From: Hyphomicrobiales bacterium
GTDB lineage: Bacteria; Pseudomonadota; Alphaproteobacteria; Rhizobiales; Beijerinckiaceae
Reading direction: 5' to 3'
Length of the DNA stretch: 64,000 nucleotides
Assembly (NCBI GenBank): GCA_900470095.1
Contig: UBZM01000016.1
Span: forward strand, 124,746 to 188,745
Shown here: positions 1 to 64,000 of the stretch, piece by piece
Numbering within the stretch: position 1 is the first letter of the stretch
Layout: each line of letters opens with the position of its first letter
The notes under the pieces: model-generated
Told to the model about the DNA's origin: nothing
The model's database searches: none
The model's input: only the letters and a program-made list of their open reading frames with translations
Translations under genes and position numbers: made by a program

Positions 1-278
1 TAGGCGCCGGTCACGACATCGACCGAGCCGCCGACGAGGGCCTGCAACGACTTCGCGCCACCGCCGAAGTCGTTGATCGTGACGTCGAGCCCCTGCTCCT
101 TGAAGAAGCCCTTCTTCTCCGCGACCGTCAGCGGAAGATAATAGAGCAGCTGCTTGCCGCCGACGCCGAGCGTGACATTCGGTTTCTCGGCCGTCTGGGC
201 CTGTGCGCCAAACGGCACGAAACCGAGAGAGGTGGACAAGGCGAGCGCGGCAAGCGCGCCGCGACGGGTGAAGCTCAT
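1..278 (-). CDS. ABC transporter substrate-binding protein (NMT1/SsuA type), 5' part only
   Basis: The first 92 codons of a periplasmic binding protein are present; the rest lies beyond the window edge. The N-terminus has an arginine pair (FTRRGALAAL) and a hydrophobic stretch ending in AQA, which fits an exported protein and possibly a Tat substrate. The mature start VTLGVGGKQLLYYLPLTVAE followed by KKGFFKEQGLDVTI is typical of the nitrate/sulfonate/taurine/thiamine-precursor binding family. A strong ribosome binding site (AGGAGG) sits just upstream of the ATG. The gene lies downstream of the nitrilase on the same strand and probably serves the permease and ATPase at 2444-4116. The substrate cannot be told from this fragment. 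Confidence 0.85.
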   Translation of the reverse strand, partial: MSFTRRGALAALALSTSLGFVPFGAQAQTAEKPNVTLGVGGKQLLYYLPLTVAEKKGFFKEQGLDVTINDFGGGAKSLQALVGGSVDVVTGA

Positions 279-448
279 CGAATTTCCTCCTGATCGGATC
301 GGTTTGCGCTTCTGAACTGGCGCAGTCGGCCCCGACGATAGGCGAGATTGCACGGCACGGGCAACCTCGCCTCCCCGATCAGACCGAGGTCCGGAGCGGA
401 ACTTTCGTCTGAGTCCCCCCTAAGCCGAATGCAGGTGAGCCCACGTTG

Positions 449-1417
449 CTACAGGGTCCCCTCGTCGAGGAAGGACGCAACCCCCTGCCGCGTCCGGTTG
501 ACGACGAGGCGTGTCACATCCGGTCGGGCATAGTGTCCGGCCTGATCGAAATTCTGGCGCTCGCGCCTGACCTCGCGATGATCGAGCGTCGCAACGAGAA
601 GCTCCTCTCGCCCTGTCACGGGCTCTATCACCCATTTGCCGTCCGGCCCGGCGATGCCGGAGCCGCCATCAGCCAGGATCTCGGGGCAGGTTTCCAGCAT
701 GGCAGCGGCAGGACTGCCGGCCGGTACATCCTGTTTGCGCATCAGCCCAGAGATCGCCAGCACGTAGTTGCGTCCCTCCCGCGCCAGGAAGCAGGTTGTA
801 TCGACCGTGTTGCGGAGGTTCCCCGGCCAGAGCGCCACATGCAGGTTCTCCCCCTGCGCATACAGCGCTGCTCGCGACAGCGGCATCCAGTTCTCGAAGC
901 AGTTCAGCCCGCCAACCGTGAAGGCCCCGACACGGTGCACCTGAAGGCCATGTCCGTCGCCCGGCGCCCAGCTCAGCCTCTCTTCGTAGGTCGGCATCAG
1001 CTTGCGATGCACCGACGCGATGGTGCCATCCGCGCCAATATGCACGCGCGAGCAATAGACGCTGTGTCCACCCCGATCTGCCGGGCGTTCGATGATGCCG
1101 AGCATGACGGCAACGCCGCAGCGCTCCGCCGCAGCGCAGACCGGAGCCAGGTGGCCAGCCTCGATCTGCACGGCCTGGTCCAGATAATGCGCGTGTATCT
1201 CCTTCTGCAGCGAGGATTCAAAACGCGCGCCGTCAGTGTGTTCGATCCAGAAAGGATAACCCGGCACCAGCGCCTCCCCGAATGCGACGAAGCCGCACCC
1301 GGCCGCTGCAGCACGCGCGATCCAGTCGACCACCTTCGCCAGGGTGGCATCGCGATCGAGCCATACCGGAGCGATCTGGGCGAGGCCCACGGTCAATCTG
1401 TCTGATACGGCGGTCAT
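449..1417 (-). CDS. Nitrilase / carbon-nitrogen hydrolase family protein
   Basis: A 322-residue protein of the nitrilase superfamily, which hydrolyses C-N bonds of nitriles or amides through a Glu-Lys-Cys triad. The triad is visible: Glu48 in FGEALVPGYP, Lys139 in VHRKLMPTYEER and Cys173 in GGLNCFENWMPL. The Cys-x-Glu-Asn context and the YEER segment after the lysine are those of true nitrilases and cyanide-converting enzymes rather than amidases. An upstream in-frame extension to 1567 would run into the divergent LysR gene, so I start at the ATG at 1417. It is divergent from the LysR gene and followed 170 bp later by an ABC binding protein, suggesting uptake and hydrolysis of one compound. 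The substrate is unknown. Confidence 0.85.
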   Translation of the reverse strand: MTAVSDRLTVGLAQIAPVWLDRDATLAKVVDWIARAAAAGCGFVAFGEALVPGYPFWIEHTDGARFESSLQKEIHAHYLDQAVQIEAGHLAPVCAAAERCGVAVMLGIIERPADRGGHSVYCSRVHIGADGTIASVHRKLMPTYEERLSWAPGDGHGLQVHRVGAFTVGGLNCFENWMPLSRAALYAQGENLHVALWPGNLRNTVDTTCFLAREGRNYVLAISGLMRKQDVPAGSPAAAMLETCPEILADGGSGIAGPDGKWVIEPVTGREELLVATLDHREVRRERQNFDQAGHYARPDVTRLVVNRTRQGVASFLDEGTL

Positions 1418-1510
1418 CGAGCCCCATCCCTGGCCTTGAGTGCGTTGCGGTGGCCGGGTTAAGGACGCGGACAAGATCAGTCCAATTAATCCTGGGAATA
1501 CCCCTCGATC

Positions 1511-2428
1511 ATGCCACCTAATGTCACTCTGGTGCAGTTGCGTTGTTTCGCTGGCGTCGTCGAACATGGCGGCTTCACCGTCGCAGCCGACCGCCTTTGC
1601 CTGTCGCAGTCAGCCGTGAGCCAGGCGGTAGCAGGCTTGGAACGGGCGCTGGACGCGACCTTGCTGCTGCGTGGCCGCGATGGGTTGGCGCTGACGGCAG
1701 CCGGCGAAGCGGCACTTGTCGAGACACGTGCGGCACTCGCGGCCGTAGCGCGGCTCGGCACATGTGGCGGCCTTGCCGGCAAGTTAAGCGGCACCTTGCG
1801 GATCGGCGTCGTACAGAGCGCAGCCATCCGGCTGCTGCCCGCATGGCTGCGGCGCCTGCGCACCGAGCATCCCGGCATTACCGTGGGCTTGTACGAGGGG
1901 ACGGATCCGGAGGTCACGGCCTGGGTCCAGGCCGGCGTGGTCGAGATCGGCATCACCAGCCGCACCCATCCTGAATTGTCAGCCCGTCCGGTCTATTCCG
2001 ACGACTACCTCGTGGTTGTCCCCACCGACCACGAGCTTGCATCCCGCGCCTCGCTCCTGCTTGGCGCTCTGGACGGGCAGCGCATGCTGCTCTCGGGCGG
2101 GGGCTGCGAAACGCTCATCCAGGAACTCCTGACCGCGGCGGCCAGCCATCCCGAGATCGCCTGCCTCGTGCGCGACAACGCGACGCTGCTGAGCATGGTG
2201 CGTGAAGGGCTCGGCCTGACGATCATGCCCGAGCTTGCCCTCGACGACAGCCGTGGTGTCGTCGCGATCCCCCTCCGCCCGAACCTTCGACGCACCTTGC
2301 ACGCCGTATCGCTGCCGGCGGAGACGCTCCGCCCGGTCGCGGCAGCCTTCCTGACGCTGATCGAAAGCAGCGCCGCTGCCGGGCACATGGCTCGTCAGCA
2401 GCGCCCAGAGGCGGCAGGTGCGGGCTGA
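1511..2428 (+). CDS. LysR-family transcriptional regulator
   Basis: A 305-residue LysR-type regulator. Residues 5-65 form the winged helix-turn-helix (LVQLRCFAGVVEHGGFTVAA, then LSQSAVSQAVAGLE), followed by the linker helix and a periplasmic-binding-like effector domain beginning near residue 95 (GTLRIGVVQSAAIRLLP). It is transcribed away from the nitrilase with 93 bp between the two starts, the usual layout for a regulator controlling its neighbour. It ends 15 bp before the convergent permease gene. The intergenic segment holds an AT-rich ATTAAT core, but I could not assign a convincing T-N11-A box. The inducer is probably the transported compound (inference). Confidence 0.9.
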   Translation: MPPNVTLVQLRCFAGVVEHGGFTVAADRLCLSQSAVSQAVAGLERALDATLLLRGRDGLALTAAGEAALVETRAALAAVARLGTCGGLAGKLSGTLRIGVVQSAAIRLLPAWLRRLRTEHPGITVGLYEGTDPEVTAWVQAGVVEIGITSRTHPELSARPVYSDDYLVVVPTDHELASRASLLLGALDGQRMLLSGGGCETLIQELLTAAASHPEIACLVRDNATLLSMVREGLGLTIMPELALDDSRGVVAIPLRPNLRRTLHAVSLPAETLRPVAAAFLTLIESSAAAGHMARQQRPEAAGAG

Positions 2429-2443
2429 GCTGGCCCCGCCGAC

Positions 2444-3235
2444 CTATGTCGTCGTGGTCGCGCTCTGTCCGGGCCGCCAGACCAGCAGCCGCTTCTCGAC
2501 GAAGGTGACGAGCGAATCGATCACGATGACGAAGAGCGCCAGGATCAGCATGCCGGAGAACACGCCGGTGACATCGAAGACGCTCTCAGCCTCATGGATC
2601 TTGTAGCCGAGGCCGGCCGACGAGCCGAGATATTCGCCGACAACTGCACCGACCAGCGCAAAGCCGACAGAGGTGTGCAGCGAGGAGAACATCCAGGTCA
2701 GGGCCGACGGCCAGTAGACATGGCGGAAGAGCTGGCGTTCGTTCATGCCGAGCATGCGGGCATTGGCGAGCACCGTCGGCGAGACCTCGCGAACGCCCTG
2801 GTAGACGTTGAAGAAGACGATGAAGAAGACCAGCGTGAAGCCGAGCGCCACCTTCGACCAGATGCCGAGACCGAACCAGAGCGCGAAGATCGGCGCCAAC
2901 ACCACACGCGGCAACGCATTGGCCGCCTTGATATAGGGATCGAACACCGCCGCCATCAGTTGCCGGCGCGCGAAGGTGAAGCCGAAGAAGATGCCCGCCG
3001 CCGAGCCGATGACGAAGGCGAGCACGGTCTCGGTCAGCGTGATGCCGAGATGGAAATAGATGTCGCCGCCAGTCAGCTGGGTCCAGGTTCGACCGAGGAC
3101 CTGCAGCGGCGTCGAGAAGAAGAACTGGATCGTCTTGGTGTCGCCGAGCAGCGGATAGACAGTGAAGACATGCCAGATCAGCAGGAACACGACAGCGACG
3201 AGGATCTGCAGCGCAAGGAGCGTCAGGCGGTTCAC
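2444..3235 (-). CDS. ABC transporter permease (SsuC/TauC type)
   Basis: A 263-residue inner-membrane permease with about six hydrophobic segments, starting with an N-terminal helix (LLALQILVAVVFLLIWHVF). The cytoplasmic EAA-type loop that docks the ATPase is near VRE.SPTVLANARMLGMNERQ. It belongs to the binding-protein-dependent transport family for nitrate, sulfonates, taurine and thiamine precursors. The start codon is GTG and overlaps the stop of the ATPase gene by four bases (GTGA), so the two are translationally coupled. It faces the LysR gene tail to tail. The binding protein at 1-278 is the likely partner. Confidence 0.88.
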   Translation of the reverse strand: MNRLTLLALQILVAVVFLLIWHVFTVYPLLGDTKTIQFFFSTPLQVLGRTWTQLTGGDIYFHLGITLTETVLAFVIGSAAGIFFGFTFARRQLMAAVFDPYIKAANALPRVVLAPIFALWFGLGIWSKVALGFTLVFFIVFFNVYQGVREVSPTVLANARMLGMNERQLFRHVYWPSALTWMFSSLHTSVGFALVGAVVGEYLGSSAGLGYKIHEAESVFDVTGVFSGMLILALFVIVIDSLVTFVEKRLLVWRPGQSATTTT

Positions 3236-4116
3236 GGGGCGTCTCCCTGCACCAGTTCCTTGCCCTCGCCCATGGCGTAGGCCTTCTGCACCTCGACACG
3301 CAGCGACGACCAGATGTCGCGATGAATCTCGTGGAAGGCCTTCTCCAGCCGGATCTCGGCGATGTCGCGCGGACGCGGCAGGGTGACCCTGTAATCGGCA
3401 ACGATTCCGGCGGCCGGCCCCGCCGACATCACCACGACGCGGTCGGAGAGCGCGATCGCCTCCTCGAGATCATGCGTGACAAAAATCAGGGCTTTTCGAT
3501 CCTTCGACCAGAGATCCAGCAGGAGATTGCCCATGATCTGCCGCGTCTGCGCATCGAGCGGGCCGAAGGGCTCATCCATCAGCAGAATCTCGGGATTGCG
3601 GATCAGCATCTGCGCGAGACTGACGCGCTTGCGCTGGCCGCCCGAGAGCATGTGCGGATAACGATCGACAAAGGCACGCAGGCCGACGCGGCCGAGCCAG
3701 TCTCGGGCGCGGGCGTCAGCCTCCGCGGCCGGCACACCCATCGGTTCCAGTGCCACTGCGACATTCTGCAGAGCCGTCTTCCACGGCATCAGCGCGTCCT
3801 GCTGGAAGAGATAGCCCGCGCGGACATTCAGCCCCGAGAGCGGCTTGCCGAAGATCCCGACCTTACCGGCAGACGGGGTCAGCAGCCCGGCTGCAGCATT
3901 GAGCAAGGTCGACTTTCCACAGCCGGTCGGCCCCACGACCGACACGAACTCCCCGGCCGAGACGGTGAGGTCGATGCCGGTCACCGCCTTGTAGCGATGC
4001 CCTCCTGCAAGCTGGAAGGTGATGTCGATGCCGCTGAGATTGACAGCTGGCGCGGTATCCGCCCCGGGCACGCCAGCAGGACCCGCACCAGCGTGCAGGC
4101 GGTCTTGAAGCTCCAT
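3232..4116 (-). CDS. ABC transporter ATP-binding protein (SsuB/TauB type)
   Basis: A 294-residue ATPase of a nitrate/sulfonate/taurine-type importer. Walker A is GPTGCGKST (residues 62-70), the signature is LSGGQRKRVSLAQ, and Walker B is ILLMDEPFGPLD followed by the switch histidine in FVTHDLEEA. The open frame extends much further upstream, but that part is antisense to the DedA gene, so I take the ATG at 4116 (MELQDRLHAG). It is the first gene of the ATPase-permease pair. The roughly 200 bp to the DedA gene must contain its promoter. Confidence 0.9.
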   Translation of the reverse strand: MELQDRLHAGAGPAGVPGADTAPAVNLSGIDITFQLAGGHRYKAVTGIDLTVSAGEFVSVVGPTGCGKSTLLNAAAGLLTPSAGKVGIFGKPLSGLNVRAGYLFQQDALMPWKTALQNVAVALEPMGVPAAEADARARDWLGRVGLRAFVDRYPHMLSGGQRKRVSLAQMLIRNPEILLMDEPFGPLDAQTRQIMGNLLLDLWSKDRKALIFVTHDLEEAIALSDRVVVMSAGPAAGIVADYRVTLPRPRDIAEIRLEKAFHEIHRDIWSSLRVEVQKAYAMGEGKELVQGDAP

Positions 4117-4314
4117 AAAGCGTTCCCCAACGGCCTGCTGCGCCACGCGCCCTGGCCGAATATCGCGTTCGTTTGGCGAAACTCTAGGTGATCGCCTCCG
4201 GAAGGCAACCCAACCTTGGTCTTGCCCGGCAGATTCGCCGCGGAGCGCAGCTGTTGCATCCGTGGCCCGGGACAGCGATAAGCCAGCGCCTTGGCCTGAA
4301 AGATTTCGACCCTC

Positions 4315-4839
4315 ATGCAGCAACTCGAAAGCCTGATGCAGGGACTCGTCGAGTTCATGCGCACCAACCAGCAATGGGCGATCCCGATCGTCTTTCTGGT
4401 GGCCTTCGCCGAATGTGTCGCGGTGCTGTCCTGGCTCGTACCCGCTACGGTGTTCTTCACCGCCTTCGGCGCGGCGGCGGGAGCCTCCGGTCTTGATCTG
4501 GTTCCGCTGGCTTTCGCAGCCTCGCTCGGCGCAGGTTGCGGTTTCTGGATCTCCTATTGGGCCGGCCTCGTGCTCGGCCCGCGCATCGGGGAAACCTGGC
4601 CGCTCAAGAAGAACCCTGAACTGCTTGAGAAGGGTCATGCCTTCTTCGAGAAATGGGGCATCTTCAGCATTCTCATCGGCCATTTCTTCGGGCCGCTGCG
4701 GGCGGTCATCGCCATTGTCGCCGGCATCGTGAAAATGCCGTTCCTGCCCTTCCAGCTCGCCAACTGGGCCGCCTCCTTCGCCTGGGGCTTCGGCCTGCTC
4801 TATGGTGCCGGACGGCTGGCCGAGTTCGTGACGCGCTGA
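4315..4839 (+). CDS. DedA-family membrane protein
   Basis: A 174-residue integral membrane protein of the DedA/SNARE-associated (VTT) family, whose members are implicated in lipid carrier flipping and membrane homeostasis. Visible family features are the re-entrant segment FAECVAVLSWLVPATVFF with the conserved acidic residue, and the later motif GHFFGPLRAVIAIVAGI with its essential Arg. A glycine/alanine-rich helix and a final hydrophobic helix follow. It is short for the family but intact in its core. It stands alone, divergent from the ABC ATPase. Its exact substrate is not predictable. Confidence 0.88.
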   Translation: MQQLESLMQGLVEFMRTNQQWAIPIVFLVAFAECVAVLSWLVPATVFFTAFGAAAGASGLDLVPLAFAASLGAGCGFWISYWAGLVLGPRIGETWPLKKNPELLEKGHAFFEKWGIFSILIGHFFGPLRAVIAIVAGIVKMPFLPFQLANWAASFAWGFGLLYGAGRLAEFVTR

Positions 4840-5047
4840 CCAAAAGCCGTCCGAACGCTGAACAGCGCATTCAGCGCGGGTTCAGGCCAGAAGGCGCGAA
4901 TTGGCGGCGTTGCGTCGCGATATCGCCACTCACCAGTGCGAATCTGACGCGGCACGCCGAACGGCTCCAGGCTGCCGGCGTTGTCGAGGCGGGCGACCCG
5001 GCGCCTGTCCGATGCTACCCTCCCGGGCAGGACTATGGAGTCCAACC

Positions 5048-5422
5048 ATGAGCCTTTCGCGCATCATCTCGCCGATCGTCGCCCTCGCGCTGACCGCCGG
5101 CTTCGCCTTCGCACAACAGCCCACCACTCAGCCGAGCGCCCCCGCACGTGCCCCGGCCCCAGTCGCGACGCCCGCAGCGCCCGCCGCTGGTACCGCCGCC
5201 AAGCCTGCACAGCCCGCAGCCGCCGCTCAGGTCAAGAAGATCAACATCAACACCGCAACCGCCGCCGAACTCGACAGCCTCAAGGGCATCGGCGAAGCGC
5301 GCTCCAAGAAAATCATCGAGGAGCGCACCAAGGCGAAGTTCAAGGACTTCAACGATCTCGTGAAACGCAGCGTCCTGCCCTCGAATGTCGAGTCCGAGAT
5401 CAAGGACAAGATCACCTTCTGA
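5048..5422 (+). CDS. Secreted helix-hairpin-helix (ComEA-like) protein
   Basis: A 124-residue exported protein. Residues 1-22 form a signal peptide ending AFA, followed by a 45-residue Pro/Ala-rich linker. The C-terminal 60 residues are a helix-hairpin-helix domain (ININTATAAELDSLKGIGEA, then SKKIIEERTKAKFKDFNDLV) like that of the DNA receptor ComEA. It probably binds double-stranded DNA non-specifically in the periplasm, but a link to competence is only inferred from family resemblance; no other com genes are near. GGAG lies 8 nt before the ATG. An intrinsic terminator follows at 5446. Confidence 0.85.
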   Translation: MSLSRIISPIVALALTAGFAFAQQPTTQPSAPARAPAPVATPAAPAAGTAAKPAQPAAAAQVKKININTATAAELDSLKGIGEARSKKIIEERTKAKFKDFNDLVKRSVLPSNVESEIKDKITF

Positions 5423-5445
5423 CCCCCGCTATCCCTGCGAGGAGA

Positions 5446-5478
5446 AAGGCCTCCGGCGCAAAACGTCGGAGGCCTTTT
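5446..5478 (+). terminator. Rho-independent terminator of the HhH gene
   Basis: AAGGCCTCCGGCG and its near-perfect complement form a stem around a CAAAA loop, followed by TTTTCCGTTTT. It lies 24 bp after the stop codon. Confidence 0.85.
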
Positions 5479-5535
5479 CCGTTTTCGATGGTCCCGCGTT
5501 CTTCGCCAAATCCTGCCGCCTGACGCAAGCGCCCT

Positions 5536-5649
5536 TCAGTATCCGAAAAGTCCGAACACCGCGGCAAATACGATCACGAGCGACACTGCAAGCAAGGCCC
5601 GCGCACAGATAGGGCTGTCAATGACACTGTTCAGGTTCATCGTCCTCAT
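5536..5649 (-). CDS. Small single-span membrane protein behind an EcfG-type promoter
   Basis: A 37-residue open frame (or 34 from a second ATG at 5640) whose C-terminal half is one hydrophobic helix (ALLAVSLVIVFAAVFGLFGY). Three independent signals argue that it is real: a GGAGG ribosome binding site 6 nt before the ATG at 5649, an exact EcfG promoter match with a plausible 20-nt leader, and the transmembrane segment. I do not recognise a family. A longer in-frame version starting at 5733 would begin upstream of the promoter and is rejected. The promoter suggests expression in the general stress response (inference). Confidence 0.6.
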   Translation of the reverse strand: MRTMNLNSVIDSPICARALLAVSLVIVFAAVFGLFGY

Positions 5650-5678
5650 GGCCGCCTCCACGTACGACTGCCCTTTCG

Positions 5679-5703
5679 AACGCATCGAACTGGAACCGGT
5701 TCC
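5679..5703 (-). promoter_or_regulatory. EcfG-type general-stress promoter, GGAAC-N16-CGTT
   Basis: On the minus strand GGAAC (5703-5699) is followed after exactly 16 nt by CGTT (5682-5679), the known alphaproteobacterial EcfG consensus. It would start transcription about 20 nt before the ATG of the small membrane protein. The -35 box is part of the 12-bp palindrome GGAACCGGTTCC. Confidence 0.65.
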
Positions 5704-5717
5704 ACGCCCGGAAAGGC

Positions 5718-5751
5718 GAGAGGGCGGACACATTACTGCATCCGCCCTCTC
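5718..5751 (-). terminator. Hairpin downstream of ilvC
   Basis: A perfect 11-bp stem (GAGAGGGCGGA with TCCGCCCTCTC) around a 12-nt loop, about 90 bp past the ilvC stop. The T-run on the minus strand is weak, so it may be a terminator or a 3'-end stabiliser. Confidence 0.6.
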
Positions 5752-5839
5752 GGAATCAATGATTTGTTAACCCTCTCAGGCGCTTGGCGAGTGGTATTGC
5801 ACCGGCTCGCCAAGTCCGTGGGTCAGAGCCTGAGCCCGA

Positions 5840-6880
<1,041 letters not shown>

Positions 6881-7537
6881 TTAGGGTTTTTCTTTGCCCG
6901 GAGCGGCTTCAACCGCGCCGTACAGAGTGAGGAATTGATCGGTCGCGCGCGCTGCATCGCGCTCGTTCTCCGCAGGGCTCAACACGAGCGCATCACCCAG
7001 CAGCAGCCTGATCTGCACATCGCGCCCGACAAGGCCGAGGAATGTGCGAAAGGCAGTCTCCGTATCATCGAAAGTCAGGAGCCCCGCCTCACGGCCCGCG
7101 TCAAGAACCGGCTTCAGGCGTTCGCCGATGGCGACACGCCCGTTCGCCAGCACGATCCCGCCGAGATTGCCGGCCTTCGATCCGGCCTGGCTGATGGCAA
7201 TCCGGTTCAGTGCAATCGAGGTGTCGCTGGTGATCACATTGAGCCAGTTCGTCGCGAAACGCGTCAGGCTTTCGCGCAGCGTCAGGGCATCGAGTTTCTG
7301 GCGATCATAATTGCCGGCGCGCACCTTCGAGGCCTGCCACTGCACGGTCGCGGTCAACAGGCCGTCACGATCGCCGAACCACTTGTAGAGGGTTTCCTTC
7401 GAGCAGCTCGCACGCCGGGCGACAGCCGTCATCGTCAGGTGCTCGCCCTTCTCGACCATCAGGCCGAGGACCGCATCCAGCACGGCCTGTTGCCGGGCTG
7501 TCAGTCCTTCGCTCGATGTGTCTGGAGTGGCGCTCAA
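6881..7537 (-). CDS. TetR/AcrR-family transcriptional regulator
   Basis: A 218-residue TetR-type repressor. The N-terminal helix-turn-helix is MTAVARRASCSKETLYKWFG at about residues 36-55, and the C-terminal half resembles the AefR-like ligand domain (ALNRIAISQAGSKAGNLGG). The only start that keeps the whole DNA-binding domain is TTG at 7537, with no obvious ribosome binding site. A perfect 15-bp palindrome lies 9-23 bp upstream of the start, a likely autoregulatory operator. ilvC follows 21 bp downstream, so the repressor and a biosynthetic gene appear to share a transcript. The ligand is unknown. Confidence 0.85.
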   Translation of the reverse strand: MSATPDTSSEGLTARQQAVLDAVLGLMVEKGEHLTMTAVARRASCSKETLYKWFGDRDGLLTATVQWQASKVRAGNYDRQKLDALTLRESLTRFATNWLNVITSDTSIALNRIAISQAGSKAGNLGGIVLANGRVAIGERLKPVLDAGREAGLLTFDDTETAFRTFLGLVGRDVQIRLLLGDALVLSPAENERDAARATDQFLTLYGAVEAAPGKEKP

Positions 7538-7545
7538 GGATCAGT

Positions 7546-7560
7546 ACCGTACGTTACGGT
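7546..7560. promoter_or_regulatory. Palindromic operator upstream of the TetR gene
   Basis: ACCGTA-CGT-TACGGT is a perfect inverted repeat with a 3-nt centre, placed immediately before the TetR start codon. Size and position fit a TetR dimer site for autorepression. Binding is inferred from position only. Confidence 0.6.
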
Positions 7561-7736
7561 TCGGTCTCTACAGGAAGGTTTTTCTGAGCGCAAGGGCCAG
7601 CCTGCGAAGATCCTCGGCACGGGCCCGGCCGGGTTTCGCTTCCGCCCGGAATGCGTCAATCTGCGCCGCCATCCGCCCCGCCGGTTGGGGCAATTGCGCT
7701 TCACGGACAACGCGTTATTCGATCTGGAGATACAGT

Positions 7737-8282
7737 ATGAGCTTGCCTACGGCCGCCGAGACCGTCGCCTTCTGGCGGCAAGCCGGACCGGATAAGTGGT
7801 TCGACAAGGACGACGCCTTCGACCAGGAAATCCGCGATCGCTTTCTCGAGGCCCAGCGCGCCGCCGCCGCGGCCAAGCTCGGCTCTTGGGAAGAGACCCC
7901 CGAAGGCGCCTATGCGCTGCTCATCCTGCTGGACCAGTTTCCGCGTAACCTGTACCGCGGCTCGCCCGGGGCCTTCGCCAGCGACGATCTCGCTGTAGCG
8001 GTCGCCGAGCGCGCCATCGCCCGCGGCTTCGACCAGCACTTCACCAATCCCGAGCGGCGCTTCTTCTACATGCCCTTCATGCATTCCGAAGAGCTGGACC
8101 ATCAGGAACGCTGCATCGATCTGAGCCGCGCCTCGGGCGATGAGGACAGCACCAAATACGCGATCATCCATCGCGACATCATTCGCGACTTCGGTCGCTT
8201 CCCCCATCGCAATGCCGTCCTCGGCCGCGACACGACGCCTGAAGAGCGCGCGTTTCTCGACGCGGGCGGCTTCAGCGGCTGA
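7737..8282 (+). CDS. DUF924-family protein
   Basis: A 181-residue protein of the DUF924 family, a TPR-like helical fold of unknown biochemical role. Diagnostic segments are LLILLDQFPRNLYRGSPGAF, FFYMPFMHSEELDHQERCI and IHRDIIRDFGRFPHRNAVLG. The open frame runs further upstream, but GGAG at 7726 places the start at ATG 7737. It is divergent from the TetR gene with about 200 bp between, so the same palindrome could affect it, though it is far from the DUF924 start. Confidence 0.88.
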   Translation: MSLPTAAETVAFWRQAGPDKWFDKDDAFDQEIRDRFLEAQRAAAAAKLGSWEETPEGAYALLILLDQFPRNLYRGSPGAFASDDLAVAVAERAIARGFDQHFTNPERRFFYMPFMHSEELDHQERCIDLSRASGDEDSTKYAIIHRDIIRDFGRFPHRNAVLGRDTTPEERAFLDAGGFSG

Positions 8283-8297
8283 GGCTGCCGCGGGAGG

Positions 8298-8519
8298 CTA
8301 GCCTCCTCCCGCCTGTTGGCTGGCGATGCGCTGCAGGAAGATCGCCGCAATCGTCAGCAGGAAGCCCGCCCACCACAGCGGCGAGCGCAGGCTCTTGCCG
8401 CTGCCGGGGGGTTCGGCCGGCGCCTTGCCATTGAGCCGCTGGATGATCGGCCAGGCGAAGCAGCCGAATCCGGCCGCCCCGAGCGAAAGCGCCACCATAT
8501 TGAGCGAAGCCGCATCCAT
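8298..8519 (-). CDS. Small two-helix membrane protein after ilvN
   Basis: A 73-residue hypothetical protein with two hydrophobic segments (MVALSLGAAGFGCFAWPII near residues 8-26, and PLWWAGFLLTIAAIFLQRI near 47-65) joined by a short polar loop. It starts 9 bp after the ilvN stop on the same strand and is probably the last gene of the ilvB-to-ilvN unit. I do not recognise a family and there is no catalytic motif. Confidence 0.6.
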   Translation of the reverse strand: MDAASLNMVALSLGAAGFGCFAWPIIQRLNGKAPAEPPGSGKSLRSPLWWAGFLLTIAAIFLQRIASQQAGGG

Positions 8520-8528
8520 CGCCCTAGA

Positions 8529-9071
8529 TCACATAGCCTCAGGGCCACGGCTCATCGCCGCGATGCCCGTGCGCGAGACTTCGGTGAGCCCGACCACGGT
8601 CATCAGCTTGATGAACCGCTCGATCTCCTCGGTCGAGCCCGTCAGCTCGAAGACGAAGGAGGTCAGGGAGGCATCGAGCGTCCGCGCGCCAAAAGCCGCC
8701 GCAAGCCGCATCGCCTCGACCCGATGGTCGCCCTTGCCGACGACCTTGACCAAGGCGAGCTCGCGCTCCAGCGCCTCGCCCTGCAGCGTCAGGTCGACGA
8801 CCCGGTGCACGGGCACCAGCCGGTCGAGATGCGCCTTGATCTGCTCGATGACGTTGGCGGTGCCGGACGTGACCACGGTGATGCGCGAGATGTGCTTCTC
8901 GTGCTCGGTTTCCGAGACGGTGAGGCTCTCGATATTGTAGCCGCGGCCCGAGAACAGCCCAGCGATGCGGGCAAGAACGCCCGGTTCATTGTCGACGATC
9001 ACTGCCAACGTGTGGCGAGCGACCGGCTGGATCTTGGGAGCGTTCGGATAATGCGTGGCTGACGTCGGCAT
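8529..9071 (-). CDS. ilvN: Acetolactate synthase small (regulatory) subunit
   Basis: A 180-residue regulatory subunit (called IlvN or IlvH) that binds the large subunit and confers valine feedback inhibition. The N-terminal ACT domain is clear (HTLAVIVDNEPGVLARIAGL, RGYNIESLTVSETEH), and the C-terminal domain includes VKVVGKGDHRVEAMRLAAAF. Its ilvB partner lies on the same strand but is separated by a racemase and a GST gene, an unusual spacing for this pair. Confidence 0.95.
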   Translation of the reverse strand: MPTSATHYPNAPKIQPVARHTLAVIVDNEPGVLARIAGLFSGRGYNIESLTVSETEHEKHISRITVVTSGTANVIEQIKAHLDRLVPVHRVVDLTLQGEALERELALVKVVGKGDHRVEAMRLAAAFGARTLDASLTSFVFELTGSTEEIERFIKLMTVVGLTEVSRTGIAAMSRGPEAM

Positions 9072-9105
9072 CGGACACCTGCAGGAGCTGAAGCGGAATT
9101 CGGAA

Positions 9106-9795
9106 CTAGACGTGACGGAGATTGGCGGTGGCGGGCTCGTCGACCTCGTCCTGGGCTACGATCCAGGGTTCGGCCAGGGCGGCCTTCAGCCAGTCCCGAT
9201 AAGAGGGATGGTCGAGTACCGCGGCCATATAGGCGGCACTGACCGGATCGACCGGGATCGCGTAGGTATCGAGTCTGGTGACGATCGGCGCATACATGGC
9301 GTCGGCTGCGGAGAAGGCGCCGTAGAGGAAAGGGCCTCCTTCCGCCTCGCCGAAGCGGGAGCGAGCCTCGCACCAAAGCGCGGTGATGCGTGCGACATCC
9401 CTGGCGACGTCGACCCCACGATCGCGTGCAGCAAAGCGCTTGCCGAGATTCATCGGACAGGCCCGGCGCAACGCAAAGAAGCCGGCATGCATCTCGCTGG
9501 ACATGGCACGGGCATGGGCTCGCGCCGCCCGGTTCCTCGGCCAGACCCCGAGGTCGGGATGGCTGTCATGCAGATATTCCATGATCGCGAGCGTCTCCCA
9601 CGTCGCGATATCCCCGTCGACCAGCGTCGGCACGGTGCCGCCGCTGCCGGGAGCCTCGGCGAAGATCGCCTCCTTGAAGCCGGGCGCGTCGAGCAGGACG
9701 AGCGTCTCATCGAAGGCAATGCCCTTGGCACGGAGCAGGAACCAGGCCCGCAACGACCATGACGAGTAGCACTTGTTTCCAATCAGGAGCTTCAT
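9106..9795 (-). CDS. Glutathione S-transferase family protein
   Basis: A 229-residue GST-like protein. The N-terminal thioredoxin-fold domain has the active-site region GNKCYSSWSLRAWFLLRAKG and the cis-proline/Ser-binding segment GGTVPTLVDGDIATWETLAI; an all-helical C-terminal domain follows. The start is the ATG at 9795, overlapping the stop of the racemase gene by four bases (ATGA); the longer frame upstream is antisense noise. It lies between the racemase and ilvN and may be co-transcribed with the branched-chain genes. The substrate is unknown. Confidence 0.85.
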   Translation of the reverse strand: MKLLIGNKCYSSWSLRAWFLLRAKGIAFDETLVLLDAPGFKEAIFAEAPGSGGTVPTLVDGDIATWETLAIMEYLHDSHPDLGVWPRNRAARAHARAMSSEMHAGFFALRRACPMNLGKRFAARDRGVDVARDVARITALWCEARSRFGEAEGGPFLYGAFSAADAMYAPIVTRLDTYAIPVDPVSAAYMAAVLDHPSYRDWLKAALAEPWIVAQDEVDEPATANLRHV

Positions 9796-10499
9796 GCCGC
9801 CTGGCTCGCCATTTCCTGGCTGAAATCGAGTGCGGCTTCGACATGCAACGCCGTCGTGTCGAAGACCGGGATGTCGAAATCGGCCTGCGAGACCAGGAGG
9901 GTGATCTCGGTGCAACCAAGGATCACGCCATCGGCGCCCTGCCTTACGGCCGCTGCGACGATATCGAGATAGCGCGCCTTCGAGGCAGGCTCGATCCGGC
10001 CACGGCAGAGCTCCTCGTAGATGATGCGATGGACATCGTCGCGTTGTTCCGCATCAGGAACCATGGCCTCGACGCCGAATGCGGCGAGCCGCTCCCGATA
10101 GAAGGCCTGCTCCATCGTGAAGCGCGTGGCCAGCAGCAGCGGCCGCCGCGACGGGCTCTTGCGGATCGCCGTCGCGGTCACGTCCGCCAGATGCAGGAAG
10201 GGCACGCGTGTCGCGGCCGTGATCCGGTCCGCGAGCTTGTGCATCGTATTGGTGCAGAGCAGGATACAGTTCACACCCGCCCGCTCCAGCCGGATGGCGC
10301 TGTCGGCCAGGAGATGGCCGGCCGCAGCCCAGTCGCCGCTCGCCTGCATCTCGGCGATCGGTGCGAAATCGAGCGAATGCAGCAGCACATCCGCCGAGTG
10401 CAGCCCGCCCCGAAGGGCGCGCACCCGTTCATTGAGCAGCCGGTAGTAAACCGCAGTCGATTCCCAGCTCATGCCGCCGATCAGGCCGATCGTGCTCAT
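9792..10499 (-). CDS. Aspartate/glutamate racemase family protein
   Basis: A 235-residue member of the cofactor-independent amino-acid racemase family (YgeA/RacX-like). The N-terminus MSTIGLIGGMSWESTAVYYR and both catalytic-cysteine motifs are present: LLCTNTMHKLA near residue 82 and LGCTEITLLV near residue 195. Such enzymes interconvert L- and D-amino acids, often with broad specificity. It begins 30 bp after ilvB and overlaps the GST gene. Its place inside a branched-chain biosynthetic unit suggests, but does not prove, an amino-acid substrate related to that pathway. Confidence 0.88.
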   Translation of the reverse strand: MSTIGLIGGMSWESTAVYYRLLNERVRALRGGLHSADVLLHSLDFAPIAEMQASGDWAAAGHLLADSAIRLERAGVNCILLCTNTMHKLADRITAATRVPFLHLADVTATAIRKSPSRRPLLLATRFTMEQAFYRERLAAFGVEAMVPDAEQRDDVHRIIYEELCRGRIEPASKARYLDIVAAAVRQGADGVILGCTEITLLVSQADFDIPVFDTTALHVEAALDFSQEMASQAA

Positions 10500-10529
10500 G
10501 TCCTCATCCTCTCGCCTGCTCGCTGAACG

Positions 10530-12290
10530 TCAGACAAGCTGCTTGCCCTTGGCGTCGATGATATCGCCCGTATTTCCCTCGAAGTCGGGCAGGATCATCT
10601 CGTTATGAGCCTTGCCCGACGGGATCATCGGGAAGCAGTTCTCTTCCTTCGCCACGAGGCAGTCGAAGATCACCGGCTTTGGCGTATCGATCATCTCGCG
10701 GATCGCGTCATCGAGCTGCTCCGGATCCGAGCAGCGGATGCCATGGCCGCCATAGGCTTCGGCGAGCTTCACGAAATCGGGCAAGGAAGCTGAATAGCTC
10801 TCAGAATAGCGCCCGCCATGCAGCAGTTCCTGCCACTGCCGGACCATACCCATGTATTCGTTGTTCAGGATGAAGATCTTGACCGGCAGCCGGTGCTGCA
10901 CTGCCGTCGACATCTCCTGCATATTCATCAGGATCGATGCTTCGCCGGCGATGTCGACGACGAGGGACTTCGGATGGGCCATCTGCACGCCGATCGCCGC
11001 CGGCAGGCCGTAGCCCATGGTTCCAAGTCCGCCGGAGGTCATCCAGCGGTTCGGCTCCTGGAAGTGGAAATACTGTGCTGCCCACATCTGGTGCTGGCCG
11101 ACCTCAGTGGTGATGTAGGTGTCGCGGTCCTTGGTCAGTTCATAGAGCCGCTCGATCGCGTATTGCGGCTTGATGACAGCGCCGGACTGCTTGTAGCCAA
11201 GGCTGTCGCGCGCGCGCCAACCGTCGATCTGCCCCCACCAGCCTTTCAAGGCCTCCTTGTCGACCTGCGGGCTGGTCTCACGCCAGATGCGAACCATGTC
11301 CTCGAGCACATGTGCGCAATCGCCCACGATGCCGATATCGATCTTGACGTTCTTGTTGATCGAGGACGGGTCGATATCGACATGGATCTTCTTCGAGCGC
11401 GGCGAAAAGGCGTCGAGCCGGCCGGTGATGCGGTCGTCGAAGCGCGCGCCGATATTGATCATGACGTCGCAGTCATGCATCGCCAGATTGGCTTCGTAGG
11501 TGCCGTGCATGCCCAGCATGCCAAGCCATTGCTTGTCGGCTGCGGGGAAAGCGCCCAGACCCATCAGCGTCGAGGTGACGGGATAGCCGGTCAGCCGCGC
11601 CAATTCGCGCAGCAGCGCGGAAGCGTGCGTGCCCGAATTGATGACACCGCCACCGGTGTAGAAGACCGGCCGTTTGGCCTTGGCCATCAGCTCGACCGCC
11701 GCCTTGATCTTGTTGAGGTCACCCTTGACGGTCGGACGATAGGTCTTGTGCTGGTTGTCGCGCGGACGGGTGTACTCGCCCTTTGCGAACTGAATATCTT
11801 TCGGGATGTCGACGACGACCGGCCCCGGACGACCATTGGCCGCGACATAGAACGCCTCGTGCAGGATGCGCGGCAGATCCGCGATGCTCTTCACGAGATA
11901 ATTATGCTTGGTGCAGGATCGCGTGATGCCGACCGTATCGCATTCCTGGAAGGCGTCGGAGCCGATCAGATGCGTCGGAACCTGCCCGGTGATGACGACA
12001 ACCGGGATCGAGTCGAGCAATGCGTCAGTCAGCCCGGTGACGGCGTTGGTCGCACCGGGACCGGAGGTCACCAGGACGCAACCAACCTTGCCCGACGAGC
12101 GTGCATAGCCCTCCGCTGAATGGACGGCACCCTGCTCGTGCCGGACCAGAATGTGCTTCACCTTGTCCTGGAGGAAGAGCGCGTCATAGATCGGCAGCAC
12201 AGCGCCGCCGGGGTAGCCGAACAGGTGTTCGACGCCTTGATCCTGAAGCGCGCGGACGACCATTTCCGCGCCGGTCATCATCTCGCTCAT
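10530..12290 (-). CDS. ilvB: Acetolactate synthase large (catalytic) subunit
   Basis: A 586-residue thiamine-diphosphate enzyme making acetolactate or acetohydroxybutyrate, the first common step of valine, leucine and isoleucine synthesis. The catalytic Glu region is FGYPGGAVLPIYD, then RHEQGAVHSAEGYARSSG. The PYR, central and PP domains follow in order. In the PP domain the motif reads IAGEASILMNMQEM, with Glu where the GD-x-S motif of many homologues has Asp as Mg2+ ligand. The QWQELLHGGRYSESY segment is typical. The gene is preceded by an attenuator (12337-12444) and followed by racemase, GST and ilvN genes. Confidence 0.97.
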   Translation of the reverse strand: MSEMMTGAEMVVRALQDQGVEHLFGYPGGAVLPIYDALFLQDKVKHILVRHEQGAVHSAEGYARSSGKVGCVLVTSGPGATNAVTGLTDALLDSIPVVVITGQVPTHLIGSDAFQECDTVGITRSCTKHNYLVKSIADLPRILHEAFYVAANGRPGPVVVDIPKDIQFAKGEYTRPRDNQHKTYRPTVKGDLNKIKAAVELMAKAKRPVFYTGGGVINSGTHASALLRELARLTGYPVTSTLMGLGAFPAADKQWLGMLGMHGTYEANLAMHDCDVMINIGARFDDRITGRLDAFSPRSKKIHVDIDPSSINKNVKIDIGIVGDCAHVLEDMVRIWRETSPQVDKEALKGWWGQIDGWRARDSLGYKQSGAVIKPQYAIERLYELTKDRDTYITTEVGQHQMWAAQYFHFQEPNRWMTSGGLGTMGYGLPAAIGVQMAHPKSLVVDIAGEASILMNMQEMSTAVQHRLPVKIFILNNEYMGMVRQWQELLHGGRYSESYSASLPDFVKLAEAYGGHGIRCSDPEQLDDAIREMIDTPKPVIFDCLVAKEENCFPMIPSGKAHNEMILPDFEGNTGDIIDAKGKQLV

Positions 12291-12336
12291 GTCGTTCTCC
12301 TCGGGGGTCTTCGGTTCAGTTCAGGGAAAATGGGCA

Positions 12337-12361
12337 ATAAAAAAGGCCCTCGGAGGGGCCT
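12337..12361 (-). terminator. Attenuator (intrinsic terminator) in the ilvB leader
   Basis: On the minus strand AGGCCC..GGGCCT forms a GC-rich stem followed by TTTTTT, 47 bp before the ilvB ATG. It lies between the leader peptide and the structural gene, the position of a transcription attenuator. Confidence 0.8.
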
Positions 12362-12365
12362 GGGC

Positions 12366-12420
12366 GTGCGCTGGCGTCAGGGGCCAAGCGGTTTGTTCAA
12401 CCGCCCCCCTACCAGCGCAC
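12366..12420 (-). promoter_or_regulatory. Leader stem-loop overlapping the leader peptide codons
   Basis: The arms GTGCGCTGG (12420-12412) and CCAGCGCAC (12374-12366) pair perfectly and enclose a second hairpin, GCGGTT with AACCGC (12404-12388). The 5' arm is made of the Val-Arg-Trp codons at the end of the leader peptide, so a stalled ribosome would disrupt it. The next hairpin downstream is the terminator. Confidence 0.65.
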
Positions 12421-12444
12421 CCGTACGAGAATAAGCTTGCGCAT
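12409..12444 (-). CDS. ilvB leader peptide (attenuation peptide)
   Basis: An 11-codon frame, MRKLILVRVRW, with five of eleven codons for Leu, Ile or Val, ending in TAG. It lies 118 bp before ilvB and directly ahead of a long stem-loop and an intrinsic terminator. Leader peptides rich in the regulated amino acids, with a terminator between peptide and gene, are the established arrangement for attenuation of branched-chain amino acid operons in proteobacteria. Too short to be found by length-based gene calling. The sensing role is inferred from codon content and layout. Confidence 0.75.
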   Translation of the reverse strand: MRKLILVRVRW

Positions 12445-12608
12445 TGCGCCCGACACCCTTTGCAATAGTTGCGGCACGCTAGACGACCGATTTGGCATGG
12501 TCAAGCCGCAAAAGCTCATGGCCGTCAGTTCCGAAAATCCCATGACGAAAGGGAACACTTTTTCAAGAACGGCCTTGCTAAGGTCCTTGCGCGCGAAACG
12601 GGGCCGCC

Positions 12609-14069
12609 ATGTATCAGGAAGTGCACACCGAGAATATTGTCGAACGCGCCCATGCGCCAGAAGTGGCCGAACTTCTGCAGCGCTTTGCCCTGCATGCGCC
12701 TGGCGCAGGCGGCGTGCCTTACGAGGCGCTGCTCCAGGACCTCATGCCCCGCTTCGGCGACGATCTCATGGTCTGTGTCCCGACCGGAGACGGCGACTAT
12801 CGCTATGAGCATTACGGCCGCGAAATCACACGCTATGTCGGCGGCAGCAGGCAGGGCGAACGGATCTCGCAGATGACCCCTCAGGTCGCCCGGTTCACGA
12901 TCCAGTGCTATGATCAGGCCCTGATGCACGGCAAGCCGACGTACACGGTGCATCGCTCGCTCAAGACCGTCCGGGTCTGCCTCTGGGAGAGACTCGTCCT
13001 GCCGACCACCGGCGCCAATGGTGACCGCTTCCTTGTCGTCTTCAGTCGGCCGCTGCAATTCCGCGAGGAACTGCTGACCACGGTTCTGGAAACCTCGCCC
13101 AGCGGCATTGTCGCATTGCGGGCCGTGCGCGACGATGACGGCAACATTGAGCGCACGATCATCATCACCGCCAATCGACGAGCCGCTCTGATGGCCGGTC
13201 ATCCCGACGAGAACCTGCTCGATACGGACGCCCGCACGAGCCTGCCCTTCCTCTCTGACGCCATGATCTGGCGCCGCTGCCTCTATGCCATCGAGCTGCG
13301 CCGCAATGACATCTTCGAATCCAGCTTTACCGTGAATGGCCGTGAGATCTGGCTCCAACTCGCGCTGGCTCCGCTCGGCGATGGGCTGGTGATCACGCTC
13401 ACCGACATCTCCGAGCTGATGATCGCCAACCTGACGCTGCAGAGCCGTGCCGCGACGCTGGCGCTCGAGATCGGGCGGGAGCGCGCAACCCGGCGTGCGC
13501 TGTCACATGAAATCGGCCAACGCGAGGAACGCGAGCAGGAACTGCGCCGCCTTGCCGAGACAGATCCGCTGACCGCACTCCTCAACCGGCGCTCCTTTAT
13601 CGAGAAGGCCAATCTCGAAATCCTCGCCTGCGAAACCGATGGTGACGATGCGTCCCTGATCATCGTCGACATCGACCACTTCAAGAGCGTCAACGACACC
13701 CATGGCCATGTCGCGGGCGATGCGGTGATCAGAGCCTTCGCCGATGTCCTGCTAGGCCTGGTCAGGCCCGAGCGCGATCTGGTGGGGCGTTTCGGCGGGG
13801 AGGAGTTCGCCGTCTTCCTGCCGCGCACGGGCTCCGCCGCCGCCATGCGCATCGCCCATCGAATCCAGGATGCGCTGGCGATGCGCGAGCTGCCGACCTC
13901 CGAGACGATGTCCCTGCGTGTGACCGCGAGCCTCGGGGTCGCGACCCGCGAGGGTGCGGAGAGCTTCGCGGAGTTCTTTGCGCGCGCCGACAGCGCCCTA
14001 TACCGCGCCAAACATGAAGGCCGTGACTGCATCCGCTTCGCTGGGACAGACGTCGCCGAGGCCGCCTGA
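12609..14069 (+). CDS. Diguanylate cyclase (GGDEF) with an N-terminal sensor region
   Basis: A 486-residue soluble diguanylate cyclase. The last 170 residues form a GGDEF domain starting at ETDPLTALLNRRSFIEKA, with metal-binding DIDHFKSVNDTHGH and the active motif GGEEF at 396-400. The product-inhibition site is degenerate: the residues before the motif read RPERDLVGRF, so the RxxD spacing is off by one. Residues 1-290 lack a membrane segment; part (VLETSPSGIVALRAVRDDDG to ITLTDISEL) looks PAS-like, followed by a coiled-coil linker. The ilvB leader lies divergently upstream. The input signal is unknown. Confidence 0.9.
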   Translation: MYQEVHTENIVERAHAPEVAELLQRFALHAPGAGGVPYEALLQDLMPRFGDDLMVCVPTGDGDYRYEHYGREITRYVGGSRQGERISQMTPQVARFTIQCYDQALMHGKPTYTVHRSLKTVRVCLWERLVLPTTGANGDRFLVVFSRPLQFREELLTTVLETSPSGIVALRAVRDDDGNIERTIIITANRRAALMAGHPDENLLDTDARTSLPFLSDAMIWRRCLYAIELRRNDIFESSFTVNGREIWLQLALAPLGDGLVITLTDISELMIANLTLQSRAATLALEIGRERATRRALSHEIGQREEREQELRRLAETDPLTALLNRRSFIEKANLEILACETDGDDASLIIVDIDHFKSVNDTHGHVAGDAVIRAFADVLLGLVRPERDLVGRFGGEEFAVFLPRTGSAAAMRIAHRIQDALAMRELPTSETMSLRVTASLGVATREGAESFAEFFARADSALYRAKHEGRDCIRFAGTDVAEAA

Positions 14070-14071
14070 TC

Positions 14072-14992
14072 TCAGGCCGGAGTCTTCAGCTCGCGCAGCG
14101 CAAAGCCGAGAGCCGCCTCAGGCGCTACCGCGGACCAGCCTGCCATCTGGTGACGGAACCATGTGACCTGCCGCTTCGCATAGGCGCGCGTGTCGGCCTG
14201 CCCCCTCGCAATGGCTTCATCGAGGCTGAGCGTCCCGTCGAGATAGGAGATCAGGCCGGGCACGCCATGCGCGCGCATGACCGGCAGGAGGGGATCGAGC
14301 CCGCGCGCCCGTAGCGCCGCAACCTCGTCAAGGGCGCCCTGCCCCATCATCTGCTCGAAGCGTCGATCGATGCGAGCGCGCACCAGGTCGCGTTCGGGAG
14401 CAACGAAGAGCCGGAGCAGCGCGCGCCCGTCCAGCGGACCCGGCTTTCGTGCGCCCTGAAAACTCGCCAGCGACCGTCCGGTCGCCGCAAAGACTTCCAG
14501 CGCTCTCATGATCCGCATGCGGTCGCTCGGCCGCAGCCGCCCGGCCATGACGGGATCGCAGCTTTGAAGTTCGCTATGAAGCGCAGCCGTCTCGCGCGCC
14601 TCGGCATGGGCACGAAAGGCCGAGCGAACCTCTTCGGGCACCGGCGGGATTTCCGAAAGGCCCTCGGTCAGCGCCTTGAAGTAGAGCCCCGTCCCGCCGA
14701 CCAGCACGGGAAGCGACCCGTTGCCCGCGAGCTCGTCGAGGATCGCGCGGACATCGGCGACATAGCGCATCGCCGAATGGTTCACGGCGCCGTCGACATG
14801 GCCATAGAGACGGTGAGGAACCATCGCCTCATCGTCGATCGTCGGCCGCGCGGTGATGATCCGCAGATCGGCATAGACCTGCATCGAATCCGCATTGACG
14901 ACTGTCCCGCCAAAGCGGCGCGCGATCTCGATCGCCAGCGCGGACTTGCCGCTCGCCGTAGGACCTGCGATGAGCACCGCCCTGTACGCCAC
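14072..14992 (-). CDS. miaA: tRNA dimethylallyltransferase
   Basis: A 306-residue enzyme that prenylates A37 of tRNAs reading UNN codons. The P-loop [15 protein letters not shown] and the substrate-binding [13 protein letters not shown] are near the N-terminus; [11 protein letters not shown] and the C-terminal [15 protein letters not shown] are also diagnostic. I place the start at GTG 14992 ([10 protein letters not shown]); TTG 14998 is possible and the longer frame overlaps serB. It is divergent from serB with only 18 bp between the start codons, and ends two bases from the convergent cyclase stop. Confidence 0.93.
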
Positions 14993-15010
14993 GCTCAATC
15001 GGTCCTTCTC

Positions 15011-15898
15011 ATGCTCGTCGCGACACTTGTTTCCGCTCACGGCCAGGCGCTGGTGAGCGACGCCCTGCTGACGCGTCTCGCCAATGCCGTATCCGGCGTA
15101 ACCCGGCAAGCCCGCCTCGATGGCGAGGTCGCAGCAGACCTCTTCGCGGATGGGCCGGACGTACGCAAGCTCGAAGCCGAGATTCGTGCAGCGCTCGACG
15201 GAAGCGCGGTCGATGTCATCGTCCAGCCGGCTGCGACGCGCCGCAAGGCGCTGTTCCTCGCCGACATGGATTCGACCATGATCGGTCAGGAATGCATCGA
15301 CGAACTTGCAGCCTATGTCGGGCTCAAGGACAAGGTCGCAAGCATCACCGAACGCGCCATGCGTGGCGAGATTGCTTTCGAGCCGGCGCTGCGCGAGCGC
15401 GTGGCGCTGCTGAAGGGCGTCCCGGCATCGGTCGTGGACGAAATCATCCGCGAGCGTATCACGCTGACTCCCGGAGGCCGGCAGCTGGTACGCACCATGC
15501 GCGCCAACGGGGCCTATACTGCGCTGGTCTCGGGTGGCTTCACCGTGTTCACGGGCCCGCTCGGCGCCACCATCGGCTTCGACGAGGATCGCTCCAACAC
15601 GCTCCTCGTCGCAAACGGCGTCCTGACCGGCGAAGTCGAAGCCCCGATCCTCGGCAAGCAGGCCAAGCTGGACTCGCTCGTCGAACTGCGCGAGCAGCGC
15701 AGCCTTTCACGGGCAGCAACCTTGGCCGTCGGCGACGGCGCCAACGATCTCGCGATGCTCGGCGAGGCCGGGCTTGGCATCGCCTTCAGAGCGAAACCGG
15801 CGGTTGCGGCCGCGGCAGATGCCCGGCTCGACCACGCGGACCTGACGGCTCTGCTCTACGCGCAGGGCTATCGCGGCGACGAGATCGTCAAGCACTAA
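15011..15898 (+). CDS. serB: Phosphoserine phosphatase
   Basis: A 295-residue HAD-superfamily enzyme of serine biosynthesis. A short N-terminal ACT-like region is followed by the catalytic motif [17 protein letters not shown], with nucleophile DMD, motif [13 protein letters not shown] and motif [19 protein letters not shown]. Length and motif order are standard for SerB. The start is ATG 15011, without a clear ribosome binding site. Its stop overlaps that of the convergent cupin gene by two bases. Confidence 0.95.
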
Positions 15899-16236
15899 TC
15901 GACGATGAACAGCTTCGCGCCCCTGGGCGCCCGCGAGCGATGCGCTTCGGCCTGATCGGCGACCTGATAGCTCATGCCAGGCCGGAGCGTGAAGGCGCGC
16001 CCGTCCTCCAGCAATGTTTCCAGCTCACCTTCGAGGCAGAGCAGGACATGCCCCTTCGAGCACCAGTGGTCCGAGACGTAGCCCGCGGTGTACTCGACCA
16101 TGCGCACCCTGATCGCATTCTCCGAGGGCCCGAAGAAGCGCGTGCGCCAGATCGCCTCGCCCTCCTCGCCGGGATGGCGTTCCGGTTCCACTGAATTCCA
16201 GTCGACCGTTCCGAAAGGAATCTCGCTCATCCGCAT
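15895..16236 (-). CDS. Small cupin-fold protein (DHCW-motif type)
   Basis: A roughly 113-residue single-domain cupin. Features are RTRFFGPSENAIRVRMVEYT, the metal-site region YVSDHWCSKGHVLLCLEGEL and the second cupin motif LRPGMSYQVADQAEAHRS. The variant DHWC order resembles the group annotated as DHCW-motif cupins, of unknown function. I start at ATG 16236, 10 nt after GGAG; ATG 16230 is nearly as good. The stop overlaps the convergent serB stop. Metal binding is likely; the reaction is unknown. Confidence 0.75.
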   Translation of the reverse strand: MRMSEIPFGTVDWNSVEPERHPGEEGEAIWRTRFFGPSENAIRVRMVEYTAGYVSDHWCSKGHVLLCLEGELETLLEDGRAFTLRPGMSYQVADQAEAHRSRAPRGAKLFIVD

Positions 16237-16333
16237 CGCATAGCCACTCCGCTGCTCGTCGTCCTGATCGCACACCGGACAGAGCGTAACCAATGCAAAT
16301 TGCTCATCGGCGTGATCGCAATCCGCAGACATG

Positions 16334-16360
16334 AAAAGGGCGGCCACGAGGGCCGCCCTT
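16334..16360 (-). terminator. Rho-independent terminator of degP
   Basis: A perfect 10-bp stem (AAGGGCGGCC with GGCCGCCCTT, 5-nt loop) followed on the minus strand by TTTTC, 24 bp past the degP stop. Confidence 0.85.
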
Positions 16361-16383
16361 GAACCTGTCGAAGACCGGGTTGG

Positions 16384-17904
16384 TCAGTTCATTGTGACTG
16401 CGACGAACCGGACCTCGCCCTGCCCGTTCGCGACCAGAAGCAGAGCCGACTTCTTGCCCTCCTTCTTCAGAGCATCCAGGCGCTTGGTCACGTCCTCCGG
16501 CGAGTTCACCGCCTCCTGGCCAACCTCGACGATCAGTTCACCGATCGAAATGCGCTTATCGGCGGCGTTGGAATTGGGATCGACCTTAGTGATCACCACG
16601 CCCTTGGTGCCATCCTTGATCGAGTAGCGCTTCCTGAGCTCGTCCGTCTGCTGCGAGAGTTCCAGACCGAGTGCCGTGGTCACGGCGGGCTTGGCCGGTT
16701 CGGCATTCGGCTTGGCGGAGGCCTGCTGGACCTTCTCACCATCCTCGAGGCGGCCGAGCTTGACCGTCTTGACGACTTCCTTGCCCTTGCGGACCACAGT
16801 GATCGGCGCATCCTTGCCGACCGCCGTACCGGCGACAATCCGCGGCAGATCGCGCGAATCCTTCACTTCCTTGCCGTCGAATTTGACGATGACGTCGCCA
16901 ACCTCAAGACCTGCCGGCTTGGCCGGGCCCTTGTCATCGATGCCGGCGACGAGCGCGCCGCGCGCGGTGCCGAGACCGAGTGCCTCGGCGGTGGCGTCGT
17001 CGACGCTCTGGATACGGACGCCGAGCCAGCCGCGGCGGGTCTCGCCGAACTCACGGAGCTGATCGACGACATTGACCGCCAGCGACGAGGGAACCGCAAA
17101 GCCGATGCCGACGGAGCCGCCGGTCGGCGACAGGATCGCAGTGTTGATACCAATGACCTCGCCGGCCATGTTGAACAGCGGGCCACCGGAATTGCCCTTG
17201 TTGATGGCCGCATCGGTCTGGATATAGGTGTCGTAGGGGCCCTGCTGGATATCGCGGTTGCGGGCCGAAACGATGCCCGACGACACGGAACTGCCGAGGC
17301 CAAACGGATTGCCGATCGCCATGACGGGATCGCCGATCCGCATTTTGTCGGAATCGCCGAATTTGACGGCGTCGAGCGGCTTGTCGTGCTTCACGCGCAG
17401 CACCGCGAGATCGACCTTGGTGTCCTTGCCGATGATCTCCGCCTTCAGGCGCAGGCCACTGTTGAAGATCACCGTGATCTCGTTGGCGTCGCCGATGACG
17501 TGGTTGTTGGTGACGATGATGCCGGAAGGATCGATCACGAAGCCCGAACCGGCCGATTGTGACCGTCGCTGCTGCGGCGGCTGGCCCTGGCCCTGCTGGC
17601 CCTGACCGCGGCGGTTGAAGAACTCCTCGAACAGATCGCCAAAGGGCGTATCGGGGCCGAGCTGCGGCAGTTGCGGCAGGTTGCGGCTGCGCGTGTCGCT
17701 CGTCGTGACGGCCGAGATGTTGACCACCGCCGGCATCACCCGCTCGGCCAGGTCGGCGAGCGAAATCTGCCCCTGGACCAGTGGCGACGCTGCCATCGGC
17801 GGCTGGGCCACCGCGGGGGCGGCCAGCAGCGGCAGCGCTGCGACGCCGGCCACGAGCGCGGCCCGCGCGAGCCCGGAAGCGGAAACGGTTTTCAGTGCCA
17901 TCAA
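16384..17904 (-). CDS. degP: Periplasmic serine protease of the Do/HtrA family
   Basis: A 506-residue protease-chaperone of the cell envelope. A signal peptide of about 33 residues ends at AVA. The trypsin-like domain carries the triad His (VTNNHVIGDANE), Asp (KVDLAVLRV) and Ser (INKGNSGGPLFN); two PDZ domains follow, the first with RGWLGVRIQSV and the second with GVVITKVDPNSNAA. A Gln/Gly-rich insertion sits before the catalytic His, typical of the LA loop. It lies at the end of the hflK-hflC-DUF2065 group, whose products also control membrane protein quality. The symbol is given for the family; paralogues may exist elsewhere. Confidence 0.93.
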   Translation of the reverse strand: MMALKTVSASGLARAALVAGVAALPLLAAPAVAQPPMAASPLVQGQISLADLAERVMPAVVNISAVTTSDTRSRNLPQLPQLGPDTPFGDLFEEFFNRRGQGQQGQGQPPQQRRSQSAGSGFVIDPSGIIVTNNHVIGDANEITVIFNSGLRLKAEIIGKDTKVDLAVLRVKHDKPLDAVKFGDSDKMRIGDPVMAIGNPFGLGSSVSSGIVSARNRDIQQGPYDTYIQTDAAINKGNSGGPLFNMAGEVIGINTAILSPTGGSVGIGFAVPSSLAVNVVDQLREFGETRRGWLGVRIQSVDDATAEALGLGTARGALVAGIDDKGPAKPAGLEVGDVIVKFDGKEVKDSRDLPRIVAGTAVGKDAPITVVRKGKEVVKTVKLGRLEDGEKVQQASAKPNAEPAKPAVTTALGLELSQQTDELRKRYSIKDGTKGVVITKVDPNSNAADKRISIGELIVEVGQEAVNSPEDVTKRLDALKKEGKKSALLLVANGQGEVRFVAVTMN

Positions 17905-18026
17905 TCAGGGTCCTCGTGAAGAAGCAGGCCGATCATGCGGCCAGGATGTTGGCCTAGAGATTGAACCTCAAATTGCGGCGGAAGGGCGACGCACAATCGC
18001 GTCACCAGGCATTCCGATCGCCGCTC

Positions 18027-18218
18027 CTACACCCCAACGCGCACCAGCCAGACGAGCAGCACCCCGAACACGGCTGAACCGATACCGATCAGCCGCATCC
18101 GCTCTGCTGGCGTCTCCGCCGCGCTGCGCAACGCATCCTTCGCCAGATTTGGAATCGCGGCGAACAGGATGCCTTCGATGGCGAAGACGAGGCCGAGCGC
18201 CGCGATGAAATCCAGCAT
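18027..18218 (-). CDS. DUF2065 small membrane protein
   Basis: A 63-residue protein with two hydrophobic segments (LGLVFAIEGILFAAIP and IGIGSAVFGVLLVWLV), matching the DUF2065 family commonly found beside hflC in proteobacteria. It starts 19 bp after the hflC stop. The family has no established function; context suggests a link with the HflKC complex. Confidence 0.88.
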   Translation of the reverse strand: MLDFIAALGLVFAIEGILFAAIPNLAKDALRSAAETPAERMRLIGIGSAVFGVLLVWLVRVGV

Positions 18219-18237
18219 ACGCGACGCTCGCTATCGA

Positions 18238-19155
18238 TCAGGGATTGGCCGCCGGGGCCGGCGTTGCAGCCGAGCTCTGGGGACGTCCCGTAGGGTCGTT
18301 GAAGTAGCGGAAGAACGGCGAATCCGGCGAAAGCAGCATCCGCGTGTCCCCCGGCTTGATACTCGCCTCATAGGCCTGCATCGAGCGATAGAAGGTGAAG
18401 AACTCGGGGTCCTTGCCGAAAGCCTCGGCGAAGACCTTGTTCCGCTCGCCCTCGCCCTCGCCTCGGATCTCGTCCGAACGACGCTGGGCTTCGGCGACGA
18501 TCACGGTCGCGTCACGCTCGGCGCGGGCCCTGATCTCCTGCGCCTGCTGGGCGCCAAGCGCGCGTGCCTCGGCGGCTTCGCGCTGACGCTCGGTCTGCAT
18601 GCGCTGGAACACCGCCTGCGAGTTCGCTTGCGGCAGATCGACCCGGCGCAGGCGGACATCGACGACGGTCATGCCGAAGCGGGCCGCCTCGCGGTTCACG
18701 TCGTCGCGGATGCGGCTCATCAGCCGCGACCGGTCGGTGCGAACCACCGAGATGAAGCTGGCATCGGCGAGGACCGCGCGAACCTGACCATTGACGATCG
18801 AGGCAAGCTGCGAATTGGCCCGCGGGATGTTGTTCACCGCCTGATAGAAGCGCAGCGGATCGGAGATCCGGTAGCGCGTGAAGGCGTCGACGACTAGCCG
18901 CTTCTGATCCGACGCGATGATTTCCTGGGCGGGAAGATCGAGATCGAGGATGCGGTTGTCGAGCAGCGTCACCTGCTCGAAGGGAGCCGGCAGCTTCAGA
19001 TAGATGCCCGGAGCGGTGACGACGCTGCGGACCGCGCCGAAGCGCAGCACGATGGCCGACTGGGTCTGCTGGACCACGAAGGTCGCGGCATAGAAGACGA
19101 TCGCGGCGACGGCGAGGACGACGAGCGCACCAATGCGCAGGATGGAACCGTTCAT
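18238..19155 (-). CDS. hflC: HflC, subunit of the FtsH-regulating membrane complex
   Basis: A 305-residue SPFH/prohibitin-domain protein anchored by one N-terminal transmembrane helix (ALVVLAVAAIVFYAATFVV). The SPFH domain (IVLRFGAVRSVVTAPGIYLK) is followed by an extended helical region with Arg/Glu/Ala repeats around residues 190-260. With HflK it forms a large cage around FtsH protease and modulates its activity. The start overlaps the hflK stop by four bases (ATGA), indicating coupled synthesis of the two subunits. Confidence 0.95.
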   Translation of the reverse strand: MNGSILRIGALVVLAVAAIVFYAATFVVQQTQSAIVLRFGAVRSVVTAPGIYLKLPAPFEQVTLLDNRILDLDLPAQEIIASDQKRLVVDAFTRYRISDPLRFYQAVNNIPRANSQLASIVNGQVRAVLADASFISVVRTDRSRLMSRIRDDVNREAARFGMTVVDVRLRRVDLPQANSQAVFQRMQTERQREAAEARALGAQQAQEIRARAERDATVIVAEAQRRSDEIRGEGEGERNKVFAEAFGKDPEFFTFYRSMQAYEASIKPGDTRMLLSPDSPFFRYFNDPTGRPQSSAATPAPAANP

Positions 19156-20321
19156 CGGGTCGCTCCCGCCTGCGGCGCACCCGGCGCAGCGCGCCGTTGC
19201 TGGAGTTCGTTCAGCGGCAGGTAAGGCACGACACTTTGCCCGTTACCCCTCTGGTCGAGGATGATCTTGTCGGTGCCGCCGAGCACACGCTCCATCGTCT
19301 CGAGGAAGAGACGCTCGCGGGTCACGGCTGGCGCCGCCTTGTACTGCAGATAAACAGCATTGAAGCGGCTGGCCTGACCGCGGGCTTCCGCGACGGTCTG
19401 CTCCTTGAAGGCTTCCGCCGACTGGACCAGTTGCGCCGCACGACCGCGCGATTCCGGCACGACCCGGTTGGCATAGGTCTGCGCTTCGTTGCGCAGGCGT
19501 TCCTGATCGGAGCGCGCCGCCTGAACGTCACGGAACGCGTCGATGACCTGCTGCGGCGGGTCGACCTTCTGCAGCTGGACGAGGCGGATCTGCACGCCAG
19601 CCTTGTAGCTGTCGAGCGTCTCCTGCATCAACTGGCGCACCTCGGTCTCGATTGCAGCACGATCCGTCGTCAGCACGGGCTGGATGTTGCGCTGGCCGAT
19701 CACTTCGCGCATCGCGCTCTCGGCCACGGCCTTCACTGTGCCAGGCGGATCCTGGATATTGAAGACATAATTCTCCGGCGCGGCCGGATCGATCTGCCAC
19801 TGCACGATCACGTCGATATCGACGATATTCTCGTCGCCGGTCAGCATCAGGCTCTCTTCCCCGACATCGGTCTGGCGCGAGGTGCGCACTGATTCGATGG
19901 TGCGGAAGCCGACTTCCGTCGTGATCACATTGGTGACCTGGGGCTTGATCACGCTACCGATCGGGTACGGCCAGTTGTAGTTCAGGCCTTCGCCGGTCTT
20001 GCCGATATATTTGCCGAAGCGGAGGTTGAGACCAACCTCGTTCGGCCGGACGATATACCAGCCCGTCATCAGCCAGATCACGATCAGGGCCAGGATGCCG
20101 AGAACCAAGCCACGTCCGCCGAGATTGCCGCCCGGCAGCAGATCCTTCAACCGATCCTGACTGCGGCGCAAAATCTCTTCCAGATCCGGTGGCGAACCAC
20201 CGCCACTGCCTCCGGGGCCCTGCCCCCACGGGCCGCCGCCACCGCCGCCACCACTTCCGCGCTGGCCCCAGGGTCCTCCCCCGCCGCCACCGCTACCGCC
20301 GCTCTGGTTGCTCCAAGGCAT
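19152..20321 (-). CDS. hflK: HflK, subunit of the FtsH-regulating membrane complex
   Basis: A 389-residue SPFH protein. The N-terminus is an extended glycine-rich cytoplasmic tail with two copies of a GGGGGPWGQ-like segment, typical of HflK. A transmembrane helix (GLVLGILALIVIWLMTGWYI) and the SPFH domain follow. I start at ATG 20321 (MPWSNQSGG); a GTG 18 bp earlier is possible. It is the first gene of hflK-hflC-DUF2065-degP and lies about 150 bp after folA on the same strand. Confidence 0.95.
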   Translation of the reverse strand: MPWSNQSGGSGGGGGGPWGQRGSGGGGGGGPWGQGPGGSGGGSPPDLEEILRRSQDRLKDLLPGGNLGGRGLVLGILALIVIWLMTGWYIVRPNEVGLNLRFGKYIGKTGEGLNYNWPYPIGSVIKPQVTNVITTEVGFRTIESVRTSRQTDVGEESLMLTGDENIVDIDVIVQWQIDPAAPENYVFNIQDPPGTVKAVAESAMREVIGQRNIQPVLTTDRAAIETEVRQLMQETLDSYKAGVQIRLVQLQKVDPPQQVIDAFRDVQAARSDQERLRNEAQTYANRVVPESRGRAAQLVQSAEAFKEQTVAEARGQASRFNAVYLQYKAAPAVTRERLFLETMERVLGGTDKIILDQRGNGQSVVPYLPLNELQQRRAAPGAPQAGATR

Positions 20322-20398
20322 ACTCGTGCCGTTCCTCACATCTGTACCACACGTGCCATAGGCGAACGGCGGCTGTTTGTCAGCGCCCTTAGGGAACG

Positions 20399-20426
20399 CG
20401 TGTCCGTGACTTGGTCATCGGACACG
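20399..20426 (-). terminator. Inverted repeat between folA and hflK
   Basis: CGTGTCCG and CGGACACG form perfect 8-bp arms around 12 nt. It lies 46 bp after the folA stop and 77 bp before hflK. It could end the thyA-folA transcript or be an operator for hflK; there is no T-run, so the role is uncertain. Confidence 0.4.
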
Positions 20427-20471
20427 GATTCGTCAACGACGCAAGCCCTTCATCGTCAACGGAAACAGCGT

Positions 20472-20996
20472 TCAGGCCCGGCGGCGAAAGGTCGCGAAGG
20501 TGAAAGCGTGCTCGTCATCGGCACTGCGAGGGTGGTTCTCCTGCTTCACGCGCTCGAACGCCGCCCTGTCCCAGACCGGAAAAAGGGCATCACCTTCGGG
20601 CTCAGCGTGAACCTGGGTCAGTTCAACCCGATCGGCCAACGGCAAGGCCTGAGCGTAGATCTCGGCACCCCCCGCGACAGTGACGGAATCCGCGCCCATC
20701 GCGAGGCCGAGCCGCTGGCCGGCCTCGATCGCCTCGTCGAGGCCATGCGCGACATGAATGCCGTCGGCATGAAAAGCGGGATCGCGTGTCAGGACGATGG
20801 TCTCGCGCCCCGGCAACGGCTTTCCGATCGAGAGAAAGGTCTTGCGCCCCATCAGCACCGGCCGGCCGAGCGTCAGGCCACGAAAATGCCTGAGGTCCGT
20901 CTTCAGCCGCCAGATCAGGCGATTATCGTCACCAATCACGCCATTATCGGCCACGGCGGCGATGACCACGATGGGAAGGGCTTGAGGTCCGCTCAC
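20472..20996 (-). CDS. folA: Dihydrofolate reductase
   Basis: A 174-residue enzyme reducing dihydrofolate to tetrahydrofolate with NADPH. Motifs are VVIAAVADNGVIGDDNRLIW (substrate loop), LGRPVLMGRKTFLSIGKPLP (cofactor binding) and VAGGAEIYAQALPLADRVEL. The start is GTG 20996, overlapping the upstream GNAT stop by four bases (GTGA), with GGGAG ahead of it. It forms a unit with thyA, which generates its substrate dihydrofolate. Confidence 0.95.
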   Translation of the reverse strand: MSGPQALPIVVIAAVADNGVIGDDNRLIWRLKTDLRHFRGLTLGRPVLMGRKTFLSIGKPLPGRETIVLTRDPAFHADGIHVAHGLDEAIEAGQRLGLAMGADSVTVAGGAEIYAQALPLADRVELTQVHAEPEGDALFPVWDRAAFERVKQENHPRSADDEHAFTFATFRRRA

Positions 20997-21475
20997 ACGC
21001 TCTCTCCCAGCCGCCGCAGCGCGTCGCCGTCGAGGCGTTTGACCGTCCATTCCGATTGCGCGTTGGCGCCGAGAGAGCGGTAGAACACGCGCGAGGGCTC
21101 GTTCCAGTTCAGCACCCACCAGGCGAGGCGCGGCAGCCCCTCGTCGACGCAGCGCTTCGCCAACCCTGCGATCAGGGCCTTGCCAATGCCCTTGCCGCGG
21201 AATTCAGGCCGGACATAGAGATCTTCGAGCCAGATGCCATGGCGGCCCGAGAACGTCGAATAGGTATAGAACCAGACGGCGAACCCTGCAGGCGCGCCTT
21301 CCCATTCGGCGATATCGCAGGCGACCTTCGGATCTGGCCCGAACAGGGCCTGCGCGAGTTGCTCTTCGCTGGCCGCGACCTCGTGCAGAAGCTCTTCGTA
21401 TTCGGCGAGCTCCCTGATGAAGGTCAGGACGAGCCCGGCCTCGGTGGGGCGGGCGGGACGGATGGAAAGGGTCAT
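20993..21475 (-). CDS. GNAT-family N-acetyltransferase between thyA and folA
   Basis: A 160-residue GNAT acetyltransferase. The acetyl-CoA binding motif is [20 protein letters not shown], and the C-terminal part [17 protein letters not shown] is typical of the spermidine/diamine acetyltransferase-like branch. It overlaps thyA upstream and folA downstream by four bases each, so it is translated as part of the thymidylate operon. The acceptor substrate cannot be deduced; conserved coupling would argue for a role near folate or nucleotide metabolism, but that is speculation. Confidence 0.9.
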
Positions 21476-22266
21476 ATTGCGATCGGCGCCTTGATACCGG
21501 GATGGGGATCGTAGGCTTCGATCGTCACATCCTCGAAACGGAAATCCTCGAGCCGCGCCACGTCCGGATTGAGCGTCAGCCGTGGCAGCGCGCGCGGCTC
21601 CCGGCTGAGCTGTAGCCGGGCCTGATCGAGGTGATTCACATAGAGATGCGTATCGCCGAAGGAGTGCACGAACTCACCGACGCCAAGCCCTGTCACCTGG
21701 GCGACCATGTGGGTCAGCAGCGCGTAGCTCGCGACATTGAACGGCACGCCGAGGAAGACGTCGGCCGAGCGCTGATAGAGCTGGCAGGAGAGCTTGCCGT
21801 CGGCCACGAAAAACTGGAACAGGCAATGGCACGGCGCCAGCGCCATCTTCGGGATATCCGCCGGATTCCAAGCTGAGACGATCAGCCGTCGCGAATCGGG
21901 GTTTCGCCGGATTTCGTTCACCAGCCAAGCGATCTGATCGATGGTGCTGCCGTCTGGCGCCGGCCAGGAGCGCCATTGCCGTCCATAGACGGGGCCGAGG
22001 TCGCCATTGGCATCTGCCCACTCATCCCAGATGGTGACGCCGTTCTCTTGCAGATAGCGCACATTGGTGTCGCCGCGCAGGAACCAGATCAGCTCGTGAA
22101 TGATCGATTTCAGATGCAGCTTCTTGGTCGTGACCAGGGGAAACCCCTGCGCGAGGTCAAAACGCATCTGATGGCCGAACACGGCAAGCGTGCCGGTGCC
22201 GGTACGGTCGTCCTTGCGGACCCCCTCGCTCAGGACGCGTTGCAATAGCTCGTGATACTGGCGCAT
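21472..22266 (-). CDS. thyA: Thymidylate synthase
   Basis: A 264-residue enzyme, the same length as the E. coli protein, methylating dUMP to dTMP with methylene-tetrahydrofolate. Visible are [20 protein letters not shown], the catalytic Cys in [14 protein letters not shown], and [20 protein letters not shown]. The open frame extends upstream, but MRQYHELL at 22266 is the natural start. First gene of the thyA-GNAT-folA unit, divergent from the PepSY gene. Confidence 0.97.
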
Positions 22267-22455
22267 GGCGACGCTTCTAGCCGGATTCGCGTGCCATTCC
22301 CAAGAGACGGAATCGCATCGTCCAGAGCCATCGCATTGCGAGCAGCGCATGCGCTCACGGCAATGCGATAAGCCGCAAGGAAGCGCCTCAGACCAGCCGA
22401 AACAAAGCCATGATTGAACCGCTCCCTGCTTCTGCTCAGGCTAAGGAGAACCAAA

Positions 22456-22761
22456 ATGTCGATTCGCAGCGCAGTGTGGTTCCTGCCGGTCGCCATCCTG
22501 CTCTCCTTCCCTGTCGTGGCAGCCAACACCATGCCGCCCCCCGCGCCGAACACCCGCGAGATCTCGATTGCCGAAGCCCGCGAGATCGCTATCGATCACG
22601 GCATGGTCTGGATCGAGGATATCGAGCGCCATGGCGGTCGTTGGGAGCTTGGCGGCGTCGACAGCAACGGTGCAGAGATCGCGATCGATGTCAGCGTCAG
22701 CGACGGCAGGGTCCTCAGGATCATCCGGGATGAGCCCAATCTCGATATCCCGCCTCGATGA
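22456..22761 (+). CDS. Secreted PepSY-domain protein
   Basis: A 101-residue exported protein: an N-terminal signal segment (AVWFLPVAILLSFPVVAA) and one PepSY-like domain (ISIAEAREIAIDHGMVWIED, then DVSVSDGRVLRIIRDE). PepSY domains are small periplasmic modules linked to protease inhibition or signal sensing. AAGGAG lies 7 nt before ATG 22456, which decides the start over an upstream ATG at 22414. Its role is unknown. Confidence 0.8.
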   Translation: MSIRSAVWFLPVAILLSFPVVAANTMPPPAPNTREISIAEAREIAIDHGMVWIEDIERHGGRWELGGVDSNGAEIAIDVSVSDGRVLRIIRDEPNLDIPPR

Positions 22762-22824
22762 GAGCCGGCGAAATTGCTTCGGATGGAGTGACGATGCTCT
22801 CTTTCCCCGCGCGCTCCGAGTGCC

Positions 22825-22830
22825 TATATT
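22825..22830 (+). promoter_or_regulatory. Possible -10 box of ssrA
   Basis: TATATT lies about 60 bp before the recognisable acceptor piece of the tmRNA gene. A poor -35 (TTTCCC) lies about 17 bp upstream. Suggested only by position. Confidence 0.35.
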
Positions 22831-22837
22831 CAGTTTG

Positions 22838-23165
22838 CCACTCGCAAGAGCGGCTATGGCGATAAACGAACGTCGAAATAAGCCTTTCGGACCCGGGGGC
22901 GGTACCCGGCGCCTCCACCAGAGCCCGTACGCGATTCGCGAGACGGGTTCCGGCGGGGGCGAAATAGGATCGACGAGGGTGTAAAGGTCGTTCTTTTGCT
23001 CGGCATGGTTCCGCCGTTATCGGGCCATTGCATAGTTGCCAACGACAACAATGCTCGGGTTGCTGTCGCCGCGTAAGCGGTGCTGGTTCCCAAACCAAAG
23101 TCCTTACGTTTAGCCGCGTAAGGCGGGGCTCGGAGGCGCCTGGCAACAGAAGCCTCCACTTTTTT
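22838..23165 (+). ncRNA. ssrA: tmRNA, circularly permuted two-piece form
   Basis: The permuted alphaproteobacterial layout is clear. The acceptor piece comes first: T-arm CCGGG-GGCGGTA-CCCGG, acceptor strand CGCCTCC and encoded ACCA ending at 22920. A 34-nt internal spacer (22921-22954) follows, then the coding piece, beginning with the matching acceptor strand GGGGGCG at 22955. The two strands pair over 7 bp including the G3-U70 wobble read by alanyl-tRNA synthetase. A second long-range helix joins TAAAGG/CGTTC of the coding piece with CCTTT/GAACG of the acceptor piece. The tag frame at 23038-23076 encodes ANDNNARVAVAA then TAA. The 5' end is approximate. sspB follows directly. Confidence 0.93.
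23132..23165 (+). terminator. Terminator of ssrA
   Basis: GGAGGC and GCCTCC pair across 14 nt and are followed by ACTTTTTT. It ends the tmRNA precursor about 57 bp before the sspB start. Confidence 0.8.
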
Positions 23166-23222
23166 ATGCGAGGGCCGGCGACTTTCTGCCTTGCTCGGAA
23201 GCGGACACGGATAGTCGAAACG

Positions 23223-23837
23223 ATGGTACAGGATATTCTTCGCTACGATCTCATGGTGCAGGACGCGCTGAAGGGTGTCGTACGGAAGATCCTGGCCGAG
23301 GCGAGCCGCGACGGCCTGCCGGGCGAGCATCATTTCTACATCACGTTCCGCACGACGGCCCCGGGCGTGCGCCTGTCGCAGCGCCTGCGCGAAAAGCACC
23401 CCGACGAGATGACGGTCGTGCTCCAGCATCAATTCTGGGACCTCAACGTCAGCGACCACGCCTTCGAGGTCGGTCTCTCGTTCTCCGGCGTGCCCGAAAG
23501 GCTGCTGGTGCCTTTCGATTCGATCACCACCTTCTTCGATCCCTCGGTTCAGTTCGGCCTGAAGTTCGAAACCCAGGACGCTCCTGAAGAAGCCTCCACG
23601 AACGATCAGACCGCGGGAGCCGCAAAGGCGCCACGCGGAGCCGGATCCGAGCCCAGCGTGGCCGCCCCGACACCGCTTGCCCTTCCGGTAAAGCCACAAT
23701 CTGCAAGTGCCACTGCCAAGAACAAGGCAGCCACCGACGACGAAGCGGACCCGGCGAAGGCCGACGTCGGCGCCGATGGTGACGAGAGCGGCGGCGCGCA
23801 GGTCGTCAGTCTCGATTCCTTCCGCAAGAAGACCTGA
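23223..23837 (+). CDS. sspB: SspB-family adaptor for ssrA-tagged proteins
   Basis: A 204-residue protein of the alphaproteobacterial SspB (ClpXP adaptor) family. The folded tag-binding domain spans about residues 1-115 (RYDLMVQDALKGVVRKILAE, HHFYITFRTTAPGVRLSQRL, LQHQFWDLNVSDHAFEVGLS, FFDPSVQFGLKF). A disordered Ala/Pro/Asp-rich linker follows, ending in a short motif (VVSLDSFRKK) that in SspB docks ClpX. SspB delivers tmRNA-tagged proteins to ClpXP. It lies immediately downstream of the tmRNA gene itself. Confidence 0.92.
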   Translation: MVQDILRYDLMVQDALKGVVRKILAEASRDGLPGEHHFYITFRTTAPGVRLSQRLREKHPDEMTVVLQHQFWDLNVSDHAFEVGLSFSGVPERLLVPFDSITTFFDPSVQFGLKFETQDAPEEASTNDQTAGAAKAPRGAGSEPSVAAPTPLALPVKPQSASATAKNKAATDDEADPAKADVGADGDESGGAQVVSLDSFRKKT

Positions 23838-23846
23838 TCAGAGCCT

Positions 23847-25241
<1,395 letters not shown>

Positions 25242-25255
25242 ACAAGGCGGGCGGT

Positions 25256-25462
25256 ATGGCAGAGATCATCAATCTCCGGCGCGCCCGCAAACAGCGCCAA
25301 CGCGTAGCGGCCGAAGCCAAGGCCGATCAGAACCGAATCGACTTCGGACGGAGCAAGGCCGAGCGCAGCCTGGCTGAAGCGCGGCGCGAGAAGGCTGCCC
25401 GCGAACTCGATGGCCACAAGCTTGCTCCCCCGCCCGACGGCAAGGGCGAGATTCCGCGGTGA
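25256..25462 (+). CDS. DUF4169-family small basic protein
   Basis: A 68-residue highly charged protein starting MAEIINLRRARKQRQRVAAE, a pattern I recognise as DUF4169, a small alphaproteobacterial family of unknown function usually next to a ribbon-helix-helix gene. It lies 14 bp after fumC and its stop overlaps the next start by four bases (GTGA). Confidence 0.8.
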   Translation: MAEIINLRRARKQRQRVAAEAKADQNRIDFGRSKAERSLAEARREKAARELDGHKLAPPPDGKGEIPR

Positions 25463-25683
25463 GCCGCGAGCGCAAACATTCTCTCGCCATTGCCGGGCAC
25501 CGCACCAGTGTGTCTCTCGAGGAACCGTTCTGGGTGGCACTGAAGGAGATTGCAGGACAGGAGCGCCGCACGCTTGCTGCACTCGTCGCCGATGTGGATT
25601 CCCGCCGCGGCGAGGCCAACCTCTCCTCCGCGCTGCGCCTGCACGTGCTGGCGCATTACCAGCGCCTGGCGGGACGAGGCTGA
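25459..25683 (+). CDS. Ribbon-helix-helix domain protein
   Basis: A 74-residue protein with a ribbon-helix-helix fold: a basic strand (HRTSVSLEEPFWVALKEIAG) followed by helices (RRTLAALVADVDSRRGEANL, SALRLHVLAHYQRL). This fold usually binds DNA as a dimer. The start is GTG, overlapping the DUF4169 stop, so the two are co-translated. The regulated target is unknown; no palindrome stands out in the 115 bp downstream. Confidence 0.8.
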   Translation: MSRERKHSLAIAGHRTSVSLEEPFWVALKEIAGQERRTLAALVADVDSRRGEANLSSALRLHVLAHYQRLAGRG

Positions 25684-25799
25684 CCTGCATCGCCTCGCCG
25701 CCGGAGCCAGCTCCGTTCAGTTGCAAGGCTCTGCACAGGCACGCTGCTTCAAACCGGAAGGCACCTGAAACACGGTGTGAAGCTTTTGTATCGGTCTGG

Positions 25800-28700
25800 C
25801 TACGGGCTCCGCGAGAGCGGACGCGGCACGGGCTCTATCTGCAGCGGCGGGCCCAGCGAGGGAGCCGGTGTCACCGGTCGCAAAGTCTGCTCCGGAAAAT
25901 TCTCGCGCGGTGCGCCGGGCAGGATCAGTGGACCACCTTGCAATTGAGGTTGGGCTGCTCGCGTCGCCGCGGCACGCGCCTCAGCCTCCGCTCGGCGCCG
26001 CGCATCCTCCGCCCGCCTGGTCTCTTCGGCCCGGCGCTGCTCCTCGAGACGCTGCGCCTCAAGAGCGCGCCGTGCCTCGTCCTGGACGCGCGCTTCCGCG
26101 GCGCGACGCTCTTCTTCCGCGCGCTTCTCCTCGGCAACGCGGCGCTCCTCTTCCGCCTTCAGGAAGTCCGCGAGTTTGCGATCGTTCTCACGCATCTCGC
26201 GCTCGGCGCGCAGGCGGCGCGCATGCATGGCGCGCTCACGTGCATCCGCCTCGAAGGCTTCGACCCGTTCCATCTCACGCGCCAGCGCTCGCGCCGCCAC
26301 GGCATTCGCGAAAGCGCCGACATCGGTCTCGCGCCGCAGTCCCGATAGCGGCCCGCGCCACGCCACGCCAAGTGTGGGCACCGCCATCGACCAACCCTTG
26401 GGCATTGGGCCGAGTGGGCGCAGTCCCAACCGCAGATCAGCCGTCAGCGCCCTGAGGTCGATCACTCCGCTTGCCTCGGCCTGGAGATCCCCGCGCTCGA
26501 TCGTCAATGGAGCGAGCCGCACGAGGCCTCCGGCCAGCGTGAAGGGCAGCGTGACATCGCCCAGAGGCCATGAGCCTCGGTCGAGCGCATCCGCCAGCCG
26601 ACTCTGCAAGCGGCCGGTTTCGCTTTCGGATGCATCCTCTCCGGTGCCAGCGATGACGCGGGCATAGCCGCCGGGATCGAACCGGGTGAGGCTCGCGCCT
26701 GCTATGGTGAAGGTCCCCGCGCCCCCTAGCCCCGCAACCAGTCGCGCGGGGCTCTCTCCGGAACCGCCGCCCTCAACTTGGCCCGACAGCTTCCCGGCAA
26801 GGGCATTGCCGGTGAGCATGGCGAGATCGAGCTGCGACAGGGCGATCCGGCCGGAGAGCTGCGCAAGCCCACCTTCACGCCGTGCCGTTAGCCGCCCGGT
26901 GACCTTGCCACCGGCATAGCTTCCCGAGAGCGCCTCGATCTGGATTTCGCCAGGGTTGGCATGCAGGGCGAAAGCCGCATCGTTCAGGGCGATATCGTCA
27001 CTGACCCCCAGGGTTTTGGCTTCAACCGACAGGCTGATCTCGCCTAGGCCCAACGCCGTGCCGAAACGGGCGGCCGACCAGTTGCTGCCCGGAGCCGCTG
27101 CCGCTGTTCCCAGGGACGAGCCGATCACACTCCGCAAATCGGCGCGGGGCAGCGAAAGCTTGCCGGAGACTGGCCCCTCCCTCGGCAAGGTCAGCGTCCC
27201 GCGCGCACTGTTTCCGCCAAGATTGGCGACGAGGCCATCAAGCGCGATCTGGTCGGCGTCGAAACGAACCATGCCATGCGCGTCCAGCACGGCATCGGGC
27301 AAGGCGCGCGCGAGCCCCTCCGGCAGGATCTGACCGGGACGATCCGCCTGCACGGAGAGGCGTGGCGCATCCGCGCCTGCCTCGCCGTCGACCACGATCG
27401 ACAGTCCTGGCCCTGCCAGCGATCCGCTGAGGCGAGCTTGCTGACGGTCAAGAACGAGGCGGCCCGGTCCGCCCTGCATCGGTGCCGGCAGGCCAAGAGC
27501 GGGGAAGAGCTGTCGACGATCCGCAAGATCAAAGCGCAGATTGGCTCCGGTCCATGTCCCGCCCCGGTCCAACCGAGCATTCAGGGTCAGCGTTCCGGCT
27601 TGCGCGCCGCCCTCCAGCAGCAGGGCCGTGTCGCCGGCGACCGTGCGCGTCAGGCGATAGCTGGCATCCAGCTGTGAGAGCCCGTCCCCGGCGCGCCCGA
27701 GCGATTGGCGGAGCGCCTCCGGCAGAAGTGGCCCGGCAAGGGCTGCAAGCGCTTCGAAGCGTGGTGCACGAATGCGACCGGTGATTTCGCCCCCTTCCGG
27801 CAGCAGAGCACCGGCGCCGTTGACTGAAACTCCGCCGAACCCGTCGACGGCAAGCCGGCTGAGCCGCCAGTTGCTGCCTTCGCGCGCGAGAGTGAGCTGG
27901 GCGGTACCGGGTGGTGCATTGCGAAAACGTGCTCCGCTCAGAGACAGGTCGAGCGCCAGGTCGCGCGCCCCGATCAACCCGGCGAAACTCCCGCTTGCTG
28001 GCAGGGTATTGAGATCGAGCCCCTGCACCGCAAGCTTTGCCGCCAGCCGATCCGCCGCAATCTCTCCGGCCCCATCCAGCCTGACGCCGGAAGCTCCAGC
28101 GACGGTCAGTCGCTCGAAGCGCAGTTGTTCGAAGCCCCAATCGCCGACCGCTTCCGCATCGATCCGCCTCAGATCTGCGATCAGGTCTGAGAGGGCTGGA
28201 TCGAGCCCGGCCCGCGCCAGCGCCAGCCCGACGCGGCGCGCGTCATCCGCCTTGAGGTTGAGCTTGCCACGAAATCCTGCGGCGTCGATCGCGCCCGTTG
28301 CACCGACCAGGGCGCCTGCGACGCGCAGCGAGGCCGATGCATTGGCCAACCCGACCTCGTTCAGCCGCCCACGCACGGCGACAGCCGAGAAATCCTCGCC
28401 GCGCCACGCAAGTTGATCGAGATCGAGGCTGAGATCGAGCGCGCCGGGAAGCCCGCGCAAGGCGCGCGCAAAGCCAGCCCGTTCGCCAAGAGCCGTGGCC
28501 AGCGCGTCGCCATCCACGCGCCGCGACCGCAAGGCAATCGAGCCTGTGCTTCGCATCGGCAGGAACTGTCCCTCGCCCTCCAGCCGGGCGACGCCGCCGG
28601 CAAGATCGACCGTCAGCCCGCTCAGGTCGAGCAGGTGGCTGCCGCCGCTCACCCGCCCCGAGAGGCTGACTGCTCCACCCGGCGCAGCCGTGAACAAACC

Positions 28701-29396
28701 GTCCAGTCCTGGTGTGACGCCGCCCTTCTCCGTCGGCAGCAGGAAGGCGCCGTCAAAGCTGAGCTGCCCCTCCTCGCCCGTCACGGTGGCCTTGGCGCGC
28801 AGACGACCATCGGGCTCTATCGTTCCGGTCGCGAGGCGTAACGACGAGCCGCCGACCTCGCCCTCCATGCGCCAAGGGCCGGCAAGGCTGACCGCGGTGA
28901 GTTCCGCAGCGATCGGCGACACTGTGACGGGTTCCTTGCCCGCCTCCCGCCAGATCAGGGCCGAGCGGCGGATGCTGAAATGGTCGAGGCTGGTCTGCAC
29001 CGGCAGGCCTGCACCAATCGGATGCGGCAGCAGCACCGCGCCTGCATCATTGACGACAAGCGAGAGCGTCGCGCCTTCTACATCAGCGTCGGAGAAACGG
29101 AACTCGCCACGTGCAAGCGCGGTCAGCGCCAGCTCAACCGTGAGATGCTCGATCGTCGCGTGGCTCGCCTGTCCGCCCTGATCGCCTAGGCGGACATCGG
29201 TCAGGGTCAGCCGCGGCGACGGCAGCAACCTCAGGCCGATGCCGCCGGCAACGCGCGTTTCCGCGCCGAGCGTAGCGCTGAGGCGCTCCTCGATCTGCGG
29301 TCGATACAGTCGCCAATCGACAAAGCCCGGTCCGATCAACGCGGCCAGCAATGCCAGCACGAGGAGACCGGCCAGGACGGTCAGGGTCTCACGCAC
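25800..29396 (-). CDS. AsmA-family envelope protein with a charged C-terminal helix
   Basis: A 1198-residue AsmA-like protein. One N-terminal transmembrane helix (LTVLAGLLVLALLAALIGPG) anchors it, followed by the AsmA domain (RPQIEERLSATLGAETRVAG, LTLTDVRLG) and a long beta-rich body with repeated Gly/Leu-rich strands, as in bridge-like lipid transfer proteins. The C-terminal 100 residues are an unbroken Arg/Glu/Ala helix rich in EERR repeats, ending in a Pro-rich tail. AsmA proteins are tied to outer-membrane lipid supply. The start is GTG with AAAGAG directly abutting, so the true start could differ slightly. It is convergent with the RHH gene. Confidence 0.87.
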   Translation of the reverse strand: MRETLTVLAGLLVLALLAALIGPGFVDWRLYRPQIEERLSATLGAETRVAGGIGLRLLPSPRLTLTDVRLGDQGGQASHATIEHLTVELALTALARGEFRFSDADVEGATLSLVVNDAGAVLLPHPIGAGLPVQTSLDHFSIRRSALIWREAGKEPVTVSPIAAELTAVSLAGPWRMEGEVGGSSLRLATGTIEPDGRLRAKATVTGEEGQLSFDGAFLLPTEKGGVTPGLDGLFTAAPGGAVSLSGRVSGGSHLLDLSGLTVDLAGGVARLEGEGQFLPMRSTGSIALRSRRVDGDALATALGERAGFARALRGLPGALDLSLDLDQLAWRGEDFSAVAVRGRLNEVGLANASASLRVAGALVGATGAIDAAGFRGKLNLKADDARRVGLALARAGLDPALSDLIADLRRIDAEAVGDWGFEQLRFERLTVAGASGVRLDGAGEIAADRLAAKLAVQGLDLNTLPASGSFAGLIGARDLALDLSLSGARFRNAPPGTAQLTLAREGSNWRLSRLAVDGFGGVSVNGAGALLPEGGEITGRIRAPRFEALAALAGPLLPEALRQSLGRAGDGLSQLDASYRLTRTVAGDTALLLEGGAQAGTLTLNARLDRGGTWTGANLRFDLADRRQLFPALGLPAPMQGGPGRLVLDRQQARLSGSLAGPGLSIVVDGEAGADAPRLSVQADRPGQILPEGLARALPDAVLDAHGMVRFDADQIALDGLVANLGGNSARGTLTLPREGPVSGKLSLPRADLRSVIGSSLGTAAAAPGSNWSAARFGTALGLGEISLSVEAKTLGVSDDIALNDAAFALHANPGEIQIEALSGSYAGGKVTGRLTARREGGLAQLSGRIALSQLDLAMLTGNALAGKLSGQVEGGGSGESPARLVAGLGGAGTFTIAGASLTRFDPGGYARVIAGTGEDASESETGRLQSRLADALDRGSWPLGDVTLPFTLAGGLVRLAPLTIERGDLQAEASGVIDLRALTADLRLGLRPLGPMPKGWSMAVPTLGVAWRGPLSGLRRETDVGAFANAVAARALAREMERVEAFEADARERAMHARRLRAEREMRENDRKLADFLKAEEERRVAEEKRAEEERRAAEARVQDEARRALEAQRLEEQRRAEETRRAEDARRRAEAEARAAATRAAQPQLQGGPLILPGAPRENFPEQTLRPVTPAPSLGPPLQIEPVPRPLSRSP

Positions 29397-29502
29397 CTCT
29401 TTGGATCATCCCTCTTGTCGGCGGTTATGCGATCTTGCCGCCAACTCGCGGCGAGATCACGACATTCCAGTTCCCGATACCGCCGCGCAAGCTGCCTGGA
29501 TG

Positions 29503-30936
29503 TCACAAGACCAGGATTTTGCCAGGATTGAGGATATTTTGCGGGTCGAGCGAGCGCTTGAGCAGGCGCATCACATCCAGTGTCGCCGGGCCGTGCTCGA
29601 TCTCGAGATACTTGATCTTCTTCTGGCCGACGCCATGCTCGCCTGTGCACGTGCCCCCCATGGCGAGTGCGCGCTTCACCAGCCGGTCGATGAAACCGCG
29701 GCAGCGCTCCATCTCGTCCTCATCGGCGAGATCGACGAGTGGCTGGGTATGGAAATTGCCGTCTCCGACATGTCCGGCGATCGGGGCGATCAGACCGCTG
29801 GCCTCGATGTCGCGCTTGGTTTCCTCGACGCATTCGGCAAGCTGAGAGATCGGTACGCAGACATCGGTCGCAACCGATTCAACGCCCGGCCGCAACGCGC
29901 GGGCAGCCCAGTAGGCGTCGTGGCGAGCCTGCCAGAGCTTGGTCCGGTCCTCGGCCTTGGTCGCCCAGTCGAACGGTCCACCGCCGAAGTCGGCAGCAAT
30001 CTCGCCGAAGCGCTCCGCCTGCTCTTTCACGCCCGCTTCCGTGCCGTGGAACTCGACGAAGAGCATCGTCGTCTCCGGCAAGCCGAGCTTGGAATGCAGA
30101 TTCACGCCGCGGATCATCACATCATCGAGCAGTTCGATGCGCGCGACCGGCAGACCGGACTGGATCGTCACGATGGTCGCGTCGCAGGCTGCCTTCACTG
30201 AAGGGAACGGGCAGACGCCCGCCGAAATCGCCTCCGGGATACCGTGCAGCTTGAGCGTGACCTCCGTGATGATGCCGAGCGTGCCCTCCGAGCCGACGAG
30301 CAAACGGGTGAGATCATAGCCGGCGGAAGTCTTCCGCGCGCGGCTGGATGTCTTCACGACCGAGCCGTCGGCCATCACCGCGGTCAGGGAAAGGACATTG
30401 TCCTTCATCGTGCCGTAGCGCACCGCATTCGTGCCCGAGGCGCGTGTCGCCGCCATGCCGCCGATGGACGCATCCGCGCCAGGATCGATCGGGAAAAACA
30501 ACCCCTGGTCGCGCAGATGCTCGTTGAGTTCCTTGCGGGTCACGCCGGCTTCGACGACGCAATCAAGATCCTCGGCATGAACGGCAATGATGCGCTTCAT
30601 CTGGCTGAGATCGACGCAGACGCCACCGAAAGGCGCGTTGACATGGCCTTCGAGCGAGGTGCCCGTGCCGAATGCGATCACGGGGACACCGTGGCTCGCA
30701 CAGAGCTTCACGATCTCCGACACCTCTTCGGTGCTTTGCGGATAGACGACCGCATCCGGCGGCTGGTTCGGAATCCAGGTCAGTGTGTGGCCATGCTGCT
30801 CCCGTACCGCCTGGCTCGTCACCAGCCGGTTGCCGAATCGGGCGGCGAGCGCCCGCGTCACTGCCTCGATCGCAGCCGGCGACGGCGGCAGGGTTGCGGC
30901 AGAGGCGGCATGAGAAGCAGTTGCAAAAAGGCTCAT
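29503..30936 (-). CDS. FAD-linked 2-hydroxyacid oxidase/dehydrogenase (D-lactate/glycolate type)
   Basis: A 477-residue flavoprotein of the FAD_binding_4 / FAD-oxidase C family (GlcD, D-lactate dehydrogenase). The FAD domain has VIAFGTGTSLEGHVNAPFGG, FPIDPGADASIGGMAATRAS and RLLVGSEGTLGIITEVTLKL; the C-terminal domain has GHVGDGNFHTQPLVD and TCTGEHGVGQKKIKYL, whose histidines and acidic residues act on the 2-hydroxyacid. The 700-residue open frame upstream is antisense noise, so ATG 30936 is used. No iron-sulfur partner genes are adjacent, which favours a cytochrome-linked D-lactate dehydrogenase over glycolate oxidase. Confidence 0.9.
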   Translation of the reverse strand: MSLFATASHAASAATLPPSPAAIEAVTRALAARFGNRLVTSQAVREQHGHTLTWIPNQPPDAVVYPQSTEEVSEIVKLCASHGVPVIAFGTGTSLEGHVNAPFGGVCVDLSQMKRIIAVHAEDLDCVVEAGVTRKELNEHLRDQGLFFPIDPGADASIGGMAATRASGTNAVRYGTMKDNVLSLTAVMADGSVVKTSSRARKTSAGYDLTRLLVGSEGTLGIITEVTLKLHGIPEAISAGVCPFPSVKAACDATIVTIQSGLPVARIELLDDVMIRGVNLHSKLGLPETTMLFVEFHGTEAGVKEQAERFGEIAADFGGGPFDWATKAEDRTKLWQARHDAYWAARALRPGVESVATDVCVPISQLAECVEETKRDIEASGLIAPIAGHVGDGNFHTQPLVDLADEDEMERCRGFIDRLVKRALAMGGTCTGEHGVGQKKIKYLEIEHGPATLDVMRLLKRSLDPQNILNPGKILVL

Positions 30937-31036
30937 TGTCTTTTTCCGGGCTTGGCGCTTAACTTGGAACTGGTCGGCTTCAGCGGTTGAATCGGACGAG
31001 GCAGACCGTAGCGATAGCAGGCGTGTTTGTCCTGCG

Positions 31037-31053
31037 TGTCGCCGCCGGCGACA
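31037..31053. repeat. 17-bp palindrome upstream of the thioesterase gene
   Basis: TGTCGCCG-C-CGGCGACA is a perfect inverted repeat in the 246-bp gap between divergent genes. It may be an operator, but GC-rich palindromes arise easily at this base composition. Confidence 0.35.
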
Positions 31054-31182
31054 AGATCGCCGGGCGCATGGGAGGCGGTGCATCAGGCAGGACAAAGCTC
31101 GTCCGGCGGCGTCTTCAAGACGATGGCAGCGTGTCAGTGGAGTTCCGTTCCGCCGCACGCAACAACTTTGCGGGAGGCGGCC

Positions 31183-31743
31183 ATGAAAGACGAGATCCGC
31201 GCTCCGGCGCTGTTCTTCTCCCCCTTCGTATCGTCCGCAATGCGGGTCGAAACGCCATGGATCGACTATAATGGCCATCTCAACATGGCCTATTATCACG
31301 TGCTGTTCGATCGGGCTGTCGACGAGGTCTTCTCGCTCGTCGGCCTGAACCAGGACTATGTCGACACACGCAACGCGTCCTATTTCGCGGCCGAATGCCA
31401 TATCCTCTACAAGCGCGAATTGACCGAGGACGATCTCGTGCGGGTCACCGCACAACTGATCGCCTTCGACGAAAAGCGCCTGCACTACTATCTCGAAATG
31501 CGGCATGCGAGCGAAGGCTGGCTCGCGGCGACGAGTGAAAACCTCTCGCTGCATGTCGACATGGCGACCCGCAAGGTCTCGCCGTTTCCGCCCGATATCC
31601 TGGCCAATCTCGCCCTGATGAAAGCGGCGCATTGTCGCATGCCGCTACCGGCTACGATCGGACGCATCATCGGCATGCCGAAGAAGACGACGATCACAGT
31701 CGAGGATCTGCACGACGAGCGCGAGCTCGAAACGCGCCACTGA
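31183..31743 (+). CDS. Hotdog-fold acyl-CoA thioesterase family protein
   Basis: A 186-residue hotdog-fold protein. The catalytic region DYNGHLNMAYYHVLFDRAVD is like that of 4-hydroxybenzoyl-CoA thioesterases and carnitine/betainyl-CoA thioesterases. GGGAGG lies 6 nt before ATG 31183, which fixes the start; the longer frame upstream is ignored. It stands alone, divergent from the FAD oxidase gene. The acyl-CoA substrate is not predictable from sequence. Confidence 0.85.
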   Translation: MKDEIRAPALFFSPFVSSAMRVETPWIDYNGHLNMAYYHVLFDRAVDEVFSLVGLNQDYVDTRNASYFAAECHILYKRELTEDDLVRVTAQLIAFDEKRLHYYLEMRHASEGWLAATSENLSLHVDMATRKVSPFPPDILANLALMKAAHCRMPLPATIGRIIGMPKKTTITVEDLHDERELETRH

Positions 31744-31831
31744 GAGCGGCAGAGCCGGCGCAGACCTGCCCCTGTCACTGGGCCCGACGCAGCCCCGTCT
31801 TCGGCGGTCAGCGGCGGTCGAAAGGAGCGAG

Positions 31832-32113
31832 ATGATCAAGGCAACCTGGAACGGCGCCGTTCTGGCGGAATCCGACAACACGGTCGTGGTCGAAGGCAAC
31901 CACTATTTTCCACGCAGCGCGATCCGCTCTGAATTCTTCAAACCAAGCGAGACGACGTCGATCTGTCCGTGGAAGGGCACGGCCAACTATCATTCGATTG
32001 TCGTTGCCGGCGCTGAGAACAGGGACGCCGCTTGGTACTACGCCGAGCCGAAGGCCGCTGTCGCTGAGATCAAGGACCGCATCGCCTTCTGGAAGGGCGT
32101 CGAGATTTCCTGA
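31832..32113 (+). CDS. DUF427 domain protein
   Basis: A 93-residue single-domain DUF427 protein, a compact beta-rich family of unknown function. Characteristic segments are VLAESDNTVVVEGNHYFPRS and SICPWKGTANYHSIVVAG, ending with KDRIAFWKGV. A good AGGAG site precedes the ATG. It lies 88 bp after the thioesterase gene on the same strand and is adjacent (0 bp) to the convergent channel gene. Confidence 0.9.
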   Translation: MIKATWNGAVLAESDNTVVVEGNHYFPRSAIRSEFFKPSETTSICPWKGTANYHSIVVAGAENRDAAWYYAEPKAAVAEIKDRIAFWKGVEIS

Positions 32114-32914
32114 TCAGTCGTTGTGATCGGGGATCTTCAGGACATGCCCGCAGGCCTTGCAATGCACGGCGTCCGGCTCGTGCCGCTGCAGCGCGCATTG
32201 CGGGCAGGGAAAGGTGACCTTGTTGGGCCGGAAGATCGCTTGCGCCAGGCGCACGAACAGCGAGATCCCGACGATCATCACCACGATCGAGGTCAGCTTG
32301 CCGGCGGTGCCGGGCAAGGTGATGTCGCCGAAGCCGGTCGTCGTCACGGTCGCGACCGTGAAATAGAAAGCGTCGACATAGCCCGCGAAGCCCGCCGTCT
32401 CGCGAAAGAAGAAGGTGTAGATGAAGCCTGTCACCACGAACAGGAAGGTCACGATATTGACCATCGCCCGCGCTGCGCTTTCCCACTCGGGATAGCCCGC
32501 AGCGCGCAGCCGCTCCCAGATCAGCCCACGCTGTGACAACGACCACAGCCGCAGGATGCGCAGGAAGCCGAAATTCTCCAGCCATTGCGGCGCGAGCAGC
32601 GTTGCCAGGATGAAGAGATCGAGCAGCATGCTCGGCTGGCGCAGCAGGCGCGGAATGTTCGAGGAGGCCAGCATCCGTGCGCCGATCTCGATGACCATGA
32701 TCACTGCGACCGAGTAATCGAGCCAGTAGAAGAGCGGGCGTTCGCGGATCAGCGGTGTCGCGATGAAGAACGCGATGATCAGCAGATCGACGACCGCCGT
32801 CGCAAGCTGAAAGCGCACAGCCCCGGGCGAGCGGCCGTGATAGAGCTGACGCAGGCCGTCCCGCAGTCTCTCGACCTGCCCTTCCCTGCGAACAGACGTC
32901 GTATTCTCGGCCAT
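32114..32914 (-). CDS. Voltage-gated-type potassium channel with a C-terminal zinc ribbon
   Basis: A 266-residue six-helix ion channel. The pore segment DAFYFTVATVTTTGFGDITL carries a TTTGFGD selectivity filter of the K+ type. The preceding helices form a voltage-sensor-like domain; the S4-like helix reads FLRILRLWSL with few positive charges. After the last helix comes a C-terminal pair of Cys-x2-Cys knuckles (CPQC and CKAC, 16 residues from first to third cysteine) that should bind zinc, an uncommon ending for such a channel. No partner gene is evident. Confidence 0.85.
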   Translation of the reverse strand: MAENTTSVRREGQVERLRDGLRQLYHGRSPGAVRFQLATAVVDLLIIAFFIATPLIRERPLFYWLDYSVAVIMVIEIGARMLASSNIPRLLRQPSMLLDLFILATLLAPQWLENFGFLRILRLWSLSQRGLIWERLRAAGYPEWESAARAMVNIVTFLFVVTGFIYTFFFRETAGFAGYVDAFYFTVATVTTTGFGDITLPGTAGKLTSIVVMIVGISLFVRLAQAIFRPNKVTFPCPQCALQRHEPDAVHCKACGHVLKIPDHND

Positions 32915-32960
32915 CCCATGGCGTTACAGGCCAAAGGATAGCGCGTCCAGCGCCCGCTGC

Positions 32961-33629
32961 TCAGGCGGCCCGCCGCGTTGCCACGGCATGGATGGCATAG
33001 CCGCGAAGGAGCCGCGTTGTACGGCTCTCGGCGCCCTCGATCCGCGACAATTCGGCGATTGCCTCGGGCAGATCATGTCTTGGCGTGACATGGAACAATG
33101 TCAGCCAGCAATTCAGGACGGCCCTGAACGACGCAGGCAAGCCGGTCTGGTCGCCGAAATCGACGATATGCAGTGAACCGGTCGCCGTCAGCATCCGCAG
33201 CGCCTGAGCGATCACGCCCCGCCAGGGCGGGATCATCGAGAGCGCATAGGAGATGACGATGCGATCAAATCCGTCGCGCCCGAACAGGGCCGGCGCGTCG
33301 AAGCAGGTCGCGTCCGCCTGTGCCAGATGGATGTGCTCCGAGAGCCCCGATCTTGCCACGCTTCTCTCCGCCGTCGCGAGCATCTCGGCCGAGACGTCGA
33401 GACCGTAACACTGCGTGCCGGGATAGGTCCGGGCGAGCTTGATCAGGTTACGCCCGGTGCCGCAGCCGATTTCCAGGATCGCGCTGCCCGGCGCAGGATC
33501 GAGTTCGGCGATGAGCCGGTCCCGGCCAAGCAGATAGAATTTGCGGCTGGCGTCGTAGATATGGCGCTGGTGGCGATACATCCGGTCCATCAGGCCGGCG
33601 GCCTCGGTCGTGGCGCGGCCGGCGCTCAT
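32961..33629 (-). CDS. btaB: Betaine-lipid N-methyltransferase BtaB
   Basis: A 222-residue class I methyltransferase with SAM motif ILEIGCGTGRNLIKLA and post-motif residues GLDVSAEMLATAE. It probably methylates diacylglyceryl-homoserine three times to give the phosphorus-free betaine lipid DGTS. Identification rests on the fused neighbour: its start overlaps the btaA stop by four bases (ATGA). The N-terminal region (LMDRMYRHQRHIYDASRKFY) matches the BtaB pattern I know from Rhodobacter and Sinorhizobium. Confidence 0.87.
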   Translation of the reverse strand: MSAGRATTEAAGLMDRMYRHQRHIYDASRKFYLLGRDRLIAELDPAPGSAILEIGCGTGRNLIKLARTYPGTQCYGLDVSAEMLATAERSVARSGLSEHIHLAQADATCFDAPALFGRDGFDRIVISYALSMIPPWRGVIAQALRMLTATGSLHIVDFGDQTGLPASFRAVLNCWLTLFHVTPRHDLPEAIAELSRIEGAESRTTRLLRGYAIHAVATRRAA

Positions 33630-34876
33630 GCCGCCGCCCCCTGCAGCACATGGAGATGGAAGGCGCCATAGATCGACGAGCGATCGCGCTCTCCAAGCTC
33701 GCGGCTGCGTGCCTCCTCATAGCGCCATTGCGCGAGAATCGAGGCCGGCACCCGGCCGGGCAGCAGTCGCTCATCGGCGGCCGTCCGGAAGATCACGCGT
33801 GCGCCGGGTCGCGCCGTGCGCGTGATCTGCGACCAAAGCGCGGTGAGATCCGCGTCATTCATCCAGTCCTGAGCATCGAGCAGCACATAGGCATCGCAGC
33901 TCTTCGCAGGCTGGCTCTCGAGAAAGGCCGTGATCGCGCTCTGGTGATAGCCGACGCGGCCGGCCCGCTCTCGAACAGCCGCGAAATTCCGCCTTTCAAG
34001 ATAGGGCGGCAAGGATGCGTTCTCGTCTGTCGCATAGCCCCGTCCAAAGGCCTGCCGGGCAAAATAGTTCGACTTCAGGTCGAAGCCGCAGGCCAGCCTT
34101 TCAAGACGGCGCCGAAGCACGCCACGTATCCCGGCGTCGCCGTCAGCCGCGAGCGCCTTGTACTGCGCCGGCGGGATGCCGAGCCCATAGAGCGAGGCCG
34201 GCTGGCGCACCAGCCAACGTACCAGGGGCTTGTCGAAGACGGGAGCGATATGCCTGTCGAACAGGGCGCGCTGCTCTTCGATGTTGCGCGCCTGAAGCAT
34301 CACGCGCGGATCGCAGCCGAGCGTGCGGCCAAGCAGATGCCCGGCTCCGATGAAACGGCCGAGCAGGCCGTACCGATAGAAATTGCGGGCAAAGACCTGG
34401 ATGCGCCGGCGGCCGCTCAGGCTGCGACCTTCCCAGTAGCTTCGTGAAACGGCATCGAGGCGTGGCGCGATCTCGCCGTCATAGAGCGCAATATTCGCCT
34501 GCGATTGCGCCTCGCCGAAGAAGCGCAGGAACTCCTCGTGGCCTGCCAGGCTGTCGAGCGCGGCGAGCTTGAGCTTGCCGAGCGCGATGTGGGCGCCATT
34601 GAGATCGACAGCGCTGATCTTGGCCGGGTTGGCGGTGAGATAGGACAGGATGTTGCAGGAGCCGGACGCGATTGCGACGACATGATCATCAGGGCGCAGG
34701 TCCAGCGCCTTCATGTCGACGATCGGGTCTTCCCATATCTGCGGATAGACGAGCCCGGAAAAGGCCAGGGTGAACAGTCGTTCCAGGATGCCCGCCCGTG
34801 ACAACGGCTTGCTGCGATGCACCGCCGTGGTCAGGCCCATTGTGGTTTCCCGCCGAACCGTACGCGCCGTCTGCAT
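33626..34876 (-). CDS. btaA: S-adenosylmethionine:diacylglycerol 3-amino-3-carboxypropyltransferase BtaA
   Basis: A 416-residue DUF3419/BtaA-family enzyme that moves the aminocarboxypropyl group of SAM to diacylglycerol, the first step of DGTS betaine lipid synthesis. Diagnostic segments are LVYPQIWEDPIVDMKALDLR, DHVVAIASGSCNILSYL (SAM-binding) and ISAVDLNGAHIALGKLKLAA. GAGGAACGAAGA before the ATG is a good ribosome binding site. A Pho box-like direct repeat lies 53-70 bp upstream, matching the known induction of betaine lipids by phosphate starvation. Confidence 0.92.
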   Translation of the reverse strand: MQTARTVRRETTMGLTTAVHRSKPLSRAGILERLFTLAFSGLVYPQIWEDPIVDMKALDLRPDDHVVAIASGSCNILSYLTANPAKISAVDLNGAHIALGKLKLAALDSLAGHEEFLRFFGEAQSQANIALYDGEIAPRLDAVSRSYWEGRSLSGRRRIQVFARNFYRYGLLGRFIGAGHLLGRTLGCDPRVMLQARNIEEQRALFDRHIAPVFDKPLVRWLVRQPASLYGLGIPPAQYKALAADGDAGIRGVLRRRLERLACGFDLKSNYFARQAFGRGYATDENASLPPYLERRNFAAVRERAGRVGYHQSAITAFLESQPAKSCDAYVLLDAQDWMNDADLTALWSQITRTARPGARVIFRTAADERLLPGRVPASILAQWRYEEARSRELGERDRSSIYGAFHLHVLQGAAA

Positions 34877-34928
34877 TCTTCGTTCCTCGCGCGGTCCGTT
34901 GCGATGGCGAGCCGACTAGAGGAGTCGC

Positions 34929-34946
34929 GTGACGGTTGGGTGACGC
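34929..34946 (-). promoter_or_regulatory. Probable Pho box (PhoB site) upstream of btaA
   Basis: On the minus strand GCGTCAC-CCAA-CCGTCAC is a pair of 7-bp direct repeats with a 4-bp spacer, the PhoB binding layout. It matches the CTGTCAY-N4-CTGTCAY pattern in the GTCAC core with C for T at the second base of each half. Confidence 0.55.
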
Positions 34947-35037
34947 GCGTTGCGGATCAGCTATCCGTGAAGGCGGGCTGACGTAGAGCGCGATCATCCC
35001 CATATTCTGCCCGAAACCTTTGAACGGGAGAATGACG

Positions 35038-35484
35038 ATGGGACTGTCCGGACTGTTCGGCGGCAAAGCCAGGGAAGCCGGTGAGTTCGAATTCCAGCTG
35101 ACCGACGAGGAGTGGCGCCGCCGCCTGACGCCGGAGCAGTACCACGTGCTGCGCGAGCATGGCACCGAGCGCGCTGGCTCCTGCGCCTTGAATTTCGAGA
35201 AGCGCGCCGGGCGCTTCACCTGCGCCGGTTGCGGCAACCCCTTGTTCCAGTCCGGCAAGAAATTCGAGAGCGGCACGGGCTGGCCGAGCTTCGACCAGCC
35301 ACTGGAGGGCGCGGTCGGGATCAGCGAGGACAACAGCTACATGATGCGGCGCACGGAGGTGCATTGCGCCCGCTGCGGCGGCCATCTCGGCCATGTCTTC
35401 CCTGACGGCCCACCACCGACCGGACTGCGCTACTGCATCAACGGCGTCGCTATGGATTTCGCTCCGGCTGAAGCCGAGGCCTGA
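35038..35484 (+). CDS. msrB: Peptide-methionine (R)-S-oxide reductase
   Basis: A 148-residue MsrB reducing methionine-R-sulfoxide in proteins. Zinc-binding pairs CAGC and CARC and the substrate-site segment ESGTGWPSFDQP are present; the catalytic cysteine is in RYCINGVAMDF, where most homologues read YCINS. The resolving position earlier in the chain is not a clear Cys. GGGAG before ATG 35038 sets the start; ATG 35032 is too close to it. Divergent from btaA, so the two share the promoter region. Confidence 0.93.
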   Translation: MGLSGLFGGKAREAGEFEFQLTDEEWRRRLTPEQYHVLREHGTERAGSCALNFEKRAGRFTCAGCGNPLFQSGKKFESGTGWPSFDQPLEGAVGISEDNSYMMRRTEVHCARCGGHLGHVFPDGPPPTGLRYCINGVAMDFAPAEAEA

Positions 35485-35495
35485 GCCGGATCAGC

Positions 35496-35527
35496 CGGCC
35501 GCGCTCCCTCTTTCGGGAGGGCGGCCG
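35496..35527. terminator. Hairpin between convergent msrB and acyl-CoA dehydrogenase genes
   Basis: CGGCCGC and GCGGCCG with an inner CTCCC/GGGAG extension form a strong stem around a 6-nt loop, 11 bp after the msrB stop and 16 bp after the opposite stop. It could end transcripts from both sides. Confidence 0.65.
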
Positions 35528-35543
35528 CGCAAGCTCGTGAGTG

Positions 35544-37199
35544 CTATTCCACAGCCGGGACTGCCCGATGCGCCAGCGCGGCAGCATCGACGGACGCCGG
35601 CAGATCGCCGAAATGGCCCGACCAGCGCCCCTCGAGCCGCGTCGCGATGAAGGCGTCCGCGACGATGTGAGGCGCATGGCGCAGCAGCAGCGAGGCCTGC
35701 AGCGCCAGGGCCAGCCGCTCGACCAGCCGCCGCGCCTGCCCTTCGCTTCGCACCAGAGTGGGTATCTCCGACTCCAGCGCGCTCAAATGCGCATCGAAGC
35801 GATTGTCGGCGCCGGCCGCGGTTCGCATCTCCCCGATCAGCGCCACGAGAGAGCCTGGCTCTCGCTCCAGCGAGCGCAGCACATCGAGACAAATGACGTT
35901 GCCCGAGCCCTCCCAGACGCTGTTGAGCGGCGCCTCCCGATAGAGCCGGGCCGTGGGGTTTTCCTCGATGAAGCCGTTGCCGCCATGGCATTCCAGTGCC
36001 TCGACCACGACCGCCGGCGCGCGCTTCGAGACCCAGTATTTCGCAATCGGCGCGCCGATCCGCGCCAGCAACCGTTCGCTCTCGCTTGCTTCCTGACGGT
36101 CGAGCGCCGCAAACAGCCGAAGGGCGAGCCAGGCTGCAGCCTCGGCCTCGATCGCAAGATCGGCCAGCACGTTCTGCATGATCGGCTGGTCGATCAACCT
36201 GCGCTGGAAGGCGCGCCGATGGGCAGCATGATGCGCCGCCAGCGAAACGGCGAGCCGCATCTGCCCGGCCGACGCCGCCGCGATGTCCAGCCGGGAGCCC
36301 TGGTTCATGGCCAGGCCGGTGCGCAGGCCCCGGCCTGGCTCTCCGATCATCTGGCCGATCGCACCGCGGAATTCGACCTCGGACGAGGCATTCGAGCGAT
36401 TGCCGCATTTGTCCTTGAGTCGCTGGATCGCCACGCCGTTGCGCGAGCCGTCCGGCAGCCAGCCCGGCACGACGAAGCAGGAAATGCCCTCGGCGGTTCG
36501 GGCCAAGGTCAGGAACAGGTCGGAATGCGGCACCGAGAAGAACCACTTGTGCCCGGTCAGGGACCATGTCCCGTCGCCGTTGTCCTCGGCGATGGTCTGG
36601 GTCTGGCGCAGGTCCGAGCCTCCCTGCTTCTCGGTCATTGCCGTGCCGACGGTCGCCCCCGTCTTGGCGGAGGCGGTCGTCTGGCGCCGGTCATAGCGGT
36701 TGGAGCTGACCAGGGCGCCCCACTTGCTCCAGAGGTCGGGTTCCCGCCTCAGGACCGGGATCGCGGCATAGGTCATGCTGATCGGGCAGCAGATGCCGCT
36801 TTCGCCCTGGCTCCAGAGATAAGAGAGCGCAGCACGCGCCACCTGTGCGCCCGGGCCCGGGCTGTTCCATGCGAGCGAATGGGTCTCCTGCCCGATCGCG
36901 AGCCCCATCAACTCGTGCCAGGCCGGATGGAACTCGATCTGGTCGATGCGGTTGCCGAACCGGTCATGCGTCCTGAGTTCGGGCGTGAACCTGTTCGCCA
37001 GTCGCGCCAGATCCTGCACCTGCGCCGAACCGACAATGCGCCCCGCCGCGTGCAGGCGCTCCGAGGCCCAGCCTGCATCGAAGGCGGTGGCCGCCGCCTG
37101 CAACACGGGATCAGCCGCGAAGGCGTCGTAATCGCACAGTATGGGAACCTGGTTCGTCACGTCATGGGTGGAATGGCGGGAGGCGATATCCACATTCAT
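35544..37199 (-). CDS. Acyl-CoA dehydrogenase, AidB-like
   Basis: A 551-residue acyl-CoA dehydrogenase of the AidB/isovaleryl-CoA dehydrogenase-like branch, longer than classical ACADs. FAD-binding segments GTAMTEKQGGSDLRQTQT and LTGHKWFFSVPHSDLF, and the C-terminal VEALECHGGNGFIEENPTAR and LNSVWEGSGNVICLDVL, are characteristic. AidB of E. coli protects against alkylating agents and binds DNA; whether this protein does so is unknown. I use ATG 37199 (MNVDIASRHS), preceded by AGGAC, over an earlier start at 37229. It is divergent from uvrD, a DNA repair gene. Confidence 0.88.
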   Translation of the reverse strand: MNVDIASRHSTHDVTNQVPILCDYDAFAADPVLQAAATAFDAGWASERLHAAGRIVGSAQVQDLARLANRFTPELRTHDRFGNRIDQIEFHPAWHELMGLAIGQETHSLAWNSPGPGAQVARAALSYLWSQGESGICCPISMTYAAIPVLRREPDLWSKWGALVSSNRYDRRQTTASAKTGATVGTAMTEKQGGSDLRQTQTIAEDNGDGTWSLTGHKWFFSVPHSDLFLTLARTAEGISCFVVPGWLPDGSRNGVAIQRLKDKCGNRSNASSEVEFRGAIGQMIGEPGRGLRTGLAMNQGSRLDIAAASAGQMRLAVSLAAHHAAHRRAFQRRLIDQPIMQNVLADLAIEAEAAAWLALRLFAALDRQEASESERLLARIGAPIAKYWVSKRAPAVVVEALECHGGNGFIEENPTARLYREAPLNSVWEGSGNVICLDVLRSLEREPGSLVALIGEMRTAAGADNRFDAHLSALESEIPTLVRSEGQARRLVERLALALQASLLLRHAPHIVADAFIATRLEGRWSGHFGDLPASVDAAALAHRAVPAVE

Positions 37200-37317
37200 C
37201 GCGGCGCGTCCTGTCGATCGGGCGAGCATTCAACCCCCAACAGCCTTATCCAGCAATCTGCGGCGCAACAGCCTATATTGCCTCTGGAACGAATCACGAT
37301 CAAAGCGACCTGAAGCC

Positions 37318-39693
37318 TTGTCCGATCACACCACTTCCGCCCCTCTGCCCCGCCCCGGCGGCCTCGCCGCCCGCGCCGCTGCACAGCCGGCGGCCGGCTA
37401 TCTGGCAGGCCTCAATCCGGAGCAGCGGCAAGCGGTCGAGGCCACGGATGGCCCAGTTCTGGTCCTGGCCGGCGCCGGCACCGGCAAGACCCGCGTGCTG
37501 ACCACGCGCATTGCCCATCTGATCGCCACGAACCGCGCCTACCCGTCCCAGATCCTCTCGGTGACCTTCACCAACAAGGCGGCGCGCGAAATGAAGGAGC
37601 GCATCGCAAGCCTCGTCGGCCCCGTGGCCGAAGGCATGCCCTGGCTCGGCACCTTCCACTCGATCTCGGCCAAGATCCTGCGCCGCCATGCCGAGCTCCT
37701 CGATCTGCGCTCGGACTTCACCATTCTCGATACCGACGACCAGATCCGCCTGATGAAGCAGGTCATCACGGCCGCAGGGATCGACGAGAAGCGCTGGCCC
37801 GGCCGCATGCTGGCGGGCTTCATCGACAGCTGGAAGAACCGCGGGCTTGCCCCCAAGGACGTGCCGCCGGGTGAAGCCGGCGTCTTCGCCGGAGGCAAGG
37901 GCGGCGCCCTTTACGCCGCCTATCAGGAGCGGCTGAAAACGCTGAACGCAGTCGATTTCGGCGATCTGCTGCTGCACTGCCTGACGCTGTTCCGGGACCA
38001 TGCCGATGTGCTCGCGACCTATCATGAGCGCTTCCGCTACATTCTGGTCGACGAGTATCAGGACACCAACACCGCCCAGTATCTCTGGCTGCGCCTGCTG
38101 GCGCAGGGCCGGCGCAACATCGCCTGCGTCGGCGACGACGACCAGTCGATCTATGGCTGGCGCGGCGCCGAGGTCGACAACATCCTGCGCTTCGAGCACG
38201 ATTTTCCCGGCGCGGTTGTGGTCAGGCTGGAACGAAACTACCGCTCGACCGGGCATATCCTCGCCACCGCCTCGAAGCTGATTGCCCGCAACGAAGGCCG
38301 CCTCGGCAAGACGTTGCGCACCGAGGATGAGGCCGGGGAGAAGGTCACCATTACCGGCGCCTGGGACAGCCAGGAGGAAGCCCGCCTGATCAGCGACGAG
38401 ATCGAGGCGATGCAGAGCAAGGGCGAAAACCTTGCGGAGGTCGCCATTCTCGTCCGCATCTCCGCTCAGATGCGCGAGATCGAGGAGCGCTTCGTCCATG
38501 TCGGCGTGCCCTATCGCGTCATCGGCGGCCCGCGCTTCTATGAGCGGGCCGAAATCCGAGACGCCATGGCCTATCTGCGCTGCGTGGTGAGCCAGACCGA
38601 CGATCTCGCCTTCGAGCGCATCGTCAATGTGCCGAAACGCGGGCTCGGCGACGCGACAGTGCAGTTGCTGCACAACCATGCCCGCGCAACCGGCCTGTCA
38701 TTGCTGCAATCGGCCCGTGCCGTGGTCGAGACCGAGGAACTGAAGCCAAAGGCCCGCACCGCGCTGCGCGAACTGGTCGAGGCTTTTGCGCGCTGGTCGA
38801 CCAAGGCCGAACACATGAAGCAGGGCGAGCTTGCCGAGCAGGTGCTGGAGGAATCCGGCTATACCGAGATGTGGCAGAAGGATCGCTCGGCCGATGCCGC
38901 CGGTCGCCTCGAGAACCTCAAGGAACTGGTGCGCTCTCTGGACGAGTTCCCAGACCTGCCGGCCTTCCTAGAGCACGTCTCGCTGGTGATGGATGCCGAT
39001 GGTGGCGAGGCCGAGGCGCGCGTCAGCATCATGACACTGCATGCGGCCAAGGGGCTCGAATTCGATACCGTCTTCCTGCCCGGCTGGGAGGAAGGCCTGT
39101 TCCCGAACCAGCGCGCGCTCGACGAAAGCGGCCGCGCCGGGCTGGAAGAAGAGCGCCGCCTCGCCCATGTCGGCCTGACCCGGGCCCGCAAGCGCCTGAA
39201 GCTCCTCTTCGCCTCGAACCGCCGGATTCATGGCCTCTGGCAGTCTAGCCTGCCGAGCCGCTTCATCGACGAGTTGCCGGAGGAGCATGTCGAGGTCGTG
39301 CAGGCACCGTCGACCTATAGCCAGGGCGGCTATGGCGCCTCGCGCTTCGACCGCATGGAAAGCTTCGGCTCCTCCTACCAGACGCCGGGCTGGCAGCGCG
39401 CTCAGGAGAACCGCGCGCGGAACGGTGGCGGCTCAGGCTTCTCGGACAACAGCGGCCGTGGTTTCGGCCAGGGTGGCTCGGGCTCAGGCCGCCAGCGCGG
39501 CCCGGTGCTGATCGAGGGCGAGTTGACGGCGAAATCGACCGGCAGCTCCGCTTTCGATGCCGGCGCCCGTGTCTTCCATATCAAGTTCGGCCCGGGCTCC
39601 GTCGCGAGCGTCGACGGTAACAAGCTGACCGTCGATTTCGACAAGGCCGGGCGGAAGATGGTGCTGGACTCCTTCGTGCAGAAGGCGGGCTGA
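37318..39693 (+). CDS. uvrD: UvrD/PcrA-type DNA helicase
   Basis: A 791-residue superfamily 1 helicase for nucleotide excision and mismatch repair. Motifs in order: Q region GLNPEQRQAVEATDGPVLVL, Walker A AGAGTGKTR, Ia SVTFTNKAAREMKERI, II LVDEYQDTN, III GDDDQSIYGWRGAE, IV LERNYRST, V TLHAAKGLEFDTVFLPGWEE, VI VGLTRARKRL. A Gly/Ser-rich linker and a PcrA-like C-terminal tail (VFHIKFGPGSVASVDGNKLT) close the chain. No ATG fits; I choose TTG 37318, as the frame further upstream is antisense to the dehydrogenase. Confidence 0.93.
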   Translation: MSDHTTSAPLPRPGGLAARAAAQPAAGYLAGLNPEQRQAVEATDGPVLVLAGAGTGKTRVLTTRIAHLIATNRAYPSQILSVTFTNKAAREMKERIASLVGPVAEGMPWLGTFHSISAKILRRHAELLDLRSDFTILDTDDQIRLMKQVITAAGIDEKRWPGRMLAGFIDSWKNRGLAPKDVPPGEAGVFAGGKGGALYAAYQERLKTLNAVDFGDLLLHCLTLFRDHADVLATYHERFRYILVDEYQDTNTAQYLWLRLLAQGRRNIACVGDDDQSIYGWRGAEVDNILRFEHDFPGAVVVRLERNYRSTGHILATASKLIARNEGRLGKTLRTEDEAGEKVTITGAWDSQEEARLISDEIEAMQSKGENLAEVAILVRISAQMREIEERFVHVGVPYRVIGGPRFYERAEIRDAMAYLRCVVSQTDDLAFERIVNVPKRGLGDATVQLLHNHARATGLSLLQSARAVVETEELKPKARTALRELVEAFARWSTKAEHMKQGELAEQVLEESGYTEMWQKDRSADAAGRLENLKELVRSLDEFPDLPAFLEHVSLVMDADGGEAEARVSIMTLHAAKGLEFDTVFLPGWEEGLFPNQRALDESGRAGLEEERRLAHVGLTRARKRLKLLFASNRRIHGLWQSSLPSRFIDELPEEHVEVVQAPSTYSQGGYGASRFDRMESFGSSYQTPGWQRAQENRARNGGGSGFSDNSGRGFGQGGSGSGRQRGPVLIEGELTAKSTGSSAFDAGARVFHIKFGPGSVASVDGNKLTVDFDKAGRKMVLDSFVQKAG

Positions 39694-39815
39694 GCAAGCG
39701 CAGCCGTCATGTCCGGCGCGCCGATGCAGAGCATCGCCGAAGCGGTTATGCAGGCCCGGATTGCCCCAGGCCGGCTCCGCAGGAATGCCGGCTCCAAGCC
39801 AGCAGGATCAGCACG

Positions 39816-40262
39816 ATGCCCGACGTCGCGGTCAATCTGACCGACACCGCCAACCCCGATCTCCACTCGGTGATTTCGCAGGGGCTGCGGGACTACAATG
39901 TCGAGATGGGCGGCGTTAGCGACCACACGCCGCTGACGATCACCATCAAAGACAGCAGGAGTGATGAACTGATTGGCGGACTGCTCGGTCGCACCTCGCT
40001 CGGCCTGCTGTTCATCGACCTGTTCTATGTGCCCAAGACCCAGCGCGGGTCGGGCCTCGGCAGCCGCATTCTGCAGATGGCAGAGGCCGAGGGTATTCGC
40101 CGAGGCTGCCGCAAGGCGGTGCTCTACACGCTCAGCTTCCAGGCGCCGGAGTTCTACAAGCGCTTTGGCTGGAGCGTCTTTGGTGAGATTGCGCTCGAAC
40201 CGCCCGGAGCGACCCGCTATTTCATGACCAAGGACCTCGTCGCCCCTGCCGACGGCGCATGA
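39816..40262 (+). CDS. GNAT-family N-acetyltransferase
   Basis: A 148-residue GNAT protein. The acetyl-CoA site is FYVPKTQRGSGLGSRILQMA and the C-terminal motif is LYTLSFQAPEFYKRFGWSVF. The acceptor is not predictable. It lies 31 bp before prmA, another modification enzyme, on the same strand. Confidence 0.88.
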   Translation: MPDVAVNLTDTANPDLHSVISQGLRDYNVEMGGVSDHTPLTITIKDSRSDELIGGLLGRTSLGLLFIDLFYVPKTQRGSGLGSRILQMAEAEGIRRGCRKAVLYTLSFQAPEFYKRFGWSVFGEIALEPPGATRYFMTKDLVAPADGA

Positions 40263-40293
40263 CATCCGCCCCCGCCCCTGCTATCCCGCCCGC

Positions 40294-41241
40294 ATGCGTG
40301 AAGGTCTTCTCCCAGCCACGGTCGCGACCGTGCTCGAACTCTCAACCAGCGGCGACAAGGCGCGCGCGCTGACGGAACTGCTCGGCGAAATCTTTGATCC
40401 GACCGAGACGGCCATTTCCTCTTTCGAGATCGAGGACGGCGTCACCACGCTTTCGCTGAGCGCGCCGTGGAAGGTCGAAATCTACTTCGCGACCCATCCT
40501 GATGAAGATGCGGTGCGCGACATGCTGCGCCCGATCGTCGGCGACAGCATCGATTCAACCCCCTTCACCACCGTCAACCAGAAGGATTGGGTCGCCACCA
40601 GCCTCGACGGGCTCAAGCCCGTACGGGCCGGACGCGTGCTCGTCCATGGCGCGCATGACCGCGACACGGTGCGGGTGAATGATGTCGCGATCGAGATCGA
40701 GGCGGCGCTCGCCTTCGGCACCGGCCATCACGGCACCACCGCCGGCTGCCTGCTGGCGCTTGATGCGGAACTCAAGAAGCGCCGCCCGCTGCGCGGCCTG
40801 GATGTCGGCACCGGCACCGGGATTCTGGGGCTCGCGCTCGCGATGCAGACGAAGCGCCGCGTCGTCGCCGGCGATATCGATGCCGTCGCAGTCGAGGTCG
40901 CAGCGCGCAATGCCCGCGTCAACCACGCGCCAGGGGCGCTCGATCTCTATGTCGCGCCCGGCCTGCTCCACGCCAAGGCAAACCGGCTCGGCCATTTCGA
41001 TCTGGTCTTCGCCAATATTCTGGCCGGCCCGCTGAAGCGCCTCGCCCCGTCCCTCGCGCGCGTGCTGGCGCGGGACGGAACCTTGATCCTCTCCGGGCTT
41101 CTGGCGATGGATGTCGCCGGAATCGTCTCGACCTACCGGCACCAGGGCCTGTTCCTGGCGCGCCAGTCCCTGCGCGAGGGCTGGGCCACCCTGGTCATGA
41201 AAAAGGGCGGCGCGGCCCCAAGACCGCGCCGCCCCTACTAG
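40294..41241 (+). CDS. prmA: Ribosomal protein L11 methyltransferase
   Basis: A 315-residue SAM enzyme that trimethylates ribosomal protein L11. The N-terminal recognition domain is followed by the methyltransferase core: AFGTGHHGTTAGCLLAL, the SAM loop GLDVGTGTGILGLALAM, the ribose-binding Asp in GDIDAVAVEVAARNARVN and the catalytic-type motif LVFANILAGPL. The last ten codons are inside a GC-rich hairpin that probably ends the transcript. Confidence 0.93.
   Translation: MREGLLPATVATVLELSTSGDKARALTELLGEIFDPTETAISSFEIEDGVTTLSLSAPWKVEIYFATHPDEDAVRDMLRPIVGDSIDSTPFTTVNQKDWVATSLDGLKPVRAGRVLVHGAHDRDTVRVNDVAIEIEAALAFGTGHHGTTAGCLLALDAELKKRRPLRGLDVGTGTGILGLALAMQTKRRVVAGDIDAVAVEVAARNARVNHAPGALDLYVAPGLLHAKANRLGHFDLVFANILAGPLKRLAPSLARVLARDGTLILSGLLAMDVAGIVSTYRHQGLFLARQSLREGWATLVMKKGGAAPRPRRPY
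41205..41234 (+). terminator. Hairpin embedded in the 3' end of prmA
   Basis: GGGCGGCGCGG pairs perfectly with CCGCGCCGCCC over 11 bp around an 8-nt loop, ending 7 bp before the prmA stop codon is complete. It also lies 50 bp past the convergent 42-residue gene. Confidence 0.55.
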
Positions 41242-41283
41242 GCCAGCCACCCAAAGTGGGCGTTTGTCGCTTCGAGCTCAGGC

Positions 41284-41412
41284 TCAGAAAGCGATGTGGC
41301 CATACTTCTGTTCCGCCTCTGCCTGCAGGGCGCGAGCGTCGTGCCAGACGGCGGCGGTGAACTTGGCCGTATCGACGACCCATTCGAAAACATGCTTGAC
41401 GATGGCGATCAT
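41284..41412 (-). CDS. Small protein, 42 residues
   Basis: An open frame not resembling any family I know. It starts MIAIVKHVFEWVVDTAKFTA, an amphipathic helix with aromatic residues, and ends with a charged helix rich in Ala, Gln and Glu (LQAEAEQKYGHIAF). AAGGA 8 nt before the ATG supports translation. It follows the 76-residue small gene by 53 bp on the same strand, so the two may form a small operon controlled from the palindromes at 41775-41808. Length and the good start site favour a real gene, but coding is unproven. Confidence 0.55.
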   Translation of the reverse strand: MIAIVKHVFEWVVDTAKFTAAVWHDARALQAEAEQKYGHIAF

Positions 41413-41465
41413 GGTCTTGGTCCTTTTCTGCGCGCGGGCGGCCCCTTCGGGCGCGGCGCTAGAAA

Positions 41466-41696
41466 TCAGCGATTGAACGGAAGCGCGGCGTCGTTCTTCA
41501 GCGCCGTTTGCGGAAACCCGCCGAGCACGATCTCCGCCTCGTTGACGAGGTAGGAGCGCGCACGCAGCTCACGAAAGGCGGAGCGGCGACGGCTTTCGAT
41601 CATGGCGACATAGAGGCGCTGCCAGAAGCTCAGCCCCGCCGTGTTCACGGCTTTGGCGGCGGGCAGGGCGTCGGTCGCATTCAGTACATAGGTCAC
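41466..41696 (-). CDS. Small basic protein, 76 residues (DUF1127-like pattern)
   Basis: A small protein starting at GTG 41696 with GAGGAG 9 nt upstream. The middle segment FWQRLYVAMIESRRRSAFRE, then LRARSYLVNEAEIVLGGFP, is reminiscent of DUF1127-type small proteins, which in rhizobia and Agrobacterium affect RNA turnover and phosphate or carbon metabolism. The resemblance is only in pattern, so the family is tentative. Its upstream region has twin TCGCA-N2-TGCGA palindromes. The 42-residue gene follows. Confidence 0.65.
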   Translation of the reverse strand: MTYVLNATDALPAAKAVNTAGLSFWQRLYVAMIESRRRSAFRELRARSYLVNEAEIVLGGFPQTALKNDAALPFNR

Positions 41697-41774
41697 AGGT
41701 CCATCTCCTCATTCCAAACGAAGGACAGTCCCGGTCGCTTCCTCGTTCTCTTATGCAACCAAAGTGGTACTTCT

Positions 41775-41808
41775 TCGCACTTGCGAGAAGATGATTTCGC
41801 AGATGCGA
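41775..41808. promoter_or_regulatory. Twin palindromic operators TCGCA-N2-TGCGA, 22 bp apart
   Basis: Two identical-arm palindromes, TCGCA-CT-TGCGA (41775-41786) and TCGCA-GA-TGCGA (41797-41808), have centres exactly 22 bp apart, two helical turns. They lie 79-112 bp upstream of the 76-residue small gene and about 200 bp before the aminopeptidase. The arrangement fits cooperative binding of two regulator dimers on one face of DNA; the regulator is unknown. Confidence 0.6.
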
Positions 41809-42000
41809 GATATGCATAGAATGCATGCGTATCCCCAAATTCCATTAACATTTGACGCCAACTGCATAGCGAAGAGGCACAGCGCCCAAAGCAGCGGCCT
41901 TGCGGGCCTACGGACAAAGCAGGGCAGGATGCTGCATTTGCGCTGGCCTTCCGCCGGTTCTGACGCGACGATGGCGGATATCGCCATGCTTGGACCCGCC

Positions 42001-43845
42001 ATGACCGAATCGCCCGCGCACAATTTGCCGACCTGCCGCTTCCAGTCCTTTTCCGAACCGAGCAATCCGGCCGAAGTCGCGCCCCGCGTCGCGGCCCTGC
42101 GCAAGGCGCTCGCTGCACAAGGCCTGGACGGGTTCATCGTGCCCCGCGCCGACGAGCATCAGGGTGAATATGTTCCGGCCCATATGGCGCGGCTCGCCTG
42201 GCTCACCGGCTTCACCGGCTCGGCCGGCAATGCCGTCGTGCTGGCCGACAAGGCAGTCCTGATCGTTGACGGCCGTTACACCATCCAGTCAGCCGAGCAG
42301 ACCGACACGCAGGTCGTCGCGCCGGTGAAGATGGAAGAGACTCCGCTCGAACGCTGGATCGAAGCGAACCTGCCCGCGGGAGCGAGACTGGGTTACGATC
42401 CCTGGCTGCACACTGTCGATGGCGTCGCCAGGCTGGAGAAGGCGGTCGAGGCTGCCGGCGGCACGCTGACCGCCGTTTCGCAGAACCCCATCGACGCCCT
42501 CTGGAGCGATCGCCCGGCCCCCCCAGCCGCTGCGGTCAAGGCCCATCGCAGCGACTATGCCGGTGAGACCACCGCCAGCAAGCTTGCACGCATCCAGGAG
42601 GCGCTGACCAAGGCCAAGGTCGACGCATTGGTCATTTCCGACCCGCATGCCCTGGCCTGGACCTTCAATATCCGCGGCGGTGATGTCGAACACACACCCC
42701 TGCCTCTGGGCTACGGCATCATACCGCGCGAAGGCCGGCCGACCGTCTTCCTTGCACCGGAGAAAATCACGAACGAGGCTGGCGACGCCATCGGCGCTGT
42801 CGGCGAGATCGCCGCGCCTGCAGCGCTGGAGCAGCAGCTCAAGGCGCTGGGCAAGGCCAGGGCCAAGGTCCGTCTCGACCAGGCGACGGCTGCCGCCGCG
42901 CTCGCCACTCTGATCCGCGAATCCGGCGGCACGCCCGATGCCGGCGCCGATCCGATCGCGCTGATGAAGGCAAGGAAGAACGGGGCCGAGCTCAACGGCA
43001 CGCGCGCCGCACATCTGCGCGATGGCGCGGCCGTGGTGCGCTATCTGACATGGCTCACGCGCGAGGCACGGAAGGGGACCCTCACCGAGATCGATGCGGT
43101 TGCAGCGCTGGAGGCCGAGCGGCTGAAGACCGGCCTGCTCAAGGACGTCTCCTTCACCACCATCGCCGGCGCCGGTCCCAATGCCGCCCTGCCCCATTAT
43201 CGCGTCACGGAATCGAGCAATCGTCGGCTCGAACCTGGCATCTTCCTGGTCGATTCAGGAGCACAATACGAGGACGGCACCACCGATATCACCCGCACCA
43301 TTGCGGTCGGCACGCCGACCGCCGAAATGCGCGATCGCTATACCCGCGTGCTCAAGGGCCATTTGGCGATCTCGCGCGTGGTCTTCGTCAAGGGAACATC
43401 GGGCGCGCAGCTCGACGCGCTGGCCCGCCTGCCGCTCTGGCGGGCCGGCCTCGACTTCGATCATGGCACCGGTCACGGCGTCGGCAGCTATCTCTCGGTG
43501 CATGAAGGACCGCAGCGGCTCTCCAAGCTCGGTACGACGCCGTTGGAGCCGGGCATGATCCTCTCCAACGAGCCCGGCTATTACAAGCAGGGCGAGTACG
43601 GCATCCGCATCGAGAACCTGATCGTAGTCGAGGAGCGGAACATCCCCGGCGGCGACCGCACGATCTACGGTTTCGAGACCATCACCTGGTGCCCCTACGA
43701 GCGGGCGCTGATCGAGCCCTCGCTGCTCGATGCGGGCGAGATCGCCTGGATCGATGCCTATCACGCACAGGTCTGGGCCAAGCTCAGCCCGCAATTGGAG
43801 GGCGACGCGAAGGCCTGGCTGGAAGCGGCCTGCAGGCCGCTATAG
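42001..43845 (+). CDS. Aminopeptidase P family metalloprotease (Xaa-Pro aminopeptidase)
   Basis: A 614-residue M24B enzyme releasing N-terminal residues next to proline. An N-terminal creatinase-like domain (GFIVPRADEHQGEYVPAHMA, RLAWLTGFTGSAGNAVVLAD) and a middle domain precede the pita-bread catalytic domain. Metal ligands are visible: VDSGAQYEDGTTDITRT (two Asp), DHGTGHGVGSYLSVHEGP (His), LSNEPGYYKQGEYGIRIENL (two Glu). This long form resembles eukaryotic XPNPEP1. The start is uncertain among ATGs at 41971, 41986 and 42001; I take the last, nearest to the conserved region. Confidence 0.9.
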   Translation: MTESPAHNLPTCRFQSFSEPSNPAEVAPRVAALRKALAAQGLDGFIVPRADEHQGEYVPAHMARLAWLTGFTGSAGNAVVLADKAVLIVDGRYTIQSAEQTDTQVVAPVKMEETPLERWIEANLPAGARLGYDPWLHTVDGVARLEKAVEAAGGTLTAVSQNPIDALWSDRPAPPAAAVKAHRSDYAGETTASKLARIQEALTKAKVDALVISDPHALAWTFNIRGGDVEHTPLPLGYGIIPREGRPTVFLAPEKITNEAGDAIGAVGEIAAPAALEQQLKALGKARAKVRLDQATAAAALATLIRESGGTPDAGADPIALMKARKNGAELNGTRAAHLRDGAAVVRYLTWLTREARKGTLTEIDAVAALEAERLKTGLLKDVSFTTIAGAGPNAALPHYRVTESSNRRLEPGIFLVDSGAQYEDGTTDITRTIAVGTPTAEMRDRYTRVLKGHLAISRVVFVKGTSGAQLDALARLPLWRAGLDFDHGTGHGVGSYLSVHEGPQRLSKLGTTPLEPGMILSNEPGYYKQGEYGIRIENLIVVEERNIPGGDRTIYGFETITWCPYERALIEPSLLDAGEIAWIDAYHAQVWAKLSPQLEGDAKAWLEAACRPL

Positions 43846-43869
43846 GCAAAGGCCACGTCCGTGACGCGG

Positions 43870-43910
43870 CCATCCGCCATCGCCGGGCTTGCCCTGATCG
43901 TGGCGGATGG
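43870..43910. terminator. Hairpin between aminopeptidase and azlD
   Basis: CCATCCGCCA and TGGCGGATGG form a perfect 10-bp stem around 21 nt, between two convergent genes. There is no clear T-run. It probably serves as a two-way transcript end. Confidence 0.5.
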
Positions 43911-43923
43911 TTGAGGTGTTTTC

Positions 43924-44220
43924 CTAGACCATCCTCAGCCCGACCACGGCCAGCACTCCAACGGCAACGACAGCCAGCAGCGGCAGCCGCGTTGCGGCGA
44001 GTGCGGCGAGGAGTGCGGCTCCGGTCTCCGGCCAGCCGGTCGCCAGCGCACTCGGCGCGATGACCGCGACCAGCACCGCCGGTGGAATGGCGTCGAAGGC
44101 TGCCTGCGCCCGCGGGGAAAGATCGAGCCGCCCGGCCAGCGCCAGTCCGGCGATCCGCGTCAGATAGGTGACGGCCGCCATACCCAGGATGGCGACGAGA
44201 TTCAACGTGTCGAGCGTCAC
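43924..44220 (-). CDS. azlD: AzlD-family branched-chain amino acid export subunit
   Basis: A 98-residue membrane protein with about four hydrophobic helices (AILGMAAVTYLTRIAGLALA, AAFDAIPPAVLVAVIAPSAL, LLALVAVGVL-like end). AzlD is the small partner of AzlC in branched-chain amino acid or azaleucine export. The start is GTG 44220, overlapping the azlC stop by four bases (GTGA). The long frame through this region on the same strand is an out-of-frame shadow of azlC. Confidence 0.88.
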   Translation of the reverse strand: MTLDTLNLVAILGMAAVTYLTRIAGLALAGRLDLSPRAQAAFDAIPPAVLVAVIAPSALATGWPETGAALLAALAATRLPLLAVVAVGVLAVVGLRMV

Positions 44221-44927
44221 GACTTCACGCCCTCCGCAAGCACAGCTGGCTCTGTCCCCGCAGCCAGCCAGGCGGCCAGCAGACCGCTCAGCGCCCCTGC
44301 CGCGACATGCCAGGGCGGCCCGACGAGCTTGTAGGTCAGCGCCGATGCGATACCGGCGGCCGCCACCGTCCAGAACGTCACCCTGCCCTTCCAGAACGAG
44401 GCGACCAGGGCGATGAACAGCGCCGTGAAGGCAAAATCGGCCCCCAGATTGCGCGGGTCGCCCATTGCCGCTCCTACTGTCGCGCCCATCGTCGTAGTCA
44501 TCAGCCAGCATGAAACGAAGGGAACGATCATGCCGAACCAGTAGGCGGGCGTGAGTTGCCGCACGCGGGCGCGCTTCTCGGCCAGCGCCCAGTTCTCGTC
44601 GGCCATGTAGTACAGACCCATCAGCTTCTGGGCCGGGCTGAAACGCCCGAGCTTTGGCGCGATAGACGCACTCATCAGCACATGGCGGGCATTGATCAGC
44701 AGGGTCGAGAAAATGATGGCAAAGACCGGCGCCGGGCTTGCCCAGAGTTCCACCGCAGCGAACTGCGCCCCGCCGGCGAAGACCAGCGCCCCCATGACGA
44801 AGACCTCGAGCGGCGAGAGGCCCTTGGCCGCCGCGAGCGCGCCAAAGAGCAGGCCGATCGGAACCGCAGCCACGGCGGCCGGCCAGATATCGCTGAAGCC
44901 CAGACGGGCATCGTCGAGGACGGACAT
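44217..44927 (-). CDS. azlC: AzlC-family branched-chain amino acid permease (exporter)
   Basis: A 236-residue membrane protein with five or more helices. Family marks are AAVPIGLLFGALAAAKGLSP, ALVFAGGAQFAAVELWASPA, IIFSTLLINARHVLMSASIA and the ADENWAL segment. With AzlD it exports branched-chain or related amino acids. It follows the AraC gene by 12 bp, so that regulator is in the same unit and probably senses the exported compound. Confidence 0.92.
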   Translation of the reverse strand: MSVLDDARLGFSDIWPAAVAAVPIGLLFGALAAAKGLSPLEVFVMGALVFAGGAQFAAVELWASPAPVFAIIFSTLLINARHVLMSASIAPKLGRFSPAQKLMGLYYMADENWALAEKRARVRQLTPAYWFGMIVPFVSCWLMTTTMGATVGAAMGDPRNLGADFAFTALFIALVASFWKGRVTFWTVAAAGIASALTYKLVGPPWHVAAGALSGLLAAWLAAGTEPAVLAEGVKS

Positions 44928-44939
44928 GCAAACAGCCCT

Positions 44940-45803
44940 TCAGGCCAGATGGGCAGCGCGGAAAGCGCCCGGGGTGACGCCGAGCCGCGCCTTGAAGGCG
45001 CGGGTCAGATGCGCCTGGTCGCAAAAGCCGGTCGCCGCCGCAACGTCGCCGGGCATCTCGCCACGGCGCAGGCGTTCCCGCGCCCGACGGACGCGGATGT
45101 CGACGAGATAGGCGTGCGGCGTCAGGCCGGTCTCGCGACGGAAGGCCCGGATCAGATGATGTCGTGGCAACCCGCTCCGCCGCGCCATCTCGGCCAGCGA
45201 CAGGTCCTCGTCATAGCGTTGCTCAAGCAGCGCACGCGTCTCGGCGATCGGCCCGCGCTCGCGCCCTACCGGACGCACCGAAAGATCGGCATGCCGCGCC
45301 AGGCAGAAGGCGTAGGCGCGCAAAAGCCCCTCTTCACCCGCCAGGGCATCGCCGCTTTCCTCCAGCAGACGGTGCGCGGCAGAGAACAGTGCGGCAGCCT
45401 CCGGGTCGTGAACGCAGGGTTCGGCGAAGAACGGCGTGCCAAGCACCTCGTGGCCGGTCAGCGAGGCCGCAACCTCCTGCATCAGTTCGACGGTAGGATA
45501 GGTCATGCGGTAGCGGTAGCCATCGGCATGCGGCAGCCCGTCATGGACATCGAGCGGATGGTTGAACACCATGTCGCCGGCATGGGCGTAAAGCCGCTGG
45601 CCCCGTGCGTGCCAGATTTCGCAGCCCGCTTCGATCGTGCCGATCGCATAGGTCTCGTGCGCATGCGGGGCGTAGGAATGCGTCTGGAACTTCGCCGACA
45701 GGCATTCCAGCCCCGCGAAACGTGAGGCCGTGAAGATGCGCGCGTGCTCCCCCGCCAGCAGCGGAGTCTCCAGCAGCGCTTCGCCTTGGCTGATCAATTC
45801 CAT
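44940..45803 (-). CDS. AraC-family regulator of azlCD
   Basis: A 287-residue AraC-type regulator. The N-terminal half is a cupin-like ligand domain (YAPHAHETYAIGTIEAGCEI, YAHAGDMVFNHPLDVHDGLP); the C-terminal 100 residues hold two helix-turn-helix motifs (DLSLAEMARRSGLPRHHLIR and VAAATGFCDQAHLTRAFKAR). The start MELISQGEAL at 45803 is chosen over one 78 bp upstream. It precedes azlC on the same strand by 12 bp, a common pairing for AzlC exporters. Confidence 0.88.
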   Translation of the reverse strand: MELISQGEALLETPLLAGEHARIFTASRFAGLECLSAKFQTHSYAPHAHETYAIGTIEAGCEIWHARGQRLYAHAGDMVFNHPLDVHDGLPHADGYRYRMTYPTVELMQEVAASLTGHEVLGTPFFAEPCVHDPEAAALFSAAHRLLEESGDALAGEEGLLRAYAFCLARHADLSVRPVGRERGPIAETRALLEQRYDEDLSLAEMARRSGLPRHHLIRAFRRETGLTPHAYLVDIRVRRARERLRRGEMPGDVAAATGFCDQAHLTRAFKARLGVTPGAFRAAHLA

Positions 45804-45887
45804 GGCCGGCAGGATACAGCGAATACCGGCCCCGTTGTCTTGAAGAAAAGTGATGGCGACGATCACACGGACCATCGCCATCCGATC

Positions 45888-47129
45888 TCAGCCGGCCAGG
45901 GCTGGCGCCGCGCCGCTGGCGGCCGGGGGCTCGCGGCCCAGGCCGAGGACGAGGGCAGCACCGAGCAGCGTCGCGGTGGCGAGATAGCCGACGGCCCCCA
46001 ATGCGCCGAGATGGTCGACCAGCAATCCACCGAAGATCGCTCCGCCCGCAATCGCGACCTGGAAGGCGGCGACGAGAAGGCCGCCCGCAGCTTCAGCCTG
46101 ATCGGCCGCGACGCGCACCGTCCAGGTCTGGATGCCGACCGGCAGGAAGCCGAAGGCGAAGCCCCACAGCGCAATCGCGAGGCCGGAAACGACGATAGAG
46201 GCGCCGAAGAGGAGCAGCGTGAGCGCTGCCAGGCCAATGGCGAGCGAGCCAAGCACGACGGCGGCCTTGACGCTGCGTGCGACAACGGCGCCGCCGGCGA
46301 AATTGCCGAAGAAGCCACCGACACCATAGGCCAGCAGGACCAGCGAGATCGCTTCGACCTTCAGCAGCGGCACCTGCTCCAGGAACGGGCGAACATAGGT
46401 GAATCCGGCGAAGTGCCCGGAGATGATGACCAGAACGGCGAACAGGACCAGCCGGATGCTCGGCCGCCCCAGCAGCTCGAAGAGGGTACCGATGCTTGGC
46501 GCAGCCAGCGGCGGCAACTTCGGCAGCGTCAGCACCTGGGCGAGCAGCGTCACCGCGCCGATCCCGGCGGAAATGGCAAAGACGGCGCGCCAGCCGATTG
46601 CCTCGCCCAGATAGGCGCCGATCGGTGCGGCGCTGACCGTCGCGACCGAGACGCCGGTGAAGATGATCGACATCGCCCGCGGCAGCAGCCTTGCCGGGAC
46701 CAGTCGCATAGCGGTTGCGGCCGCCATCGACCAGAAGCCACCAAGGCCGATGCCGAGCAGCAGGCGCGCGAAGAGAAGCGTCGTCAGCCCGGTGGCGACC
46801 GCAGCCAGCAGGCTCGATACCACCAGCAGCGACGTCAGCGCCCACATCACGATGCGCCTGTCGATGCCTCTGGTCATAATCGCGGTCGCGATACCGGCGA
46901 CCGCGCCGATGACGGCGGTCGCCGTCACGGCCTGTCCGGCCGCTCCGTCGCTGATGCCCAGATCGGCAGCGATCGGCGTGAGCAGGCTTGCCGGCAGGAA
47001 CTCGGCCGTGACCAGTCCGAACACGCCCATGGTGAGCGAGAAGATCGCCGGCCAGGCCGCCTCGGTGCGTTCCTCGATCTCGGCGGGGATGAATTGCGGG
47101 TCGGCGGTGGCGGAAAGAGTGTCGGACAT
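45888..47129 (-). CDS. MFS transporter (drug/sugar-efflux type, DHA1-like)
   Basis: A 413-residue major facilitator with twelve hydrophobic segments. The N-terminal half has TMGVFGLVTAEFLPASLLTP and the loop 2-3 motif IMTRGIDRRIVM, typical of the AraJ/NepI/YdhP efflux group. The likely substrate is a small metabolite, sugar or nucleoside. It is divergent from the AraC gene at 47227 with 97 bp between, so that regulator probably controls it. Confidence 0.9.
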   Translation of the reverse strand: MSDTLSATADPQFIPAEIEERTEAAWPAIFSLTMGVFGLVTAEFLPASLLTPIAADLGISDGAAGQAVTATAVIGAVAGIATAIMTRGIDRRIVMWALTSLLVVSSLLAAVATGLTTLLFARLLLGIGLGGFWSMAAATAMRLVPARLLPRAMSIIFTGVSVATVSAAPIGAYLGEAIGWRAVFAISAGIGAVTLLAQVLTLPKLPPLAAPSIGTLFELLGRPSIRLVLFAVLVIISGHFAGFTYVRPFLEQVPLLKVEAISLVLLAYGVGGFFGNFAGGAVVARSVKAAVVLGSLAIGLAALTLLLFGASIVVSGLAIALWGFAFGFLPVGIQTWTVRVAADQAEAAGGLLVAAFQVAIAGGAIFGGLLVDHLGALGAVGYLATATLLGAALVLGLGREPPAASGAAPALAG

Positions 47130-47226
47130 AGCGGTCTCCAGGACGTCGGACCCGACAAGTAGAGATGACGCCCTGGAGCTTCCATGTTAGGAAATCCGCA
47201 ATGCTTGATCATTCGTCCAGAATTCC

Positions 47227-48216
47227 ATGACCGATCCGCTGACAGAAATGCTCCGTGGCCTGCGGCTGGAGGGCGTCGACTATGCTCGCTTCCAGATGAC
47301 CGCCCCGTGGGGCCTGCTCTTTCCGGCCCAGCAGGCGGCGCGCTTCCATTTCGTCGCCGAACGCGGCTGCTGGCTCCGGACGCCGGAGAATGACTGGGTC
47401 CGTCTCGAGCAGGGCGATGCGGTTCTGCTGCCGCGCGGCGCCGAGCATGCTTTGGCGAGCGCGCCCGGCGCCTGCACCAAGCCGCTCGGACAATGCCAGC
47501 TCCAGACCGTCTGCGGCGACATCGCCGAAGCGCGCGGCGGCGGCGACGGCGAACAGACGATGTTCTTTAGCGGCAGCATGAACTTCAACGTCGATGGCCA
47601 GCACCCGCTGTTGCGGATGATGCCCGAACTGATGCGGATGCACGAACTTGCCGCCAACGAACCCGGCATCCCGCCCCTGCTCACGACCATGGCGTGCGAG
47701 CTTGCGCTCGACCGCGTCGGCGCCGGCAGCATCCTCACCCGCCTGGCCGACGTCGTCGCCGCTGCGCTGATCCGCTCCTGGGTCGAGCGGGGTTGCGGTG
47801 ATTCGACCGGCTGGGTCGCCGCGGCGCGCGATCCCGATATCGGGCGGGTCCTGGCCGCGATCCATCTCCATCCGAGCGAGGACTGGACCGTCGAGGCGCT
47901 TGCCCGGGTCATGCACGCCTCGCGCTCCGCCTTCGCCGAGCGCTTCGCCAGCGTCGTTGGCGAGACGCCGGCCCGTTACGTCGTGCAGGTCAGGATGCAT
48001 CAGGCCCGGCAATGGCTCGTCCGCGACCGGATGAAGATCGCCATTGTCGCGCGCCGGCTCGGCTATGAATCGGAGGCCGCCTTCAGCCGCGCCTTCAAGC
48101 GCGTCATCGGTGCCCCGCCAAGCCACTTCCGAGCGGCGGAAACGGACGGGTTGCCGGCCTTCGACGGCGATTCGCGGCCGGGCTCGGCGCCGCCGCAGCA
48201 GTTCGGCGGCACGTAA
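47227..48216 (+). CDS. AraC-family regulator divergent from the MFS gene
   Basis: A 329-residue AraC regulator with an N-terminal cupin-type domain (FVAERGCWLRTPENDWVRLE, GDAVLLPRGAEHALAS) and a C-terminal double helix-turn-helix (WTVEALARVMHASRSAFAER, VARRLGYESEAAFSRAFKRV). The domain pair is like cupin_6/AraC proteins that regulate adjacent transporters. A Pro/Gly-rich tail of about 20 residues follows. The divergent MFS exporter is the presumed target. Confidence 0.88.
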   Translation: MTDPLTEMLRGLRLEGVDYARFQMTAPWGLLFPAQQAARFHFVAERGCWLRTPENDWVRLEQGDAVLLPRGAEHALASAPGACTKPLGQCQLQTVCGDIAEARGGGDGEQTMFFSGSMNFNVDGQHPLLRMMPELMRMHELAANEPGIPPLLTTMACELALDRVGAGSILTRLADVVAAALIRSWVERGCGDSTGWVAAARDPDIGRVLAAIHLHPSEDWTVEALARVMHASRSAFAERFASVVGETPARYVVQVRMHQARQWLVRDRMKIAIVARRLGYESEAAFSRAFKRVIGAPPSHFRAAETDGLPAFDGDSRPGSAPPQQFGGT

Positions 48217-48316
48217 CGCAAGCCTCTGTGAGTTTGGGTTAGGGCCTGGCGCGCGCCGGGCCTCGCCGTCACTCTCGATCGCCGCGATGAATGCGTGCGG
48301 AATCGGCAAGACGGCC

Positions 48317-48341
48317 GGAACTATGTGCCGAGGAAGCGGTT
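48317..48341 (+). promoter_or_regulatory. EcfG-like promoter, GGAAC-N16-GGTT
   Basis: GGAAC at 48317-48321 and GGTT at 48338-48341, 16 nt apart, lie 45 bp before the start of a small secreted protein. One base differs from the CGTT -10 consensus. Confidence 0.4.
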
Positions 48342-48386
48342 TTCCCTTCGACCGCCGAGTGCCCGCTGGGCGGCGCTGTGATCCGA

Positions 48387-48665
48387 ATGGACACCATGAT
48401 CATGACAACCAGATCTCTCGCTTTCGCCGGCGCAATGGCTCTCACGATTTTCGCTTTACCTCTGACAGCGAGCGCTCAGGGCGTGCCGCGTGGGGCTGCC
48501 CAAGGCGCCGATATCGGCAACAGAGCAGCCGGAGCGGTCGGCGGCGTTGCAGGAGCGGTCGTTGGCGGAGTCGCCGGAGGCGTGGTTGGCGGTGTAAAGG
48601 GCGTCGTCGGCATTCCGCAGAACACCGGTACCCAAAACAGTCATCGCCACCAACATCGCCGCTGA
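48387..48665 (+). CDS. Small secreted glycine/valine-rich protein
   Basis: A 92-residue protein with a signal peptide (LAFAGAMALTIFALPLTASA) and a low-complexity region of repeated GGVAG/AVVGG units (about residues 45-73), ending in a His/Arg-rich tail. Three ATGs (48387, 48396, 48402) are possible. The glycine-zipper-like repeat suggests a membrane-associated or aggregating envelope protein. No family is recognised. The upstream EcfG-like promoter suggests stress-linked expression. Confidence 0.65.
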   Translation: MDTMIMTTRSLAFAGAMALTIFALPLTASAQGVPRGAAQGADIGNRAAGAVGGVAGAVVGGVAGGVVGGVKGVVGIPQNTGTQNSHRHQHRR

Positions 48666-48696
48666 TCGCCTTAGCTCGTATCCCGTTTAGACAGTC

Positions 48697-48722
48697 TCGT
48701 CACGGCGGGAGCGCCGCGACGA
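48697..48722. terminator. Hairpin between convergent small gene and ligA
   Basis: TCGTC-a-CGGCG and CGCCG-c-GACGA form a stem with one mismatch around a GGAG loop, 31 bp after one stop and 33 bp after the other. Confidence 0.5.
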
Positions 48723-48754
48723 AACAAGCCGATGGCAAGCGGCTTCAAGCAGCT

Positions 48755-50995
<2,241 letters not shown>

Positions 50996-51111
50996 TCATC
51001 AGGCGTATAATGACGGCGCTGGAATTGGATGCTCGACGCCTTCGGCGACTTGACCCAAGGATCGCGTCAGGACCGCCATTGCGCACCGGGCCAGAACCGG
51101 GAGGACTGCCG

Positions 51112-51930
51112 ATGGCCAATCTCGACAGCATGATCTCCAATGCTGACCGCAAGACGAATGCGCCTGCCAAGCCTGTCATTGAGCCACGCGTGCGCACCAT
51201 TACCACGGCCGATCTGCGCGACGCGCTCTGGCGCGGCTATGAGGACTTCATGGCCCAGCCGAGCCACCTCGTCTTCATCGCGCTGATCTATCCGATCGCG
51301 GGCGTCGTCATCGCTCAGCTCACCGTGAGCTATAACATCTTCCCCTTGCTGTTCCCGCTGCTGTCGGGCTTTGCCCTGCTCGGCCCATTCGCCGCTATCG
51401 GCCTCTACGAGATCAGTCGACGCCGGGAACGCGGCATGAACTCCTCATGGGCGCATGCCTTCGCGATCCTGAAATCCCGCTCGATCGGGACGATCCTTGC
51501 GCTCGGAGCCTTGCTGACCGGACTCTTCATCGCCTGGCTGCTCTCCGCCTGGCTGCTCTATCGCTGGCTTCTTGGCGGCATGCCCGTGACATCGATCAGC
51601 GGCTTCATCAGTGAGGTGCTGACGACACCAAACGGCTGGACCATGATCATCGTCGGCAACGCGCTCGGCGCGCTCTTCGCGATTACCGCCTTTTCGATGA
51701 CCGTGATCTCCTTCCCGCTGGTGCTCGACAAGCATGTCGATGTCGCGACGGCGATCCGCACCTCGGTTTCCGCGGTCGAAGCCAATCCGCGCGTCATGAT
51801 GATCTGGGGCCTGATGGTCACCGGCCTGCTCATCCTCGGCTGCCTGCCGGTGCTGGTCGGTCTCGTCCTGGTCATGCCGATCCTCGGCCATGCTACCTGG
51901 CATCTCTATCGTAAGGTCGTCGAGAAATAG
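51112..51930 (+). CDS. DUF2189-family integral membrane protein
   Basis: A 272-residue membrane protein with about six helices, including LVFIALIYPIAGVVIAQLTV, LLFPLLSGFALLGPFAAIGL and MMIWGLMVTGLLILGCLPVL. The motif GLYEISRRRERG and the overall layout fit DUF2189, a family of unknown function sometimes called cytochrome c oxidase-related. GGGAGG 7 nt before ATG 51112 fixes the start. It is divergent from ligA and followed by a strong hairpin. Confidence 0.85.
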   Translation: MANLDSMISNADRKTNAPAKPVIEPRVRTITTADLRDALWRGYEDFMAQPSHLVFIALIYPIAGVVIAQLTVSYNIFPLLFPLLSGFALLGPFAAIGLYEISRRRERGMNSSWAHAFAILKSRSIGTILALGALLTGLFIAWLLSAWLLYRWLLGGMPVTSISGFISEVLTTPNGWTMIIVGNALGALFAITAFSMTVISFPLVLDKHVDVATAIRTSVSAVEANPRVMMIWGLMVTGLLILGCLPVLVGLVLVMPILGHATWHLYRKVVEK

Positions 51931-51938
51931 TCCATCTC

Positions 51939-51969
51939 GTGCAACCGGGCCGGTTCGGCCCGGTTGCAC
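51939..51969 (+). terminator. Hairpin after the DUF2189 gene
   Basis: GTGCAACCGGGCC pairs perfectly with GGCCCGGTTGCAC over 13 bp around a 5-nt loop, starting 8 bp past the stop codon. No T-run follows directly. Confidence 0.7.
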
Positions 51970-52079
51970 CGAGCCCATTAAAAAATCTCCCGCAGCTTTG
52001 AACCTGACTCGCGGCTTCCGCGACCAAAGGTCATGAGGCTGCATCCCGCGGCCTCGCACAAAGCCAAGGGAGAGATTTC

Positions 52080-52385
52080 ATGACCGCCCGCACGATCCTC
52101 ACCGGCCTTGCCACCGCCTTCGTTCTTGGCACCGGTTCCCTCATTGGCGGCTCGCTGGCCACCGCCACCTCCGCGCAAGCCGCGCCTGGCTGGCACGGCC
52201 CTGGCCATCACGGCCATTTTGGCCACGGTTTTCATCATCCCCGCCCCTGGGGCTGGGGCCGCCCAGGTTGGGGCTACAGGCCGGTCTACGCCAGCACCTA
52301 TTACGGCGGCTGCTACAAGGTGTTCCGCCGTGGTTTCGTTCCCGGCGTCGGCCCGGTCGTTCGCCCGGTCACCATCTGCCGCTAG
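52080..52385 (+). CDS. Small secreted His/Gly/Pro-rich protein
   Basis: A 101-residue exported protein. The signal peptide (ILTGLATAFVLGTGSLIGGS...AQA) is followed by a histidine-glycine run (HGPGHHGHFGHGFHHP) and a Trp/Gly/Tyr-rich segment (WGWGRPGWGYRPVYASTYYG); two Cys lie near the end. Such proteins are common in Rhizobiales envelopes. The His cluster could bind metal (inference). GGGAGA precedes the ATG. Confidence 0.75.
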   Translation: MTARTILTGLATAFVLGTGSLIGGSLATATSAQAAPGWHGPGHHGHFGHGFHHPRPWGWGRPGWGYRPVYASTYYGGCYKVFRRGFVPGVGPVVRPVTICR

Positions 52386-52523
52386 ACGCCCATGAATTCG
52401 TCTGAAGAGGGTGTCGGAGCGATCCGGCTCCCTCTCGACGTACCGGGTGGCGATATCGTTCAGCAGCCCAGCCCACACGACCTTCGGGGTTCCCTCGCGC
52501 CTGCCCCCAGCCAACTCCGTGTG

Positions 52524-52548
52524 GGAACCTTTGCTCGCCGCACTGGTT
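52524..52548 (+). promoter_or_regulatory. EcfG-like promoter, GGAAC-N16-GGTT
   Basis: GGAAC at 52524-52528 and GGTT at 52545-52548, 16 nt apart, lie 75 bp before the 24-residue membrane protein. It has the same one-base departure from CGTT as the element at 48317. Confidence 0.4.
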
Positions 52549-52623
52549 CAGTTCTCGTCACAGCAGAATGGTGACGCTGAATCACGCGGGCGCCAGCAGC
52601 CCGATCCAAGCCGGGGGCTTCTC

Positions 52624-52698
52624 ATGAACAACATCATTTACATCGTCGGCCTCGTCGTCGTGGTCCTCGCCATCCTGTCCTTCCTGGGCCTGCGCTGA
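52624..52698 (+). CDS. Very small membrane protein, 24 residues
   Basis: MNNIIYIVGLVVVVLAILSF plus GLR is a single hydrophobic helix with a polar start and one positive C-terminal residue. I recall near-identical short proteins (x-IIYxVGLVVVVxAILSFxGLR) in many Rhizobiales genomes, where they are annotated as hypothetical. GGGGG lies 7-11 nt upstream of the ATG. The longer frame starting at 52411 is an unlikely extension. The function is unknown. Confidence 0.65.
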   Translation: MNNIIYIVGLVVVVLAILSFLGLR

Positions 52699-52721
52699 TC
52701 CCGGGCTGTGCCTGAGGGAAT

Positions 52722-52773
52722 CCGATAAGGGCAGGTTGACGAATACGAAGGCCCGATGGGGACGCCTTATCGG
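52722..52773. other. Long stem-loop between the small membrane gene and the helicase gene
   Basis: In the 301-bp gap 52699-52999, CCGATAAGG and CCTTATCGG form perfect 9-bp arms around 34 nt. It could be the 3' structure of the small gene's mRNA or a small RNA. The rest of the gap shows no coding signs apart from the terminator at 52917. Confidence 0.35.
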
Positions 52774-52916
52774 GGGACCCGGCATTTGACCGGCGCCGGC
52801 CCGCCACCATCCCGAGCCGCACCCTTCGCTCGCGAGGCCCGCTTCTGCACCGCCGCAGAAATGGCCCAGAACGCGCTGCCAGCACCTGCTCAAGACGGAC
52901 TGCATCACCGAAACAG

Positions 52917-52951
52917 GAAACGCCCCCTCCCAGCCTGGGAGGGGGCGTTTC
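52917..52951 (-). terminator. Terminator of the DEAD-box helicase gene
   Basis: A perfect 16-bp stem (GAAACGCCCCCTCCCA and its complement) around a 3-nt loop. On the minus strand it follows the helicase stop by 48 bp and is trailed by CTGTTTCG. The strongest hairpin in this part of the window. Confidence 0.8.
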
Positions 52952-52999
52952 TGAATGATCTCAAGCCCTGTCGCGAGCGCCGATGAATAACCGGGCCGA

Positions 53000-55084
53000 T
53001 CAGCGATCGTCCCGACGCGGCTTCTTGCTCTTGAACGGCTTGCCGGCAGGCTTGCCGCGCTCACCACCCGCTAATCCGGCGTCGGGCTTGCCATGGCCGA
53101 AGCTCTTCCCGCCATGGCTGGGCTTGCCGGAAAAGGGCTTGGCGCCAGCAAAGGGCTTGCCCTTGGCGAAGGGCTTGTCCGCGGGACCGGTCTTCTTGTC
53201 GAAGGGCCGCTCGCTAGGCCGCAGCACGGCGTTCTCGTCATAAACCGGGTCGCGATCGCGCCGGACGGGATCATAAGGCTTGCCGCCATGCGCCTTGGCG
53301 CCGAAGGGCTTGCCCTTGCCTTCGTAAGGCTTCTTCTTGCCGGGGAATGGCGCGCTCGCCCGTTCATCCTCGGCGCGCGGCGCACGCGTATGGCTTGCCT
53401 TTTCGGCAAAGGGCTTGGCCGGGCGCCGCTCGGCTTCCCCGGTCACGGGCTCGATCAGGATCTTGTCACGGTCGGTCGCGCTCGCCAGTGACGCGAAGCG
53501 CTCCGCGACATCCGCATCGATCTCGACCTTGGTTTCCGTGTCGAAGATGCGGATGGCGCCGACCTCGTCACGGGTGATCTTGCCGCGGCGGCAGAGCATC
53601 GGCAGCAGCTGCCTGGGATCGGCGCCGTCACGGCGGCCGATGTTCAGGCGGAACCAAACCGTATCGCCACGCGGCCCGGCCTTGTGAGGCCTCTCGCCTT
53701 GCTCGCGGTCACGCTCGCGCGGGCGGGCGTAATCCTCGGTGCTGCGCACCGGCCTGCGCTCTTCGCGCCCGAAACCGGGATCACCGACTTCCTCTGCGGC
53801 CGGCAGGCGCGAACGATAGACCCTGACCAGGGCGGCCGCGATTTCCTGCGCCGAGCGACCGGCGAGGAGGGCCTCGACCATGCCGGCATCATCTTCGCTC
53901 ACCTCGCCGGTCAGCAGCGGATCCTGCAGCAGCCGCTCCTGATCGAGCGCCCGGATTTCCTCCTGCGTCGGCGCACCGGCCCAGACGGCCTCGACCTTGG
54001 CCTCGGAGAGCAGCATATCGGCCTTGCGGCGCCGAGACGGCGGCACCAGCAGCACGCTGGTGCCCTTCTTACCCGCTCGGCCCGTCCGGCCGCTGCGGTG
54101 CTGCATGACCTCCGGGTCGTTCGGGAGCTCGGCGTGAATGACCAATGTCAGGCCCGGCAGGTCGATGCCGCGCGCAGCCACGTCGGTCGCGACGCAGACG
54201 CGAGCACGCCCGTCGCGCAGCGCCTGCAGCGCCGAATTGCGTTCGCTCTGGCTGAGTTCGCCCGAGAGCGCCACGGCCGAAAAGCCGCGCTCCAGCAGGA
54301 TCGCCTCGAGATGGCGTACCGCGTTGCGGGTATTGCAGAAGACCAGCGCGCAGGGCGAATCGTGGAAGCGCAGCAGATTGACGACAGCGAGCTCGGCTTC
54401 CTTCGGGAAGACACGGATCGCACGATACTCGATGTCGGCATGCCCGGTAGCGGAACCGGCCACCTCGATGCGCAGAGCATCACGCTGATAGCTCCTCGCC
54501 AGAGCGATGATCGCCTTGGGCAGGGTCGCGGAGAAGAGCAGGCTGCGGCGCTCCGCCGGAGTCGTCTTTAGGATGAATTCGAGATCGTCGCGGAAACCGA
54601 GATCGAGCATCTCGTCGGCCTCGTCGAGGACGACGGCCCGGAGCGCCGAGACATCGAGCCTGTGCCGCTCGATATGGTCGCGCAACCGGCCGGGCGTGCC
54701 GACGACGATATGCGCTCCCTCGTCCAGCAAGGCGGCCTCGCGGCGCGGATCCATGCCGCCGACACAGGAGATCACCCGGGCGCCGGCATGCTTGTAGAGC
54801 CAGGCGAGTTCGCGCTGGACTTGCAATGCCAGTTCGCGCGTCGGCGCGATGATCAGCGCCAGGGGCTGCCCGGCACGGCCCAGGACCTCGGCGCCATCCA
54901 GCAGGGTCTCGCCGATGGCAAGCCCATAGGCGACGGTCTTGCCGGAGCCCGTCTGCGACGAGACCAGAAGGTCGCGTGCGGCGGCCGCTTCTTCCAGAAC
55001 GGCGTTCTGGACGGGCGTCGGATCATTGTAGTTGCGTTCGGCGAGCGCACGCGCGAGCGGCGGGCTCGTGGGAAGGAATGCCAT
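53000..55084 (-). CDS. DEAD-box RNA helicase with DbpA-like RNA-binding domain and KPF-rich tail
   Basis: A 694-residue RNA helicase. Motifs: SSQTGSGKTVAYG (I), APTRELALQ (Ia), GTPGRLRDHI (Ib), VLDEADEMLDLGF (II), FSATLP (III), DVAARGIDLPG (V), HRSGRTGRAGKKG (VI). A DbpA-type RNA-recognition domain follows (VWFRLNIGRRDGADPRQLLP, IRIFDTETKVEIDADVAERF). The last 150 residues are a basic, low-complexity tail with many KPF/KGKPF/GKPS repeats, likely to bind RNA and promote condensation. Similar to DeaD/CsdA-type helicases used in ribosome assembly and cold adaptation. Confidence 0.93.
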   Translation of the reverse strand: MAFLPTSPPLARALAERNYNDPTPVQNAVLEEAAAARDLLVSSQTGSGKTVAYGLAIGETLLDGAEVLGRAGQPLALIIAPTRELALQVQRELAWLYKHAGARVISCVGGMDPRREAALLDEGAHIVVGTPGRLRDHIERHRLDVSALRAVVLDEADEMLDLGFRDDLEFILKTTPAERRSLLFSATLPKAIIALARSYQRDALRIEVAGSATGHADIEYRAIRVFPKEAELAVVNLLRFHDSPCALVFCNTRNAVRHLEAILLERGFSAVALSGELSQSERNSALQALRDGRARVCVATDVAARGIDLPGLTLVIHAELPNDPEVMQHRSGRTGRAGKKGTSVLLVPPSRRRKADMLLSEAKVEAVWAGAPTQEEIRALDQERLLQDPLLTGEVSEDDAGMVEALLAGRSAQEIAAALVRVYRSRLPAAEEVGDPGFGREERRPVRSTEDYARPRERDREQGERPHKAGPRGDTVWFRLNIGRRDGADPRQLLPMLCRRGKITRDEVGAIRIFDTETKVEIDADVAERFASLASATDRDKILIEPVTGEAERRPAKPFAEKASHTRAPRAEDERASAPFPGKKKPYEGKGKPFGAKAHGGKPYDPVRRDRDPVYDENAVLRPSERPFDKKTGPADKPFAKGKPFAGAKPFSGKPSHGGKSFGHGKPDAGLAGGERGKPAGKPFKSKKPRRDDR

Positions 55085-55241
55085 CGTTAATCGGCCTTGA
55101 GTTCATGCGCGCGGCGTGATGCGGCGCGGGAGATCGTGAGGCAGGCATCGCGGCGCGTGAAACGCAGCCATAACACCATAAGCCAGTCTGTGCCGCTCTT
55201 AGAGCAGAATTCGCAGAAAGGGAATGCGGATCACGCTGGGG

Positions 55242-56942
55242 TCAGGCTCGCGCCGCCGCGCCATGCAGGCCAGCAGCATCGAGCAGACGGGCGGCGGCGG
55301 CCCTCGCCTCCTCGGTGATGCTCGCACCGGCAAGCATGCGAGCAATCTCCTCGCGCCGTGTCCGATCCTCGAGCGGCGTCACGCGCGTCACCGTGCGAGA
55401 GGCCTCGTCGTTGTCCAGCGCCGATTTGGCGATCAGGAAATGCCGGCCGGCCTTGGCCGCGACCTGCGGCGCATGCGTCACCGAGATGACCTGCACCTGT
55501 CGTGCCAGACGCGCCAGTCGCTCTCCGATCGCATCCGCGACCGCACCTCCGACTCCACTATCGATTTCGTCGAAGACCAGTGTCGGCGCCGAACCGCGCT
55601 CGGCAAGCACGACCTTCAGGGCGAGCATGAAGCGCGAAAGCTCGCCCCCGGACGCGACCTTCATCATCGGGCCAGGCCGGGTGCCGGGATTGGTCTCGAC
55701 CCAGAATTCGACGCGATCAAACCCTTCCGGGCCCCGCGCATCCTCGTCACGATCGATATGAGTGATAAAGCGCGCGCGCTCCAGCTTCAGCGGCGGCAGT
55801 TCTGCCTTGACGGCATTGTCGAGACGCAGCGCGGCCTCGCCGCGGGCAACCGAGAGTGCCCGCGCCTTGGCAAGATAATCGGTTTCCGCCCGAGCGAGCT
55901 CCGCTTCGAGCCGGGACAAAGAGCCCTCGCTCTCGTCGAGTTCGGCAAGGTCGGCACTCATCCTGGCCGCAAGATCGGCGAGCGCCTCGACCGGAACGTC
56001 GAACTTTCGGCCCGCTGCTCGTAGGGCGAACAACCGCTCCTCGACCCGTTCCTGCTCGCGGGGATCGTACTCCGCCGCACGCATCGCCACCGTGAGCGCT
56101 TCGCCCGCTTCTTCCAGCGCCACGATCGCCGTATTGAGCGCTGCCATCGAGGGATCGACGAGCTCTGGTGCCTGCGCGGCCCGCCGCTCCAGCCGGCGAA
56201 GCACCGCCGCAAGAGCGGGAATAGCGGAAGCCTGGCCACCGACCGCCTCATAGGCATCGGTAAGGTCCCGCGCCACCTTCTCCGCCTGCATCATGCCCTG
56301 GCGTCGGTTGGCCAGTGCATCTTCCTCGCCCGGCTCCGGCGCAAGCTTGCCAAGTTCGGCCACCGCGTGGCGCAGGAAATCGGCCTCCTTGCGTGCGGCC
56401 TCGACACGAATGCGCTGCGCCTGCAGGGCCTGCCGCGCGCGCTTCAGCACATCGCTGGCCGTTGCCGTGATCTCGGCCTGTCCTTCGAGGCCGGCAAACC
56501 CGTCGAGGATGGCGCGGTGCTGAGCCGCATCGGTCAGGGCCCGGTCATCATGCTGGCCATGGATCTCGACGATCGTGCTACCGATCAGCCGCAGGATCTG
56601 GACGCTGACCGGCTGGTCATTGACGAAGGCGCGCGTCCGTCCATCGGCATATTGCACCCGCCGCAGGATCAGATCGCCATCGGTGTCGATCTCCTGGGCC
56701 TGCGCCAGCTTACGAGCCGGATGGGCGAGCGGCAGATCGAAGACGGCACTGACCTGGCCCTGCGCCTCGCCATGGCGCACGAGGCCGCCGTCACCGCGAC
56801 CACCGAGCGCCAGCGCAAAGCCGTCAAGCAGGATCGACTTGCCGGCACCGGTCTCACCGGTCAGCACGCTCAGCCCGGCGCCGAACGCCAGATCGAGCCG
56901 GTCGATCAGGACGATGTCACGGATCGAAAGCTGCGCCAGCAT
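55242..56942 (-). CDS. recN: DNA repair protein RecN
   Basis: A 566-residue SMC-like ATPase for double-strand break repair. Walker A is GETGAGKSILLDGFALALGG near residue 29; the signature region is VASGGELSRFMLALKVVLAE and Walker B is PTLVFDEIDSGVGG, both near the C-terminus. The middle is coiled coil interrupted by a hinge-like region, as in RecN. It follows bamD by 66 bp on the same strand, a standard order after the division cluster in Rhizobiales. The 157 bp downstream to the helicase gene hold no recognised gene. Confidence 0.96.
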   Translation of the reverse strand: MLAQLSIRDIVLIDRLDLAFGAGLSVLTGETGAGKSILLDGFALALGGRGDGGLVRHGEAQGQVSAVFDLPLAHPARKLAQAQEIDTDGDLILRRVQYADGRTRAFVNDQPVSVQILRLIGSTIVEIHGQHDDRALTDAAQHRAILDGFAGLEGQAEITATASDVLKRARQALQAQRIRVEAARKEADFLRHAVAELGKLAPEPGEEDALANRRQGMMQAEKVARDLTDAYEAVGGQASAIPALAAVLRRLERRAAQAPELVDPSMAALNTAIVALEEAGEALTVAMRAAEYDPREQERVEERLFALRAAGRKFDVPVEALADLAARMSADLAELDESEGSLSRLEAELARAETDYLAKARALSVARGEAALRLDNAVKAELPPLKLERARFITHIDRDEDARGPEGFDRVEFWVETNPGTRPGPMMKVASGGELSRFMLALKVVLAERGSAPTLVFDEIDSGVGGAVADAIGERLARLARQVQVISVTHAPQVAAKAGRHFLIAKSALDNDEASRTVTRVTPLEDRTRREEIARMLAGASITEEARAAAARLLDAAGLHGAAARA

Positions 56943-57008
56943 GACGCTCAGCGAGTGTTTGAAGGGAGTGGCATGCGGTCCGTCACCCGACCATGCACCT
57001 GCCCGGCC

Positions 57009-57920
57009 TCAGCGTACGAGGCCGACGACCGAGCGGGTGAAGCCGTTGAACAACCGACTGATATAGGAGCCGCGATCCTCGCGGGGCTCGAGGCCGCCAC
57101 TCTGAAGCAGGGTATAGGCGTCCTTGTACCAGGGGCTGTCGGGGAAGTTATGCCCGAGCACGGCAGCGGCAGTCTGCGCCTCATTGGTGATGCCCATCGC
57201 CATATAGGCCTCGGTCAGGCGCATCAGCGCCTCCTCGACATGGCGGGTGGTCTGATACTTGGTGATGACGTCGCGGAAGCGGTTCACGGCACCGGTATAG
57301 TTGCGCTTCTCGAGATAGTAGCGGCCGACATTCATCTCCTTGCCGGCAAGCTGATCGCGCGCAACCAGCATCTTCTCGCGGGTGTCGATCACATATTCGG
57401 ACTTCGGATAGCGATCGAGCAGTTCCTGCATCGCGGCAAGCGCGCGCTCGGTGCGCTCCTGGTCGCGCGTCGCGTCCGGGATCTGATTGTAATAGGACAT
57501 CGCCATGATGTACTGCGCGTAGGCGGCATCCGGGCTGGCGGGGTTCTGCGCCAGGAAGCGCTTGGACGCCGTGATCGCGTCCTCCCATTTGGCCGCCTGA
57601 AAATTCGTATAGGCAACCATGATCAGGCCCTTCTTCGCGTAGGGCGAGAATGGTGCCTGCTTGTCGATCTCTTCGAACTTCTTGACCGCGCCTTCGCTGT
57701 CACCGTTCTGAGCGCGAGACAGCCCCTCATTATAGAGCTTGTCGGCCGGCACATCCGCGACGATTTCCGGCTTGTAGACTTCGGGCTTGTCGAACGGATT
57801 GAGCGACGACATCGTATCGCAGCCGCCGAGCAGCAAGGCGGCGCCGAGCGTCAGGGCAACGCCCATCCGCACCGGTCGGGCGCTTTGGGAAGTCGGGTTA
57901 TTCAGCCGCATGACGCTCAC
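57009..57920 (-). CDS. bamD: Outer membrane assembly lipoprotein BamD
   Basis: A 303-residue TPR lipoprotein, part of the BAM complex inserting beta-barrel proteins. Lipobox LLLGGC at residue 34 follows a short signal sequence. TPR-type repeats are visible: DKLYNEGLSRAQNGDSEGAV, YAKKGLIMVAYTNFQAAKWE, YAQYIMAMSYYNQI and NVGRYYLEKRNYTGAVNRF. The start is GTG 57920, with AAGGA about 11 nt upstream; ATG 57911 is the alternative. It lies between lpxC and recN. Confidence 0.95.
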   Translation of the reverse strand: MSVMRLNNPTSQSARPVRMGVALTLGAALLLGGCDTMSSLNPFDKPEVYKPEIVADVPADKLYNEGLSRAQNGDSEGAVKKFEEIDKQAPFSPYAKKGLIMVAYTNFQAAKWEDAITASKRFLAQNPASPDAAYAQYIMAMSYYNQIPDATRDQERTERALAAMQELLDRYPKSEYVIDTREKMLVARDQLAGKEMNVGRYYLEKRNYTGAVNRFRDVITKYQTTRHVEEALMRLTEAYMAMGITNEAQTAAAVLGHNFPDSPWYKDAYTLLQSGGLEPREDRGSYISRLFNGFTRSVVGLVR

Positions 57921-58032
57921 GTCGTCCGTCCTTTTTCGCTCGTCACCGCAAGATGGCGAAGGATGCCTTTACCTCAGACGCAGCGCTCACGCTACCGGGG
58001 AAGGCAGGTTACGAACATGCGGGGCCCATGCT

Positions 58033-58058
58033 GCATTCGACAAAAAACGGGCGAATGC
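58033..58058 (-). terminator. Hairpin between lpxC and bamD
   Basis: GCATTCG and CGAATGC form 7-bp arms around 12 nt; on the minus strand the loop contains TTTTTT. It lies 28 bp past lpxC and may partly end or pause its transcript before bamD. Confidence 0.45.
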
Positions 58059-58085
58059 AAGGCGCGCCCTAAACTGTTCGAAAGC

Positions 58086-59030
58086 TCAGTGCAGATCGGG
58101 CGCGAAAGCCGCGGGGGCCGCAGCGGCCATCTGCACGGCACGATGCGCATAAACCGGCTCGGCCTCGACGATCGCGTAATTCGCACGATCCGCGAACAAG
58201 GCTTCCAGAACGGTCACATTCATGCGGTGACCACCGCAATAGGAACGAAACTCGCCGAGAATCGGATAGCCGGCCAGCGCAAGATCGCCGACGGCGTCCA
58301 GCACCTTGTGGCGAACGAACTCGTCGGCGTAGCGCAGGCCTTCGGGGTTGACCACTTTGTCGTCGCCGATCGCGACGGTGTTGTCGAGCGAGGCGCCGAG
58401 CGCGAAGCCCGCCTTCCAGAGCTGCTCGACTTCGCGCATGAAACCGAAGGTGCGGGCGCGCGAAATCTCGCGGGCATAGGCGACCGGCTCGAGGTCGAAG
58501 ATCTTGCGCTGACGGCCGATCGCAGGGGTGTCGAAATCGATCTCGACATCGAGGCGGAAACCGCTGTCGAGCGGCGCGAGCTCGGCGAAGCCGCGCCCCT
58601 TCTCGACGCGCACCGGCTGCAGGACCTTGAGATAACGGCGGTTCGCACCAAGCGTAACGATGCCGGCGTCTTCGATCGCCGTGACGAACTCCGCAGCGCT
58701 GCCGTCCATGATCGGCATCTCGGGGCCGTCGATCTCGATCAGGACGTTGTCGAGCCCAAGGCCGGCGCAAGCCGACATCAGGTGCTCGATGGTCGCGACG
58801 GAGGCGGCACCGCGATCGCCGATCACGGTGCAGAGCTCGGCGGCGCTCACCTTGTTGTAGCGAGCATGGATGAGGTGCGAAGGGCCGCCCTCGGACTCCT
58901 TGCGGAGGAAGACGATGCCGGAGTTCGCGTTGGACGGCTTGAGGCAGATTCCGGCGGGAGCTCCGGAATGAACACCGATTCCCTTCAAGGACACGGGAGC
59001 GCGGAGTGTGGTCTGCCGATCAAAATTCAT
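58086..59030 (-). CDS. lpxC: UDP-3-O-acyl-N-acetylglucosamine deacetylase
   Basis: A 314-residue zinc amidase, the committed step of lipid A synthesis. Zinc and catalytic segments are visible: SVATIEHLMSACAGLGLDNV (first His), IMDGSAAEFV, FVRHKVLDAVGDLALAGYPI (His and Asp) and CGGHRMNV near the C-terminus. The N-terminus RQTTLRAPVSLKGIGVHSGA is typical. I start at ATG 59030; a TTG 12 bp earlier is possible. It follows ftsZ on the same strand after a terminator, so it should have its own promoter in the 309-bp gap. Confidence 0.96.
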   Translation of the reverse strand: MNFDRQTTLRAPVSLKGIGVHSGAPAGICLKPSNANSGIVFLRKESEGGPSHLIHARYNKVSAAELCTVIGDRGAASVATIEHLMSACAGLGLDNVLIEIDGPEMPIMDGSAAEFVTAIEDAGIVTLGANRRYLKVLQPVRVEKGRGFAELAPLDSGFRLDVEIDFDTPAIGRQRKIFDLEPVAYAREISRARTFGFMREVEQLWKAGFALGASLDNTVAIGDDKVVNPEGLRYADEFVRHKVLDAVGDLALAGYPILGEFRSYCGGHRMNVTVLEALFADRANYAIVEAEPVYAHRAVQMAAAAPAAFAPDLH

Positions 59031-59276
59031 TCCGGTATCCAATCTCGAACGCTAACGATCTCGGCGCACAACGCTACGGGCTGCCTGACGGTCGTTTGCG
59101 GTCCTTCAGTTGGGCGGCGCCTGGCGGTTGCCGGTGCCGTCATCCCCCTTTGGGGCAAGCGCAACATACGCCTTAGGTGGATGCCGACAAAATCACGCTT
59201 TCTTTCGCTCTGTAACAAGCGAACTCAATCAGAAAAAAATAACCATCCCATTGAAGTATATGGTTTTTCAAACGTA
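59031..59276. other. lpxC-ftsZ intergenic region, non-coding part
   Basis: No gene is supported here. The stretch 59160-59276 is markedly AT-richer than its surroundings (runs such as AGAAAAAAATAACC and GTATATGGTTTTTC) and on the minus strand is the likely promoter region of lpxC. I could not choose a single -35/-10 pair. Confidence 0.4.
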
Positions 59277-59314
59277 AACAGAGCCCGAAGCGAGGGTTCG
59301 CTCCGGGCTCTGTT
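59277..59314 (-). terminator. Terminator of ftsZ
   Basis: AACAGAGCCCG pairs with CGGGCTCTGTT over 11 bp, extended by an inner AGCGA/TCGCT helix. On the minus strand it lies 25 bp after the ftsZ stop and is followed by TACGTTTG. Confidence 0.8.
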
Positions 59315-59339
59315 ACAACTGTCGCAGTGGCTGCGGCGC

Positions 59340-61040
59340 TCAGTTCGCCTGGCGGCGCAGGAACGCAGGAATCTCCAGCTGATCCTCTTCGCTGCTGCGA
59401 TTCGGCGCAGCACGGCCAAGCTGATCGAGCTGGCCCTGGGCCGGGCGCGAGGCCGGGGCAGCCGGACGACGCATATACTCGGCATGGGCAGCGCTCGGCG
59501 CCGGAGCGGCAGGCTGCATCGGCGGAGGTGCGTGGCGCACTGGGGCCTGCGGCTGGGCTTCGTCCTCATCCTTGCGGCCGAAACCAACCGAGGCGAGGCG
59601 CTGCATCAGCGACATGCGCTTCTGGTCGGCTTGGGCCGGAGGCTGCGGCACCGACTGCGCGCCGCGGCTCGCGGCGATCTGGTTCTGCGCCGGCATCGGC
59701 AAGTCCTCGATCCGGGGCATCCGCGTCGGGCGGACAACCGCACGCTCAGGAGCCGGCGCGATGAAGCTGTCCTCGTGCCGCATCACCGGCTCTTCATGCA
59801 TCATCGGCAGGCTCACGGGAGCAGCCGCGATCACCGGACGCGGCTGCACCGGCTCGATGCGGATGTCTTCGGCAACGCTCGGCTGCACCGGGGCCGCCTG
59901 GCGCACGGTCTCGACATTCACAGGCGCACGCATCTCCAGCATCGGCTCGGCATGAACCGGAGCCGCGGCGCGCGGTGCGGCGGCCGTGTTGCGCAGGCGC
60001 GCTTCCGCCTTCAGACGCTCGGCAACCTGGGCGATACGGGCTTCGGTATCATCCATTTCGGCCTGGGTGCTGATCGGCTTGTCGATGCCGGTCGCCACGA
60101 CGGAGACGCGCACGACGCCCTCGAGCGATTCGTCGAACGTCGCGCCGACGATGATGTTGGCCTCGGAATCAACCTCCTCGCGGATGCGGGTGGCCGCTTC
60201 GTCGACCTCGTAGAGCTTCATGTCGCGCCCGCCCGTGATCGAGATCAGCAGGCCACGCGCGCCCTTCATCGAGACATCATCGAGCAGCGGATTGTTGATC
60301 GCAGCCTGGGCCGCGGTCAGCGCACGCTTCTCGCCCTGCGCCTCGCCGGTGCCCATCATCGCCTTGCCCATGCCGCGCATCACGGCGCGAACGTCGGCGA
60401 AGTCGAGATTGATCAGGCCGGGGCGGACCATCAGGTCGGTGATGCAGGCCACGCCGGAATAGAGCACCTGGTCAGCCATGCCGAAGGCATCGGCGAAGCC
60501 GGTGGTCTCGTTGGCGACGCGGAACAGGTTCTGGTTCGGGATGACGATCAGCGTATCGACCGCCTCGTTGAGCTCCGAGATGCCAGCCTCCGCCATGCGC
60601 ATGCGGCGATGGCCCTCGAACTGGAACGGCTTCGTGACGACGCCGACGGTCAGTATACCCATGTCGCGGGCGACGCGGGCGATCGCGGGGGCTGCACCGG
60701 TGCCGGTGCCGCCGCCCATGCCGGCGGTGATGAAGACCATATGCGCACCGGCAAGGTGATCACGGATCTCGTCGATCACCTCTTCTGCCGCCGCACGCCC
60801 GACTTCCGGCTGCGAGCCGGCGCCGAGGCCTTCGGTGACCTGCAGGCCCATCTGCACGATGCGCGAAGCACGCGAGAGCGCCAGAGCCTGCGCATCGGTA
60901 TTGGCAACGACGAAATCGACCCCATCGAGGCCGGCTTCGATCATGTTGTTGACCGCGTTGCCGCCGGCTCCGCCGACACCGAACACGGTGATCCGGGGCT
61001 TTAGCTCCCGGATGTCAGGGGCTTGCAGATTCATCGCCAT
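59340..61040 (-). CDS. ftsZ: Cell division GTPase FtsZ, long-linker form
   Basis: A 566-residue FtsZ forming the cytokinetic ring. The N-terminal 320 residues hold the GTPase: [18 protein letters not shown], the tubulin signature [18 protein letters not shown], and the synergy loop region. Residues about 330-550 are a Pro/Ala/Gln-rich disordered linker, several times longer than in E. coli, as in other Rhizobiales. The conserved C-terminal peptide ([12 protein letters not shown]) that binds FtsA closes the chain. AGAGG precedes the ATG. It follows ftsA after 105 bp. Confidence 0.98.
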
Positions 61041-61145
61041 GGTTGCCTCTTTCGATTTCTTGTCCGGCGCCTGGCGGGAGCCGTCCCGATTGCTACGATT
61101 TTACTCTTGGGTCGGAACGGCGCCGCGCCGCCCGGCCCGATACCC

Positions 61146-62471
61146 TTAGAAACTGTCTTTCAGCCAACGCCCGACACGCGAGAAATACCCGTCCGTCCCC
61201 GTCGCGAAGTAAGCGCCGCTCGCGCGAGGCTCGAAATGTTCGACATGAGCGACCTGCGGGTAGACCAGCAGGCCGACCGCGGTCGCAAAGGCTGGTCCCT
61301 TGCCAGCCTCCGGCAAGCCCTTGATCCCGAGCGGCCGGCCGGTGCGGACCTGGCCGCCGAGCAGCCGGCGCGCCGTCTCCGGCAGACCGGTCAACTGGCA
61401 GGCGCCGCCCGTCAGCACGACGCGGCGGCCGGCCTGGGCCGAAAAGCCGGCAGCGTTGAGCCGGTCACGCACGAGCTCGAGGATTTCCTCGACCCGCGGC
61501 TTGATGATGCGGATCAGATGCGATTTCGCCAGATGGTTCGGGGTGTCGCGCTCGTCGTCATCAACCTGCGGCACCGAGATCATGTCGCGTTCGTCAGAAG
61601 CGCTGGAGATCGCCGAGCCGTGCAGCGTCTTCAGCCGCTCGGCGGCCGAGACACGGGTCGACAACCCTCGCGCCACGTCCATGGTGATGTGATTGCCACC
61701 CACCGCAATGGCGTCGGCATGGACCAGATGGCCGCCCGAGAAGACACCGAGGCTCGTGGTGCCGCCGCCCAGGTCGACGACGACGACGCCCATTTCGGCC
61801 TCGTCATCGACGAGAACGGAGAGACCGGAAGCATAGGGAGACGCGACGACCGCCTCGACCTCGAGATGGCAACGCTCGACCGCCAGCATGACGTTGCGGG
61901 CAGCAGCCGCCTCGCTGGCGACGACATGCATGTCGACCGAGAGCTTGCCGCCGACGAGGCCGCGCGGATCGAGCACGCCCGGCACGCCGTCAAGTGCGTA
62001 TCCGGTGGGCAATGCGTGCATCACCGCCTTGCCGGGCTTGATCGCATGCGTCGCGGCGACCGCGAGAACCCGCTTCACATCGGAATCGCTGACCGAGCCG
62101 CTGCGCAGGTCGACGCTGGCGGCATAATGCTGCGAGCCGATGCGGCCCCCCGTCAGGTTGACGATGACGGACTGGACCTCGACCTTGGCCATGCGCTCGG
62201 CCGCATCGACCGCCGCCCGGATCGCGCGCTCGGCGTTTTCGAGATCGATGATGGCGCCGCCCTTCACACCGAGCGAACGCTGATGGCCGATGCCGATGAT
62301 GCGCGCGACATGGGTACGCCCGCGCAACCGTTCGTTCGCCTCGGCCGGATTCAGCTCGGCGATCAGGCAGACCACCTTGCTGGTGCCCACGTCCAGAATC
62401 GACAAGGTCGCGCTCTTGCGCGACGAAAGCGGACGCATCCGTGGTGTCAGGCCCTGAGAGGTGAAGTTCAC
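61146..62471 (-). CDS. ftsA: Cell division protein FtsA
   Basis: A 441-residue actin-like membrane tether of FtsZ. Motifs: phosphate-1 LSILDVGTSKVVCLIAEL, phosphate-2 GVVVVDLGGGTTSLGVFSGG and adenosine VVLTGGACQLTGLPETARRL. The C-terminal amphipathic helix GRWLKDSF is the membrane anchor. The start is GTG 62471, overlapping the ftsQ stop by four bases (GTGA). It lies in the order ddl-ftsQ-ftsA-ftsZ. Confidence 0.97.
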   Translation of the reverse strand: MNFTSQGLTPRMRPLSSRKSATLSILDVGTSKVVCLIAELNPAEANERLRGRTHVARIIGIGHQRSLGVKGGAIIDLENAERAIRAAVDAAERMAKVEVQSVIVNLTGGRIGSQHYAASVDLRSGSVSDSDVKRVLAVAATHAIKPGKAVMHALPTGYALDGVPGVLDPRGLVGGKLSVDMHVVASEAAAARNVMLAVERCHLEVEAVVASPYASGLSVLVDDEAEMGVVVVDLGGGTTSLGVFSGGHLVHADAIAVGGNHITMDVARGLSTRVSAAERLKTLHGSAISSASDERDMISVPQVDDDERDTPNHLAKSHLIRIIKPRVEEILELVRDRLNAAGFSAQAGRRVVLTGGACQLTGLPETARRLLGGQVRTGRPLGIKGLPEAGKGPAFATAVGLLVYPQVAHVEHFEPRASGAYFATGTDGYFSRVGRWLKDSF

Positions 62472-63400
62472 GCCTCGCCTCCCTTCTTCTTGGTCTTGCT
62501 CTTGAGCTGCTCGGCGCGGGTCGCCGCCCCCTCTTCCGTCAACCGCATCACCACCCGGTCGGGCTGGCGCAGGTCGATGGCGAGCAGGTCCTTGTCCAGC
62601 AGTCTGAAATCCGATTCGAGGCCAGCAAGACGTTTCACGGCCTCCCCCGGCGCAATCTCCGGCAGGCGGATATCCATGCCGTTGTCGAGCTTGAGGTTCC
62701 AGCGCCGGCCGGCAATCAGGCTGGCCGCACGGATGCGCGGTGCCAACGGCCCGGCGTCCGCGAGCAGCGCGACATATTCACGGGCGCGGGTATTGGCGTC
62801 GGGCCCGACCACAAGCGGCAGATGCGCAAAGCGACCGTCATCCATCTTGTCGATGACGGTACCATCGGCGGCGATCAGGAAGAGGTCGCCCTTCACCTGC
62901 CAGAGGGCGAAGGGTTCGCGCTCCGTCAGCGTGATCGCGATCTCGCTGGGATACAGTTTGCGAACCGTTGCCTGGCGAATCAGCGGCGTCGCCTCGAGGC
63001 GACGGCGCGCCTCGTCGGCATCGAAGAAGGCGACCGAGGTCTTCGAATCGATTCCTGCAGCGATCAGGACCTCGATCTCGGACAGCTCCGAGATTCCAGA
63101 GATCGTCACCCTGTCGACGCCGAGCCCGACCAGGCGCGCCAGCATATGGCGCGGCTCGCCGTAGTTCTCCTGCATCGTTTCGACATGTCCGCCCTGCACG
63201 AAGCCTGTCCCGATACTCAATCCAAGAAACCCAAGAGCCAGCCAGGTCCCGATCCGCTGCGGCAGGCGCTGCCACAGCGGGAGAGCCACCGCGCTGCGCC
63301 GCGACGACCGGAACCAGCGGCGCGAACGCTCGCCGACCAGAAGTTGCGGCCCTGCGGCCGGCATCAATGAACGTCGGGCGGGCACCGCCGCCGCATTCAT
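62468..63400 (-). CDS. ftsQ: Cell division protein FtsQ
   Basis: A 310-residue bitopic division protein. A basic cytoplasmic N-terminus precedes one transmembrane helix (GTWLALGFLGLSIGTGFVQG), followed by a POTRA domain (VDRVTISGISELSEIEVLIA) and the FtsQ beta domain (IAITLTEREPFALWQVKGDL). It links early and late divisome proteins. The ATG at 63400 overlaps the ddl stop by four bases (ATGA) and sets the start; an upstream in-frame ATG would lie well inside ddl. Confidence 0.95.
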   Translation of the reverse strand: MNAAAVPARRSLMPAAGPQLLVGERSRRWFRSSRRSAVALPLWQRLPQRIGTWLALGFLGLSIGTGFVQGGHVETMQENYGEPRHMLARLVGLGVDRVTISGISELSEIEVLIAAGIDSKTSVAFFDADEARRRLEATPLIRQATVRKLYPSEIAITLTEREPFALWQVKGDLFLIAADGTVIDKMDDGRFAHLPLVVGPDANTRAREYVALLADAGPLAPRIRAASLIAGRRWNLKLDNGMDIRLPEIAPGEAVKRLAGLESDFRLLDKDLLAIDLRQPDRVVMRLTEEGAATRAEQLKSKTKKKGGEA

Positions 63401-64000
63401 CGATCGAGGGAGGCGTCCTCCACCATCCATTTGACGAGCTCACCGAAGTTCAGGCCCGCGTGGGCAGCCAACTCGGGCACCAGGCTGGTTTCGGTCATCC
63501 CGGGCTGCGTATTGACCTCCAGCCAGACGAGAGTGTCGCTCTCGTCGTCGTAGCGGAAGTCAGAACGGCTGACGCCCCGGCACCCGATTGCTTGATGCGC
63601 CGTTAACGCACACTCTTCGATCTGCTGGTAAATTTTTGGTAAAATTTGAGCCGGGCAGATGTGGATCGAACCACCTTTCGTGTATTTCGCATCGTAGTCG
63701 TAGAACTCGCCGGTCGCCGCCCGGATCTCGGTCACGCCGAGGGATTTGTCGCCCATGATCGCGCAGGTCAGCTCCCGTCCGGCGACGAAGCTCTCGGCCA
63801 GCAACATGTCTCCGCAGGGCCAGTCCTCCCGCGCCACTTCCTGCGGAGGGTGTTCGCGCCCCTTCTTCACGATGATGACCCCGACCGAGGACCCCTCGTT
63901 GACGGGTTTGAGCACATAAGGCGGCGGCAAGGGGTGTGTCTTGGCGGCTTCGAAGCGCGACAGCGTAACTCCGCGCGCGACCGGAACCCCGGCAGCCGCA
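63397..64000 (-). CDS. ddl: D-alanine--D-alanine ligase, 3' part
   Basis: The C-terminal 200 residues of an ATP-grasp ligase for the peptidoglycan dipeptide D-Ala-D-Ala; the N-terminal part lies beyond the window. The frame continues to the window end (AAAGVPVARGVTLSRFEAAK). ATP-binding VLKPVNEGSSVGVIIVKKG, the omega-loop segment AKYTKGGSIHICPA, CRGVSRSDFRYDDESD, and the metal-binding LEVNTQPGMTETSLVPE are all present. Its stop overlaps the ftsQ start. The TTG at 63930 is internal and not the real start. Confidence 0.95.
   Translation of the reverse strand, partial: AAAGVPVARGVTLSRFEAAKTHPLPPPYVLKPVNEGSSVGVIIVKKGREHPPQEVAREDWPCGDMLLAESFVAGRELTCAIMGDKSLGVTEIRAATGEFYDYDAKYTKGGSIHICPAQILPKIYQQIEECALTAHQAIGCRGVSRSDFRYDDESDTLVWLEVNTQPGMTETSLVPELAAHAGLNFGELVKWMVEDASLDR

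Follow-up and report, generated by a model that had tools for sequence, protein, structure and literature searches.

The window analysed here, a stretch of 64,000 nucleotides from a Hyphomicrobiales bacterium of the family Beijerinckiaceae, carries on its minus strand ilvB, the gene for the large subunit of acetolactate synthase, with ilvN (small subunit) and ilvC (ketol-acid reductoisomerase) farther downstream in the same direction. An Asp/Glu racemase-family gene (9792-10499) separates ilvB from ilvN, together with a glutathione S-transferase-like gene (about 9106-9777), and in our view the presence of two extra genes inside the ilvB-ilvN interval (window 8529-10499) is unusual for an ilvBN pair. 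Upstream of ilvB lies a compact leader comprising a short open reading frame rich in Leu, Ile and Val codons, a long stem enclosing an inner hairpin, and an intrinsic terminator (Table 1). A reading made from the sequence alone had described these elements as an attenuator, and its leader frame, stem and terminator coordinates all match the sequence; it also placed the terminator just upstream of the ilvB start, which holds, with a distance of 48 bases after the last T rather than the 47 it gave. Elsewhere, positions 22798-23160 of the window hold a permuted tmRNA gene of alphaproteobacterial type, as expected for the class.

Table 1. Features of the ilvB leader region, in window coordinates
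Feature	Coordinates	Strand	Basis or remark
Leader peptide ORF MRKLILVRVRW, stop TAG	12444-12409	minus	ATG at 12444, TAG 12411-12409
Regulatory codons CTT ATT CTC GTA (Leu-Ile-Leu-Val)	12435-12424	minus	Codon conservation and bias
Long stem, 5' arm GTGCGCTGG	12420-12412	minus	Overlaps the final leader codons; pairing in relatives
Long stem, 3' arm CCAGCGCAC	12374-12366	minus	Perfect pairing with the 5' arm GTGCGCTGG
Inner hairpin	12379-12410 (limits approximate)	minus	Predicted fold
Candidate antiterminator 5' arm GGGGGGC	12403-12409	minus	Complementary to 12359-12353; not clearly effective in folding of the window
Intrinsic terminator, AGGCCCCTCCGAGGGCCT (12361-12344) and TTTTTT (12344-12339)	12361-12339	minus	Pattern scan, conservation
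Probable ribosome-binding site AAGGG of the leader	12456-12460	minus	Read off the sequence
-35-like element TTGACC of the predicted promoter	12504-12499	minus	Comparison of upstream regions
-10-like element CTAGCG of the predicted promoter	12482-12477	minus	Comparison of upstream regions
ilvB, acetolactate synthase large subunit, regulated gene	10530-12290, start 12290	minus	Pfam
Full-length match to RF02502 Atu_C8, sub-threshold	12328-12448	minus	27.9 bits, E 8.9e-4, gathering score 50

The terminator pattern alone is unremarkable, being expected 0.8 times per 500 bases, which is near the one observed. Stability of the whole leader fold was dropped as evidence, since the 171-base fold lay only 1.3 sd below shuffles and was equaled or bettered by 24 of 200 of them. 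A joint rule, requiring a short ORF with at least four Leu, Ile or Val residues in five codons followed by a terminator, found no match in 20 dinucleotide-shuffled windows versus two sites in the real window, the second of which is the 3' end of a long gene ending at 16384. That the leader exceeds chance follows mainly from its conservation, in 58 of 58 same-genus loci, and from the pairing of its stem in relatives.

By IlvB, the closest named relatives belong to Bosea, at 91% and 90% identity, and the window itself is very probably Bosea. Our genus set comprised 61 genomes, with ilvB found in 60; two whose match was located at the end of a contig or close to it were left out, giving 58 loci including the window. 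A second set held 80 upstream regions from named genomes, found via IlvB. One automatic rule recovered a leader and terminator before ilvB in 111 of the 138 upstream regions overall, namely in all 58 same-genus regions (the window counted) and in 53 of the 80 from named genomes. Two Bosea loci among these 53 (L009 and L010) apparently duplicate genus-set loci L123 and L136, leaving 51 leaders outside the genus set, among which Bosea sp. 117 (L033, 77% IlvB identity) was counted. By main clade we mean the 53 genus leaders that remain when the deep members L141-L145 are set aside. The rule at times takes an upstream start codon (e.g., L023, L054, and L066), so that peptide lengths there are upper bounds. 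Relatives lacking the peptide or terminator, which the sequence-only reading had named as evidence that would count against it, did not occur in the genus, where both are kept in 58 of 58 loci, but 27 of the 80 named-genome regions fail the rule: seven of these have the leader motif, 19 have no motif that the simple pattern could find, and one has no upstream sequence. Some lineages, so far as this pattern indicates, would thus have either no leader or something that it misses. At locus L078, upstream of position 1696, the ilvB leader is missing the long-stem 3' arm and the 5' part of the terminator, and the peptide ORF adjoins GGGGGCCTTTTTT; this truncation may be an assembly fault, the record being a MAG. 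In genome G083, a second ilvB homologue of 64% identity (L184, G083:C1049) has its own attenuator, so that this genome carries two attenuated ilvB-like genes.

Conservation of the Leu/Ile/Val codons upstream of ilvB in relatives, which the sequence-only reading had proposed as a check, was borne out by the main clade: codons 1 to 3 are ATG CGC AAG, codon 5 is ATT and codon 7 is GTA in 53 of 53 leaders, codon 6 is ATC or CTC (Ile or Leu) in all 53, and residue 4 is Leu in 49 of them. Residue 8 is free to vary, with six different amino acids across the same leaders. The invariant GTA at Val7 compares with a share of 0.9% among the 223 Val codons of eight window genes, which use ATT for 8% of their Ile and CTT for 7.5% of their Leu codons. 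In leaders from beyond the genus, GTA accounts for 63 of the 98 Val codons within the runs. Attenuator leaders are known for biased codon use, though passages of PMC1183508 call rare-codon choice alone an oversimplification.

The long stem covaries both between families and within the genus; covariation in the stems was the other check in that earlier proposal. In an arm-swap test of the 51 sequences outside the genus set, a leader's own arms scored a mean of 24.1 versus 17.5 for swapped arms (sd 0.55), and none of 200 swaps scored above 18.8. The 49 distinct rows of the genus had 97.7% of their cells paired; this percentage, the covariation score and the six cells changed on both sides were each reached by 0 of 500 shuffles, and two of the five measures, the number of both-side-changed pairs and the number of pair types, were reached by 182 of 500. 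Because the genus rows are related, more weight attaches to the comparison between families. The mixed-family alignment was left out of the pair counts, as stems were out of register between families, and arms were compared there by script. The inner hairpin varies among leaders in both sequence and length.

A generic promoter scan returned no sigma-70 site, and a comparison of upstream regions was used instead. With a permissive pattern, TTGAC followed at suitable spacing by a TA-containing -10-like hexamer was present upstream of the leader in all 58 same-genus loci, the hexamer being (C/T)TAGCG in most, and transcription in the window is accordingly predicted to start near 12470, giving a 5' UTR of about 26 bases. 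In 54 of the 58 loci the predicted -10 ends 31 to 32 bases upstream of the leader ATG; in three deep members it ends 8 bases before the ATG, and in a fourth 14 bases, or 8 if an ATG six bases farther up is used. Outside the genus set this distance is 8 to 9 bases in 18 of 51 leaders, many of them of Rhizobiaceae type, and 12 of the 51 have no promoter-like match upstream. Loci with the short distance of 8 to 9 bases include L059-L062, L072, L074, L079, L085, L087, L142, L143, and L145. Such spacing suggests leaderless translation of the leader peptide in some relatives, with both this and the 5'-UTR form occurring in the genus.

The position of the stop codon also differs among groups. In the fold predicted without a ribosome, it lies in the inner-hairpin loop in 45 of the 51 outside leaders (with four more at most 3 bases away) and in all five deep same-genus loci, versus none of the 48 distinct main-clade rows, and the distance from stop to terminator is 47 to 54 bases in the main clade versus 28 to 45 elsewhere. 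Main-clade leaders end at an earlier TAG; an in-frame stop 12 to 18 bases farther on is found in 20 of the 53, the window included (TGA 12399-12397, in the inner-hairpin loop and in frame with the leader), and none occurs before the terminator in the other 33. On this comparison, the stop codon has moved out of the inner-hairpin loop in 53 of the 58 same-genus loci.

With a leader peptide, regulated codons, a protecting stem, a terminator and promoter-like hexamers all present and conserved before ilvB, the attenuation reading holds up well, and we consider it very likely that the element is a ribosome-mediated transcription attenuator of ilvB; the leader, its codon bias, the covariation of its stem, its terminator and its position were all established by sequence and comparison. 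Attenuation of the Caulobacter ilvBN operon, with pausing at tandem Ile and Val codons, is described in a passage of PMC4117421 that cites Tarleton et al. 1994, and as far as that passage allows a comparison, the Caulobacter crescentus attenuator shares with the window a leader peptide of branched-chain amino acid codons, a rho-independent terminator, ilvB as the first gene and the same bacterial class. The layout recurs in two Phenylobacterium loci (L063 and L066), whose peptides end in ILVLVGRP. An alphaproteobacterial ilvB leader peptide is stated to have been described previously in a passage of PMC1273637 citing Vitreschak et al. 2004, and the window element is very probably that leader; the main Bosea clade differs from the leaders outside it in having its stop codon before the inner hairpin, not in the loop. 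Because both Caulobacter ilvB attenuation and this leader peptide have already been described, the ilvB leader is an ordinary, well-conserved case of an attenuator of known kind.

No leader or riboswitch family of Rfam reached threshold in the window. The family RF02502, named "Rhizobiales sRNA Atu_C8" and typed in Rfam as "Gene; sRNA", not as a leader, resembles the element in its position before ilvB and in aligning over its full length (positions 1-122 of 122), but the score stays below the gathering score, so that the window is not a formal member, and the family carries a small-RNA label. The family was found above threshold directly before ilvB in 11 of 20 loci searched. A search that was independent of ilvB and used stricter filters, covering 150 genomes of the order and 14 control genomes, gave matches in 76 of the 150, with 22 of these over the cut-off, and none in the 14 controls or in the window's own genome. 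From 78 matches we fetched 30 loci (L153-L182), and because 29 of the 30 lie directly before ilvB, Atu_C8 is apparently the attenuated ilvB leader. A literature search, with most subscription papers outside its reach, found nothing linking Atu_C8 or an Agrobacterium small RNA to ilvB. The exception, L157:1490-1620 (G187:C2:433741-433861), has a complete branched-chain amino acid leader, read by eye as MIAIDMVVVGRRMGTAA, with stem and terminator before a gene for a Bcr/CflA-family MFS transporter, not ilvB. The ilvB gene of G187 has its own leader besides this copy, and in the 13 genomes of its genus, which gave 14 RF02502 matches, the other 13 all precede ilvB.

The typing of RF02502 raises the alternative that the locus is mainly a small RNA gene, the terminated transcript acting in trans with leader peptide and attenuation secondary. 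Precedent exists in rnTrpL/peTrpL of Sinorhizobium meliloti, presented in passages of PMC7298713 and PMC10117765 as an attenuator RNA with roles in trans. According to the latter, the trpL leader RNA begins at the leader AUG and is translated without a 5' leader, a likeness to the 18 of 51 outside-genus ilvB leaders whose -10 lies so close to the ATG; it differs in its Trp codons, its position before trpE and its known activity in trans, as well as from the window in the predicted 5' UTR of the latter. We nevertheless consider it unlikely that the element is mainly such a gene, given that 29 of 30 matches from a search blind to ilvB fall directly before it and that the codon run and covarying stem explain much of the conservation. 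Use as a small RNA and use as an attenuator are not mutually exclusive.

For the attenuator, the course of events that we infer, from start site through stalling and antiterminator formation to the amino-acid response, would run as follows. Transcription would start upstream of the leader, as the promoter-like sequence indicates, and a ribosome would translate the leader peptide. With enough charged tRNA for Leu, Ile and, most of all, Val (codon GUA), the ribosome would reach the stop codon and leave, whereupon the long stem would form, the terminator would stop transcription before ilvB, and a short leader RNA would be released. With Val, Leu or Ile scarce, the ribosome would stall on CUU AUU CUC GUA and cover the 5' arm of the long stem, freeing the G-rich stretch from the stop codon onward. 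In most leaders of the genus this stretch complements the terminator 5' arm (in the main clade typically AGGGGCC with GGCCCCU), and their pairing would allow the polymerase to read into ilvB.

We simulated this course by masking the footprint of a ribosome on each leader codon in turn and folding the RNA left over, both at equilibrium and in a version truncated before the terminator 3' arm. In the window, the long stem was shortened only by a stall at Leu6 and, above all, at Val7. Opening of this stem, which the earlier proposal ascribed to a stalled ribosome, does not suffice alone; a competing antiterminator is required. At equilibrium, the window terminator kept a probability of 0.98 to 0.99 at every ribosome position. 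In the truncated RNA, pairing of its 5' arm with upstream sequence was 0.68 without a ribosome, 0.30 to 0.64 on the regulatory codons and 0.53 at the stop, which is no clear switch, apparently because extra G residues strengthen the competing inner hairpin; with 25 bases of 5' UTR added, it was 0.99 without a ribosome, at Val and at the stop, and the region upstream of the leader paired with the terminator arm both here and in L090. Across the 58 genus leaders, mean pairing in the truncated RNA rose from 0.61 without a ribosome to 0.91 when the last regulatory codon occupied the A site, and stood at 0.41 for a ribosome at the stop. At equilibrium, 25 of the 58 had a stall at which the terminator probability dropped below 0.5. 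With the 25-base 5' UTR, a stall effect of at least 0.3 was seen for 24 of the 48 main-clade leaders, for none of the five deep members and for 4 of the 51 others, and the sign was opposite in 4 of the 51.

Covariation of the antiterminator was not significant, its score being reached by 65 and its paired cells by 71 of 500 shuffles, and the main-clade segment was matched almost as well by terminators from other groups as by its own (17.3 versus 19.3). In the five deep members and the four outside groups (51 leaders), complementarity to the terminator 5' arm was no better than shuffled, and in all four outside groups it lay below the shuffled mean. A stall had little mean effect on terminator-arm pairing in these outside leaders. 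A classical region 2:3 antiterminator was looked for in other Rhizobiales and not found. An antiterminator strong enough to register in the folding is visible for roughly half of the genus leaders; the window gives no clear sign of one, and other Rhizobiales give none. Its formation here we infer.

That the fold model predicts termination in the window at all ribosome positions, and that 0 of 51 outside-genus leaders lose the equilibrium terminator at a regulatory stall, would also suit a constitutive terminator beside an incidental short ORF, by which the leader would insulate ilvB or fix a fraction of read-through with no amino-acid control. This we judge very unlikely, as it leaves aside a Leu/Ile/Val run with rare GTA and, close behind it, the 5' arm of a covarying stem, both conserved in many families. 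The equilibrium model is moreover insensitive, because of seven known E. coli attenuators only pheL has a terminator that does not stay above 0.5 at every regulatory stall, so that equilibrium folding with a blocked footprint is of limited value as proof of a switch. The truncated-RNA measure performed better on these controls, with six of the seven pairing more when stalled than at the stop; it was flat for ivbL and unclear for the window. A riboswitch-type element binding a ligand directly without a ribosome, to which a structured, conserved leader with a terminator might also point, is extremely improbable, since conservation resides in codons and stems, the inner hairpin is variable, unlike a ligand-binding pocket, and no Rfam riboswitch family was found in the window.

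Returning to the ribosome-mediated attenuator, we would also raise a more speculative and on balance rather improbable extension, in which the terminated Rhizobiales ilvB leader is a stable, widely occurring small RNA that acts in trans, as RNA or peptide, like rnTrpL/peTrpL, in which it is a movable module sensing branched-chain amino acids, as the G187 copy before a Bcr/CflA-type transporter may indicate, and in which leaders outside Bosea may antiterminate without a conventional antiterminator hairpin. Our comparison suggests that the Rfam family now labelled sRNA should be re-described as an ilvB attenuator leader, and it exposes a gap as to how a stalled ribosome would prevent termination in those Rhizobiales leaders that show no antiterminator better than chance. 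For the cell, the switch should allow leucine, isoleucine, and valine to be made when they are scarce, and the leader extends a known regulatory family by a well-supported case, together with a comparative set that carries both codon and stem evidence.
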